Below are positions 1-64,000 of a DNA stretch of 64,000 nt, one piece after another. Each line of letters opens with the position of its first letter. Within the stretch, counting starts at the first letter, position 1. The DNA lies in the NCBI GenBank assembly GCA_963576785.1, contig OY756140.1, forward strand, positions 1,984,001-2,048,000. Reading direction: 5' to 3'. The notes beneath the pieces were generated by a model that saw only the letters and a list, made by a program, of their open reading frames with translations, was not told the origin of the DNA and did not search any database. Position numbers and translations under genes: made by a program. Source of the stretch: Chlorophyllum brunneum. Taxonomy: Eukaryota > Basidiomycota > Agaricomycetes > Agaricales > Agaricaceae.

Positions 1-169
1 ATCACACCACTCTGTACCCTGTTTGCTTAAGGTACTTGCACCTGATCGAGTACACATTGTGTTACAGCCTACGGACGGACTATTGTATGCATAGATGCTT
101 GGGTGATTTATTGTAATAATACTGACAGTTGAATATGTAACAACAGAATACGATGTCGACTTTTAACTC

Positions 170-3100
170 TTAGCTGGGGATGCACTGGGAATAGACTAGC
201 AGGGAACAAGATCAGCATTGGCCTCTTTCTCCGAGGTAACTTAAGACTTACATGGGTTTTGTACGACACACGTGTATCCGGAGACACAGGCAGTACCACC
301 AGTCCAGCCTTGACCACCGCATTGACCCCAAGCAGGTACTTGACCGCCAGAGGATGTCGTCGAGGTGGTGGTTGTAGGGGGCCTAGTAGTCGTAGTGGTG
401 GTGGGCTTCGTCGTAGTGGTAGGCTTCGTAGTGGTGGTGGGCTTCGTCGTAGTGGTGGGCTTCGTGGTGGTGGTGGATGTAGCAGTGGAGGTTGGGGGAG
501 GGGCAGAGCCAGCAACATCGCCATACCAGATACCACGACCATTAGTACCGATGTAGACACTTAGAAGATATCGTCAGTATGACTCTCGCAAGCACTTGTC
601 CATAGGAAATTTACCGGCCGTAGACACGGGGGTCAGCAGTCATGCAATTGGCACTGACAGAACCGAAACCATGGGCAGCGTCGTTTATCTTCACCCAGTT
701 GACACCCTGGTCATCAGACCTGAGGTAGGCAATACCTTGATAATTGGCGGCAACAAAGACAGCAGGATAGCCACCGGTGGTCTTAGGGGCACCAAGGGCG
801 ATACCCCAAGCTTGCGAAATACCAGAGATGGCAGAAAAGGTAGTGCCGCTATCAGTCGAATGGAAGAGACCCTTGTCAGTGGAGACCCAGACGTCACCAG
901 TGACACTGGGATGAACGGCGATATCGAAGACAGAGCTGGAGGCACCGAGAGTACTTTTGGCGCTGAAGGTCTTTCCAGTGTCTGTGGAGACATAAAAAGT
1001 GCTACCAGAAGCGCCGTAGAAGACGCTGTTGGTTTTCTTATCGGAGGCAATGGCAGCGTCAGAGGGGAGAGTGGAAACGGCGCTGAAGGCGGCTTGAAAT
1101 TGTGAGACCATGACGCCGTTGCCATTTGTGCGCCAGAGAATTGTGTCAGCATCAGCGGAGTATGCGACCTTACCGCCTTGGACGTTGTCGGCAGCTCCGA
1201 AGTCTTGATTCCATGTCACACCGTAGTCAGAAGAGAAGGCAACCTGCTTGCCAGTAGAGCTATCGCCGGTGCCAATGCGAACGACATTGCTAGGTTTGTT
1301 GCCGGCGAAATCGATATCGGCAGAGGTGGCCCAGTTGGGGTTGGTATGGTGAGCCGCAGGCGCAGTGGTGAGTGATTCATGCACGAAGCCTGATATTATA
1401 TCATTTTAGCTTATACTCCTACGTTTATTATTATGCTTACCGCCAACGTCACCGATAGCAGAGACCAGAGGAGGTCCAGAAGGAGGGGAAATAAGACCTT
1501 GGACAGAGGTTTCTTCGACGCCGTCAGCAAGAGACTTGATGGTGACATTGCGCACAGTATCCCACTGTAACGTATACACCCGCGTTAGCGACCGGGATCA
1601 ATAAGTGCATGCGAAAGTTCCCCGACCTGGAGGAGGTCATGGCCTCCATAAATTGTTTCACCGGTGCCATAGAGCCAGTGATTTGAGTTGAAGGGGTCGA
1701 TGGAGAGAGCTATCGGGGGATGTTAGATATAGCTGGGGAAGCAGACGTAATTGACCTACATTCCATCATCCACCCGATTTGCAGTTCCCCGAGGGTGGTG
1801 TCAACAAAATCGGGTCCTATCCAGGGCGCGAGTGTATCATCATACGTATAGTATTTGTTGATGTTGGGGTAGCCGTTCCAAGCCCACAGTGCGGTCCATG
1901 ACGCACCCCCGTCAGTCGAGCGGAACATCTGGCCATCAGGCCACCACGAGTTGAGGGCAGTAACCATGACAGTTCCGCTCTTCTGTGAGTCAACGGCAAC
2001 ACCACCAAAACCGAAATAGAGATCGCTGCCGCTGACAGGTGTGATGTCGGTCCCTATAGCAAAAAAATAAGCAATCAAGGAAACAGAGACTGGCAGAAAG
2101 GCTTACAGGCGCCTGTATCGATCTGGTACTTGTAAATAGCACCACCTGTACCATCATACTGACAAAAAATTGTTTAGAAATTGCGACGAAATACAGAGTA
2201 AAATGACACACCGGGCCAGCACCATCAGAGTATGAGATATAGAGCGCGTTTTCGGAAGCAGACAAAACACCCTTATGGGGCAAGAAAGTGGTCGGCTGTC
2301 CCGCAATCGCGCTCCCTTATGAATGTGAGACCAATGTATACCCGTATGAAGTTGTAGAACCCACAGGAGGAGCCGCCGTTTGTAGATACGTATACACTGT
2401 TTGAACCCTTGTTCGCAACACCAACGAATATACGAGGAGTAGCAGAACCGGAGGAGCCGGATGACTTGTCGAAAGTGACCCAAGCGATGCCAATTTTATC
2501 GGAGTTGTAACCGGAGGTGTCCGTCGGGTCAGGAACATAGGAGCCTGAAGATAAGGCATTGGATATACAACTGCCTAACAGCCTTCATGGCGCGAACGTA
2601 CCAGTATCTGTGAAGCTTGTCACCTTGCTCCAACTTGCACCGAAATTAGTAGACTTCCAGAGGCCATTGCCACTGCGGGCGCCGAAGAAGAGGACGCTAT
2701 TCAAGTTGGGATCCACAGCAAGACGCTAATCGATGGTGAGAAAGGACCATTGCTTAGCATAGCAAAATATCTACCTCTCCCCTAGAATGCAAAAATTGCA
2801 CGCATGAGTTGGGAAATAGCAAAGTATGTGCAGTACTCACATTCCACGTCCAGGCATGTTTCCACCAACTTTGAATGGCAAGGACGATGGCGTGAATGAT
2901 TTGCCATAATCAGTTGAGATAAGGATTTGTCCGTTGTTTGGGTCAAACGAGTTGGTGTACATTCCAGTAGCCTAGTGAAATGGATGAGTGACATTGCCAG
3001 CAGCGCGAAATGCGCACTCGCATACCAGGTAGAGACGATTGGGCTGAACTGGATCAGTTGCCAGAGCATCGACGCCCCAATAATTCCACCGAGAGTCGTC

Positions 3101-3388
3101 CGCAAAGTCGAGCAGAGGTGTCCAGGAGTCGTCAGAGTTCAGTTTATACGCTCCTCCAATGTCGGTACGAGCGTATGCCAATCCCTATCCATTACCATCA
3201 ATATGCTAATCCGAAACAACAATGTTCCTACACACCTTTTCGGAAGGGTTGAAAACAATCCCAGGAACGAAACCACCTCCACCGCCGATCTTCACATTCT
3301 TCCAAGTGTAGGACTGTGAGGTAGCCTGTCCACTGACAAGGCTAAGTGCGCCAAATGTCAGGGCTATCAGGAACTTCAGGTTGTGCAT
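170..3388 (-). CDS. Secreted GH74 xyloglucanase with C-terminal CBM1
   Basis: Likely an endo-acting xyloglucan hydrolase secreted to attack plant cell walls. It starts [20 protein letters not shown], a clear signal peptide. The catalytic part shows beta-propeller repeats with STDGG/STDSG-type loops, and both Asp motifs of the family: [10 protein letters not shown] near the N-terminus (about 3190) and SAIGDVGG at about 1440-1460, where an intron splits the second Gly codon. A Thr/Pro linker of TTTTKP repeats leads to a CBM1 with [13 protein letters not shown]. The last intron (196-251) must be removed to give the ending NPFYSQCIPS and the stop at 170-172; without it the module would lack its last Cys. 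At least eight introns. The internal splice sites near 1700-2800 are less certain. Family GH74 and substrate class are firm; endo versus exo mode is not shown. Confidence 0.93.
403..474 (-). repeat. 18-base tandem repeat encoding TTTTKP linker
   Basis: Four 18-base units in a row (403-420, 421-438, 439-456, 457-474) with a few synonymous changes. Read on the minus strand each gives a Thr-Thr-Thr-Thr-Lys-Pro block, the likely O-glycosylated linker between GH74 and CBM1. Confidence 0.85.
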
Positions 3389-5318
3389 GGTGGACCGTTA
3401 GGTGGTAGGGCCATAGAAACAGCCAGCTGGCCGTTATATAATGATACGTTGAATGCCGTGTGGATGTGCGCAAATCCGGAAAAATGACGGCCTCCTCCAC
3501 CAAATACCGAAGTATATGCGACCATAGAAGACGCAATCGCATAGCTGAAGGTCATCCGACTGCATAGACAAATGGCGGCGCTCGGTTCAAAGGAAAGAAA
3601 GCTCTCCTATTAGTCAAATGTACCCCGGCTATGAAATACCGAGGTTTCACAGAACCAGTGTGGTTTCATTTTCAAAGACCCAGAAGAACGACGCTTTACT
3701 GCGGATGTTGACACTTCGTCATGTGCGCATGCAATATGACTGAATATAACGCGTGTTCCTCGAATACTTGATGTCCAAGCACCAGTTGCGAACGGCATAG
3801 CTGCCTCTTTATGAGAGCCGTTCTCCGAGATAGAAAGTGACAGGGGCTGCATTACGGCGAATGTATAACAATCCCAGTTGCGCGGAGCGATCCATGGTGT
3901 GAGCTGGCATCAAGGTACGGATCATCTGACAAAAATGTCAAATTCGAAAAAGGACGTTTGAGGACAGAAGGATACAGACTACTACGACTTGCAGTTCCGC
4001 TCGAGGAATTTTCGGAGATAAACCAGGCCCGTCAGAAGGCGGTTATGCCGGAATGAAAGTGCTTAGTGCACTGACATTGCGACGCAATACATCCAACATC
4101 ATTCAACATCCGACATCATTGCTATGGAGCCATCATCCCTCCTTCCACACCAAAGTCAAGCCTTATACGGAGCACTCTATACCTCAGAAAGGCCTGCAAG
4201 AATCTCCTTACTAACGCCTTGGGCATAGAGAAATTATGTATCGTCAACCTCCTGCACACCAAACATCGTGGGCAGATTATTTACAGCCACCCGCAAATTC
4301 TACTTGACTGTTCCTGTCCATGTCGTATAAGTTAACCGTACTCTAAAAGCATATAGAGAGATATATCTACGGGTAAGTATTGTAGTTAATTTAAAAATAT
4401 AAAGGAAAGTCAAACGTCTTTGTCGGGAAGGCAATGGCAGGTAGCCACAGTTACAGCAATAATGCCACCGCGATGTGTACTCCCTCTTCAATGCGTATTA
4501 TGGAATGAGAACTCAGTCCATCAGACCCAAACACCGACCCTCCAGCAGTTAGCCTGTGGTAACCCATATGTGTGAGAATGGACGAACTAGAGGTAGGAGA
4601 GGTGAACGTTGTTGAAATAGGTAGCCTTTTGAAGAATGGTTGAGAGGATCTCCCGTTGATGGGTACCGGCCATCCATCGGCCGGCTGTCAGGAATACATG
4701 GTTAGTTGTAGCACGGTTATGACGAGGTACGCTGTTGAAGTGTTGTTTCTGATGTCTGGTCATTTGTAGGAAGGTTTTACCCTGATGGAGCCATGTATTC
4801 AGTTTGCAGTCCTGAATTTCTTGCCTACTGCGGATATGAACCTCGACTATTCTCATCGCCTGTCCATCTTCTTGTCCCGCAAACCACGGCCACCAAAGTT
4901 CATGAGCAGGGCAGAGACGAGTGGCAGACATGCCATATGGGCACAGGCTAAAAATAGGGGGGTTCGCGCAACCTCAACCCAATGGGGTGTGAAGTAGGAC
5001 AGTTCCATCCTCACCTCCCCACCTTATGTCGTGGGCCATCGCTTCTACCCGCAGTGCGGAACCTTGTTTTTCAGCCTAACCCCGATTGTTACTCGACAGC
5101 CTGGGGAATGTACATATGAACTTTTGTTACTTGGCTGGTCTACCTAAACAAACTAACAAACCAATAACTCACTTTGGTTCAAATCGACCGGTTCTATTGA
5201 TAAAAGACCAGACTGGGCTATGTTCTACTTCCGAGACGTCAAAACTGTCACTACTCTCTGAAGTCCTCCACATCCTTCTGGTCCTCGTAGCCTTTTGCAC
5301 TCACCACTGCCATTCACA
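3389..5318. other. Intergenic stretch between GH74 and permease
   Basis: About 1.9 kb holding the divergent 5' regions of the GH74 gene and the amino acid permease. Only short open frames occur (for example 3610-3852 and 4587-4931, both minus) and none gives a recognisable protein. No transfer RNA or clear repeat was seen. It is the longest stretch in the window without a gene I can defend. Confidence 0.6.
3434..3440 (-). promoter_or_regulatory. TATA box of the GH74 gene
   Basis: TATATAA on the minus strand, about 46 bases upstream of the GH74 start codon at 3388. Position and sequence suit a regulated promoter; this is inference. Confidence 0.5.
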
Positions 5319-7753
5319 ATGGGCGAGAAGGAGGACGCAGCTCTTGCGACGTACAATCACCGTGGCTCCGACATCGAGTCCGCTGCAAGGAACTACGAGG
5401 ATGAACTTGGCCCCAAGGAGGGCAAGCTCGTGCGTCAACTCAAAAATCGCCATGTAGCAATGATCAGGTACAGATTTGGCACAGCGTTGCTGGGTGGTCC
5501 AGGCTAATGATCTTACAGTATTGGTGGTGTTATCGGCACTGGTTGGCCCCGCCTTCGTCAGGCTTGTTCGCTGTCACTTTCTAACGGTAGCTTAGGGTTG
5601 TTTTTAGGAACAGCTACGTCGTTGCGGAATGGCGGGCCTATCGGTGGGTGATATTCCTTAGTGGACATGACCTTCCATCTTTGATCATAGCAATGATAGG
5701 TTTGTTATTGGGGTACATTGTCATGGGCTCCATATGTTATTCGGTCATGGTCAGTGCTTGCACTCTCCCAAACTTCATCACACCCTCAGATGCATCAGAT
5801 ATCTCTTGGTGAAATGATTGCATTCCTACCCATTCCAGGTGGTCACATTACGCTAGCGGAGCGCTTTGTCGATCCATCTCTTTCTTTTACCGTGGGTTGG
5901 AACTATTGGTGAGCAGTGCTTTGGTTGGTCATCTTGCGGATTGCTAAATCTACTCTTTAGGTACAACTGGACGATTGTTCTTCCAGCGGAACTATCCGCG
6001 GCGGCAATACTTGTTGGGTTTTGGGACCGTGCCATCAGCCCAGCTGCTTGGATAGCAGCGACAATGACGGTTGTTATTGTCATTAATTTCCTTGGCGCGG
6101 GTGCGTGTAAAACCCCCAAAGCTTAATGGCCCTGCTGACAACTCTCAGGTGCATACGGCGAAGCTGAATTTATATTTGCGTGAGACTTTGGTTCTTATCC
6201 GACGGACGTTTCGGTGATAACGGAAAATAGTTCTATAAAAGTAATCACTATCGTTGGTCTGATAATTCTTGGGATCGTTCTCGACCTTGGGGGTAGGTGA
6301 TGTTTATCATGGGGTTTGACGAACGAGCCGAAACTAGGCTTAGGTGGACCCAACCATGATCGAATTGGATTCAGATACTGGATAGATCCAGGACCCTTTG
6401 TTCAATTCGATAAAATCCCCGGGCGCAAGGGCCAGTTTCTTGGTTGGTGGGCGGTTATGACACAGGCGGCATACTCTTTCACTGGTACGGAAATTGTCGC
6501 GGTACGTGGAGACGGGTATTTCAGTGACTGTGCTCTGAATTATATCTTTTCAGATTGCTGCTGGTGAGGCAAAGAATCCCAGGCGAAACATTCCCCGTGC
6601 AATCAGGCGTGTCTATGTTCGTGAGTATGTTTTTGAACCCATCCCTACATCACTTCATTTTTTCTTGAACAGGTATCCTCTTGTTCTACATTGGCGGTAC
6701 CATCATCATTGGCTTGCTGGTCCCTTCCAACTCGAAAGGTCTGGACTTAACCGATGGAACAGCTGCGTCTTCACCTTTCGTCATTGCTATTCAAAACACT
6801 AGAATTAAAGCTCTGCCCCATGTAAGAACCACCTAGTCTTACCTGGTTTGGCCAAGGACCTAACGTTCTTTCTTCTTCGCAGATTATAAACGCCTGTCTT
6901 CTGACTTCTGCATGGTCTGCTGCATCTAGTGACCTCTATACGAGCTCTCGTGCCATCTGTGCGTTTTCCTCTTGAATACTCAAAGAATTTATCTGAGGCT
7001 AGATCAGACGGTCTTGCTGTGGCTGGAAATGCCCCGAAAATATTCCTCAGAACATCGAAGAAAGGCTTGCCCTATGTCGCCATCACATTCTGCGCTCTAT
7101 TCGCCGTCTTGGGTTTCATGAGCGTCTCTGGAGGTGCAGGACGGGTCTTCGATTGGTTTGTGAACATGACATCCGTAGCTGGTCTTATGACGTGGCTTGG
7201 TATCTGCATTACATACGTGCGGTTCTACAGTGGTCTAAAGGCTCAGGGCATCGATCGTTCAAGTTTGCCATTTGCTTCAAAACTGCAGCCGTATGCTGCG
7301 TGGTATGCGCTTGGACTCATTCTCCTCGTCTGTATTGTGAGTCTTCATCTCTCTCATGTACACACCACTACTGAGTGTCCATAGACCAGCGGTTGGCAAG
7401 TTTTCCTACGCGATAACTGGGCGACTGATACATTTGTCACGACCTACCTTCCTTGTATTTTGTTCCCGGTCATGTACATCGGATCAAGGTTCTATTACAG
7501 ACAAGGTCCAGTCTCGGCTAAGGAGATGGACTTTGTAAGTGACCTGGCAGAGATCGAGGCCGATACGTGAGTATATATTGTTTCGGGGTTATGATTGTGA
7601 TTCTCATCACTTAGCAGTGTTGATGATCCTCCTCCCAAGAATAAGATCGAAGCGTTGTGGCAACGGATAGTGAGTTTCTTCTTGGTACGACGCCCTATCA
7701 CGCACGTCCTAAAATAAATTTGTAAGATGTAGCTGGTTAGGTTCATTCACTGA
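5319..7753 (+). CDS. Amino acid permease (APC/YAT family)
   Basis: Plasma-membrane uptake of amino acids by proton symport is the known family role. The start MGEKEDAALATYNH (ATG at 5319) follows a CACA context. After a hydrophilic N-terminus the first membrane segment reads ISIGGVIGTGLFLGTATSL, joined over two short introns, which is the fungal amino acid permease signature. Later parts include GEMIAFLPIPGGHITLAERF, FSGTEIVA-like FTGTEIVAIAAGEAKNPRRN, and the C-terminal motif GSRFYYRQGPVSAKEMDFVSD. About twelve hydrophobic segments and more than ten introns. Two ends are possible: a final intron after WQRI with a GTGAGT donor gives LVRFIH and stop at 7753 (chosen), while reading through stops at 7717. 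Substrate range cannot be told. Confidence 0.9.
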
Positions 7754-8091
7754 TAACAAGACCCGTCTCTTCTGTAATACGTATCCACACGCTGAACCCT
7801 GATGATTATAACATGACACTTTGACGAGTGGTAGTTCCACGAAACTCAAAGCAGTTTATTCAATTAAAACCTTGCAGTAATGTTAACGAATGTAGGTACA
7901 AAAACCGAAAACGAACGAGCGATAAAATGCAAACGAATGGACATCAAGTACAGTCAGCAGCTTCTCACAGATGAATTAAAGATGGTGATCTATGGAGGTC
8001 CCGATCCTACGGAGGCAATGCCAATGTTAGATTTTACACGGGCTTGGATGGAGGTAAAACAAGGTATTGGCACGAAACAATATAACCGGAT
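7754..8091. other. Convergent 3' region
   Basis: Lies between the 3' ends of the permease and the Rho exchange factor. It holds most of a short plus-strand open frame (7880-8134) whose product is not recognised and which runs antisense into the last exon and intron of the exchange factor. Probably untranslated 3' sequence. Confidence 0.5.
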
Positions 8092-11000
8092 TTACGTTTT
8101 TGAAGCCGGAATATGGAGATTAATAGCTGGGTAAATGAAGACCGAGCTGATGAGAACCAATCCAACCGAGGACAAACGAGCCAGCTCACCTCTATACCAA
8201 TTCAAAGCGTCCGACGGAGAAGGAGCATCGAAGTATAAGATAGCCTTGTTATCCACAAGACGTAGTGCTGTGAGTACCATGGCTTCGGTCAGGATCAAGC
8301 TGCAAAGATGATGACTGATAACACCACTCACCATTTCCGTGTACTATACTAGCAGGTTGTGGCAAGGTTTGCATTCGCAACACTGCCCACAGGTCAACTT
8401 GTGAACCAAGGTCTTGACCATCGGATGGATCACGGCACAGGACCAGCAGGTCATTACAGAGGATACCAATAAGTGGCCGTGGTGTTAGCTCCGGTGCTAA
8501 ACAGTCAACTTGAACCGTTGTTGCGTCCCCTTGTGAATTAATCGTGTCAAATGCAACGACCGCTTTTCGTACGACTCGTGTGAGGAGGAGGGGTCCATCC
8601 ATGATAAGGCGGCTGCATTGGAGTCACGCGATATTGAGAATCATCCTCGAGAGCGTATGGGGGGACTTACCGGTGGGGCTGGACGAGTGGACTTGGGAAC
8701 TTGCCTCTGATTCTTGACTGCCACTGTACGAGCTTACGCCGTGATTCGGACTCGCGTTTGCCTTCGTTCATGTTATTCGCAAGGGATGATATCTCTGCGA
8801 GTGCCCGATCGAGGGGGTCTTCGACATAATCATACACTGGAGGGGTATTTCGCAGTAGTTCTTCCAGCTGACAACAAAACCACCGTCAGTGAATCGCCGT
8901 ATGCGCGCAAGACTGGGATGGAACCTTACTAGTAGTCGGTAACGAGGTATCCGCTGAACTGGAAGTAGGAGGTATCCTTCGAGATTAAGCTGTGTATGCC
9001 GTGGGTTCATGCGGCATCGTTTCAAGTATGACTTTAGTCTCCTTCGTTGACTGGTTGACAAAGTCGGCAGGCCTGTGGATCCTGGACCGTCTGGATGAAC
9101 TCCAGGAACGACAGACATGCTTAGAGCCAAGCTGGCAAGCTGTACGGTACTCGATGTGGGGGAGTTGACAGCGGAAGAGGGTGTTGTTGCTGTGGTTGGC
9201 CTGTCGGATGTCCAGTACCTGACGCGCTGGACGGAATTATCAAAGTTGCTGGAAGACGATTAGCTATCACATGGGTCCACTTCACACCAAATTACTCACT
9301 TGATGTAGCTTGAATACATCTTCATGAACGCAGCATGCTTAATAAATATCTCTCCAACGGCCCTAGCCACTTTCATCGACAACTGACCATCAATATCAGC
9401 TTGGTGAAGGTCTTCTGTCAACTGCATCATCGGGGCAGCGGCCTTCTCCAATGCGTCTAAGAAACTCTCACTATGAAACGAAAATAAAGCCTCGATGCCG
9501 CCAAACACAATCTTGCGCTCGCTCATAGGAACTACCGTCTCCTTACTCGAACCGACACCACTGAGGATGTTAACGGGCATTGAGCCAGGTTTGATGTAGA
9601 TGTCCACGAGTTCCTGGAGGCCCTTGACATATGTGCGTTCTGTCCTACAGAACATGGAATTAGAGAGAGAAGGCGAAGAAAGGGACAAAAACATACAGGA
9701 CGATCTCCTTGATCACCATAGCCCGCTTGCTCTTGTCGTCCTTAAACTTGCGTTCCTCTGACGAACCACTGCTATCAGTAGTAGCAACACTCATCGTCTG
9801 AGACGACGCCCCGCTACGCAGCCCAGCAATCATCTCGGCAGGTCTCAACTGACTCGAGCCATCAGCGCTTGAAGGGGCGATAGTCGTCCCACTAAGCGCG
9901 ATAGAGACTTCTCGAAGATTATCAGCGACAGTAGTCGTCGGTCTCCTCGCACGCCCCATCGACTCTTCTGGGGCTTGGCCATACAGGCTCAAAGGATTCA
10001 TCTGCTGTTGCGATAGGCTCAAGTCGTTCATATCCTTGAGATAGGCCATAACGGAACGCAAAGCCCTCATATATGCTTCTCTTGCACGTTCCTCTTCCCT
10101 ACGCTGATATTGCTCTGCGTCGATAGTGGGGCTTGGCGTGACCACGCGCGCCTCAGCATCTTCAGAATCACCTGTCGCCGTGATGCCGGACACGAACTTC
10201 GAATTATCGGGAATAGGGATATTGAAGTTGTGTCCAGACTCAGGTGCGTCGATCGGTAAGAAGCTCCGGCGTTTGCCAGATCGGCTAGTCGGGACAGGTG
10301 GGGCAAGGAGGGAGTTGGAGCTTGTGGTAGAAGCAGCGATAGTGCTGGTCGAGACTAATGTCGTCGTCGAAGCAATGGACGGAGAACCCTTTAGTAGATC
10401 AGACGAGGGCTGTCTTTGTAACAGGGGGGTTGTCTTCTGGATCTGTGGAGGAGTAAGGGGTGGCAAAATGGCGTCCAAAGACCCGTAGGTTGAGAAGCGT
10501 AGATCAATTTGAGGTGTCTTGCTGAAGCGCTCGGGTGTAGGACTAGAACTGGCGGAAGTGCTTGGTCGAACGCTCGGCCGAGGGTTCTGCGGAAGGGGAG
10601 GCATGGGTTCAGCTTTCATTTTGCCCATGGACATCTTCTTCAAGAATCCCCAACGGCTGCCCTTTTCCTTCCCATCTCTCGATGGTCTTGACCGATGCGA
10701 GCTTTTACCATCGTTGATTTCTTGACTTGGGAGTCTGGGAGTTGGAGGGGGTTGTGAAGACCCCGTCGAAGACGATGCGAAAGACATCCGAGATAATGTA
10801 CCGGAAGGGTCGACAGCTGGTTCACTAGGATTATCCCATAGGGATTTGCTGAGCTGAGGCCGCATGGAATTGGAGTTAGGCCGTAGTGCCAGGGACGATG
10901 CAGGGCCAAGACTCCCATAACGTTTGGAAATCGGTGGCACAGCGGGTGGAGGAGAGCTGTTTGTCGCAAGGTCAGTGCTTGATTGGGAAGTCGTGATTCC

Positions 11001-13072
11001 TGAGGAAGACGTAGGTATATGGTTTCCCTCATTTAGCGTTGTCGTTGACTTTCCCCTCCGCAAATCCCCAGCACTTTTCATCTTGCGCAGCTCGCGGTCG
11101 CCGCGAACGGCGGCTTCGCTTTGTTGCCTAGTGATTGGGGGGGTATTTTGCAGTCGATATTGTCCAGGGGAGCCGGATTTGGTGCGGGATTGTTCAAAGT
11201 AGTTCCGGTTAGGCGTAGTTCTCGTACGTGACAAACCTCGTGATGTCTGGGCAATCACTGGGAGTGGAGAAGTAGCCGCTCGACCGAGATGCGGAGCACG
11301 GTCAGGTGTAATCGTCTGGTCTTCGTCCTCTGGAGAATGAACGAAGGTTTCCTGCCGACTCGAGTTCGGTTCAAAATCAGACATATCATCAAGGTCGGTT
11401 TCGGTGTCGCAATTGGAACTCTGGCTCGCAGAAGGCAGAGGGAAAATGGGGGTTGAAGGGGGATACATGGGGGTCACGGGAGTCTTGGAAAGAAGAGGTT
11501 CAACCAATGCCTTCCATGGGCCTTGGAAGGGGTTGTTATCAATGCACAGGGTTTGGAGCGCTGAAAGCATACAAAGCCAACCAGGCAATGCGTGGAGCTT
11601 GTTGCGTCGGACGCTGATGGTATGGAGTTTGTCCAGGTCGACCATAGCATCAGGGAGGGTTGTGATGCCAGTAGAGTCGGCAATGAGAACGCGAAGATTG
11701 GCGAGATCTGCGAGGAAAACGGGTAGAACTCGGAGAGGATTTGACGCGACATTCAGCTCTTCCAAATTTGTACAAACCGCGAGAACGGGAGGAAGGGCGC
11801 CTAGAAAATTGGCCGAGATGTCGAGAGCAAGGAGACTATGGCAAATTTGGGGTAGCGTGTTGGTGAGGAATGCAGGAACAACATTCGGCGTCGTCGAAGA
11901 ACCAAGGAGTAGATGGGTTGTGCCTGGAGGGGCTGTGTTAGGCACTGATAACAAAAGAGAGAAGGATATTGACACACCAGGTTGGATTTGCAACTGCACG
12001 ATTGGAGTATTACCCGCCTGAATGATGAGTCCCCGACCTTCGTCGGCTATCACGGCTGCAGAAGTACGCTCGTCCTCCTCTGCCTCATCAAGTACAGCTT
12101 CACGATCATCAACAAGGGGTTGATCATCATCGGTTTCTTCCTCGCTTAAACCGACTTCGTCCTTTTCATCTACAATCCAACCCATGTCATAACTAGGTTT
12201 CTCGTTGAGATTTGGGGGGCTTGTTTCATGTCCATGCCCAGAACTGTTGTTTCCGAGTGACGATGAACGCGAGCGAATGCTCGAGGAATACGATTCTGAC
12301 CATCGGCCCTGATCGGGCTGAGGCCTGTGGTGAGAGAGACGGATTGGTAGGGGAGGATGGTCGTCCTTTGCGAGAATACGAGAGAGGGCTTCCGGAGTGA
12401 GGCCTACAGGAGGGTCGTCTTCCCCCGAAGCAATGAGGCCGTAGTCGGCAGAAGCAGGGGCACTACCTGAGCTTGTATACGCAGAGGAGCGGTTGGATGA
12501 GGAGCCTGCGGGTGAGAGAGCGGGGGGAGAGGCGCGGGGATGGTGAGGGGGGCGGAAAGGGTAAGGATCTGGGAGGTGCATGGTGGGAGGAGGGTGGTGG
12601 TTGGGGCTTATGTAGTCGGGAGTGCCCTGGGACGGGGGGTGAGCACGTGGGGTGGGATGGGTCGCTGGCTCGGGAGAGGAAGGCAAGTCGTCCAGGTTGG
12701 CATCTGGAGAACCAAGGTCAGCACGCTGCCCACCACAACTCTCTTTCCAGCCACAAACACATCCAAGCAGTTCTCTCCCACACCAAATTACAAACCAGTC
12801 ACTCACCCTCACCACCCTCTCGGGGCCACCCAACAGACGGCCGACCCACAATCATGCCCACTCCAGGCGGCAGTGGCAATGGCTTGTCCAGGAGCACCGT
12901 GTCTTTGCTGTATGACGCGCGCACACCCTTTTTTGGCGGTGTGGGCGGCGGACAGTCGCTGTGGTAGTGGGATAAAGAGTCAACTGTTGACGACCTGAGA
13001 GTCGCGACCGCTTCAGTTTGTTGCCATCAGATGTCACACATCCACTCACACATCCGTCCCACCCAATACCAT
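8092..13072 (-). CDS. Leucine-rich-repeat DH-PH guanine nucleotide exchange factor for Rho GTPases
   Basis: Nine exons (13072-13050, 12994-12807, 12703-9697, 9644-9300, 9248-8940, 8877-8671, 8612-8332, 8267-8190, 8126-8092) join to 4473 bases, exactly 1490 codons plus stop. Disordered Pro/Ser-rich N-terminus; leucine-rich repeats at about residues 345-465 (LEELNVASNPLRVLP, LQTLCIDNNPFQG); long Ser/Thr-rich middle; DH domain from about 1065 beginning EIVLTERTYVKGLQELVDIY and containing NLEGYLLLPVQRIPRYRLL; PH domain about 1355-1480 ending SDALNWYRAI. A Ser/Thr-rich insert of about 60 residues sits inside the DH domain before NLEGYLLL. By family it loads GTP on Rho/Cdc42-type GTPases at the cell cortex. 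The start is in a 23-base first exon (MVLGGTDV), chosen because it is the only spliced ATG that opens this frame. Confidence 0.88.
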
Positions 13073-13879
13073 ACTCTCAAACATCCTTTCCTGCCAATAT
13101 CACCCGTGTCTGCCCTCCTGTTAGTATGTCACCACGCGAACTGAGCTGCCACCCCTGGGCCTCCGCTTGGCAATGCCTTGACTAAGCGAATGCGTCTGGT
13201 GAAGGCGCCGTGGGTAGAGGACAGGATGGTTCTCTGCCAAACAACTCCCACCAGAGCCTATTTTTTCTAGTCCGTGGCGCAGCCCCAAACATCAGACCCT
13301 GACTCGACCTGCCTGTCAGAACATTTTGTCACCAGCTGTTTCCCAACGGTGCCTACCATCTCGGCGCTGACAAGAGATCCCAGTCTCTGCAAACGAGGAG
13401 CCCCCTTATCACCCGGAACAATTCCGAAATCTCGCATTCGGTCACATCCATTGCTTGGGTTAAATAACATGTCCTCTGCTACCCGGACAGACCATGGGAA
13501 CCCTATTAACTACTGCCAATCTCCACCCTCTATTATCTTTTCAATGTTTTACAAAATCCTCATACCTCGATTTCTCACATACAAGCTCCCAGTTCTCCTC
13601 GGGTTCCCTGGCGGTTGCTATCTAGCCTTCCATGCAATGGCCCCTGATAGTGCTTTGATAAAGCCGTCGTCTGATGGCGAACCCCCGCCATGTCTGTCAT
13701 ATATCAACCGTGACAGTGCTATGTAAAAACAGCCGACAAATGCAGGGATTGGGTACACCATCAAACTCCCTGCTTATGAATTCATAGCGCGAAGGACGGC
13801 ATGGTGGTCACCATGCAAGTATCCAACTGGATAACGATGGCCATTATTGCGCCCATATATCCAACAGCACGTAACTTTT
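13073..13879. other. Intergenic, 5' of Rho exchange factor and 3' of ELP4
   Basis: Probably the promoter and leader of the Rho exchange factor plus the 3' end of ELP4. One open frame (13274-13726, plus) has no recognisable product and poor coding character. Nothing else seen. Confidence 0.55.
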
Positions 13880-15418
13880 CTAAAAATCATACAGATCAGG
13901 CCTGTCTGACTGGAATGCTACTGATTTCTTCTTCTTTTTCGGGTTGACATCTGTGCTATTTTCTGTCACAGCTGTTGGGGGTAGCGCGCTATGGTCGCGC
14001 TCTAGACACACATCCACTTTAGCCAGGTGCATTGCCTTACTCGAGCTCCACTCATTACCAGCCGTCGACCGAGTGATATCACCTGAAACAGCCGGTGTCG
14101 TCCGTCTTTCTGACACACCTCCTTCCAGATCCAGATGGAGCGTCTCAAAAATAAGCCGCTTTCTCGTACATTTGAACGCAAGGTTATTCTCGCTGCCACC
14201 ACCCGAAGTCAATGAAGACGCAGAAAGTCCACGGAGGGTCGAAAATCGATCACTTGGTGACACTAGCATGTGTGGGACGGGGAGCGTTTCGATGTGAACA
14301 ATTCCATGATGAGAAGGAAATGTCGCAGAATATGATGGGTCACCTGAAGGAGATCCCAGATCAGCCCAAAGTTCCCCTATGGCGGTATCAAGAGAAACTT
14401 GGGTAATAAAACCGACCTGAAAATGCGACGAGAGAGATAGCTGTATCAGTCAGCCATCCTAACCTTTGCCACCAACCTATGCCACCCCATGCCTCTGTGG
14501 AGATATGTGGAGGTAGGCCTATGGATGCGCAGACAGCTGGATACTTCCGCAAAGTCAACCGGAGGGAATACAAGAAGTACGAAAGGTCCTGCACAACGTC
14601 AATCATTATGAGAGGCACAAATGAAGCATCTAATCACCTCGCTTGTGAGACTTCCCCAGAACGGGGAACCCAGTAACGGTATACAGATCCTGATAGGGGC
14701 GGTTGCAGCTTCCCGTGCTATCAGAGTGTTAGAAAGCCTGCGGAGAACTTCGATGGTAGAGGGCTCCTCTCCACTACATGCAGCCTCTAGGTAGACCAAT
14801 TTGCCCGCTTGTAGTGCCGTTTGAATGATAGAGTCTGGAACGCGCACAGACAGGTCGAAGGTATGGCAATAATCATCAGAAGACCTGTGTCAAATGAATG
14901 CCCCATGCGCTTAGCTACCTTTACTCGAAATTAGTGGGGCTGGCATACGATGAGAAATTTTTGACTGATGTCTGGAACCGCTTCATCTGCTCGTACCGCC
15001 ATGCGACTTTGATTTTCTGTTCCAGGCTCTCCGCCTGTTCACCATCACTGTCGAAGGCGTCTCTGTTCTCACCCCCGCCGCTGTCTTCCAACCCGGCCAG
15101 CGTTGCATCTTTTGGGAACCACATGATGTCACGGGCGAAGGCCCTGGGATCACCATCAACGATGACCACGCGATGACCAGAGGCAAGTCCCTCAGCAACA
15201 AAGTACTTTTGAACGATGGAACCATATGACGAGTGAAAATCCGGAGCTAGGATCAGCATACTACATGACAAGGGCAATCCACCTCCCAATATGTCATCCA
15301 GAGAAGGTATCCCCGTCGAAGTGATGGTGGTGGGTGGTGAGGCGGGAGATGCCCGAGTGCCCGAGCATGAAGGAAGCGTGGCTGTCTTCGTCGCGCCCTT
15401 TCGCTTGAAAGAAGACAT
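13880..15418 (-). CDS. ELP4: Elongator complex subunit 4
   Basis: Part of the Elp456 ring of Elongator, which modifies wobble uridines of transfer RNAs. The start MSSFKRKGATKTA is followed by STGIPSLDDILGGGLPLSC, the family's RecA-like opening. Further exons give HRVVIVDGDPRAFARDIMWF, IRICIPLLGSPFWG, and LRLTLRKYPAVCASIGLPPH. The C-terminus has a lysine run then SVAFQSDRPDLYDF, typical of Elp4 tails, with stop at 13880. One junction, near 14400-14500, is unsure: the intron starting GTTGGT (with branch site CTGAC) keeps frame only if it ends at a CAAG site rather than the nearer TCAG. It shares a 223-base divergent spacer with IMP1. Confidence 0.88.
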
Positions 15419-15641
15419 TATCGAGGTAGCGGGGACTTCGTCTGGTAGGTATGGGCAATTCGTAGGCGTCGAAGGAAGATTAGATCGAAAATGGGGATTG
15501 GATAGCAGTACTTGCCATATTAGAATTAAACTCACACGGACTGCCCCTACCCCCGTCATCTCCTCGTGCGTTTGTGAAATCCGACGAGCGACAATGATTA
15601 GATACTTTCCACCCTCCGCCTTCAAGTGTATCCGGGGGCGG

Positions 15642-16308
15642 ATGAGCAGTTTCCATTGGTGGACGGACAAAACAAAGGGACTCGGCATTTTTTTTCTCCA
15701 TGTGAGCGTCCCCCCACCTCCGCCACCTTCCCGAAATCGTGCCCAATTTTCAGGCTATTAATATAGGCTGTGCTGTACATTTCTGTACGCAGTACCTCGG
15801 ACGAGTCTCTTTTGTGAGTCCTCCAACTGATCCCGCAGGTCGAAGGCTAATCCAACCTCCGTCAGATGGAAGGTCCCTCCATGATTCCAACCCTGGCTGC
15901 ATCTGGCGAAACTGTTCTTGAAGACCGTCTCACACCACGACTTTTCCCAGACAGGATTAAACGAGGAGACCTTGTCGTACTCAAGAGTCCAATCATGCCG
16001 GAGCGTATAGTGTGCAAGCGCGTTCTTGGACTGCCTGGCGACATTGTTTGCGTTGATCCTACAGGAGAATACGCACCATCCACAGAACACGTGGTGGTAC
16101 CCAAGGGACACATGTGGATAAGCGGTGACAACGCCCCCTATTCGCGAGATTCACGCATTTATGGACCCGTTTCTATGTCGCTGATTCAGTCGAGGCTGGT
16201 CTTGAGGGTGAGTTCTAGCTCCCTGTTGTGGCGTTCTGTAACCTGACTGTCTTATAGATATACCCTAACTTCACTCTATTCAGAAATCCCTCTACATATA
16301 TCGATTGA
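15642..16308 (+). CDS. IMP1: Mitochondrial inner membrane protease subunit 1
   Basis: S26-family signal peptidase that trims presequences in the intermembrane space. Four exons (15642-15701, 15754-15813, 15866-16207, 16258-16308) total 513 bases, 170 residues plus stop, the usual family length. An N-terminal hydrophobic stretch (LGIFFLHAINIGCAVHF) is followed by the catalytic Ser motif GPSMIPTL, the Lys motif RIVCKRVLGLPGD, and the box SGDNAPYSRDSRIYGPV. The start MSSFHWWTDK was chosen because it gives the in-frame anchor segment; an ATG at 15866 would remove it. The nucleophile Ser and general-base Lys are both present, so it should be active. Confidence 0.93.
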
Positions 16309-16385
16309 TTTCGTTCTCTAAACCAAGATGATAATGGATGTCATGGAAGGGACCAACCATAACAGAAGAATGGACGGGCAGCGAC

Positions 16386-17385
16386 CTATGGTGAAAAGTT
16401 CACCGAATAGCCACCCTGCCCATTGGGTTCAAATTTGAAATTGTCTGTTGAAAGACCAAAGTTTCCTGGATATACTGTCAGGACCTCCTCCTCTTTTCCC
16501 CGGAGACGTACCCAGTAGGCTGTTGCCCAGGGTCTTAAGTTTGCCCAACATCTCCGAAGTCTCGTTCGTCTGGGCCGCTTCTAGTCGGGGTTTCAGTTTC
16601 TGTAACTTGCTCTGGATCTCCCTTGTCTCTTGGCTAGAAGGTAATAATTTGAGTAGAGCATTGTAGTCTACCGGACGCAATGTCAAATTTACGGCGAATT
16701 GATTCACGACGAAGTAACAACCTTCTTGTGCAGATGACAGCGACGACCACGTATTCAGGATTTCGCTTGACGCAGCCCGCCTTTGTAGAGCCTTCACGTA
16801 TTTCGGGTCGTCAGCCAGCGCTTTATAGGAAGATGTCAACATGGTTCAACTCTCCCGTTAGATGGTCGAACCTCGGGTGCATGCTTCAACGGCTTGCTTG
16901 TGTTCTCCCTCACCAACGATCAGTTGAGCCTTATTAGATAGTATCCGAGCTCACTAGTTTAACATGGCAAGCTCCTATGTTGGCGTTCAGGATAGATCTG
17001 AGAGTGCTACACATTTTCTCCGTCTCTAGATCGAGGCTTTCTTGAAAAGATTCGGTAAAGTCTTGTGTTGAGACCTCGGCGTCCCCAGGCGGTTCGCCTT
17101 CCTTGGTCTCCTCAGACGGCTTATTAGATCGTGTATCCCCCAGTGCTATTCCCCCCTTCGGCAAGAACACAATGGCAGATTCATAGGCCGACAAAGCCTC
17201 TTGCCAATCGCCCTTGCGGAAGTAATCGTTTCCTTCTGCCTTCCGGGAATTCGCTTCATGTATCCTATCCTACACGAATGAGTCAGTATGACACAAGGTT
17301 TAGCACCGGATGATATTTTGGAACTAGCTTCAGTGGGTAGCGACTCGGCTTCAAGTGGCACTCGTACTGGGGCACCATCGACCAT
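16386..17385 (-). CDS. TTC1-like tetratricopeptide repeat protein
   Basis: Resembles the TTC1 family of co-chaperone-like TPR proteins. The TPR stretch reads EANSRKAEGNDYFRKGDWQE then ALSAYESAIVFLP, an acidic insert, ILNANIGACHVKL, DPKYVKALQRRAASSE, and DYNALLKLLPSSQETREIQ. The C-terminus after a short intron reads NFGLSTDNFKFEPNGQGGYS and ends VNFSP, which matches the conserved TTC1 tail. The stop is at 16386. The 5' exon is unsure: the first ATG in a coding-like frame is at 17385 (MVDGAPVRVPLEAE), but its join to the exon starting DRIHEANSRK is not clean in phase. Divergent from the first dehydrogenase over 165 bases. Confidence 0.75.
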
Positions 17386-17550
17386 GGTGGTTGTGAATAC
17401 CACGTGCCCATGCACACTATGCACTTATCACACTTGCCATTTGCGGCTGATCGATGACGACCATCGGTCTCCCCGGAATTAAATTTAGACCAAGGCCAGA
17501 ATGAGTTGCTGTATTCTCATCCCCAAGAGTTTGTTTCCTTACACCCAGAT

Positions 17551-18611
17551 ATGCCTAGCATCGAAGAGAGCAGGTGCATCCTCGTCACTGGCGCCACTGC
17601 AGGAATAGGCCGGGGTCTGGCTCTTAGCCTAGCCCAGATACCCTCCAAACCCCAAATCATCGCCGCGGGCCGACGACAAGATAGGCTCGAGGAACTCGAG
17701 AAAGCGGGCCTTGAAACTGTTCAGTTTGACCTCGACACTGACGCGAATACACTCAAGAAGTCCGTGGATCTTGTACTTGAGAAGTATCCTCAGGTATGTC
17801 AGCTAATTTTGCCGGAAGTCTACCCTGCTGATTCACGAGGGACCACCCATCAGCTTGATGCAGTCATCCTGAGTGCCGGTGTTCAATATGAATTCGATTT
17901 CACGAAAGAGGTGAATATAACTAGTAAGTATTGTAGTCGACTTCGGGGTGCCGACATCCTCATCCGACACTGAACCCGGATTAGAATTGCTGTCGGAATT
18001 GAATACCAATTACACTTCAGTTATAACGACTATTGCCTACCTTACTCCACATTTCCTAAAGCTCTCAGTATGTGGCTCTGGAGAGGTTATCAGCGCAGAT
18101 GTACTTATGTTCTCGAAGGAGTCAGGCCAGTCGTCTTTCATCATTCCTGTTTCAGCTGGCCTGGGGATTGTTCCGGCCACATGGGTCCCAGGCTACTCTG
18201 CTTCAAAGGCTGCCATTCGTGCTTTCACTACAAGCCTGAGATTCCAGCTTCAAGGCACTAACGTCCACGTTCTAGAGATAATTCCACCGTGAGACTCCAC
18301 ACAAGACAGCACCCCCCGTACCGTGCTGACACTTCGCCACAGGCTCGTCGAGTCAGAACTGCATGATGGTTAGTCCTCGTACCACTGCAACTGCTCGACT
18401 CTTATCTCCTCAGTCAACAGATGCAGGAACTACGGAGAAGCTCACGAAGCTTTGGATGCCTCTGGATCAATACGTCAAGCCTACAATACAAGGGCTCAGG
18501 AATGGCGACGCCATCATTTCCATCGGAGGTTCCCTGGGTTGGTATGAGAAGTTTGAAAAGGACAAATGGGACACTGTGGCTCTGCTGAATGAGGCCAGGG
18601 AGAAATGGTGA
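17551..18611 (+). CDS. Short-chain dehydrogenase, copy 1
   Basis: NAD(P)-dependent oxidoreductase of the classical SDR class, close to the DltE-like group. It starts MPSIEESRCILVTG, with the nucleotide-binding motif TGATAGIGRG and an AAGRR strand end. LDAVILSAGVQ stands for the NAG motif (here SAG). The active site reads PVSAGLGI then YSASKAAIRAF, giving Ser, Tyr and Lys. Exons include 17551-17793, 17854-17923 and 17985-18067, followed by three more. The C-terminus WYEKFEKDKWDTVALLNEAR closes at 18611. Substrate unknown. The neighbouring copy has the same intron positions, which indicates a tandem duplication. Confidence 0.9.
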
Positions 18612-19147
18612 AAACCCGGGACTCCCCACGGGCACATCAGACCCGCGATAAGCTTATCTACGCCCTCTAGGTGGTGGACTATGCGATCTAATTCTACTTC
18701 ACGATCGGTGAATTCTGGGATGAATGTTGTAAATTCAAAAGAAGCCACCACTGTAGCTCACACCACGGCCAATGTTGGCCATCGTGGTCTCATCAACTCC
18801 ATAGGCTTCATCCATTACAAATTTGTCTTCCAATTCGGTACACCTTTAAAACTTTTCCATGAATATTCCCAGACTTTAGAAAGGCGAATGACAGCTTTTC
18901 TGGGAATTTATTGATATCTCTGACACATGGCTTCACACCATACCGTGCAAATGCAGTTTTCCGCACTGGAGCAAGGATCGGAGAAGGGTCACGGTAATGG
19001 TGTTTTCGTCATATTGATGAGAGGAGTGGCGTGATGAGAGGATATGAACTTAACCAGTCCAATTCAGAGATACCACGGCTGTTCTGTCAACCAAAATTCT
19101 CGCAAGACTCGCATATCCCCCCTCGAGACCCACTAGACCACTAGAAG
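18612..19147. other. Spacer between the two dehydrogenases
   Basis: 536 bases with no supported gene. It presumably holds the 3' end of copy 1 and the promoter of copy 2. No duplicated promoter was obvious by eye. Confidence 0.5.
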
Positions 19148-20250
19148 ATGCCTGGAATCGACCTCAGCAAATGCGTCTTGATTACCGGAGCCACGGCTGG
19201 CATTGGGCGTGGTTTGGCTTATAAAGTCAAAGACCTTCCCAGCAGGCCACAAGTGATTGCGGCCGGGAGACGTGAGGACCGTTTGGATGAACTCGCGAAG
19301 GACGGGTTCGAGACGGTTAAGTTGGATGTTGGTGTCGATCGGGCCACATTGAAGAAGGACGTAGAGTCACTGTTGGCAAAGTATCCTGATGTATGTCTTC
19401 ATCGGGTCACTCGAAAGAGTACGATCTCGAAGGATGTGTAGTTGGATACCGTTATCCTCAACGCAGGAATACAGAGGGAGTTCAACTTCACAAAGGAAAT
19501 TGATCTTGACAGTAAGTATACTAGTTGTCTAATACCTATCAGCCTTCTCTGAATACGATAGAAATTGAGTACGAAATGAATGTCAACTACAATTCTGTGG
19601 TCGCCCTCATCACGTTTTGCCTCCCTCAGCTTCTGAAGCTTGGGGTAAGCCTTCCACCTCCATCCTGCTTTCTATCTCCAAGAAGTGACGATAGTCAACC
19701 ACAGTCGCAAGGTCGCCAAACTTTCCTGGTAACTGTCACATCCGGGCTCGCCATCTTTCCAAGTCCCAGAGTTCCAAATTATTGCGCTTCAAAAGCGGCC
19801 GTCCATTCTTTGACGCTCTCCCTCCAGGCCCAACTGGCCGGAACAGGGGTGAATGTGCTCGAGATAATTCCTCCGTGAGCCCAATCTCGTGTTCCTAGCA
19901 ACCGTATAGTATCACAAGACCATTGGCGCTCACGATTATCCTTTGATGTTATTTATAGCCTGGTTGAATCCGAGCTGCACGACGGTGAGTACATGCTGTT
20001 TCGTCTTTCCGAACTCTCGGGGCACTTGCCTACGAGCGCTCTTGGTTTCTGATATACATGTGGATTGGTAGCTGAGGGAACGACGGAAGCCTTGTCGAAG
20101 ATCTGGATGCCGCTAGAGGAATTTGTTACTATCACAACCCGAGAACTTGTTGCCGGTACCCCGCAAATCGGTGTCGGGAGGAGTGAAGATGCGTGGAACA
20201 AGTTCGAGAAGGGGAAGGCTGAGATCGTTGCTCAGCTGTGGAAGGCGTAA
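19148..20250 (+). CDS. Short-chain dehydrogenase, copy 2 (tandem paralog)
   Basis: Paralog of the gene just upstream, same strand. It starts MPGIDLSKCVLITGATAGIG; other shared blocks are QVIAAGRREDRLDELAKDGF, LDTVILNAGIQREFNFTKEI (with a normal NAG motif), NYCASKAAVHSLTLSLQAQL, VNVLEIIPP and LVESELHD. Introns fall at matching places in both genes, for instance after the KYP(D/Q) codons and inside the IIPP codon. The active-site Ser, Tyr and Lys are present. The C-terminus ends AEIVAQLWKA. Divergence between copies is large enough that both probably have been kept by selection; substrate unknown. Confidence 0.9.
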
Positions 20251-20578
20251 TACCCCCGGCCGTGAATCTAAAGGAATACGAGGTCGTTACGCAAATGTCT
20301 TGGCTCTAAGCCATCGTATCTAGGGGCTACATGTAAGCCAAGCTGTTTGAGGTCGTATTTTTGGCCGTGATATTAAAAGAGTTGTCAAGCCAAGAGGCAG
20401 AGAATGTCATGCAGCAGCACACGTCGAAAAAGCGGGATGGATTTTGTCCAACATGTGACCCGGCTATTAGAATGGCTAGCCCCATTGGGTCAAGGGATGA
20501 TAAGATCAACCCGAGTCATTGAAATTTGCAATCTAACATTTTAACACAGCTAACCTTCAACAGATCTCAACTTGTGGT
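20251..20578. other. Spacer upstream of LYS1
   Basis: 328 bases; no gene seen. Likely 3' end of the dehydrogenase and promoter of LYS1. Confidence 0.5.
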
Positions 20579-21846
<1,268 letters not shown>

Positions 21847-21973
21847 TGGGCGAGTGGTTGCCATGTGTTGGTGGTCGTGTACAGTGATTGATGGGTGATA
21901 CTAATACACCGTCCTTGTTCTCTTCCTCTGCTCCCCTCTTCTCGTGGCTGGCCACTTTCTTCACTCCTTCGTC

Positions 21974-23216
21974 ATGGCCTGCACCCTCATCCCCATCTCT
22001 CCCCCTCCAGACCACTTCTCCTGGCCAGAGCATCCCTCATCCTTCGCAAAACACCTCTCCCCCCTTTGTCCCCCAGACGCTCCAGTATCAAACAAGGGTC
22101 TCGAAAGAGAGCGCTTTGAGGCCCTCCTCAGGGCTTCCAAGGAGAGAAATGCTCTCGTCGGTGCAAAGAAGGCCGTCGATCTTCGCAAGGAGATTGCTCA
22201 CAAAGCACATCGGAATAAGCTAGGTCCGCCCCCTGCCCCTCCTCTCTGTCCAGCCTGCTCACCGTGCCACTCCAGTCGAACGCCGCGCGCTCTTCTTGTC
22301 CAAGGTCCAGGCCCCTCCTTCCCCAACAGCGACAGTCACCCCAAAGACTCCTCCCGACTCTCCTGCCATCTTCCACTACTCTCTTCCCTCCCCGGGGCTT
22401 GTTTCACCCCTTGCTCTGTTTGACTCACTCCATGACAATAACGACTCCGCCCTGCATACATGCCACCCATGGGTCGAGCAAGTCGACTTTCGTTTTCCCA
22501 ATGACAATAAGCAGCCAGCCACCCGAAGCGCCAGTCTTCCCAGAGGGAACAAGGCAGCTCAAGTGTTGCCATCCTTGGACCAAATCTCTGCCCGTCTGAA
22601 GACCTTGGCTTCGGCACGTTCCACTACCATTGTCGACGGGCTGCGCCCACCTGCAGCCGTGCCAGTGTCAGCACCCTCGGCATCATCAAACAGACTGACC
22701 ACCATAGAAATCGGCCGTCTCAGGATGCCAGTCCGTGCACCCAAGTGCTCACCAACTTTCGTTTCAGCACCACAGCCTATCCAGCCTAACCAGGCCTCCC
22801 TTCTCCCGCCTAGATTTCCCATCCCACCGTTTCCTTCGGATCTACAGGTCACAACTACGGTTGTTCCTAGGACTGCCACCCCGTCTCCAGCACAGCTTAC
22901 TGCATCTAATCTGAAAATACTTGATGCGAGGGAGCGCAAGGCACATAATATGCTTTCGACTCTCCGCAGGCGGACTTTGTCGACTCCCCAGCAGTCACTG
23001 CAGGCTGCGCCTGTTGCTAATATCGTAATGCCTGGATCTTTGACCAGGAACGCGGCGAAAAGGACCATGCCCTTACCCTTGCCAGAAGGCGTTATGGGAT
23101 CGGATATGGACTTTAGGAAGTCTCGGTGGAAACGCCATAGCGCCCCGGCTGATCTCATGCCAAGAGAACGCAGTGGTTTCGAAAATCCCGTCTTTGCTTT
23201 CCCCGGAGCTTTCTGA
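21974..23216 (+). CDS. Unknown Pro/Ser-rich protein
   Basis: Not recognised. It probably starts MACTLIPISPPPDHFSWPEH at 21974 and has one intron (after HRNKL, donor GTCCGC) that links in frame to VERRALFLSKVQAPPSP. The N-terminal 60 residues look ordered and charged (ERERFEALLRASKERNALVG), perhaps a helix. The rest is low-complexity, rich in Pro, Ser, Thr and Ala. The C-terminus has a basic cluster, FRKSRWKRHSAPADLMPRER, which could be a nuclear signal or phosphorylation site. About 390 residues. A GTG or upstream in-frame start is possible. Convergent with Ies1 copy A. Confidence 0.65.
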
Positions 23217-23975
23217 AGCTTTTCCTATTGTTCTCTTTTCCCTTCTATGACGAATTCCAGGGTTCAGCAGCGTTCTCCTTTTCGATCTTCTATTTTATTG
23301 TTGCTGGACTTTGTTTCTTTTTGGTTCAATGTAGGACAAATGGCTCTTACTTTTTTTCTTGGCCCATGTACTTTTGCACCTCATTTTCTACACCCCTTAA
23401 CCATTGTTTAGTCTCTTTCTTCATTCCTCCTAGTCCTGTGTATTGTTTATCCCCACCTTCGCACCCCTTCTTATTGTCTTGGTTTGTTTTGTCGATTGAT
23501 GCCTCTCCTTTCCAAAGTAGGAAAGGCGTTATTGTCGATCCACTCCCCCACGTTCGTTTTCGCTGCGGTTGTATACTAGTTGTGCGACCTCCCAAGAGGG
23601 CTGTGCCTATGTGTACTCTATAATTTCGATAAATCACTCGCGACACCGTACATTCGAGAAATACTTTTTTGATGAATTAACCTCCCTACTTTGCTTGACA
23701 ACTGGGTCAGTCTCAAAAGCTCAACTGAGTGTTTCGACCTTGGTAGAAACTTTGATTTGGTATCATTGGAACTCGATCGACTGAAACACAAATAACGCCA
23801 GTCACACAAAGCTATGGTAGCAAAGCAAGAAAGCAGCCAGAGAAGGAAAACACCAGGAGCAGGGTTAGGATAGCAAATGTAGACGTAAAATGTTCGTTTG
23901 TGTGCGTGAGAGATGCTCTGTCTAGAAAGCAGAAGAAACTCCAATTTCAGAAACAAATTACTGTCGCCTTGAGCT
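23217..23975. other. Convergent 3' regions
   Basis: T-rich sequence downstream of the unknown gene on the plus strand and of Ies1 copy A on the minus strand. Short open frames only; looks like untranslated 3' sequence. Confidence 0.5.
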
Positions 23976-26246
23976 TCATTTCCGAGAAGTTACACTTGGT
24001 GGCAGGCGTATGACATTCCGGGTTGAAGGAGACATTGATGACATCGAGGACGCAGGAGCAGGTCCAGAGCTATTGTTAGAGCTGCTCGTTCTTACCCCCA
24101 ATGGCGGAACTTGCAAGCCAGTTTGTGAGTGTGACCCTGACAGTGAATATTGCACAGACTCATATCGCGATGGAACGTATTGGGAGATGGTGTGATGATG
24201 TGAATGGTGTGGGTGAAGGCCAGGACTGTGGAATGGCAAGTCTTCAAACTCAGCCTCAGGTCGTGCCTGTTCTGGCTGTTCGTGGCGTCGTGTTTCTCTC
24301 GGCCTTTGGTCCCGTGTCTCCTGCGTATGTGATGACTGTTGGTGATAACGCTGTTGAGACGGTTGGGAATGGTGCCTGTGGTGATGACGCCGATGATGTT
24401 GCTGAGACTGATGTTGCGATTGTTGAGGCTGCTGTTGGTGCTGGTGCTGAGGCAGTGCACTTGAGGTGCCAAATACCCGGTTGATAACGTCCAGGCGACG
24501 TCCTGCAGCGACGCCATTCATTGTAAATGCAGAATGTGGCTCAAGGGCACTCACTGTAGTCTTGTCGAACATTGTCATCCACGACTTCACCATCAGAATC
24601 AGCAAGTGGATCCGTCGTATTTATGACATGCCAGGCCTCTGCGAAAAGCTTAGTTGTTGTTCATATACGGGCTACGGAAATAAACCGACGTTCGAGTATT
24701 GTTCGCTCTTCGCCGTGATGCCGAGGTCCAGAGTATGAATAACGGCGGGGTTGTTCCATCAGTGGAGTCACTGAAAATGACTGAATCAATAGGGACAGAG
24801 AGGGGGTGACGACAGTCCTTCTTACCTGGACTTTGGGGACGTGCAGGGAGTGGAGGAGGTTCTCGCTCACGACTTGGACCTGGGACGTAATACATGAAAC
24901 CCAGGTCATCCTTAGGTACATCATTGGTCTGACGACTTGATCGAGAACGTGGCGTATTTGCCTCCGGGGTCGCTTAGAAAAGACGAGGGTTAGTTCGGCA
25001 TGCTGGGATGGAATACGGTTACCTGAAACAAAATGGGGCAAAGCAGGGTTCTTCGATTTCTTTTCGATTTCTACGGAAGCGACAAGACGCTGCAAAAACA
25101 GGTTGCGTTGCGCAGTCATCTTCCGCCCCCATTCTAGTTCGTCCTGCGTGTCGATGTTTTCTTGGCTTTGCTCCGCTTCGCTAAGATAACGCATTGCGGG
25201 AGCCTTAGGTCGATTAGCTCTAGAATATTCGTCGTCCCAAGGATTGGGGCCATCGGAATCTTCCAGATAGTGGTAGATTAACCAGAGGAATACTTTGGCG
25301 CGATCGGCCGAGGCCAGACCCTTCTTGGGAAGGAATAGGTCCAAGAAATTGAGTGAACCATCGAAATGTACAACCGCCAATGGCTACAAGACACATGTGG
25401 TGAGCAATGGTCCTGGATTGTGGTAACAAGCACTCCGTCTCACCGCCGCGTGGTTAGACAGCACAAAAATCAGGTTGACAACACTGGTGGGAGGTTTCTG
25501 GCCCGCTTGCTTCGAATAAGTAAATGGATGTGAGCACCAGCGTTTATTTACGGCATGATTCTGATGCTTACACTCTTCGAAAGAATTTCCTCAGGTGTTG
25601 ACGGTGGGATTGTTTTGAGTTCATGAGGCAACAGGGCAGCTTTGAGGCAGTTTTTAATGCGAGGAGCGTCTTGTGCGTTCCCATCAGTCTTTTGGAGAGA
25701 TGGGACGGGGTGATAAGTTCGTAACGCCGTTTTCATTTCTGGAAAAACTAGGGAAGTTATAAATGAATTTGGCTGTTGTGCTGATGAAGGCGATAAAACG
25801 GGTATCTTACAAGCCATCGTTGTATTAATCCGGCCGACGTTGGTGAGTAGAGAGAATTTGGCTAATTCGGTTGCGAAAGCCGGGGTATCGATCATCTTGT
25901 CTTTGAGGACTTTCGAACATTTGGCAGAACTGTACAAAGCGTTGATGTACAACTCCGAGAATGAGATCCTCGCTGTTTTTCCGGGAGTGGTGCTAGTGAA
26001 AGCGGCAGTGGTGTCCGAGAAGATGTAGTTGAGAAGGTCAAATTGAACATCCTCGCGGGTGAGGGGTTCAGCGTCATTGCGCTTAATTGGCAGAGCCTTT
26101 CGACTTAGGTATCCAACCCTAGGGTGAGGGAACGATCAGGGACTCTACTGCCAGCTCAAGGACGAGAAAACTAACGGCGGAATGGGTTCTGGGGGCCAAG
26201 CAGGTAGATTTGAGGGAGATGGACCGGTTGCGGACGTGGAAGCCAT
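23976..26246 (-). CDS. INO80 complex subunit 1-like protein (Ies1), copy A
   Basis: Matches the fungal Ino-eighty-subunit-1 family, a nuclear chromatin-remodelling component. Conserved blocks: IKRNDAEPLTREDVQFDLL, ISFSELYINALYSSAKCSKV, LLTNVGRINTTMAC, FPEMKTALRTYHPVPSLQ, NAQDAPRIKNCLKAAL, VNLIFVLSNHAA and LNFLDLFLPKKGLASADRAK followed by VFLWLIYHYLE. The C-terminal exon is very rich in Gln and His (about 40 residues around 24340-24440), then Ser-rich to the stop at 23976. The chosen start (MASTSATGPSPSN, 26246) depends on a weak donor and is tentative. A second, diverged copy lies at 40057. Divergent from TIM8. Confidence 0.75.
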
Positions 26247-26696
26247 GAAGCAAGGTTGGTGTTAACACGAGGCAAGGAAGCTAAACAGGGCCAGACGCCC
26301 TGCATTTCCCAAATCTCGAACAATCGAACGCGAAGGGTGAGACCGTTGAATGATCTCACGTGTACCTCGAGAAGAAGTGATTCTTTGTGGTAAGCGAAGG
26401 TATGTCGTAAAACGAGTGTAAAGTTCGGGTGAAAGATGAGAGACGAACGCCGTTGACTCGACTACAGAAGGATCGGGGTTACGGAGAGTTCGGCCAAAAT
26501 ATGCACAGGGAGTTCTGTGCTCTGAAGCTGATCGCAAAATGGCCTACATGCGCCTATGTTGACATGGCGGAATTTCCGGTTCCAGCCAAGCCCCTCCATC
26601 TCCATGCGGACATGGCATCGCCCACAGCAGCGACACAGCATTATGTCAGCACCCCATCAAACAGCACTGGTAATCTCTTCTTCAATTCGTACCCCC
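26247..26696. other. Divergent promoter region, Ies1 copy A / TIM8
   Basis: 450 bases between two divergent starts. An open frame on the minus strand (26262-26537) could in part be an unrecognised 5' exon of Ies1 copy A; I found no clean splice to support it. Confidence 0.45.
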
Positions 26697-27102
26697 ATGG
26701 CCGACCAGCTTGACCCTGCTACCCAGGTAGGTTTCATGATTGAGCACGGACAAATGAACTCATTCTGCCTCAGAAGGAAATTGCTCAGTTCATAGAGCAG
26801 GAGCAAAGTCAGGTCAGTTCGCTACTAGCACCAGCCTTCGCCGAAACTTGACATCCTTCCCAACATATACCAGGCCAGAATTCAATCTTCTATTCACCAG
26901 TTGACTTCCACATGCTGGGATAAGTGTGTCACCCTTTCCAATTGTACCCACCGTCACTAACCGCACCACCGACAGGTGTATCACTGGTACTCCCGGCAAC
27001 TCGTTCTCACGAAGCGAAGAAAATTGCCTCGCCAACTGTGTTGAACGGTTCATGGACACCAGTCTCTATCTGGTAAATCAGATACAAAACAAGAGGGGAT
27101 GA
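26697..27102 (+). CDS. TIM8: Small Tim chaperone Tim8
   Basis: Intermembrane-space chaperone that with Tim13 carries hydrophobic precursors to the inner membrane. Four exons (26697-26726, 26774-26812, 26874-26923, 26976-27102) give 246 bases, 81 residues plus stop, the normal size. The two CX3C motifs are CWDKC and CLANC. The tail VERFMDTSLYLVNQIQNKR fits Tim8 rather than Tim9, 10 or 13. Too finely split to appear as one open frame; assembled by hand with all phases closing. Confidence 0.92.
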
Positions 27103-27251
27103 CAGTAGTAAATCCCTGAATGTTAGTAGTGGAAAAGTCAGTACTGTAACAGTGCAAATCGTAATACATCGTCCCATGGCCAATTGTGACACAAACTGTT
27201 AGAAGATGATCAAACAAATCTACAATGGTTGCCGTTGCCCCTCAGCGTGTC

Positions 27252-28773
27252 CTAATGCCTTGCCCTTCCTAGTAAATACGCGACTCCAGCTGGGAAGAAG
27301 AAACAGAATGCATCCAGTATTTCGCGTTTACGTCGAAGTTTGAGCGGGATATCGACAGCAGTCGAACCTTCAACAATCGTTTCCAGGGTACCAACCTCAT
27401 AATACTTTGTAATGGCCTCATCCTTTTCGCCCCAAAGGTCGCGAAGCCATACGTCAAATTTCTCCTTCTCCTCGGCGGGTATGTCAACCTCGATAGCGTC
27501 CTTGGCCGATACGTCCGCACTTGACACACTCGCCGATAAGTCGCCTATGGGGATGTCTCCCCGAACATCGAAGAGCCGCATATGTATGTGGATGGCCGGT
27601 GGGGCGATACCGTTGAGGAATATAGAGCGTAAAGTGTAATAGCCTTGTCCGTATCCCATTGGAGGTATGCCTATAAATTCCTGAGTAACCAGTGTGGCGA
27701 ACGATGCGCAGTAAACTCACCGGGATATACAACTGTCAGATCGAGGAGCTTCAAGTCTGGTATACGAGGAGCGAGGGACCGCAAGCTATAGTGTAGGCCT
27801 GTTGACCGGGGGAGAAGAACATTCTTCATGTCCAACTACCAGGAATGTGAGAAACTCTATCGAGAAAACAGGATGAGAGACATACAATACCCATCTTATC
27901 GGCAAACTTCTTGCTTACTGGTCTAGTATCTTTGCTGACCAACGTCCCTTCGGGGTAGAGCAGGAAACAGAAAGGCCTATCTTCTTTCCTCGTCTCCTTA
28001 CCCAAAGACGCCAACTGTGAAGCGAGCGATACTCGATCAGAAGCCCACGAGCGCGCGAGGAATATAAAGTTAAAGAATTGCATGCCCTGTATCTCATTAG
28101 TAGAGCTCTCGTTGGGACAACCTCGATGCGCACCCAACCGGCGATTGGGACCCATTGTAGACTCTTCTTGAGCGTGATAAACATGTGTCGGTGCACCCCG
28201 TTGGGTCCAATGAAATAGAGTAGGCACCAGGCATACCACCAATCTGCATACATCTTTGTTTATGAATGAGGAAGTATTATGGAGAAGGCCGTAGAGAAGT
28301 GCTCACTTGGTGATTAGCTGTGAGGACGAATTTGGTGGGCAAGTTCAAAGCAACAGCTTGTCCTTCAGCATTTTTCACCGCTACGCATTCAATCTCCTCT
28401 TTACTGAACTTCCCCGGACCTTGCGTCTCGAAAGTAATCCGTAGCTTTGTTGGAGCGAACCACTGGCACATCAAGACTACAGCAGGGGGGTATGCCGTGA
28501 GTGTTTCAAACGGTCAACTTTGGCAAATACACACGCACTCAAGAGGCAGGCGAAGCATCCCTTCGTCCAGCGTATTCCTTCATAGTACAGCCTTCTTGCA
28601 GACCGAAATGGCAGAAGCCTGATAGGAAGTAGAAAGACAAACTGCGAGCCATTGATCATGACGCAAGCAAAGAGCCACATAACGACGAATATCATAGATT
28701 TGAGTGTCTGCTTCCATGGTGTTGGAGGGCGCGCCGAAATGGGTAGTGTATACAATTCTGGTCTACTGGACAT
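27252..28773 (-). CDS. Membrane acyltransferase (PlsC/AGPAT family)
   Basis: Likely acylates a lysophospholipid such as lysophosphatidate or lysocardiolipin. It starts MSSRPELYTLPISARPPTPW, with a membrane segment SMIFVVMWLFACVMINGSQF. The acyltransferase motif I, NHQ plus VYADWW (His-X4-Asp), is split by an intron at about 28250-28310. Motif III reads LLYPEGTLVSKD, a variant of FPEGT. Later exons give GYGQGYYTLRSIFLNGIAPP and WLRDLWGEKDEAITKYY; the C-terminus has a hydrophobic FCFFFPAGVAYLLG. Resembles the LCLAT1/CST26 branch more than the short bacterial-type enzymes. At least six introns. Confidence 0.85.
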
Positions 28774-29109
28774 ACGGAGCACGCGTGCAAGAGAACAGGC
28801 TTTGGAAGGATACCGGAGGAGGCGGGTACTTAGGAATATGTGGCTAACAGCGTCATCACGGCATCGTGGCCACAGGGAGCGCCCTGAAGGCGCTTAAATT
28901 GGCTCGCACCAATCACAGGCCTCTAATAAGGCCTGTAATATCCCTGCTTCTCCCTCAGATACCGCACAACCCCCCCGAACTTGGACAAAGTGAGAATCAC
29001 AGTCCTCTTCCGTAAAATTCACCATCGATACATTACTCAACCGATATCTGGAACATAGAAACCGCTATGATTACTTGCAGAAGTGCCATTAGACATCACC
29101 TGCTCTAAA
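28774..29109. other. Spacer, acyltransferase 5' side
   Basis: 336 bases with no gene seen; contains the likely promoter of the acyltransferase and the 3' end of the AAAP transporter. Confidence 0.5.
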
Positions 29110-31087
29110 CTAGCAACTAAACGGTCGGCCCACGATATGGGTCGCATAAGCAACAGTGATTAGCTACGAAATACCGAGATTTAGGGACAAGTCGTGCTTT
29201 AGGGATAACGCTGCTTGCTACTCACCTTAATCGAGACGTACGTTCCAGCAACACATATAAATGCACCCGAGATGATGGTGAGAATGGAAACAAGAAACAT
29301 GACTGGCCGCCTATACAGCCCTACTCTCCCCTCGAACTGGACGGTATCGTACAACCAGAAGAACCCTGCGAGACCGTATGTATACCATGAAGCGAACAAG
29401 GCCGCCGAGATCCCGATAAGGTAAGAGAAGATTGGTACAGCTATGGCAAGAATAAAAGCCAGAGTAACTCCAACGAAGCACAGGAGGACCCAAATAGTCC
29501 ACCCCAGGTATGTGTGCGTATATATGTGCCGGGAATGGCGGAAGAAACGGACGAAGACCAACTTGGCAGCGGTATGAGAGTATAGACCTCCTGCACTGCA
29601 AAATGTTAGGATAACCACAAATATCGGAGAATCGCCAGCTGACATGAGAAAATTAGGGAGGGCTATCCCCCAAGTCGCCTTCGCCCATTTGGCCGGTAAT
29701 GAAAACAATGCCGGTGACGCGACGGTATTACCGACGTATACATAACTGCAAGGTTTTCGTTCGGTTGAGCCATGAACAATAATGAAGATCCTTACATTAT
29801 CACGGCGAAAAGGGTATAGAACACGGTGGCAAAACCTTGGAGACACCACGCGGCCTGTCCATTGTGAAGCTGAGAATGGTTCAACAACCGGAAGACCTTT
29901 TACCTTCATAGCATCTTGGGGTCTTCGCATTTCTGATATGAGAATGAAAAACCTATCACAATTCAGTCAACTATTGAAGCCGTAACTCCAGAAAGTGAAA
30001 GTCACATGAAATGACCTGAGGTGTAAGTCAGTAATGTGAAAAGCCAAACGTCAAGAATTTTCGTTGAATTCGATCACCTACCAGCGTAAGAAAATACCTA
30101 AAAAAAACTGCTATAGCCGACCGCGAAGACACGAATCAATTACTCACTGGGTTAGTTATCGCAAGAAACGCCTGATAGAAATTCGTCGATACAGCTGCTG
30201 AAAGAGTGCGATCCTTCACTGGATTGAGGCCAGCAGCAATCATAGCCAGTACACCGGCTAGGGTGATGAGGGCGACGCTCAGTAATCCCAGCCAACTCAG
30301 TCGATCTAATGTTCGAGGCAGGGATAGCGCGAGGGTCGCGACGGCGAAGATAAGAAGAAAATACATTGCGCAGAGCCCGTTGTCGGATAGAGAGGATAAG
30401 GCTTGTTGACCTGATAAAAGTTGCGAGCCCTGCCTCCCCGAGTGAGTGTCTCTGGGATTGGTCACAGAATGGGAGCTCACAGTTCCGCAGATTGCGAATA
30501 TAACGGTTCCCGCAGAAAGTATTTCTCTGAGAATGGGACCTCCCATGATCAGGCCCGCATCTCCCCTGCCGGGTACCATGAGAGCAATGTAATAAGGAAG
30601 GAAGGCGGAACTCACATATTGTGTACACTAGGATGATTAACTTTGAAGTCGATGAGTAGCTTCGCAGTGAACAAACCAAAGACGCCAAGGAACACAATCT
30701 GACAAACAGGGTTAAAGCTCTGGGACGTGTAGTCTTATCGAAGCGCACCAGAATCACCGCAGGAACAATACCTGAGCGGCACATATATTAGCTGTTGATA
30801 ATAATGAAGCCAAGCACCATTCGTACCAACAACTGCCAATGCCGAGGGAAGTGATAGCATTCCGTTGCTGACAATCTCTGCTATCATTAGCAAGGAAACG
30901 AACTAAATCTAATGCCTGAGTGTGTGTGATAACGCTGCACATGGACACCGACCTGCCAGCTGAGAGTCTTGTAGTGAAAATCATGATCCGGTTTCTCGAT
31001 GAAAACGTCTGTGGTGTCCTTGTTGTGCAAAGACGGAGTGTCGCTGAGCTCCGCGGGATCTGCCTTCAGAGAGTGTGATTGTTTCAT
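29110..31087 (-). CDS. Amino acid transporter (AAAP family, Mtr-like)
   Basis: Multi-pass carrier of the Aa_trans family, related to fungal neutral/aromatic amino acid permeases. The N-terminal tail is hydrophilic (HSLKADPAELSDTPSLHNKD) and runs into DHDFHYKTLSWQ before the first membrane segment. Later blocks: LIMGGPILREILSAGTVIFA, LCAMYFLLIFAVATLAL, a histidine-poor loop, SEMRRPQDAMKAL, YVYVGNTVASPALFSLPAKW, GGLYSHTAAKLVFVRFFR and LIGISAALFASWYTYGLAGF. The final exon after a GTGAGT intron gives LITVAYATHIVGRPFSC and stop at 29110. About eleven membrane segments and nine or more introns. An in-frame ATG at 31129 is an alternative start. Unrelated in fold class to the APC permease at 5.3 kb. 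Confidence 0.88.
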
Positions 31088-31451
31088 GGATAGGTTTATG
31101 GGAAAGGCAAGAATGTCCCAAGCATGCAAAGGGGTATTTATCTTGGAAGATTATAAATAGCCATGAGGGCATCCAGTGGGGTAGGGGTCATTTGTGGCGA
31201 GCGATATTCATTTGTGAAGCCGAAGTTGGCTATGCACAAGGACTGTGTTGTGCGTAAAGGCCATTGAATGAAGACACTAGAGTCGGATTGACTCGTGGCG
31301 AGGTGTCGCTGGGTATATCTCGACGAAACGAACGTGGTCAGAGACTGGCTGATCTCATGAGCCAATTAGTGTCATTTGCTGCGTCTCATCACATGGTAGC
31401 TGGTGATAGGTGGCGAAACCCACAGCGCGTTCCCTGATCATGAATTTGATC
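31088..31451. other. Promoter side of AAAP gene and left flank of the transposon
   Basis: No gene supported. Ends with the 8-base target-site copy ATTTGATC at 31444-31451. Confidence 0.5.
31444..31451 (+). repeat. Target-site duplication, left copy
   Basis: ATTTGATC; identical to 32263-32270, direct orientation. Confidence 0.85.
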
Positions 31452-31504
31452 CGAGGGGCTGTCATCCGAACACCCACCCCCGGGGTGGTCCGTGGAAACC
31501 TTCC
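31452..31504 (+). repeat. Left terminal inverted repeat
   Basis: Pairs with 32199-32262 in inverted orientation; the right arm carries 12 extra bases and a few substitutions. Confidence 0.85.
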
Positions 31505-32198
31505 ATTTATAGATATCACGCGCGCGTCACGCTGATGCGATTGATGCGATTGACCTCTAACCAATGGCTAACATCCTGCTGCACCTCATGTCTGGAATGG
31601 TTTCATGTGTACTAAATAAATCTGTGCTTTTCTGCCCACTATCATGCCCACCAAACCACAGCCTCATATCAAGCATAATACTGATGTTGTCCTCAAAGAC
31701 GGAGTGACGATCCGGACAAATTACGATGCAGAAAGCAGCCGGCATATTGCAAGATATGACATATGTGAAGAAACCAATGTTAGACTTCCTGCTACGGCCG
31801 ATCCGCATGTGTTAGAAACTCATTGAGATGCATGCAACAAAAACAGCTTAGGAAGAACCCGAGGTTGAACATGACAAAATTTAGATCCACGGAAACAACA
31901 GCCAACGGCGCACCCAATACTGGCATTCTGTGTTACAGACCCGTTGGTCCCACACAGGCAAAAACCACCACCAACAGTGATGATTTCCCAACCAAAACTC
32001 TACCTACAACTACGAATAGTGGTAAGGGGAAGCAGGAGAGAACAAATACTGAGTCTAGTATTGTTTTTCTGGGGTAAAAGTTGCGGAACTAATGTGTTGT
32101 ACTCGAAATCACTCTATACTGTTAGCACTCTGTTGTTATCAATTCAATATCATCTGATGTGACGAAGCTGTGACTAGGGGCAGTTGCCGTCCACAGAA

Positions 32199-32262
32199 GG
32201 AAGGTTCCCACGGACCACCCCGGTGGGTTGATTTCACGGCTTGTTCGGGTGACGGCCCCTCG
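32199..32262 (-). repeat. Right terminal inverted repeat
   Basis: Inverted partner of 31452-31504. Its outer 21 bases differ from the left end by two transitions. Confidence 0.85.
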
Positions 32263-32270
32263 ATTTGATC
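32263..32270 (+). repeat. Target-site duplication, right copy
   Basis: ATTTGATC; identical to 31444-31451, direct orientation. Confidence 0.85.
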
Positions 32271-32435
32271 TGACGGCATGCATGTATTGTGACAATCCAT
32301 CACAGTTCTCAAGCCGCCACTCACCACCCTCTTTCTCGCATTGATTCATTGGGGCCTCCACTCACGTTCCTATACTGCACATCACTAAGGTGAGGTCTGG
32401 TCACTATCTCCCGGCATAGAGGAAATTGTGTCTCA

Positions 32436-33563
32436 ATGGATAGGACTAGGATGGGTGCAAGGCGGCCCGTTACACAAGCAATGAGCCATTTCGTAGAGGA
32501 TCTCATACCCCTCATTCTGAATAGTAACGACCACTGGTGGGACAGAGATCTTGCTCGTCTCGCTCTGGTCTCGCCCGCGTGGCTGTACTATGTCCGCAGA
32601 AGGCTCTATGCTTCACCATCGCTGTACTCATTCTCCGCTTGCGTCGTCATTGCCCAAACGTTGGGTTCCAACCCTTATCTTGCATCCTTGGTGCAACATT
32701 TAGCACTTCGGCCAATCCACACTGGCAGCTCTCGAAGCTCCTCCAAAGACCGTGTGGCCGTCCGGACGCTTCTAGCTTTAGGAGGCTTGCGGAGTCTTAT
32801 TCTGGGTGGTGAATTAGCCATTCAGTCGGGGCGCTTTCTCGGTTTCGTCACTGCCGCAGACACACTCACACGATTGCACGTTGATGGCACATCGCTGTGT
32901 GCATCTTTGACGTCGCGAGCATCTCTTGAATGGTCTGAAGACCTCCGATTCAGATTCCCAAAACTCAGGAGGCTCAAACTTACGGACCTGGAGATCGATA
33001 TTGACCCCGCTTTTACCTCTCAGCCTCTCCGGATGGATGAGCTTGTCCTCGAGAATGTCAGCGTTATCAGCGGCTTTCTCTCATACATCGTGCCAGAGGG
33101 CTCAGTCCTTGAGAGATTATGTATCCGCGCATCCAGTGCTTGCGAGTACGACGAGCACATTCGGATGATTCTTTACTCTTCAAGTGTGCATACGCTGAAG
33201 TACGAGGTACAGAAACCCTGTCCATCCGATGGTTCGTTTTTGGAGCCTGAAGGAGCCCCGGCCCGCCAGGTGTCAGATCTTCGCCACTTGGAATTGCATG
33301 GTCTGCATGTTGATAATGGGGTGCTGGCTTCAGTGCAACAGTGGTGTCCCGATATTGAAGAATTAGTTGTGGCTGGTCGATCGATTCGCCTCACATCGGA
33401 AGACTGGGGGAGGTACCTTGGCTCAGGGGCGTTACCCTCATTGCGGTGTCTCACGGTGACACGAGGCACCAACCACCCTCCGTATAAGCCATGGCATGCC
33501 AGTGCAGTGAATTTCTTGACTCAGGCCACTTCTACTCGTCGCATCGAGTTTCTCTCACTTTGA
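32436..33563 (+). CDS. F-box/LRR-like protein
   Basis: Intronless, 375 residues. The N-terminal VEDLIPLILNSNDHWWDRDL then ARLALVSPAWLYYVRRRLYA looks like the F-box-like opening common in Agaricomycetes, followed by irregular leucine-rich repeats (LRRLKLTDLEIDID, RMDELVLENVSVIS, LRHLELHGLHVDNGVL, LPSLRCLTVTRG). Such proteins are presumed substrate adaptors of SCF ubiquitin ligases; that is family-level inference and the F-box match here is weak. The start at 32436 is the first ATG; MSHFVEDL at 32481 is a good alternative. The hAT-like element ends 174 bases upstream. Confidence 0.75.
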   Translation: MDRTRMGARRPVTQAMSHFVEDLIPLILNSNDHWWDRDLARLALVSPAWLYYVRRRLYASPSLYSFSACVVIAQTLGSNPYLASLVQHLALRPIHTGSSRSSSKDRVAVRTLLALGGLRSLILGGELAIQSGRFLGFVTAADTLTRLHVDGTSLCASLTSRASLEWSEDLRFRFPKLRRLKLTDLEIDIDPAFTSQPLRMDELVLENVSVISGFLSYIVPEGSVLERLCIRASSACEYDEHIRMILYSSSVHTLKYEVQKPCPSDGSFLEPEGAPARQVSDLRHLELHGLHVDNGVLASVQQWCPDIEELVVAGRSIRLTSEDWGRYLGSGALPSLRCLTVTRGTNHPPYKPWHASAVNFLTQATSTRRIEFLSL

Positions 33564-33925
33564 ATGACTGTAATACCGCGGATGTTCATGGCATCGTCAG
33601 TGGTTTCGTATTTTGTATAATGAGATCTGTACTGTAGTAGCCCCGTATTTATGTCACGGAATGAGTCGATTGAATTGACTTTCGGGAGGGGCGGATGAGG
33701 TGAGAAGACAGGGAGGGTTGCCTGTTCGGGTAAGCATGGACAGACTGGGAGGGCAATTTTCTCCCTGACATGTTTCTTCCACAACCTCTCCGTTTCTCGA
33801 GGGCGCGCTGACAGCGTCATTCATTAATATCGTCTGTTTTTCCGACAAAGTAACATCTTTGCTGTCTCCAAGTCTCCATATTACGTTCTCAGCCCTCCTT
33901 TACTCAAACCACCACCTTCTTTCCC
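33564..33925. other. Spacer between F-box-like gene and hydrolase
   Basis: 362 bases, no gene seen; pyrimidine-rich just before the hydrolase start, as in fungal promoters. Confidence 0.5.
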
Positions 33926-36900
33926 ATGTATTCGGTTTTATCTCGAAACCAGCAGCCAGCGTCTACTCCTTCCACACGTACCCCCAGGAAGAGTTCCTCC
34001 TTCCTGTCCTTACGTCGTGAAAAAGACAAGTTTGCATCACCGCCCAACGTCGAGTCTAGTCCTCCACCATTACCGGTAATGTCACCCAGCCAATATATGC
34101 AGCCGTCCCCGTACCTCGACCCACCTTCCCGACCCAAGTCAAGTCCAGCCTCTCGCTCGTCCAAAGGCAAATCAAAGTACCCGTCACCTCATAAACCGAC
34201 CCTACCACATATACAACGATCTTATGACGCTTACGCCAGACCCAGTAGTAGTCCCAGGGCTGGTGACGATTCGGCATACGCTTTCCCGACGTTTGAGTCA
34301 TCAGAAGATCTTGCAACACCGACAGCCTCATCGCATACTTATGTACGCACGCGCTCACGAACGGGCCCTTCAGGGAAATCGCACTGGGACGACGTTCTTA
34401 GCGCTACCCATCTTCGGTTCTCCGGATCATGTTCCACTCAACACACGGAAACGCCACCTCGCACTCCTATAGACTACGCAGCATCCCGAGACTCGTTCGA
34501 GCAGTTCCCTGTTGTCGTGGCGGCACCTGTTGCCGGAGTAGATGTGATGGATGCGTTGGTAGATGGTATGAACGGAGGGGACGGAGGGTCTCTCAATATG
34601 TCTGGTCGGTCGCGCCTGGGTATCCCTAATCACCACCCTCTTTACCATCCCCCTCTTCCAACGCCACCGCCAGGAATCATTCTAGGAGGAGGGAAACCAA
34701 GACGTGCGAAGCCCAAGCTGATGGAACGTCATTCGAGCGGCTCCAGCGAAGGCGAGGATCACCCGAGGAACATGTCTGGTGCAGCACGCAAAGGACGGAA
34801 ACGAACGCGGCCTCCTTCGTCCCGCACTGCTTCTGATGCTACGATTGCCCCCCCTCCATCCACGCCGTTCCCAGCTACGGTCGATGGAAAATCTGTTTCG
34901 ATAAGTTCTCGGCGAGTCAAAAACGAAGTTTTCCGCGCCCCCAGTAGTGCATCCCTTCCAGAGAAAGCGACGAAAATTGTTGCACCTTCAATATCGGACA
35001 TAATTCGAATATATGCACCCAAGGAAGCTCAGTCACGGACAAGGCCTTCCCCTGGTCGTTCAGCATCTTTATATAATCCCAGCCAAAGCTATGGGGTATC
35101 TTATGAAGGGTTGGTTGAGACACCTTCATCCAAGACAGAGGAAAGAGATGTTCCATCGCGCTCATCTCTAGATTCAATAGCTGATGAAGTACAGCAAACT
35201 CTCAAGAACCAGGCAAAGATGAAGCCCATAAATTCTATGCCACCTTCCTCGTTTCCAAAGCGACATTCGATCATTTCTGATAGCGCGAGCATATACTCGC
35301 CTCGGTCAGATCCTGGAGGCCCTACACCGTCCCTCTACTCTTCGTCAACATCATATCACCAGCCTACTTCCCCTTATGAAGGCAATTTTCTGACCACAAC
35401 GCCTTCTCAAGCTGTAGCACAATATTTGCATTCTGCGAGATTAACCACTCTACTGAAGCTTACACGGTCACCCCACGCGTCTGCCGATAACCCATTGACT
35501 GTTAGTCTATCGGACTTGGGCAGCCGTACAGGGTATCCAATAGTCGTGTTCCTCGGGCTAGGGTGCGTGAGGCACATAATGGGTCTCTATGACGAGATGG
35601 CCGAGTGTATGGGTTTGAGGCTTATTACGATTGATCGGTGAGCATCGATGTTTCGTAATGACTTCTAGTGGCTAATTGTTTTTAGATGGGGGTTGGGGCG
35701 GACAGAACCTCGGCATAAAACTGCCAAAGGGATTATGCAATGGGCTGACGTGGTTGAGGAAGTTCTGGATCTGCTAGACATCGATGTATGCAGCGTTATG
35801 GCGCATTCTGCTGGGGCCCCGTACGCCCTCTCTTTTGCCAGCAAATTTGCCCACCGCATACGTGGAGACGTTTGCCTGCTTGCACCGTGGGTAGGAGGCA
35901 GCGAGAATAGTAAGTTTTGCAACTCTATCAAGGCCTGAACTAACGGTAGCTAGGCGGGTACAAATGGCTCAAGTATGTTCCAAACGGCATCCTGAAAACC
36001 GCTCAAGCGGCGGAGTGGAGGTTTCAAGCTTGGATGATTGGGAAGCCCCCTACGATCGCATACGAGGGGATAGGCTACACGGCCCCAAAGGCCTCGAAGC
36101 AAGCTGTCAACCTGAACGCCGTTGATCCTTTGACCGCCGAAGGATCGTCAAGACAAAGTATCGGCTCGAGTTCTGGCACTTTCAGCGAGTATGACGACCT
36201 TCGAGACTTCGAGGGTCGCTTCGAGAGTCGGAGTACTCTTGGAGCAGAGAGTGAGGGCAAATCTGATACTGCGAAACGGAAGGGATCACGAGGCTTCATC
36301 GAACGCTTCAAGGCTCCAGCAGATGATAAACAATATAGTGGCACCGCTGGAAGGAAGTTGAAAGGCCTTCGCTCCCTTGGCTCCCTAAAAGGCAAGGGTC
36401 GTAGTGCGTCAGGGAAATCGGAACCCCCGAGTCCTATTCCTTCCCTTCAGCTGGACATGGAACTCAGCCTAGGTAGCGACTACGGTTGGGAGAAGAGCAT
36501 AGAGGCTGCTAGCCAGCATGGAGATGAGGGCCAGTCACGACATTCAACCAGCCAATATGCTCGATCTAACGGACACCGTTCGATTTCATTCTCATCACCG
36601 AAGGCCCCAATATCGATGCCCTCATCTCCTGTTCCTAGCATGGCAAACTCTACGTTTACTGCGAGTGTGGGCCCGAGTGGTTCCTACCAAGTTGCACTCG
36701 GCAACGCACTCATCGCAGCATCACATGCAGAGTCAGCCAAAGGAACACATAACGACCTCTTACAGATTCTCAATCATGACAACCATCCTTGGGGCTTTTC
36801 TTATTCAAACTACCCGCATGTAGTGAAGCTCTGGTACGGGGATAAGGACGAGAAGATTGCAGAAAATGCTGTTAGATGGATGGAGCGTATTATGGGCCCT

Positions 36901-37072
36901 GACAGATGCACCCTTAAGGTTGTTAAAGGTGCTGATCATGGACTGATGTATAGGAGTAGTGTGGTGATAGAAGCCTTCGAGCGGATCCTATCGGAATGGC
37001 GTTTGGGTGAGGGTGTCTTTCGTTGTCTATACGGTCATTATTGACTTAACATTTGACCCAGATTCTCGCTGA
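33926..37072 (+). CDS. Alpha/beta hydrolase with long disordered N-terminus and cap insert
   Basis: Exons 33926-35637, 35686-35909, 35954-37006 and 37062-37072 give 3000 bases, 999 residues plus stop. Residues 1 to about 500 are Ser/Pro-rich and disordered. The hydrolase fold begins near 520 with YPIVVFLGLGCVRHIMGLYD. The nucleophile elbow is AHSAGAP (Ser612; Ala in place of the first Gly of GXSXG). Asp944 (WYGDKDEK) and His974 (GADHG) complete the triad. Between elbow and Asp lies a low-complexity segment of about 200 residues (SSGTFSEYDD, GRKLKGLRSLGSLKGKGRS). The last intron (GTGAGG, branch CTTAAC) yields the ending LDSR; without it the frame stops at 37044. Substrate unknown. Confidence 0.85.
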
Positions 37073-37519
37073 ATCTACCATTGAATCCCAATATCTAATT
37101 TTCACCCCTCTGGACTTTTATGACTATATATCCCGCGCACCGTTCCTTTCGATCTTTTCTCTTTGGATACCAGGTTGGATTCTGAAATTTATTCGCTCAG
37201 GGTGTCACCTCATTCGTTGCATGTTTTTATTCATGGTTAAAGGGATGGCGCGGTTCTTGTTTTCGTACTCACCCTATTTCACTTCGTTCCTTTAGTCATA
37301 CAGTAATGCGGGTATGTAATTCGCGCTCTGTCAGATCACCTCTTGAGGTCGATGTTGTACTTCTAGATTCATAAATAGTCTACCATTCCTTTGATGTGAA
37401 GAGTAATACAATGAGACGGAGAGCAGCAGCAAAGAACGACGCTATAGAAACAACCCGACAAGTCCGAATACGCAAGAGATCAAAAAGGAACAGTGAATGG
37501 AACAGATGTCAGTGTAAGA
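37073..37519. other. Convergent 3' regions
   Basis: Between the hydrolase and the membrane protein, both ending here. T-rich; only short open frames (37053-37295). No gene supported. Confidence 0.5.
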
Positions 37520-39827
37520 TTACACTGGAGTCTTTGGTAGTGCACGTCTGTGAGGTGAGAGGGATGTGATAACTGGCGGTCGAATGGAGAGGCTCTGCTT
37601 TGGAAGCAAAGCCGTTTCTTCGTACCTGGGCGGCTGGGACGAAATTGATTGAGGAGCCAAATGGGGACCAACCGTCTTGGTTGGAAGCTGATATTGACCT
37701 AGCTCCGCCTTCCGGGACTCACCCTGTCTGCCGCGTTGTGGGGATACATCAGAATCGTACAGTCGTGTGGCTTGCCGTGTTTCAGTCCGACTCTTGTTCT
37801 CCATTACGCTATTGAGGGGCATGATGCTGGAGGGGCTGAGCCAGTCTTCAGGGTCAGCAGGAATCTTGAGGCTGAGCCTTGTTCGGTCGTCACCTGTCCC
37901 CTGTCGTACGCCCTTTCTCTGACTTGGCAAAGGCTGGGTACGACGGCTGTTCAGTGCCTCTCGGTCATGCAAGCCTATTGGTTGAGTAACTCCCTTCCAG
38001 CGAATATCATTCGTCAGCAGGGGAATTTCGAACTCTGGACTGGACTTGGATTCTCGTGGATTTCGAGCCCGCGTGAGAGGTTGTGAAGGAGCCCCCTCTT
38101 GCACTTTTTCGGCGGATCTGGTACGTCCAGGTGTAATGCGATACGGCGGTACAGGCACGTGGGGTGAGGCATGACTGGAGTCGGAACCTGGGCTTGATTC
38201 GCGGATTGTTCGCATTGCACCACGAACATTAACAAGTCTGCTGCCGGGATCAGTACGCTGTAGACGCTCATTTGAATCCTGGCTGCTCCGTGATGGGCGA
38301 GTGCTAATCTGACTGGGCGATGTCGGTGTAAAAGGGAAAGTTTCGGGAAGAGGGTCAGGTAGGGGTTTAGAGAACCGAGAGCGGGGTTTGGAGGGAGTTG
38401 ATCGGGGGTGAACTTCGTGAGAGCTCATCGAGCTCTCGGAACTCGACTGATCCCGGATATGTGCTGGTCCAGGGCGGGCTGGGGTAATCAGATCTATTCT
38501 CTCGCTACTCGGAGACATGACCCCTCTTGTACCGTGCTGGGTACCTTGGGGTGTTTTTTGTTTCCGATAAATGAGAGGAGAGGCCGAGGTAAGCGCTTCG
38601 GGTACTATGTCCCTGCTCCTTACAGCTCGGTTGCTAGGCAGAGGGACCGGAAGCTTAGGAAGTTCTGGGACTGGTTCTTTGGGAGGTGAAGTAGGAGGGT
38701 CATTCCTAGAGCGTGGTCGTGACATGGCAGATGTGACAGAGCTTGTATCTGCCTTGTAGCTTACTTTCGTATTTTCTACGTGTGAAGACGTCGGATCCGA
38801 ACCAAGCTTGTCTCGAGGAAACTGCGTCGTCTCTGTGGCCGTGGCCGATCCCAACGTGGTGGATTTTTGTGGAGAAATAGGCCTGTCCCTCGTAGCCTCG
38901 GGATCTTGCGGGAAGCGAGGTAGCACCCGTTGACGACGGAGCATATAGACGACGGCAACGAAAAAGATCACAACGACGATAGTAATCAATGCAGCTATAA
39001 GGCCAATCACTATGTTCATTCGGCTGCTGAGTCCAGTGTGTGGTGAAGAAACTGGTGATCCACTTGGGGGGTTATTCTGGGTCGGGGATGAAGAGGAAGT
39101 AGGTGTGTCTCGACGTAGGAGGGCACTGTTTTCACTTGATGGGCGCAAGTGGCACGCACAGTTTTGAATTGGGATAGTCGACCCTGCCAGACCCCCTAAT
39201 CAGAACGTGTTGCAAGGTCCTGGTAGAACTAGTCAACGCACCGTCGTCCCCCAAGACATACTCAACAAACGAGAGGGTAATTTCCCCAAAAGTTCCAAAC
39301 CTACTGTCATAAAGATTGTGTAGTTCCAAATGCCGGTCATCCCATTGATCGAGGGCGAGGGAAAAGAGACAGCTCTGGGGATCATTGAGCAGTCATGGTG
39401 ACTCAAGCAGGATTACCGCTTACTGGAACCCACTCTGGAGACGTGGAGATCGAGGGGTCATGTCCGTCAACGGTGTGAAACTGTCCGCCACCGGGAGCCA
39501 GGCGGACACCATAAAGAGAAGCTCCTGCATGTTTGTGGCCATAGACCCTAATGAGTGACGTATCTCCTGTGTGCGGTTAGGGCCCGCTTTAGCGATTGAC
39601 CGGGAAGCCTTACTGAAACTCTTCAAGTCCAGGAAGAAGCCGGGAGAGGTGGTAGAGAGAAAAGCAGAGCTCGAGTTCCCGCTGCGTGTTTGGTTCAGCG
39701 GGAGGGGAACATCAAAGTCCGAGGCAAAGAGGCGGATAGTTCGCATAGAGCCAGCAACGCGAGGGATCAAGAGGAGGAGGAGAATGCGAAGGTACAAAAG
39801 ACCAAGCGATGCCCCGGAGCAAGCCAT
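37520..39827 (-). CDS. Single-pass membrane protein with signal peptide and Ser/Pro-rich tail
   Basis: Not assigned to a family. It starts MACSGASLGLLYLRILLLLL, a signal peptide. The ectodomain, assembled over short introns, includes GASLYGVRLAPGGGQFHTVD, DPSISTSPEWVPSCLF, HLELHNLYDSRFGTFGEITL, EYVLGDDG and STIPIQNCACHLRP. A Ser/Pro/Asn-rich stalk leads to a membrane segment (NIVIGLIAALITIVVVIFFV) followed by YMLRRQR, so the remaining 450 or so residues are cytoplasmic, Ser/Pro/Arg-rich and probably disordered. The layout is like fungal wall-stress sensors but no specific family motif is seen. The first internal intron (about 35 bases, near 39520-39560) is unusually short and unsure. Divergent from Ies1 copy B over 229 bases. 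Confidence 0.72.
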
Positions 39828-40056
39828 CCTCTAGGGGTTTGTGGCCTTGGGTGTGAGCAACGTTGGGAAGCACCCACGAAGAGGGAGGAGAGAGGGTGGT
39901 TGAGATGCATCGGGGAGCTCGGGGTGGGTTGGAGGTGGTGGCGCGGAGGGCATCAAGATGGCACCGCCGAGCGGATTGGACTGATCGTGATGGTTAGGCA
40001 GTGAGGAGAGATATCTATAGCAGTCACATGACCCCCTTCGCCTGCCCTCTCGTTCC

Positions 40057-41937
40057 ATGTCCAGCCGCACGAGCCCCGCCCCGAACCGCAGAGCCATCCC
40101 CATCAAACGCTCCGAGGGCGAGCCCCTCACCCGCAGCGACCTGCAGTACCGCTTTCTCCGTCAGGTCTTCGACGACACCCACGCCGTCTTCACAAACCCA
40201 TGGCCTGCTCCCTCTCCACCCAAGCTGACCTTTCGCAGCCTCTACATCAACACCCTCCTCAATTCCACAAAGCCAACCAAGGCCTTCCGCGACAAGCTGG
40301 CCGACTCGGATGCTTTTGCTCAGGATTTTGCCATGGTTGCGTTACTTGTCAATGTAGGGCGTATCAACACTACTATGAGTTGTCCGTCACTGTTTGGAAC
40401 CAAGCCCCGTTTCCATAGCTAACCCCGTTCAGTCTTCCCAGAAATGAAGACCACTATCCGCTCCTACCACCCTGTTCCCGCTCTCCAAAGGACCCCGGGG
40501 AATCTCCAGGACGCGCCTCGCATTAAACACATGCTCAGAGCCGTGGCTCTCCGGGGCGAGTCCAATAGCCCTTCGCACACACCTGCCGATATCCTCTCGC
40601 GTCTGGTCGGTTTTCCTTCATTTCACGTCGTATATTCTTCTTCAACCCACCAACCAGACTTCTGGGCAAGTTCCCCCAACAACCGTCACCAATCTCATTT
40701 TTGTTCTGGCCAATCATTCCGCTGTACGTAATTTCGGACTGCTTCAATCATCAACGCTTTTCCATTGACGCTTTATCAAAAGACCATTGGCCACTTGCAT
40801 CTCCCCGACAGCGTCGAATTTATAGACCTCTTTATCCGGACAGATCTTTCTTCTGCAAGTCGCGCAAATGCCTTCCTATGGCTTTGTTTCAACTATCTCG
40901 AAAGCCCTGCGATGAACAATGAGGATGACTATGATGACGACGTCATCGTCAACCCGTTCGGCTATCCGAGAAAGGATGGGAAATTGTCCTTCGTTCATCT
41001 CACCCCAGAGGAGGCCGCATCGGAGAACCTGGATCCACCTGACGAGCTTAAGCTCGCCGAGAAGCTGATTGAGCATCGCGGAACCCTCTTGCAAGGTCTT
41101 CACTCCAAGGACAAAAGTGCGGGTGGCAGTGTTGTCGGTGATCGTGATGACACACCACCAACTTTAATCGGAGAGGAAATTAGTGCAGTCTCCAAAGGCA
41201 AGCGAAAACGTGAGAACCCTCCCACACTCAAGAATCCCCGTATCGCCACGAAGGTCCAGAAACCTGCGGGAGACAAGATGGCCAAGGGTCACAAACACAA
41301 AGCGAAACCGACCAACAATCTCTCCCACCATGGTGAACCCCCACGCTCCTCGAGTCGTATGTTCCCTTTGGTATGTTTGACTGAGGCTAGTTAGGTGATA
41401 TCGTTTGACCAGGTGCCACTCGCCAACGTGTCATGAACATGCAGAATCAGTATCCTCCACATCAACTTCAGCTTTCATCACGCAGTCTCCAACACACATT
41501 GGACTCCGATGTCATCCCTAGCCACCGGTTTACACCCTATCAGACAGAATTCACAGCATTGCGGCAGTCCTCGGATATCTACCAAGCTGCACGAGCGAGG
41601 CGTCCAGTTCCTCCAAGATCATTCTTGCAACGTATGCTCCGACATGTCCGACTTGGTGATTGGCTGATTGGTGCTCACCTTCTATCAGATGCTTGGCTCA
41701 GGCTAACAACTGCCGACCCGTTGGTTGATTCTGATGCTGAAGGTGATGAACATACTCGTCATGAATACAGTAAGCCAATTGCATGATACCGCGTATTCAG
41801 TGCCACTGACGAATCGTCGTTCAGTGCAACGTCTTCGCGTCATCGCTGGTATCATCGGATCACCATTTTCGGACTCAGTTCAGCCAGTTGTCCAACCTCC
41901 GGTTCCAGAATCCAGTTACCACCCGCAGTATATGTAA
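40057..41937 (+). CDS. INO80 complex subunit 1-like protein (Ies1), copy B
   Basis: Second Ies1-family gene in the window. It starts MSSRTSPAPNRRAIPIKRSE and shows GEPLTRSDLQYRFLRQVFDD, LTFRSLYINTLLNSTKPTKA, LLVNVGRINTTMS, FPEMKTTIRSYHPVPALQRT, NLQDAPRIKHMLRAV, TVTNLIFVLANHSA and TIGHLHLPDSVEFIDLFIRT then ANAFLWLCFNYLE. In the FPEMKT block 24 of 32 residues match copy A. The tail is basic (KGKRKRENPP) rather than Gln/His-rich. The last two introns join SFLQ-H-AWLRLTTADPLVD and EY-M-QRLRVIAGIIG; stop at 41937. This copy keeps the block more like ascomycete Ies1, so it is the better candidate for the standard subunit. Confidence 0.8.
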
Positions 41938-42509
41938 CCCTTTTCACAGCACCCTTTTTTTTTTAATTCTATATCTATCTCTATGTATCGTATTTCCGTG
42001 TGCATATCAATGATCCCCCATTGACGGTAGTCTATTAGTTGTCCTCGAATCGACTTTAAACGCCCCATGCAGGCTTGATCCCAGTATTCCTGATTCCGTG
42101 TTACCCCTCAATGGTGGTCCAATGGCGGTGTCTCACGGACTAGGGTCACCCAATAAAAGCAATTCTGAATTATCTTACAACCAATATGTTCAAATGAAGA
42201 TGGCCCTACAAATACGACGAAACGAAGGAATAAAGAAGTTGGAAAAATTAGACAAAGGGAATTCCAGAGCTAGAAGACGAGAATACGTATAAGGCGAAGG
42301 CTGAGGAAGTGGCAGATGATCACAAATGGCGAAGCAGATAGAAGATATGAAAACAGAAGAATGAACCCACGAAAGGTTAATATAAACTATATGAGTGCAC
42401 ATAATAAAATACAATTGAAAACCCTTGTGGAACAAAAGGCGCCAAAATCAACGAGGCCAACCCGTGAGGTAACAACTTCGTCCACAAGTTGTAACTTGGA
42501 ACCGGCCAT
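41938..42509. other. Convergent 3' regions, AT-rich
   Basis: 572 bases between Ies1 copy B and the MIT-domain gene, both ending here. Contains a run of ten T near 41956 and AT-rich sequence around 42160-42420. No gene supported. Confidence 0.5.
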
Positions 42510-45450
42510 TTAATCCTCGAGAACCTTTTCACATTTCTTGACATACTTGTCGAGCAGGAGAGCAAGATCTCGGATCACGAAAGTTAATACAACGGTGGCA
42601 AAAAACTCCGAGGCTCGTTTAAGTTTTTGTTCCGTCGAAGCCCTGATGTCACTGGGGAATCCGGTGTACGCAGGAGCGATGGGTTGGGACCACACGGCCT
42701 TGGTGTGTTCATCAAGTAATTGAGCGTGTTGAAAGAGCTTCTTCAAGTTGTGCATATAAGCTGTCGGGGAGTCAACATTGCTGAAGATTTCGCGATTAAA
42801 CAGCGGTTCGGACAAGGGAAGTTGGCTAATGGCTCACTTTTTCCCGTTCGTGAACTTGTCGAAACGTCGGCTCAGTTTGTCACTCCATGTTGTCTTCTTC
42901 AGGACAAACCCTTCACCCACGCCCAGTTTTTTCCCGAAGTTGGCCACAACGCCATCACACATGTTTGAAAACTCTTCAAGTTTGACAAGCCAGGCATTAG
43001 CTTCTTTCCCTCCAATGCTGCCTATGCCCATAGCCATTCCACTACTCACGTTACCCGCGCCGAAGTATTCTGAACTTGTCAACTGTAGATCCTCTAAGGC
43101 ACCTTGTAAAATTTCCAGGACGCGGATCTTCTCGGCGACATTGGCAAGTTTCACGCCGGGGATGGCCCATACTTCGCTAGGAACGTGTAACCGACGGGTT
43201 ATGTAGCCACCCGTTGGCGATGTCATAGATACGACCAGCAGGTTCATCATAAAGTAAGGCTGGCGTAACGGGTCGCTAGGAGTGGCGGGAAGTGGTGTGG
43301 ATGCTGGCGCAAAGGGCACAATTCCAAGGGACATGGAAGGAGGGGCGAACGTCGGTATTGGAGTCCCAACCTGTGGAGGCATCGACTCTCCTGATTGTAT
43401 GGCATTTAACAAGGGAAGGTTTGGTGCCAATTTCGAGGGGAAGGAAGGCTTCCTATTAGTCAAGCCATTTGAGCCAGCGGGGGAAGGTAAAGGTGGCCGC
43501 TGCTCTATCGTAGCATTGACAAGTGAGGGTCGACGTCCAGGCTGAGAGAAAGATCGTGCTCTACCAGTTTGTACGTTAGCAGACTGGACTGGCGGCAAGG
43601 GAGGTTGTGCTTGCTTCGGAACAGATCCAGTGGAAATAGTTGAGTCTGGCGAGGCCGAACGAGACGGTAAGGAAGTCTTGATAGGTGCTGACTGAGTGAC
43701 TGTAGAGTGCGTAGGTTCAGATCGTGCAGCTATTGATGGGCCGCGAGGTCGAGAAGGAGGGGCATTCGGATTTCTGGGCGAAGGTGGGGCCTTGTAAAGA
43801 TGTAGACTAGTCCGGGGGGTACCAGAAGAATCAGCCGAGCTCGTTGGGGATGGAATTGGTGGTAAGGGATGAGGGTCATGCTTGGGGTTTCTAGGCGTAT
43901 CCAAGGATATACTCTGCACATCTTCATCATATCCTCGGGAAAGAACATTTACCCTAGCGGCACCTTCTTCCTCCAATGGTTCCAAACCCGAAAGGCCATA
44001 CGGAACATGCTCGGCTTGGGATTTTATTTCGGAACGAGGAAGGGGGTGCACATATGCTGCATCAAAAGGAGCCTCGACGACAGTGGTTGGTGCAGGGGGA
44101 AGAGAATTTGAGGGTGGAGGTTGTGACGGAGGTAACGAGGTCCGAGACCTGATCTTAAGAGGAAGGGCCCGCGAAACAGCAGCAAGTTGTGGTGGTGGCT
44201 GGGAGGGAGCGTTATAGGGAGCAGCTGCGTATGGGTGCTGTGAGGACGATAAAGGCAGCCCGGATATGAGATTATTGGTGAGGAGAGATTCATCCAGTGT
44301 GATGGGGGAGCCGACGGGTTGTGGAGCGTCATTCAAATCATGATGCGTATACTCAAGGGGATTATACTGTGCATCATCCTGAAGTTGGGTAGTACCATTG
44401 GTATAGGAAGGTTGTGGTATCTGAGGAGAACTTTCTGTTGACGGTTGGCCGGAGTGTGTGGGTGTATTCGCGTTGGTTGACGACACCGAAGGAGCCGGTG
44501 GGTAAAAAGAAGAGCTCGGGTACGGAACAGGTGGTATGCTGTATATGATACTCAGGATGTTCATACGATCCGCATATGTGTCATGCTGGATTGTGGCATC
44601 AACGTGGTGTTGTAGAGAGGGCGGGAGAGAAAACACTTACAATATTTTGCAACCGGCGAACCTCTTCTTCCTGGGCAGCAACGCTACGCCGCCTTCGGCC
44701 ACGACGTGATTCGGTGCTATCTTCGCCTCTGCGAACTCGTTCCATAACCTCACTCAGCAATGCGACACTCCGAGCATACGCATTGACGGCAGCCTCGGGG
44801 TCCTCATTGGTGGAGTCCAGCTGAACAGCTTCACGCGCGAGTTCGAGTGCCCGCGTAAGGGCCCGTCGTGATGAGGGCCGATGTTCGGTCGAGGGCGGAG
44901 AAAGATGACGGGTGTGGCTTCTAGCGCTCTCATGGGATTGCTGGGACATTCGGGAAGGTGGTGTAGGTGGAACGGAGGGCAGTGGTGGGTCTGACAAGTC
45001 ATCCGCCTGGGCAGCAGCCTGGAGTGGACTTTGGGATGCTGGGGCAGAGGAAGTTTGGCGGATTTGGGAGAAGTTAGCAACGGCTGCGAGAGCCGCAGAA
45101 GGTGCAGGTCGATTGAAAGAAGTGGAACGCGTTCCTCGCCCGTTCACCTGTCGCGGTCCAGAGTGGGAGCCAGGATCCTGGGAATCGGGGCTGGATGATG
45201 GGGCCAGAGTGGGAGTCGATGAAGGGGGCACGCTGGGGATGGGGAGGTTCGGGGGAGGAGCGGCAGGACGGATATGAGCTGCGGACGAACGGCGTCTTTG
45301 TGCGATGGCGGATAGGGAGGAAGATGTGGAAGCTGATGGCATGCTGGCCGTTGGCGCCGACGATGTATACGACACGGGGGGCTGCGACTGGTCGAGCCAC
45401 TCCCCGCGAGGCTGATGGGGATTCATATGGGAGTCCCATTCGATCTGCAT
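42510..45450 (-). CDS. MIT-domain protein with long disordered linker
   Basis: About 945 residues in three exons seen. The N-terminus is Ser/Pro-rich; then a MIT three-helix domain: RRALTRALELAREAVQLD, AAVNAYARSVALLSEVMERV, and, across the intron at about 44593-44642, EEEVRRLQNI-HDTYADRMNI. MIT domains bind ESCRT-III tails and act in endosomal sorting or abscission. A Pro/Ser-rich stretch of about 400 residues follows, then a conserved-looking C-terminal helical region (FMMNLLVVSMTSPTGGYITR, VWAIPGVKLANVAEKIRVLE, FATVVLTFVIRDLALLLDKY). The last exon, from NNVDSPTAYMHNLKKLF, joins over an intron beginning GTGAGC. The start at 45450 (MQIEWDSHMNPH) is the first ATG in frame; an upstream exon is possible. 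Confidence 0.75.
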
Positions 45451-45801
45451 GGCATCCACGGCAGCAGGGAGTGAGGATGAGGACAAGGGATGGGAACCGT
45501 GGAGACAGGCACAGACGCTGCCAGCTTATGCTCACCAACAAGAGCTGCACAGGAAATCACATATGACAAATCCCTTCGCCACAAGGTAGAACAACGTATC
45601 ATTAGGCAATCACATCACACTAGAATGCTCTCATACAGCTATTAGAAGGCAGTAACAAAGAAAAGGAACGTGATCACAAGTACGAGGGAGCGTAGAAAAT
45701 ATCCATTGTAACCAGCTATGTAGTCGAGAAAGACGGAAAACACCGGAATAAAAGAGGGTATACTCCATGGAAAGAAACACTTTCGAGGGACACGTGGCAC
45801 A
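45451..45801. other. Spacer between MIT-domain gene and septin
   Basis: 351 bases, no gene seen; promoter side of the MIT-domain gene and 3' end of the septin gene, both on the minus strand. Confidence 0.5.
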
Positions 45802-47480
45802 CTAGATTTCGGGCTGCGACCCCTGAGCAGCCAAACGGCTTTCCAAGTTTCTGCCCAGAATCTGATCAGTATTGCGAACTAGACCATCGGATCACATCAA
45901 CCCACCGGAGGGATTCTTCCTTGGCCAGCAATTCCTGCTTTTTCTCATTGATCTGACGCTGCATCCTGACTTCGGCCTCGCGAAGCTATTTGGCAATATT
46001 AATACGATACGTAGATCCATAAGCTGGGCCAGCTCACCTTTTCCTCTTCCCGACGGAGTTGCTCTTCCTTAAGGCGCACACCTTGAGTAGCAAGCTCCTC
46101 TGGAAGCAAGGAGCTGTCGCTGAGTGGACGATCAGCGAAAATCGATCGAAACAAGTGGAAACCACATTCTTACTGCTCGGTATGGACAGTCCTCGAGAGT
46201 TTCTCAGTACGATATGTCTCGTAGAGAACATCGTGGGTCAACGACTTCAAGTCTGCAAGGTGAGAACTAGTGCGTGTATTTTTAGAACGACGCGTTACCC
46301 AAATAGAAATAGTGCAACTTACTTCAACAGAGCGCTCCTGAGGCGACTGAAGTCAGAATGCTTAGGGTTGTCGACCTCGGCGATACCCCAGGGATATATC
46401 CTAGCACGGACAAGCTGTCCGTCGAGCTCAACCTCCTCCTCAGAACCGATGACGGCGAATGGCATCATGGCCTATCAATAAATAAGTTTAGCCTCTTCTT
46501 TTGAGAGCTTCTGCATGTTACACGTACACGAAGCTCGCTGTTATCTTGGATGGTCTCTTCATCATCTTCCTCGACATCATATGGGAAGTTGTAAACAGGA
46601 ATATCATAATGTTCGATATCTTGCATGATCTTGGACAGGGGTTAGATGCAGCTATACGTAGTGAACTAGTGTGGGCTTACCCTCTTCTTGAACCCCTTCA
46701 ATTCACTTGGGGTCAGCGAATCAGCCTTGCCAACGACCGGTATGACATTGACACGCGGGGAGAGGCGGCGCATAAGTTCAATATCCATTTCCCGCAGACT
46801 AGAAGAATAATGAATGAGAAGACACGAGTGGCAGCTGGATGGACGCGTACGCATGACCAGTCGGGGGGATGAAGTAGAGGAGTGCATGGACACGATTATC
46901 CCTGAAGCGGGGATTGCGTTTGATACGAGACTCTTCAGCCAGGATATCGTCATATTGGCGTTCAAGGTATCCGACAATTTCCTGAAAGCTAGTGAAAAAT
47001 GAAATCAAGCTCACATAGTATGGTCGCGACGAGGAAAACGCACGCAAATTCATTGTTGATATTGTCACCGAAGCCAGGTGTATCAACAATAGTGAGAGCA
47101 ATGCGGACGCCGTCTTCTTCCAGGTCTAGGAAAATTGTATGTGGGCAAACAAGGTGCGAGTGCCAAAGTATGGACATACCGATAGTCACTGGTTTAATCC
47201 TAATGCCCTCCTCGGTGTGAGCAGACGCAGGATCATCACAAATTTTGTGCGAGAGAACCTCAGACTCGCAAAGTGTGTTAACAAAGGTGGTGCGACCGGT
47301 GCCAGAGGTGCCTAGAATGCACGCAAAAAATGAGCGTCGCCAAAGTCGAGAATGACACGAAGCGTGTCCATGAAAAAGGACCTTCGCGTCACAGGTCAAA
47401 AAACACGCACCAACCACCATGACAGTGAACTGGACGCCCTTCTTGGCTTTGTTTCCTCTGCGTCTGCCAGCGAAAGACAT
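45802..47480 (-). CDS. Septin with arginine-type P-loop
   Basis: Filament-forming GTPase of the bud neck and septum. It starts MSFAGRRRGNKAKKGVQFTV. The P-loop reads GTSGTGRTTF, with Arg where most septins have Lys; G3 is DTPGFGD; G4 is GKADSLT. The septin-unique element YPWGIAEVDNPKHSDFSRLR is intact. A C-terminal coiled coil follows (VRLKEEQLRREEEK, LREAEVRMQRQINEKKQELL), ending NLESRLAAQGSQPEI. At least eight short introns, several exons under 130 bases. The Arg P-loop is, as I recall, typical of the Cdc11-type fungal septins, so I lean to that group without certainty. Divergent from MSH1 over 207 bases. Confidence 0.92.
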
Positions 47481-47687
47481 GGTTGCAATAGCGTACGGGT
47501 GGGTATGGGAGAAGTTCGTGTGTGGGGTTGGAACAGGTAAAGGTGGTGGTGTTGATGCGTATTATTTTGAAACTCCGCCCATCCTCGGTGGCGTGACCTC
47601 GAAAATTCCGGCGCCAAAATATTCATTCATAGGGCGCGTCCCGCCACTACTCACTATCCCTGACTCTGAGGAGGTGCAGAAGTTTGT

Positions 47688-50600
47688 ATGGTGCTTTCTC
47701 AGTCCTTGCTCAGACAGGCCAAATGCGCAGAACACCTATTCCCTGTCTCCAGATTTCACATCTCTCACTATCCGCGTCAAGGACATGTCGAACCTGCCCC
47801 AACCGACCCTGCTGAACTGAAACCCCGACCGAAACGGTCCAAGAAGAAGTTGAAGGACTTGCCCTCGAGCTTTCCGCTCCCCGATGGGACCTCTGCGAAA
47901 CCATTGGGGGATTGGCGCACAGTCAATCCAATTAAAGACCCCCATAGTTGTACGCTCCTGTATGCCATATGGCACGCCAGAGCTTTAATAATTATTTTCA
48001 GCATGTGTCATTGAGACAACCGACACCGAAAAGGATGCTGGCAGGGGCCAAGACGCGTCTATACGCGCAAATCTCGTGGATACCATCTCGAGAACCGCAA
48101 AGCCACGGCGAGTTCGGGAAAAGGCCACGGATCAGCTCGAGTCTCCTGCTAAGCGTGGCCAGTCGAGCAAGAAGTCAACCTTGAATCCACCTGGGCTAGA
48201 GCCATCCGAAGGCACCGAAGGTGAGCTCTCCGCAAGATCCATATTGGTCCCAATCCTGGATCTCCATAGGCTTGTCGCCCAAACCGCGCACCATACTGGC
48301 ACAAGAGATACAGGAGAATCTACGGAAGTTCCCCCACTGTCTACTCCTAACCCGAGTGGGACAGTTCTATGAGGCAGGTGTCCAAGCTTTCCCTGGAGCC
48401 TATCCACTAACCACGCATATACAGTCCTACTTCGAACAAGCAGAAGAGATCGCACACTTACTCAATATCAAGCTGACAAGTCGTAAATGGGGCGGGTCCA
48501 GAGTTCTGATGTGTGGTTTCCCCCTGGTTCACCTCGACAAGCACCTCAAAGTGTTGGTACAACAGCATAAACGGTTTGTGGCCATGTGCGAAGAGTTTCC
48601 TCGAAAAGAAGAATTTGGTGCGAAGGAGTTCGAAAGACGAGTCACCCGCATCATCACACCGGGAACGCTTATCGACGAGCCGTTTCTCAGCGCATATGAA
48701 AATAATTTTCTACTTGCCATCGGCGCTCCGCCGCCTCAGCAGCAATTTCGCAAGGATACAGACATTGGCCTTGCTTGGATAGATGTATCCACGGGGGAAT
48801 TTTATTCTAAACGTGCAATCCTAGAGTGTGTGCAAGACGAACTAGCTCGCGTTGATCCTCGTGAAGTTGTCCTCCTTGACGATTTCAGGACTCTCAAGGA
48901 ACACCCCCTCATGAGCGCCTTGATAGAAGAAAATTGCTTTCTCAGCTTCGCCACATTATCTCGAGACGTCGCTGTAGACGGTGCTACAGATATTCAAGGG
49001 CCTCAACAAAGCCAACCATCAGGGATGGAACCCAGCTTCCCACGTCAAATATCGCTCACGTCGATTGAGCAGGCCGCTGTTGATCTCCTGACGTCATACT
49101 TGAATGCCCACTTGTTAGAAAATATGCCTCCTTTAACGGAACCAGTCCAGGACAATACTGGTCGTATGCAGATTGACGCACATACGATCAAGGCCCTCGA
49201 AATCCGCGAGTCGAACTATGAAGGTGGAACTCGAGGGAGCCTCTTCAATGTGCTCAAACGTACTGTCACAAACAGTGGAACACGCCTCCTTTCTCGATGG
49301 TTATGTATGTACTCACACTCTTCGTTTGGATGCTGCCGATATTAATTGTTCCCTAGGCTCTCCAAGTACATCTTTAGCAGAGATCACGGCTCGTCAGTTC
49401 TTGGTTGAATTTTTCTTGCAGAGACCCCACTTAGAAGCCGATTTGGTTCAGCTCTTAAGTAAAATCTGTGACACCAGCCGTTTGACCCAGAAATTCTTGG
49501 TCGGCAGAGGCGATCCCAGCGACCTTATCGCGATCAATAGAACCATTCGCACGTGGGCGAGAATATCTGCCGTGCTTGCTGCTGAAAAGCAGCTGGAGAG
49601 CACAGAACAACGAAACCATAATCCTAGAGAATGGAGAAGTCTAGATGCGCTAATATCCCGTCTGCATACGCTCACTGAACTGTCAGAAGCGATCGAGAAT
49701 GCACTAAGCATCGACGCAGAAGTGGATGGGGACACTGGCGAAGTACCTTCCGACATTGATAATGAAACTGATGGTGAACCCAGCCAACTGCTCAACTGGA
49801 AGCTCCCAACCACCCGATGGTCTATTCGACCCGAGTATGCCGCGTTCCTCGCTCTGCCTACTGCTAAGCTAAAACATCCAGACAGATTTTCGAAGTCTCT
49901 GCAACGTCTGCACAACAAGTTCCAGGACTTACTTGCAAACAAAAACGCTATGGAAAGGAGATTGCAAGACCAATACAGTACGCCCTGATGCGTCTCATGC
50001 GTTTAGTTTTACTGAATCGGGCGTTCTTAGATGCTCCTTCACTCACTTTGAGAGCTTCTCCTGGACAAGGAATGCATGTCCATTTGTCCCGCAAACGTGA
50101 CCAGATCAAGCTCAACGATGACCCCAACTTCATTACGACTTATGAAAGTGGTAGCACCAAGTGCTTCTTTAACAAAGTTGGTTTTCACCCTTTTCGGTAA
50201 AGGCCCATAGACGACGTTACTTCCAGGATTGGTCCCATCTTGGAAATAAAATCATAGATATCACAGATCAGCTCACCCAAGCAGAGAAAGAGGCTTTTGG
50301 CTCATTGCGAAACATGGTCAGTTTTTCGGCAGACTTCCATCCATGCATCTGTTGACTTATAGGCGGACTCACTCAGGTCAATGAGTTTTCTTTCCTGCTC
50401 AAACGGAATTCTGAGATTATCGATGAGTTGGATATCGCGCTTTCCTTCTCCAAAGTCGCAGACGAACTAAAGTTCGTGAAGCCGACAATAACAAATGAGT
50501 ATGTGCAGTCAATATAGAAAACTCAGAATTACACTTAATGCATGCAGTAATGTATATGATATAGTTAACGGTCGTCATCCATCGGTGGAAATCGGCCTTT

Positions 50601-51426
50601 TAACGTCTGGACGTGTTTTTACCCCCAACTCAGTCAAGCTCGATCCGAATGCTAGGGTCCACATCATCACAGGACCAAACATGGCCGGGAAATCGACCTT
50701 CCTTCGACAAACGGCACTCATATCCATCCTAGCTCAAATCGGCTCATTTGTTCCAGCAGAGTCCGCGACAATTGGAATCGTTGACAAATTATTCTCTCGG
50801 ATCGGCGCGAAAGACGACCTATTCAGAGACAGAAGTACCTTCATGGTGGAAATGCTAGAGACGGCCGACATTTTGAGGCGAGCTACCAACAAAAGCCTGG
50901 TATTTCGATTTGACACCTTCCGCAGTGAAAAAAACTCATTTATTCTAGGTTATCATGGATGAAGTTGGTCGAGGAACAACTGTCAATGACGGTCTGGCAA
51001 TAGCTTTTGCGACTGTGCATCACCTGACAACCGTTAATCAATGCCGAACACTCTTCGCGACACACTTTCACGAGCTCGCCCATATGTTTGGGTGTACGTC
51101 AGAAGCAACAGGAACCGGAACCTATCAGAAACTTCGGTTTTATTGTACAGACATCGACGAAACAGACGTGAGTATCCAACAGTTAGTCACATGCAACTGT
51201 ACTTATCTGACCTTAGGATGGTTACTTTACTTATTCCTATCGAATGCGACTAGGCATCAGTTGGGATAGTCACGGTCTCAAAGTGGCACAACTAGCTGGT
51301 CTGCCCGATACCGCCATTGGGACTGCGACCGACACTCTTAAAAGATTAAAACAAAGCAGTCGAACATTGGGACAAGAACCGACAGCAAATTTCCACCAGG
51401 CGAACCGACAGGGTTCTGTCAGCTAA
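47688..51426 (+). CDS. MSH1: Mitochondrial DNA mismatch repair protein Msh1 (MutS homolog)
   Basis: It starts [20 protein letters not shown], basic and amphipathic as in mitochondrial presequences. The mismatch-recognition motif is [14 protein letters not shown], where Msh1 proteins carry GxFYE; connector and lever parts follow ([40 protein letters not shown]). The ATPase has Walker [18 protein letters not shown], then [20 protein letters not shown], Walker [15 protein letters not shown] and [10 protein letters not shown]. The C-terminus is [14 protein letters not shown] ([20 protein letters not shown]). Two places are unsure: the frame shift between the basic segment ending about 48215 and the exon containing [11 protein letters not shown], and the small exons at 51170-51250. 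Convergent with ACO2, only 78 bases between stops. Confidence 0.92.
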
Positions 51427-51504
51427 TCTCAGTTACTCCCGGTGTATAGTACATAATACTGTTAGTACGGTATATATAGTGTTGAGGTGAAGCAAGGGAC
51501 TCCT

Positions 51505-54500
51505 CTAACTCATCTGCGAACGGATATAATTGAGAGCCGAGCCAGCGTGGAGCCACTTGACCTGGTCAGTAGACATGGTATGGTTGGTTGCGACCCGGAA
51601 GACTTGCCCATCGGGCTTGGTGACTCTGATGGTGACAGTCGCATTAGAATTGCCTTCAAAAAGTCCAGTAAGGCCCTCTGTCTCAATGATATCTCCAGCG
51701 CCAATAAGAGAATAATCAGTCCTGTCGGCAAACCACAGCGGTAGGATGCCTTGTTTCTGGATACCTTGAAGTGAGGAAGACCCTTGGCGATAGTATTGAG
51801 AAATTCTTACTTTGAGGTTGGTTTCATGGATACGGGCGAAAGACCGAGCCAGAATGAGGCTGCATCCTGAAGGTAGTCAGTGGGCTATCGATAGCCACTA
51901 TATTTCTAGGACTTGCCATAGAATCGGGGTTGAAGAGCAGCATGCTCACGAGCACTGCCCTCGCCGTAGTTGTCGTCCACAATCAAGGCCCAAGGCTGAT
52001 TGCGAGCCTTGAAACGCTTGGCAACTTCAGGAATTGTACCGGTACTCCTTGTATCTTCATCAAAAGCGACATTCATCCCTCCGCCTTCATCGTTGATAGC
52101 CTGTCGTATTTATGAGCTTCAAAATATATCCCGACACTGAGTACGGATACCGTGATCACTGGAATTGTCATGAGAACTAGATTACAGACAGGGTGGTCAC
52201 TGGGGTTCGAGCTTACAAAGATTCTCCGAAATGTTGGTGAGATGACCCTTATACTTGAGCCAAGGTCCCTGCCAAACAAGGTCAGCGCCAGGAAGTACCG
52301 AAGTGCCATGACACACTTACAGCGGCAGAAATGTGATCAGTCGTGCACTTACCCCTTATGCGGAGGAGAACCTTCAGGGCAGGAAGCTCTAATCCACGAG
52401 GATTGCCAGAACCTTCTCCAAAGTGACTAAGGAAAGGTTGCAAAAGCTCCAAACGTTGGGAGTTTTTCCGGATGACAATCTCAGCTTCGGGCTGGGGTTT
52501 GGGAGAAGGCTCGGGATAATAGGTTTCTCCACCAATCGTGAACCCATCAGGCGGGAGATCCTGACCATCGGGCGGTGAGAACTTGAAAGATTGGCCATTG
52601 TCGAGGGGAATTGAATCGGTCATAGGGTTGAAAGAAAGTCTTCCAGAAAATGCCATGGCGGTAACAATCGTAGGTGAGGCGAGGAAGTTCATGGTTTGAC
52701 CATTTCCGTCGTTTCGTGATTTGAAGTTACGGTTGAAGCTTGTTAAGATAGCTGAATGGTCTCAAATCAGTACCTACCACAAAGGTTTTGTCGGGGGAAG
52801 CTCACCATTTTCCTCGCCCTTCTTCTCCTGGCGCTTCCACTGGAAAGATGGTGGATTCGGAGAGCTCAATGAATTCCGGCTCGAACACACATACCTGTCC
52901 AATACAAGGTCCACATGCATTAGCCAAGACGACGGCACCCACATCCTCAAGAGCTGAGGTAACGCCATCGCGCTCAATAGTTGCCCTGATTTGCTCAGAA
53001 CCAGGTGTGCACAGGAACGGAACCTGTAAGTCGACAACATTAGTACCAAACGATGATTATGTGTACGTGTGTCCTACCTTTGACTTCAAGCCAGCGGCCT
53101 TGGCTTGGCGCGCAAGGTCGGCGACCCGAGTCTGAGGAACATTTCATGTGAACCGTTCGAAATGACAGGGGATAACCAGCCTACCATATCTTCATAAGAA
53201 CTGTTAGTGCAAGAACCAATCAAACTAGCAGTGACCTCGTCCTTCCATCCCCGGGACTTCACAAAATTCCCGAACCTAGAAAGGGGTGTTGCAAGATCGG
53301 GGGTGAAAGGGCCGTTAATAGTAGGCTCCAGCTCCGAAAGATTCTATTCCAAAGGAACAATTGAGAAGGTCCAGCCAGTTGTTAAGCGGAAGCGACTTAC
53401 GACCTCAATGACTTCATCGTATTCGGAGCCTTCGTCCGCCCCGAGATAGCAAGCTTCCGCAGCCTTATCCGCAGCCCAGGCGACCGGACCACGACGTGTA
53501 GCATGAAGGTAAGACCGCATATTAGGGGTGTAGGGGAATGTCGAGGTTGTGGCGCCTACTTCCGCACCCATATTGGCGATAGTCGCCAACCCTTTGGACA
53601 TTGTGGACATTGAGACTATGTCAGATGACGAGGAAGAAGACAAATCCTAGACTTACCCGTGCACGACTGACTTGCAACCCCAGGGCCAAAGTATTCCAAA
53701 ATGCGACCAGTTCCTCCCCGGACTGTTAATTTTCCGGCAAGGTGTAAAATGAGATCCTTAGTGGTTGCCCACTTGTTTAGTTCACCAGTGAGACGGATAC
53801 CTAGGATGTACCTGACATCAGACTATTACAACACCTTTGATGGCGACCACCCACCAACAATTTGAGGGGCTTTCAATTCCCAAGGTGTACCAGTCATCGC
53901 ATCAACAGCATCAGCTCCTCCAACGCCAATCGCTAACAAACCCAGACCTCCAGCATTGGGCGTATGCGAATCTACAGGCACCTCCTAAGCATGCGCTTCA
54001 CGTTCAGTGTATTAATCTAGTTACCTGTTCCAAGCCTATCGTTGAGAAAAGAAAAGATGAGTCGAAGAGGTTAATGACAGGAGGTTCTGCTCACATCAAG
54101 ATACCAGGAGCAGCGTAGTTCTCAAGTACGATCTGGTGAATGATACCAGAGCCAGGACGCCAAAACTCAATTCCATACTTCTGCGCCGCACTCTGGAGGA
54201 AGTCGAAAACTTCTTGGTTGGTGATGAGCGATTGCTGTGCCACTTGTTATTTGCGGTTCAACCATATGATCCACCTGTACACACCTCAAGATCTTTCACA
54301 GCGCCTTCGGAAGCTTGGATCAAGTGGTCACAGTGGATGCTAGTTGGAACTGAACACTGGGGCAAGCCTGCGCTCATGAATTGCAACCTAATGGATGTAT
54401 GAACAAATCCACGACACTTTTATGAGACAAAAAATCTTACAGCGCCATCCTGTGAACACTTCAACACAACGTCACGATCAGTATGAAGCGTACTCACTGA

Positions 54501-54793
54501 GCGGATGCGTCTTGCATAGCCACGCGTTGAGGCCTCAACTGCAGGTAGGTTTCTCCTCTAATCCTTCCCCCCCTTGAGAGATTGGCTTCAGGATCAATGA
54601 CATGACTGTAGAGTATTTTTTCCGCTAGAGTAAGAGGTCGACTGAGGATTTTCCGAACACGCTCCAACTTCTCCAGCAATGCAGGATAGGGTGGTGTAAT
54701 GGAGGAGCAATTCTTCTCTACGGAAGTTACACGGGTCGCAAAGGACCGCGTGAGCAATGCAGAGCCGCCGCGCAACCTGGGGCCTCGTAGCAT
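51505..54793 (-). CDS. Mitochondrial aconitase, second type (ACO2-like)
   Basis: Iron-sulfur hydratase of the aconitase family. The start [20 protein letters not shown] is a mitochondrial presequence. The three cluster Cys are seen in [13 protein letters not shown] and [11 protein letters not shown], and substrate-loop motifs in [12 protein letters not shown] and [19 protein letters not shown]. The segment [20 protein letters not shown] separates it from plain Aco1, as I recall from yeast Aco2, which serves homocitrate to homoaconitate in lysine synthesis. That role is inference; citrate isomerisation remains possible. The C-terminus is [20 protein letters not shown] then RSQMS, stop at 51505. 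Ten or so introns. If Aco2, it would feed the same pathway as LYS1 at 20.6 kb. Confidence 0.88.
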
Positions 54794-54970
54794 AAGTGGT
54801 ATATGGAGAGTCAATTTCCGAATTTTAAAAGTCACTCTTCGGATTACTTGCCGACATAAATAGCCAAATACAATTCCCAACCAATGATGTTCTTCAGTTC
54901 GTGACCTTTACGGCACAAAAGTGTTGTACGCATATATATATACAGTAGTGAACATCATTCAAGTATACGT

Positions 54971-57900
54971 TTAGATTTCCAAAGAGCCAGTGAGGCGGAT
55001 ATCTCTGCTGTTCGCTCCAACGAGAATGCCAGTAGAGCCGGTTGGAATTCTCCAGCTTTGCGATGCAGTGTCCCAGATTGCGAGATCGAATCGGGATAAC
55101 TTCATCGTCACAGTCTTGCTCTCCTCTGGCAACAAGTAGATGCTATCGAAGCCTCTCAAGTTCTTTGGGGCGGAGCGGGCGGAAGCAGGAGGTGCGGTGT
55201 ATAATTGAGGAACCTAGTCGAAAATTAGGATCGCAATGGACCAAAGGTGGGAGGAATTTGATACCTCATGTCCCGCAACTGTACCGCTATTCTTAACTGT
55301 GAAGGAAACGGTGATGACGCCCTCATGTAGCCTGCACGAATCATACCTTAGTTTTGGGAAAGTGAGAGCAGCGAAGAAAGCTTGGCGCACCAAGGATCAA
55401 GAGAAGAACCTGGTCCTGTCTCAGCTGAGCCACTACCAACGGATCCGCTGACTGTCAATCCGGAATATTGGAAAGTGGTGTACGACAGGCCAAACCCAAA
55501 CGGGAACCTAGGCTCAATATTGTTCTGATCGAAATGTTTGTAGTCGATGAAGATACCCTCGCTGTACGAAATTTGTGTGATTGCACCATTGGAGTTATAT
55601 GTGACTTTGGCACCATAGTCATCGATACTTTTTCCAATCGTATATGGAAGTCGGCCGCTGAAAAGCTTGATCAACATCGTTCACGTGCAAACAGAATTGA
55701 GCAATACCTTGGATTGTAAGCACCGTAAAGAACGTCGACGAGGCCGTTCCCTGTCAAGCATCAGATTCCCATAAGAACCGACCGCATGGGAGTAGATACA
55801 GACCAGCCTCCTGCCCCGGAATTCCACTCCAGACGATGGCAGTCACTGACCGAGAATAAGTTCCCATACGAAAATAAGCCCTGAGGATACATACCGTTAG
55901 GGTGATTAACCCAGGACTCCATATCTATGGCCCCAACACTGTTGACCACGACAACAGTGCGAGAGTTCACACTGGCCACTTTGGTTACCAGGGCGTCCTA
56001 GGTGAATAATCCTATCTCAGGGAACGCGTGACGGCAAATCGCTCGCTGGGGACTCACACCACCGTGCCAAGCTTTCAAATCGTTGCGGTCTCCAGCGTTC
56101 CCTGGATAAGTCTTGTCAGGCCAATATTTGTGCCCAGGACTCGATACTCCGTACCCTCAACTGTTAGATAACCTTCTCCAGAATCGGCTACACGGCAGTG
56201 AGTTCAAGACAATTCGCTGCAAGAAACGGACCCACCAGTGATGAAGACAAGTGCTACATCCTTTCCGGTTGCAGCATTGGCGGCTCCTGTCAGGTCCGAA
56301 TCCCGAAGACTAGATGTCACGGTTGTTCCATCGTCTTGAGCACGGGTGTTGATAGCTTGAAGAGGCTTTTGGGAATCGTCAAGTGAACAAATGGCAATAG
56401 GACGAGGTAAACATACATCAATAAGATATGGGAATTCTGCGGTTCCACTGCCCCAGCCTGTGCGAGTTAAGCATTAAGCACACATGCATTTTAAAAAGCT
56501 TACCCATCGCAAGAACACCGTCGTCTCCAGATCTATCACTATATCTATAGCAGGTCTAAGATCAAATTTCGTGGGGGCTAATACTCCTTACCCGTTAGGG
56601 CCTCTGGAGCTAGGACCCGCGCCATTTCCGATGACAGCAATGGTCTTAGGGGTATTGAGTGGTAGAACATTGTCGACGTTTTTCAGGAGGACGGTCGACG
56701 CTGCATCGATGGATCGAATGAGACTGTACCCCCCCTTAATCACCTCACCAAGTAACTGACATATAAGGGACAAAAACGTACTCTTTATGGTCACCCTGCA
56801 CATTGACATGCTGGCCCGCGTTCTTGTTCCATGCGCTAAAGTTTGGCGCAGGGAATCCGGAATCCTGATCAAGGAGATACCATGCTGCAAGAATACGGGT
56901 AGCCGCATCCTGTGCGGTCATTAGAGACTGACGATGTACCAGAGACGCGGACATACAGTGATGCGCCATTGGGGCACTTGGCCTGAGTTGACTGCATTAA
57001 CGAGGTTTTGACCGAAGTAGGTTGTACCTTTTTTGTGGCCGTCTGAATGAACTGAGGGAAGGGAGAAGTACACCTAACACACCGGAACCCAGTGATATGT
57101 CGCCTAGTGCGTGAAACTTTGCTCAGGCGGGTGTAACATCTTGTATCCTAGAAGCAGCTTACCTGGCATCGTCATCTACCATAGTTGATCAGTCTAGGTG
57201 ACTGCGCTTATTGGGTGAAGTACTCACGTCGAGGCCTCCATTCACAGAAGGAGCTGTCGAGTGCTGGCAACTGACACATTAGTTGAAATGCGAGACACTG
57301 GCAAGGCTAATCCTTACAGTCGCCCACCAGTCTTGCGGTGGTACATAGTCAAATCCATGTTCGCAGTTCCATAAAGAGGGTCTCACCAGACATTACATCT
57401 ATTCATGTGCGTCGGTAGGATCGTTTGTCGCGGCAGTAGGTTAGAATTTTACTCACAACCAGGGAATCCGAATTCATTCTTGAGGAGACCATTCAAGACC
57501 TTGTCGTTTTCACAGGCGTAGGTTCCATTGACTGTAACGTTAACAACTGGAGATACGAGCTCCTGCAACGAGGCAACTTACTTTGATCTGGATATACATT
57601 AGACTCAATATTAGTAATTTTTGCTGCAAGGAGAACTTACTGTAACTACACATGACGGATGCAACATTCGCTTGCACACTCCTCAAAAACTAAAGATGGA
57701 TATGAGAATTGTGACACGCGCCCTGCCCACATCCTCACCGGATATGCATATACTTCGTGCTCCTTAAATGTGTTATTAGTCTTCCCTACTTCCCGGAGTT
57801 CCTGCTATGCCTTACCGTACTAAAGATGCACAATCAGCGGCGATCAAAGGTTCAAATATACAACAACGCACCGATCGTCCACATTCGAGGAACTGGAATC

Positions 57901-59309
57901 CCGAAAATGCTCCTGCTCATTGTTAATATAGTGTTTAGCGCAGGCTGAGCGGAGCCATCAGTTGTCTGCTAAGGTATAGACAAGTGGGGTACCAACCCTG
58001 AACGCCTTGTGATTGAATTCCAGTAATGGTTTCGTAGGCACTCTCTCCACTCAGGTATGGATCTCCACCAAACCTAGGGTAAGATCAGAGAGGCTGCCGG
58101 AATATCTAATAAATCATGGACTCACGATTCCCAATTTCTCCCAGCAGCCGGAGCACGAGCCGGGTTCCTGAATTTATGGGCTTAAGCATGCATAAAGCAT
58201 GTTATAGGACTAACATTGCGGGGCCCAGAGCCACATTAACACCCTTTCCTTTGAACTCTTCGCCCAGAGCAGCACCTCTCTGCCTGAGTAAAGTCCTGTT
58301 GAAGGTTGCCGCAGCATTGATCCCACTAGCAACTCATTTGTTGAGAAAATCGAGGATTAAATCAGAAAGAACTTCGTACGCAGGGAACGCGGAGACCAGG
58401 TCACCAAAACGAACACCAAGAGGACTGTCTACGCGCAGAAGGACCCCAGTTAGTAGCAATACGTACTGTACATGCCACAAGACACTTACCCTCCAAGCAG
58501 AGACCAGGGAACGAGATGGATGAAATAGCAGGTGTATTACCAACGCAAGGGCCTGTTGGTAACTGTCAAAAGAGAATGTATATGTAACAAATGATTCGAG
58601 TACCGTTCTGCCAACCGACACCTATTCAAGCGGTGATGTCATTCAGTTAGAAATTTATGGAGTGCAGAGGGACTAACCAGTCGCGAGGTTGACTTTGTCC
58701 TGCAGACTCAACTTGGCAACTGCAGCGTGGGCCTGGTTAGACAGGTTTGGTGTTAATGAGGATTCGGACTTAATTGTCATTTGCATTATCACACCTTGGT
58801 GTATGCCGAAACCCATTCAGGTGACATATTCGCTGCATCGACGATTCGTGGGGGGGTTTTCTTACGTTGGTTTCTCTTTCACCTACCTGGAGTCGGTGTT
58901 CCGCTTGGGACAGAGCTAGTGGAAGTAGCGGTTGTTGTCGTGCCCGGTTTGGAGGTGGTCGTGCCTGGTTCGGAGGTGGTCGTGCCTGGTTCGGAGGTGG
59001 TCGTACTCGGGGTTGTAGTTCCCGTTCCTCCTGTTCCCGGGAGGCATTGGAAGTAGTCTTCATACCATACACTCAATGGCGGACTCAGGAAAGGAATTCG
59101 ACGTACATACAGTCATTTAATTTGGTGCAAACGGCACCACCGACACAGGTCGTTCCGCCAGTCCTGGCAGAAGACTTATTAGTAGCGTAATTCTGAACCG
59201 ATTTCGGCTCGACCCACCAGCCAATGCCTCCACACTGCGCGTACAGTGGTTGTTGAGCAACCACCAGATAGACAAAACTTAGTAACAGAATAAACTGTGA
59301 TGAAAGCAT
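54971..59309 (-). CDS. Secreted GH3 beta-glucosidase with N-terminal CBM1
   Basis: Hydrolyses cellobiose and short glucans outside the cell. It starts [20 protein letters not shown] (signal peptide), then a CBM1 pieced from three exons: [30 protein letters not shown] and [19 protein letters not shown] linker follows. GH3 blocks: [34 protein letters not shown] region, [19 protein letters not shown], then YVMSDWWAT with the nucleophile Asp. That Asp codon is split by an intron, and the codons before it lie on a 12-base exon (57388-57399). Later: [48 protein letters not shown], and a fibronectin-like C-terminal domain ending LTGSLEI. More than fifteen introns; some borders at 57600-58700 are approximate. 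Confidence 0.92.
57388..57399 (-). other. 12-base micro-exon of the GH3 gene
   Basis: Minus-strand ATGTAATGTCTG, bounded by AG on its 5' side and GT on its 3' side. It joins the upstream T (of FPG-Y) and the downstream AC (of D-WWAT) to read YVMSD, restoring the GH3 nucleophile motif in frame. Confidence 0.85.
58946..59008 (-). repeat. 21-base tandem repeat encoding the CBM1 linker
   Basis: Three 21-base units (58946-58966, 58967-58987, 58988-59008) nearly identical, encoding repeats of Thr-Thr-Thr-Ser-(Glu/Lys)-Pro-Gly. A likely glycosylated spacer between CBM1 and GH3. Confidence 0.85.
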
Positions 59310-59782
59310 GACGATATTCGACCGTTTTCTTGTCCAGTCGGATATTTAAGCCACCAAAGCGTGAGCGAGCCACGGGGTCGATTTCGGTTCAGTGTTGCTT
59401 TCATTCACGCGGGAGTAATTCTTGGGACATTGATTGGACTCGCTAATAGAAACGGAAAAACAGCGGAGTGGTAAACTGTACATCACATGGGCAAATCCTC
59501 GTAGGTCCGAAAAACTTGCTCGGTGTGAATGAAAGACTAAGAGCCGAAGCAAGAGAAGGCTGCTGGTGTTGGTGTTGTACGTTACAATTCTCCGAGCAAG
59601 TCTTGTCGTCGTCTCGTAGGATATACCCGAGCCGAATGAAGTAGTAGGACCACGTTACACATTCCACGAACGTTAAAAAGGGAAACCCCGGACTGGCCAT
59701 GGAGAAATAAGGGTCAGCTCTGGTACAGTGCCGGGTGTCACATTGGTCGAATTTAAAAAAAGAAACATCTGACAACTCACAA
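59310..59782. other. Promoter of GH3 gene and 3' end of OSBP gene
   Basis: 473 bases between two minus-strand genes. A frame on the minus strand (59443-60030) is partly the shadow of the last OSBP exon. No further gene seen. Confidence 0.5.
59343..59349 (-). promoter_or_regulatory. TATA-like box of the GH3 gene
   Basis: TTAAATA on the minus strand 34 bases upstream of the start codon at 59309. Inferred by position; similar placement to the GH74 gene. Confidence 0.4.
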
Positions 59783-62422
59783 TCACCAGAGGGGTTGAAC
59801 GTGTTCACCTTTCCAGCCACGAGCTCTCGCCTCCCAGTACCCACCTGCATAAGCCCACTCGTTTCCAACCCGCCTGAACCATCGCGGTTGCCGATCCTGG
59901 CCATGTTTACGTCTTTCACGTTGCATTTCCTCGATTTCCAACTTGCTCGCTTCCGCTGCGTCCACGTCTCCATTCTCCAACGCTCGAACATCGGGTCTGT
60001 ACCTCGAATCCGTTGGAGGCAATTTTCCAATTAAATCAGGAGTGATCTCATTTAGCGTAATTCCAAAAGCTGTGAAACCATAGTACTCCTGGGCATTCTT
60101 GGGGAAAGGATTCATCCGCCACAAGAGGCGGAAATGGGAAGAGTCCAGGGTTTGGGACATTTGATCATCCCATTTCCCCTCTATATGGCTGACAACCTCG
60201 CCGGTCGGCGAATAAAGAGGACCAGATACCACGTTTGATGGACCCCAATAACCATTTCGCTTAAATTCCAGCACGCAACGATAATTGTTGGTGAGGTTTT
60301 CCACCGTCAAGTCACCGCAATGCTCGAGGTATTTCGTCCCAACCACGACGTTACGCATGAAAGATGACGGTCTTGTCCTTGTTTACATTAAGCAACAATT
60401 CCACGGTGCGACGAATGATGTACCAAGTAAAGTATTCGTTGCCAATTCGCAACTGCGTTTTCCCTTGTGGAATGATTTCAAGGCTCTTCCCTGGAACCAC
60501 ATAAGATGAGGTGGAAAATCCTGGAGTTAGTTTTCGATTTGTCACGTACCCCAGAATTTCGTCCGACCAGCTGGGGTGGCCATTAGCTCCCACCCTTCTC
60601 CTTCAGCGTGGTAAGCTATCTCCACCGGATGGTGACGGACTTTTTCTGCAATGAATTTCATCCGAATGTCTTCAAAAGTCTCCGCCAGCATGGGATTACT
60701 AGACAGAACACTTGCAGTCAACATTTACTGGTGAATGTGAAAGCCAGCCCACTTACAATCCCTTTCTCCCAGAACGATGTCGCGTGTGGGCATATCCTGA
60801 CACTGCGAACGCGGTCACATATGAAAGCCGTTCAACAGGGTTTCTAGAGCGGGCAGCCTCATCAAGAAGACTGTAGTATTCCACCTCCTCGGCTATTCTC
60901 TGGAGTAAGGTGAGGGGTTCGTTGAATGCGACCGGGAGAGTGATGGTGGACAAATCCTGCACAGGGATGGATTAGAGATGTCACAAACGCAGCGGGGGGA
61001 AGTCGCACCTTGCCGACATTCTTCTTAAGTACGGCAAAAAGACTTCCCTCGTCTCCAATCACAGGCGAGGGTAGACGCGTCCGCCGGACAATCGCACGGT
61101 CGACGTGTTTCGAAACTTGCGATTCTTGCGGTGATGGCTTCTCCGCCTCCTCTTCATCAGTGTCGCTGATAGAGCGCTCAAGCTGTTCGAAAGAGCTCCG
61201 GCTGTCGTTTGTAGGTACATGGCTAGGTTCTGCGTGTTCTGGAGAAGATTGCGTATCCATAATGAACTCCTCTGGGCCACTCCCCATATCTTCGATGGCA
61301 TCATGCCATTCGTAGGTGCCATCACTAATTGTAGTTGCGATCGAATGGCGGTGGTGCGTGAGGGGGGATTCAGGGTGGCGTTGGTAGTGCCCACCTTCGT
61401 TGCGGATGCGTTCTTCCGTCGACGGTGGAAGAGAGGAGTGGTAGGCACCGTGATATTCATTGACAAGTGGGGCCTGCATCGATTTTAGCAATAGTGCATG
61501 CTGGTTCTTGAGCTCTTCGAGTGCCTCTATGGCGTGCTGGGCAACAGGAGGTAAATTTGATTGTGGACTATCAAAAGCATGTTCCCCCGTCGGGTGGTGG
61601 GGATCTGAAGAAAGTTAATTTGGACGAGCAGACAAACAAATCAGGCGTACGTTTCTTGAATATATTGAACACCGTGTCCTTGGGATGATCCTTATGCTTC
61701 TCCTTCTCAGACTTCCTGCCAGAACTTGGAATCGTCTTCAGAGGTAGCTCATGCAGAAGAGCTAATATGGAGTCTTCAAGTTTTTGAATCGTCTAAGTCA
61801 TATAAATATGACGATTGATCACACCCGCTAATGCATCCGTTTACGCACAGAAACCATATTCTCCACGAGAGTTTCTGATTTAATTAGGTTAATACTCGTC
61901 TGTCGAGTGTTTTGCCGCAGGCTGAGAGAATTCCTCGCTTCATGTCCCAGGGAGATAAATTTCCTGCAGAACAACCTGGTTAGACCAGCGAGGCTATGTC
62001 AGAGACATGAACATGGGTTACCTGAGTGCTGCCATCCACATATCGAAGTCTGCGATGTTGAGGCATTTGATATGGAAGGTCGCAGTGTTCGAGTCGATGT
62101 GTATATCTTTCCGACCTGGTGCAGTAGATATGGCGGCATTCTGCAAGGATACCTGATCCCGAATTGGTTGGCCGGGTTCAAAGGAGTATTGCAACAGACC
62201 CGAAGGGTAGAGCACGAAGTAGCGCCGAGCAAAACCTGGGATTGATTCAGCTTCACTAAATTGAGAGTGATGGAGAAGCATGCCTTGCATCTTCTTTCTG
62301 CGCTTCTTGAGAACCCATCCCTCACACACCACGGCCTGGGCTGAAGAACCCTGTTTCGGCGTTGCGAGCGTCAGCGGAGTGTGTACGGCAGGCTGCGCTT
62401 TCACCGAATACGCATGCCTCAT
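59783..62422 (-). CDS. Oxysterol-binding protein with PH domain (Osh3-like)
   Basis: Lipid transfer or sensing protein at membrane contact sites. The PH domain starts near residue 30: CEGWVLKKRRKKMQGFARRY then FVLYPSGLLQYSFEPGQPIR and FHIKCLNIADFDMWMAALR. An acidic/Ser-rich linker follows. The lipid-binding domain has VEYYSLLDEAARSRNPVERL, SNPMLAETFEDIRM, and the signature EKVRHHPVEIAYHAEG, a variant of EQVSHHPP with the His pair kept. The C-terminal part holds HFRLLWRMNPFPKNAQEYYG and YWEARARGWKGEHVQPLW, stop at 59783. PH plus lipid-binding domain without ankyrin repeats suits Osh3. The start at 62422 (MRHAYSVKAQ) follows a CCAG that could be an acceptor, so an upstream exon is possible. Confidence 0.85.
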
Positions 62423-62843
62423 CCTGGAAAAGATTCAGATAGGACGAGAAGGAGTGGTAGATTCCTGCGGTGTGTTCAGACAAAAGCTACTTGTGTCTAT
62501 GAAGAATGACGAAAGAGTTGAATGGGTTTACCTACAAGCGACGGCAGACAGTCCCACGATCACTTAACGGGATGGGGACTTCCCCGACCAGTGACGAGAT
62601 GTCTACTTCGGCTGAGCGACCCCTGGTAAAAAAGCATGCATTTCTCGACCAGGACGCTGCGGTAACCTATCGCTGCTACTTCTGCAACGAAATTTTTGAT
62701 TCCACCTGAGTCCGCGCCTCGGAAATCGATCATCATCGATGATTAAGCTTGATATGGATACTCCGGAAAAGGCCCTATAACCCGGGCCGCAAAAGCACCT
62801 CGCCTTTCCTTTTCTTCAACTACCACCCCCATTACCTACGACG
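62423..62843. other. Divergent promoter region, OSBP / GND1
   Basis: 421 bases. A short plus-strand frame (62506-62709) ends with YRCYFCNEIF, too short and too isolated to call a zinc finger gene. Confidence 0.45.
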
Positions 62844-64000
62844 ATGGCTACGTGAGTACATTTCCTGTCTTTCAACCTCTCATCCTCCCTCACACAACAT
62901 CACGCGTCCGATGTCCCTATCTAGCGGAGACATTGGCTTGATTGGCCTTGCTGTTATGGTGAGTGTCCTTGGTCTGCGATCCATCCACATCGCTGAAAAA
63001 TATACAGGGTCAAAACCTGATCCTCAACATGAATGACAAAGGTTTTAATGTCGTTGCGTATAACCGTACCACCAGCAAAGTCGACCGCTTTCTTGCCAAT
63101 GAGGCCAAAGGTAATCAATCCGGTTTAGGAAAATTTTGATATACCTAAACCTGTACGATAAGGTACCAATGTCCAGGGTGCTCACTCAGTGCAGGAGCTC
63201 ATTGCCAAACTCAAGCGCCCCCGTAAAATTATTCTTCTCGTGAAGGCTGGATCTGCCGTCGATGATTTCATTGCCCAATTGGCTCCCCACCTCGAGCAGG
63301 GTGATATCATCATTGACGGTGGTAACTCCCACTACCCGGATTCCATCCGTCGTGCCAAGGAACTCGAGTCCAAGGGCCTTCTCTTCGTCGGATCTGGTGT
63401 TTCCGGTGGCGAAGAGGGCGCGCGTCACGGTCCCTCCCTTATGCCTGGCGGCTCTGCTGCTGCCTGGCCAGCAATCAAAGAAATCTTCCAAAAGACCGCT
63501 GCTCAAGTCAATGGAGACCCTTGTTGCGATTGGGTTGGTGAGACTGGCTCGGGTCACTACGTCAAGATGGTCCATAATGGTAAGTGAAACGACTTCTTAA
63601 TGTCACTAGAGCCCATGTTAAACCTTTCCAGGTATCGAGTACGGTGATATGCAGCTCATCGCCGAAGCCTATGATATCCTGAAGCGCGGATTGGGTCTAA
63701 CGGAGGACGAGATTGCAGATATCTTCACACAGTGGAACACGGGTGTCCTCGATTCTTTCTTGATTGAGATCACTGCCAACATCCTTAAGTTCAAGGACGA
63801 TGATGGTGAACCCGTTGTTTCGAAGATCCTTGACCAGGCTGGTCAGAAAGGAACCGGCAAATGGACTGCCATTGCTGCATTGGACTCCGGCACCGCAGGT
63901 GGGTCCTCAACTCTCCATCCCTGTACTTCTTGTTGACGAAAGCAGTCACCTTGATTGGCGAGGCCGTTTTCGCTCGCTGCCTTTCCGCTATCAAGGAGGA
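62844..64000 (+). CDS. GND1: 6-phosphogluconate dehydrogenase, decarboxylating (3' end cut by window)
   Basis: Oxidative pentose phosphate enzyme: 6-phosphogluconate to ribulose 5-phosphate with NADPH. The first exon is only ATGGCTAC (MAT); after an intron the next gives [20 protein letters not shown], the NADP fold. Further blocks: [40 protein letters not shown], and [20 protein letters not shown] with the catalytic Lys. Continues [20 protein letters not shown] and [20 protein letters not shown], then [20 protein letters not shown] at the window edge. Five introns seen. Roughly the first 60 percent of the protein is present. Confidence 0.95.

What the first reader, a model, noticed from the sequence alone, without database searches (positions are those of the whole stretch)
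31444..32270. Intact 811-base hAT-like MITE with exact 8-base target duplication
The ends are inverted repeats (19 of the first 21 bases match, two transitions) and ATTTGATC flanks both sides directly. Each arm carries a further GC-rich palindromic block (GGGGTGGTCCGTGG). No transposase is inside, so it must have been moved by a partner elsewhere. The exact duplication and near-perfect tips suggest a fairly recent insertion between an amino acid transporter promoter and an F-box-like gene.
Basis: seen in the sequence. Interest (0 to 1): 0.8.

Follow-up and report, generated by a model that had tools for sequence, protein, structure and literature searches.

The report
Single-copy nonautonomous transposon in a mushroom
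An 811-base piece of what is probably mushroom DNA has the matching ends and the 8-base duplicated landing site of a cut-and-paste transposon that makes no enzyme of its own; it is an ordinary kind of element, unusual only in that no second copy and no obvious parent were found in the genome.

Summary
Window 31452-32262 (811 bp) lies between exact copies of ATTTGATC. Its tips match at 19 of 21 positions, and each arm holds an inner 25-base block alike at 24 of 25. No other exact-8-base-repeat pair in the window exceeds 13 of 21; 40 Markov windows reach at most 15. It is a nonautonomous terminal-inverted-repeat DNA transposon.

'hAT-like MITE' is only partly supported. One copy was found in the 38.9-Mb genome, so the multicopy feature of a MITE is not met, and no partner with these tips was found. 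hAT is the best guess (about 0.6): 8-bp duplication, about 20-bp tips, hAT domain matches at four places, three of them with stops. KDZ and MULE profiles found nothing (the KDZ search had no control). The tip and target fit hAT patterns only in part. Recent insertion could not be tested: arm similarity is no clock and no empty site was available. Short nonautonomous hATs are reported active in another mushroom (PMC9674265). New member of a known kind; low interest.

The parts
31444..31451 (+). left target-site duplication ATTTGATC
   Evidence: read directly; scan
31452..31472 (+). left tip of terminal inverted repeat, CGAGGGGCTGTCATCCGAACA
31480..31504 (+). left subterminal block CCGGGGTGGTCCGTGGAAACCTTCC, 28 nt in from the left end
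31505..32198 (.). interior (GC 0.444) without recognisable gene or RNA; no other copy found in the genome
32199..32223 (-). right subterminal block CCGGGGTGGTCCGTGGGAACCTTCC, 39 nt in from the right end
32242..32262 (-). right tip of terminal inverted repeat, CGAGGGGCCGTCACCCGAACA
32263..32270 (+). right target-site duplication ATTTGATC
   Evidence: read directly; scan
32436..33563 (+). neighbouring F-box/LRR-type gene (ORF as listed); the likely start is the ATG at 32481, since many close homologues are about 359 aa long, which leaves about 218 bp between it and the element
   Evidence: PF24758 E 8.4e-7; 31 homologues at E up to 0.001, best 76% identity; ATG present; choice of start inferred
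30136..30615 (-). exon-like ORF of the neighbouring amino-acid-transporter-like gene
   Evidence: PF01490 E 1.5e-5, 24.3 bits against a cut-off of 25.6

Best explanation
The element is a nonautonomous cut-and-paste DNA transposon, most likely of the hAT superfamily. A transposase made by a full-length relative would bind the 21-bp tips and the inner 25-bp blocks, cut the element out of a donor site, and join it across an 8-bp staggered cut at ATTTGATC, giving the duplicated target after repair. Shown: tips, inner blocks, exact 8-bp duplication, no recognisable transposase gene inside, one copy found. Inferred: that the inner blocks are transposase-binding sites, that the transposase was a hAT enzyme, and that the partner has been lost from this genome or was never in this strain.
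For: Insertion signature far above chance. The arms keep tip and inner block while the stretch between them differs by an 11-nt indel and four substitutions, and the sequence further in diverges, as expected if only binding sites are conserved. The genome carries hAT dimerisation-domain matches at 4 places, all over the curated cut-off, 3 of the 4 with stops inside, and one of these belongs to a family with a 94-95% alike copy on C7. MULE gave 0 (3 of 14 control genomes rang, all prokaryotes) and KDZ 0 (no control rang). Fungal hATs with 18-20-bp inverted tips and 8-bp duplications are described, the latter without target bias in one species (PMC6710886, passages). Nonautonomous hATs of 597-631 bp, which the authors conclude are moved by a 3,396-bp autonomous one, are described in Marasmius oreades (PMC9674265, passages, section 7).
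Against: No hAT copy with these tips was found. In the C8/C7 hAT family the borders of the shared sequence are unlike CGAGGGGC, though its true ends are not established. The duplication ATTTGATC fits nTnnnnAn (PMC10368747 and PMC8961557 passages) at position 2 but not at position 7. The recalled hAT tip consensus YARNG (from no call) is missed at position 2. Arms of 53-64 nt are longer than the 10-25 bp usual for hAT (passages). Two further hAT-linked profiles, PF14372 and PF04937, gave nothing, though no control rang for either.
Confidence: 0.6

Rival explanations
1. A nonautonomous element of another superfamily that makes 8-bp duplications, such as Zisupton/Dileera (KDZ), a Mutator-like element with short arms, or a P-type element (P-type recalled, from no call).
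For: Zisupton makes 8-bp duplications and so does the Dileera-type family Zisupton-1_PGr (PMC12730594 passages). Mutator-like elements make 8-9 bp duplications, and two of 14 mosquito families have arms under 60 bp (PMC5225508 passages). The arms here reach 53-64 nt, and the tip and target fit hAT patterns only in part.
Against: KDZ and MULE profile searches of this genome found 0, though no control rang for KDZ and only prokaryote controls rang for MULE; a partner outside this genome is not excluded. P-type and Merlin profiles were not searched.
Confidence: 0.33
2. Chance inverted repeat beside a chance 8-base repeat, or a host regulatory inverted repeat.
For: One copy found; the interior has no recognised feature.
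Against: Best of 40 Markov windows 15 of 21 against 19 of 21 here, with a second block alike at 24 of 25 and the duplication exactly at the tips.
Confidence: 0.03
3. A true MITE family whose other copies were missed because they are diverged or the assembly is incomplete. (This overlaps the first two readings and is scored on its own.)
For: The DNA search states that it can miss common words and scores only the best candidates. Only 100 of 148 loose tip matches were listed, and those 148 exceed the 119 of the reversed-pattern control. The 21-mer tip has 4 matches outside the element against 0 in its control. The interior is mildly AT-rich (GC 0.444 against 0.502 in the window).
Against: Tip and inner-block patterns showed no second pair of tips. 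At 40 other tip-like places none had a convincing inverted partner with an 8-base duplication within about 1.5 kb. Two of the four 21-mer matches lie in an inverted 85% duplication that runs on past the tip on both sides, so they are not element ends.
Confidence: 0.1

Closest known systems
[quoted passage not shown] passages, section 7)
   Same: Short inverted-repeat elements without a transposase (597-631 bp) in a mushroom; the authors conclude that they use the transposase of an autonomous hAT (MarorhAT-10, 3,396 bp).
   Different: Those have a partner with closely matching tips in the same genome, and MarorhAT-4 and -11 have more than one copy; here one copy and no partner found. Their tip sequences are in a figure that was not available to compare.
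hAT elements of Pseudocercospora fijiensis carrying histone H3 (PMC6710886, passages)
   Same: About 20-bp inverted tips and 8-bp duplications.
   Different: About 9.5 kb long, with a transposase domain, 99 complete copies; tip letters not compared.
Zisupton/Dileera (KDZ) elements of fungi (PMC12730594, passages)
   Same: 8-bp duplications, found in basidiomycetes.
   Different: No KDZ transposase match in this genome (no control rang); tips not compared.

Membership tests
nonautonomous TIR DNA transposon | terminal inverted repeats directly bordered by a target-site duplication | tested here: met
nonautonomous TIR DNA transposon | no transposase gene inside | tested here: met
   two ORFs of 83 and 84 aa (ORFs of at least 80 aa), no Pfam family over cut-off
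MITE | many copies sharing tips and interior | tested here: not met
   one copy found; the searches give lower bounds
[quoted passage not shown]
   interior GC 0.444, arms 0.679 and 0.656, against 0.482 and 0.526 in the flanks and 0.502 in the window: only mildly AT-rich
hAT superfamily | 8-bp target-site duplication | tested here: met
   ATTTGATC twice, exact; shared with other superfamilies
hAT superfamily | target pattern nTnnnnAn (reported for Hermes and hobo, Ac-type) | tested here: not met
   T at position 2, but T instead of A at position 7; one site only, and a fungal hAT family shows no target bias
hAT superfamily | tips shared with an element coding a hAT transposase | tested here: inconclusive
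   4 hAT domain places; none of the four 10-kb stretches holds CGAGGGGC (the 7-mer CGAGGGG occurs 3 times in L017 and once in L019), and no convincing own tips were found; related genomes not available
KDZ (Zisupton/Dileera) | KDZ transposase in the genome or in a sharing element | tested here: inconclusive
   0 matches, but no control genome rang
Mutator-like | MULE transposase in the genome or in a sharing element | tested here: inconclusive
   0 matches with 3 of 14 controls ringing, all prokaryotes; a partner outside this genome is not excluded

The most novel reading that the evidence does not exclude
The element is an orphan of a transposon family not yet described in mushrooms, with CGAGGGGC tips, paired inner blocks and 8-bp duplications, whose transposase is absent from this genome, so that it came in by crossing or horizontal transfer, or its partner was purged after a single jump.
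Probability: 0.15. Interest if true: 0.35.

Novelty: new member of a known kind. Interest (0 to 1): 0.15.

Why it matters
If the partner were found, the element would be a small marker of recent or past transposase activity in this mushroom lineage, sitting between two genes that could show an effect on expression. As it stands it is an ordinary insertion of low general interest.

Tried and rejected
MITE family: whole-genome searches with the whole element, the element with its flanks, the 21-mer tip (up to 3 mismatches), the inner block (up to 3), a 14-mer tip (up to 1) and a 17-mer tip (up to 3) found only this element plus scattered tip-like matches. Against the reversed-pattern control: 21-mer 6 (2 of them the element) against 0; inner block 2 (both the element) against 0; 14-mer 15 against 24; 17-mer 148 against 119. 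Part of the 17-mer excess comes from unrelated repeats that carry one identical match each (see Noticed in passing). Of the four other 21-mer matches, the two on C12 lie in an inverted 85% duplication of about 2.6 kb that runs through the tip on both sides; the ones on C9 and C11 have no partner end. By eye, in the 100 of 148 rows listed, no other inwardly facing pair lies within 10 kb on one contig. At 40 distinct other tip-like places a script looked inwards about 1.5 kb for an inverted partner with an 8-base duplication (up to 1 mismatch): none scored 10 of 17 or better; one (L067) scored 9 with a mismatched duplication and was dismissed. A full-length partner of 3-5 kb would not be seen in that 1.5 kb. 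L010 and L011 were in that script but are not centred on tips and were dropped from the count, as were repeats of the same place. A blastn of the element against the other fetched loci, at E up to 0.5, gave one 21-base match (L074, E 0.15), taken as chance.

Partner: the four hAT domain places were read as 10-kb stretches; around the domain no exact 8-base duplication had good inverted tips (best 11 of 16), and none holds CGAGGGGC. The hAT family with copies on C8 and C7 has borders of shared sequence unlike CGAGGGGC. KDZ, MULE, PF14372 and PF04937 profiles: 0 each, with ringing controls only for MULE.

A profile of the two arms was built but could not be used on this genome. RNA: Rfam found 0 in the window at the gathering threshold and 0 at E up to 1 in 31400-32320; no tRNA gene, by a search with the bacterial code. 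Viral contigs: one record with an exact match to a 19-base tip pattern, taken as chance and not read. Empty site: no second copy of the flanks was found in this genome, and no relatives are held.

It changed the MITE row on AT-richness from not met to inconclusive (the interior alone is GC 0.444), and I also changed the Mutator-like row to inconclusive.

Full report
The window lies on contig C2 of a 38.9-Mb, 14-contig genome. It is probably an Agaricales mushroom: the F-box-type neighbour has homologues at 66% identity in Leucocoprinus and Leucoagaricus and at up to 76% in unnamed proteins. This placement is an inference from one gene.

The sequence reads ATTTGATC, then 811 bases beginning CGAGGGGCTGTCATCCGAACA and ending with the reverse complement of CGAGGGGCCGTCACCCGAACA, then ATTTGATC again. 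Aligned arms share 19 of 21 tip positions, differ by an 11-nt indel and four substitutions, then share 24 of 25 positions of an inner block, after which similarity fades. In a scan of the window for exact 8-base repeats bordering inverted tips, this pair has 19 of 21 and the next best 13; 40 first-order Markov windows gave 12-15. It is therefore not chance.

Inside there is no recognisable transposase: the two ORFs of at least 80 aa have no Pfam family over cut-off, there is no Rfam match, and no similar DNA was found elsewhere in the genome. GC of the whole element is 0.476 against 0.482 and 0.526 in the flanks and 0.502 in the window; the interior alone is 0.444 and the arms 0.679 and 0.656. 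To the left, on the minus strand, is an amino-acid-transporter-like gene (one exon-like ORF, just under the curated cut-off); to the right the F-box/LRR-type gene, whose likely start codon at 32481 (inferred from homologues of about 359 aa) is about 218 bp from the element.

Copy number. Six whole-genome searches found this copy only. Loose tip matches elsewhere are scattered: 15 against 24 in the reversed control for the 14-mer, 148 against 119 for the 17-mer, and for the 21-mer 4 outside the element against 0, two of which lie in an inverted duplication running past the tip. The 40 places examined have no convincing partner end within about 1.5 kb. The tool warns that its counts are lower bounds, and only 100 of 148 loose matches were listed. 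So 'one copy found' is the claim, not 'one copy exists'. Since high copy number is among the typical features of MITEs (PMC3942097 passage), the term does not fit on present evidence.

Superfamily. 8-bp duplications point to hAT first, but also to Zisupton/Dileera and Mutator-like elements. For hAT: tip length, duplication length, and hAT dimerisation domains in four places, three of them with stops. Against: the target does not fit nTnnnnAn at position 7, the tip misses the recalled YARNG consensus at one place, the arms are long, and the one hAT family compared between copies (C8 and C7, 94-95% alike) has borders unlike CGAGGGGC. Profile searches for KDZ and MULE were empty; only the MULE search had ringing controls, all prokaryotes. 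Two further hAT-linked profiles were empty without controls. I put hAT at about 0.6.

Mechanism. In Hermes, a hAT element, the ends are capped by imperfect 17-bp repeats and carry subterminal repeats that BED domains of the transposase bind unequally at the two ends (PMC10368747 passages). The present anatomy, with tips and an inner block kept while the spacing differs (28 against 39 nt from the ends), suits that picture. It is inference: the AAGT motif reported for Hermes was not looked for here, and the arms fold no better than shuffles.

Age. Arm similarity is no clock for such elements, because the two ends need not be identical when they insert (general knowledge). The intact 8-base duplication sets only a weak limit. 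No related genome was available for an empty site, and no second copy of the flanks was found here.

What is known. Short nonautonomous hATs of 597-631 bp, which the authors conclude are moved by a 3,396-bp autonomous element with a single copy in one nucleotype, are documented as active in Marasmius oreades (PMC9674265, passages and section 7). The present element is a new member of that known kind, without its partner. A paper search for miniature inverted-repeat elements with hAT in agaric basidiomycetes listed 2 papers; I did not search for this exact sequence in print.

Noticed in passing
L077 (C2:945751-946250), L078 (C6:1390496-1390995), L079 (C6:2496915-2497414): Three stretches are 88-90% alike over about 176-187 bases ending in an A/T-rich tract, after which they diverge, as the 3' end of a retroposed (SINE- or LINE-like) family would; CGAGGGACTGTGATCGG within it is a likeness to the tip with 3 mismatches.
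   Followed up: partly
L058 (C1:2439-5455), L080 (C2:1000-1300), L081 (C4:2950-3230): Stretches near the starts of contigs C1, C2 and C4 carry the same tip-like 17-mer and are 98-99% alike over 281-301 bases, with a second partial copy in the C1 stretch: probably a subtelomeric repeat.
   Followed up: partly
L019:3197-5783 (C8) and C7:537397-540068: A hAT family with two copies 94-95% alike; the C8 copy adjoins a stretch, retroelement-like by my reading of its ORFs, that is 86% alike on C10 (L016).
   Followed up: partly
L008 and L009 (C12:157212 and C12:190980): Two sequences 85% alike over about 2.6 kb in opposite orientation, about 34 kb apart on C12; one frame of L008 is open for 259 codons through the tip-like match, so it may be a duplicated gene.
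   Followed up: partly
window 31533-31553: A short tandem repeat, TGATGCGATTGATGCGATTGA, inside the element near its left arm.
   Followed up: no
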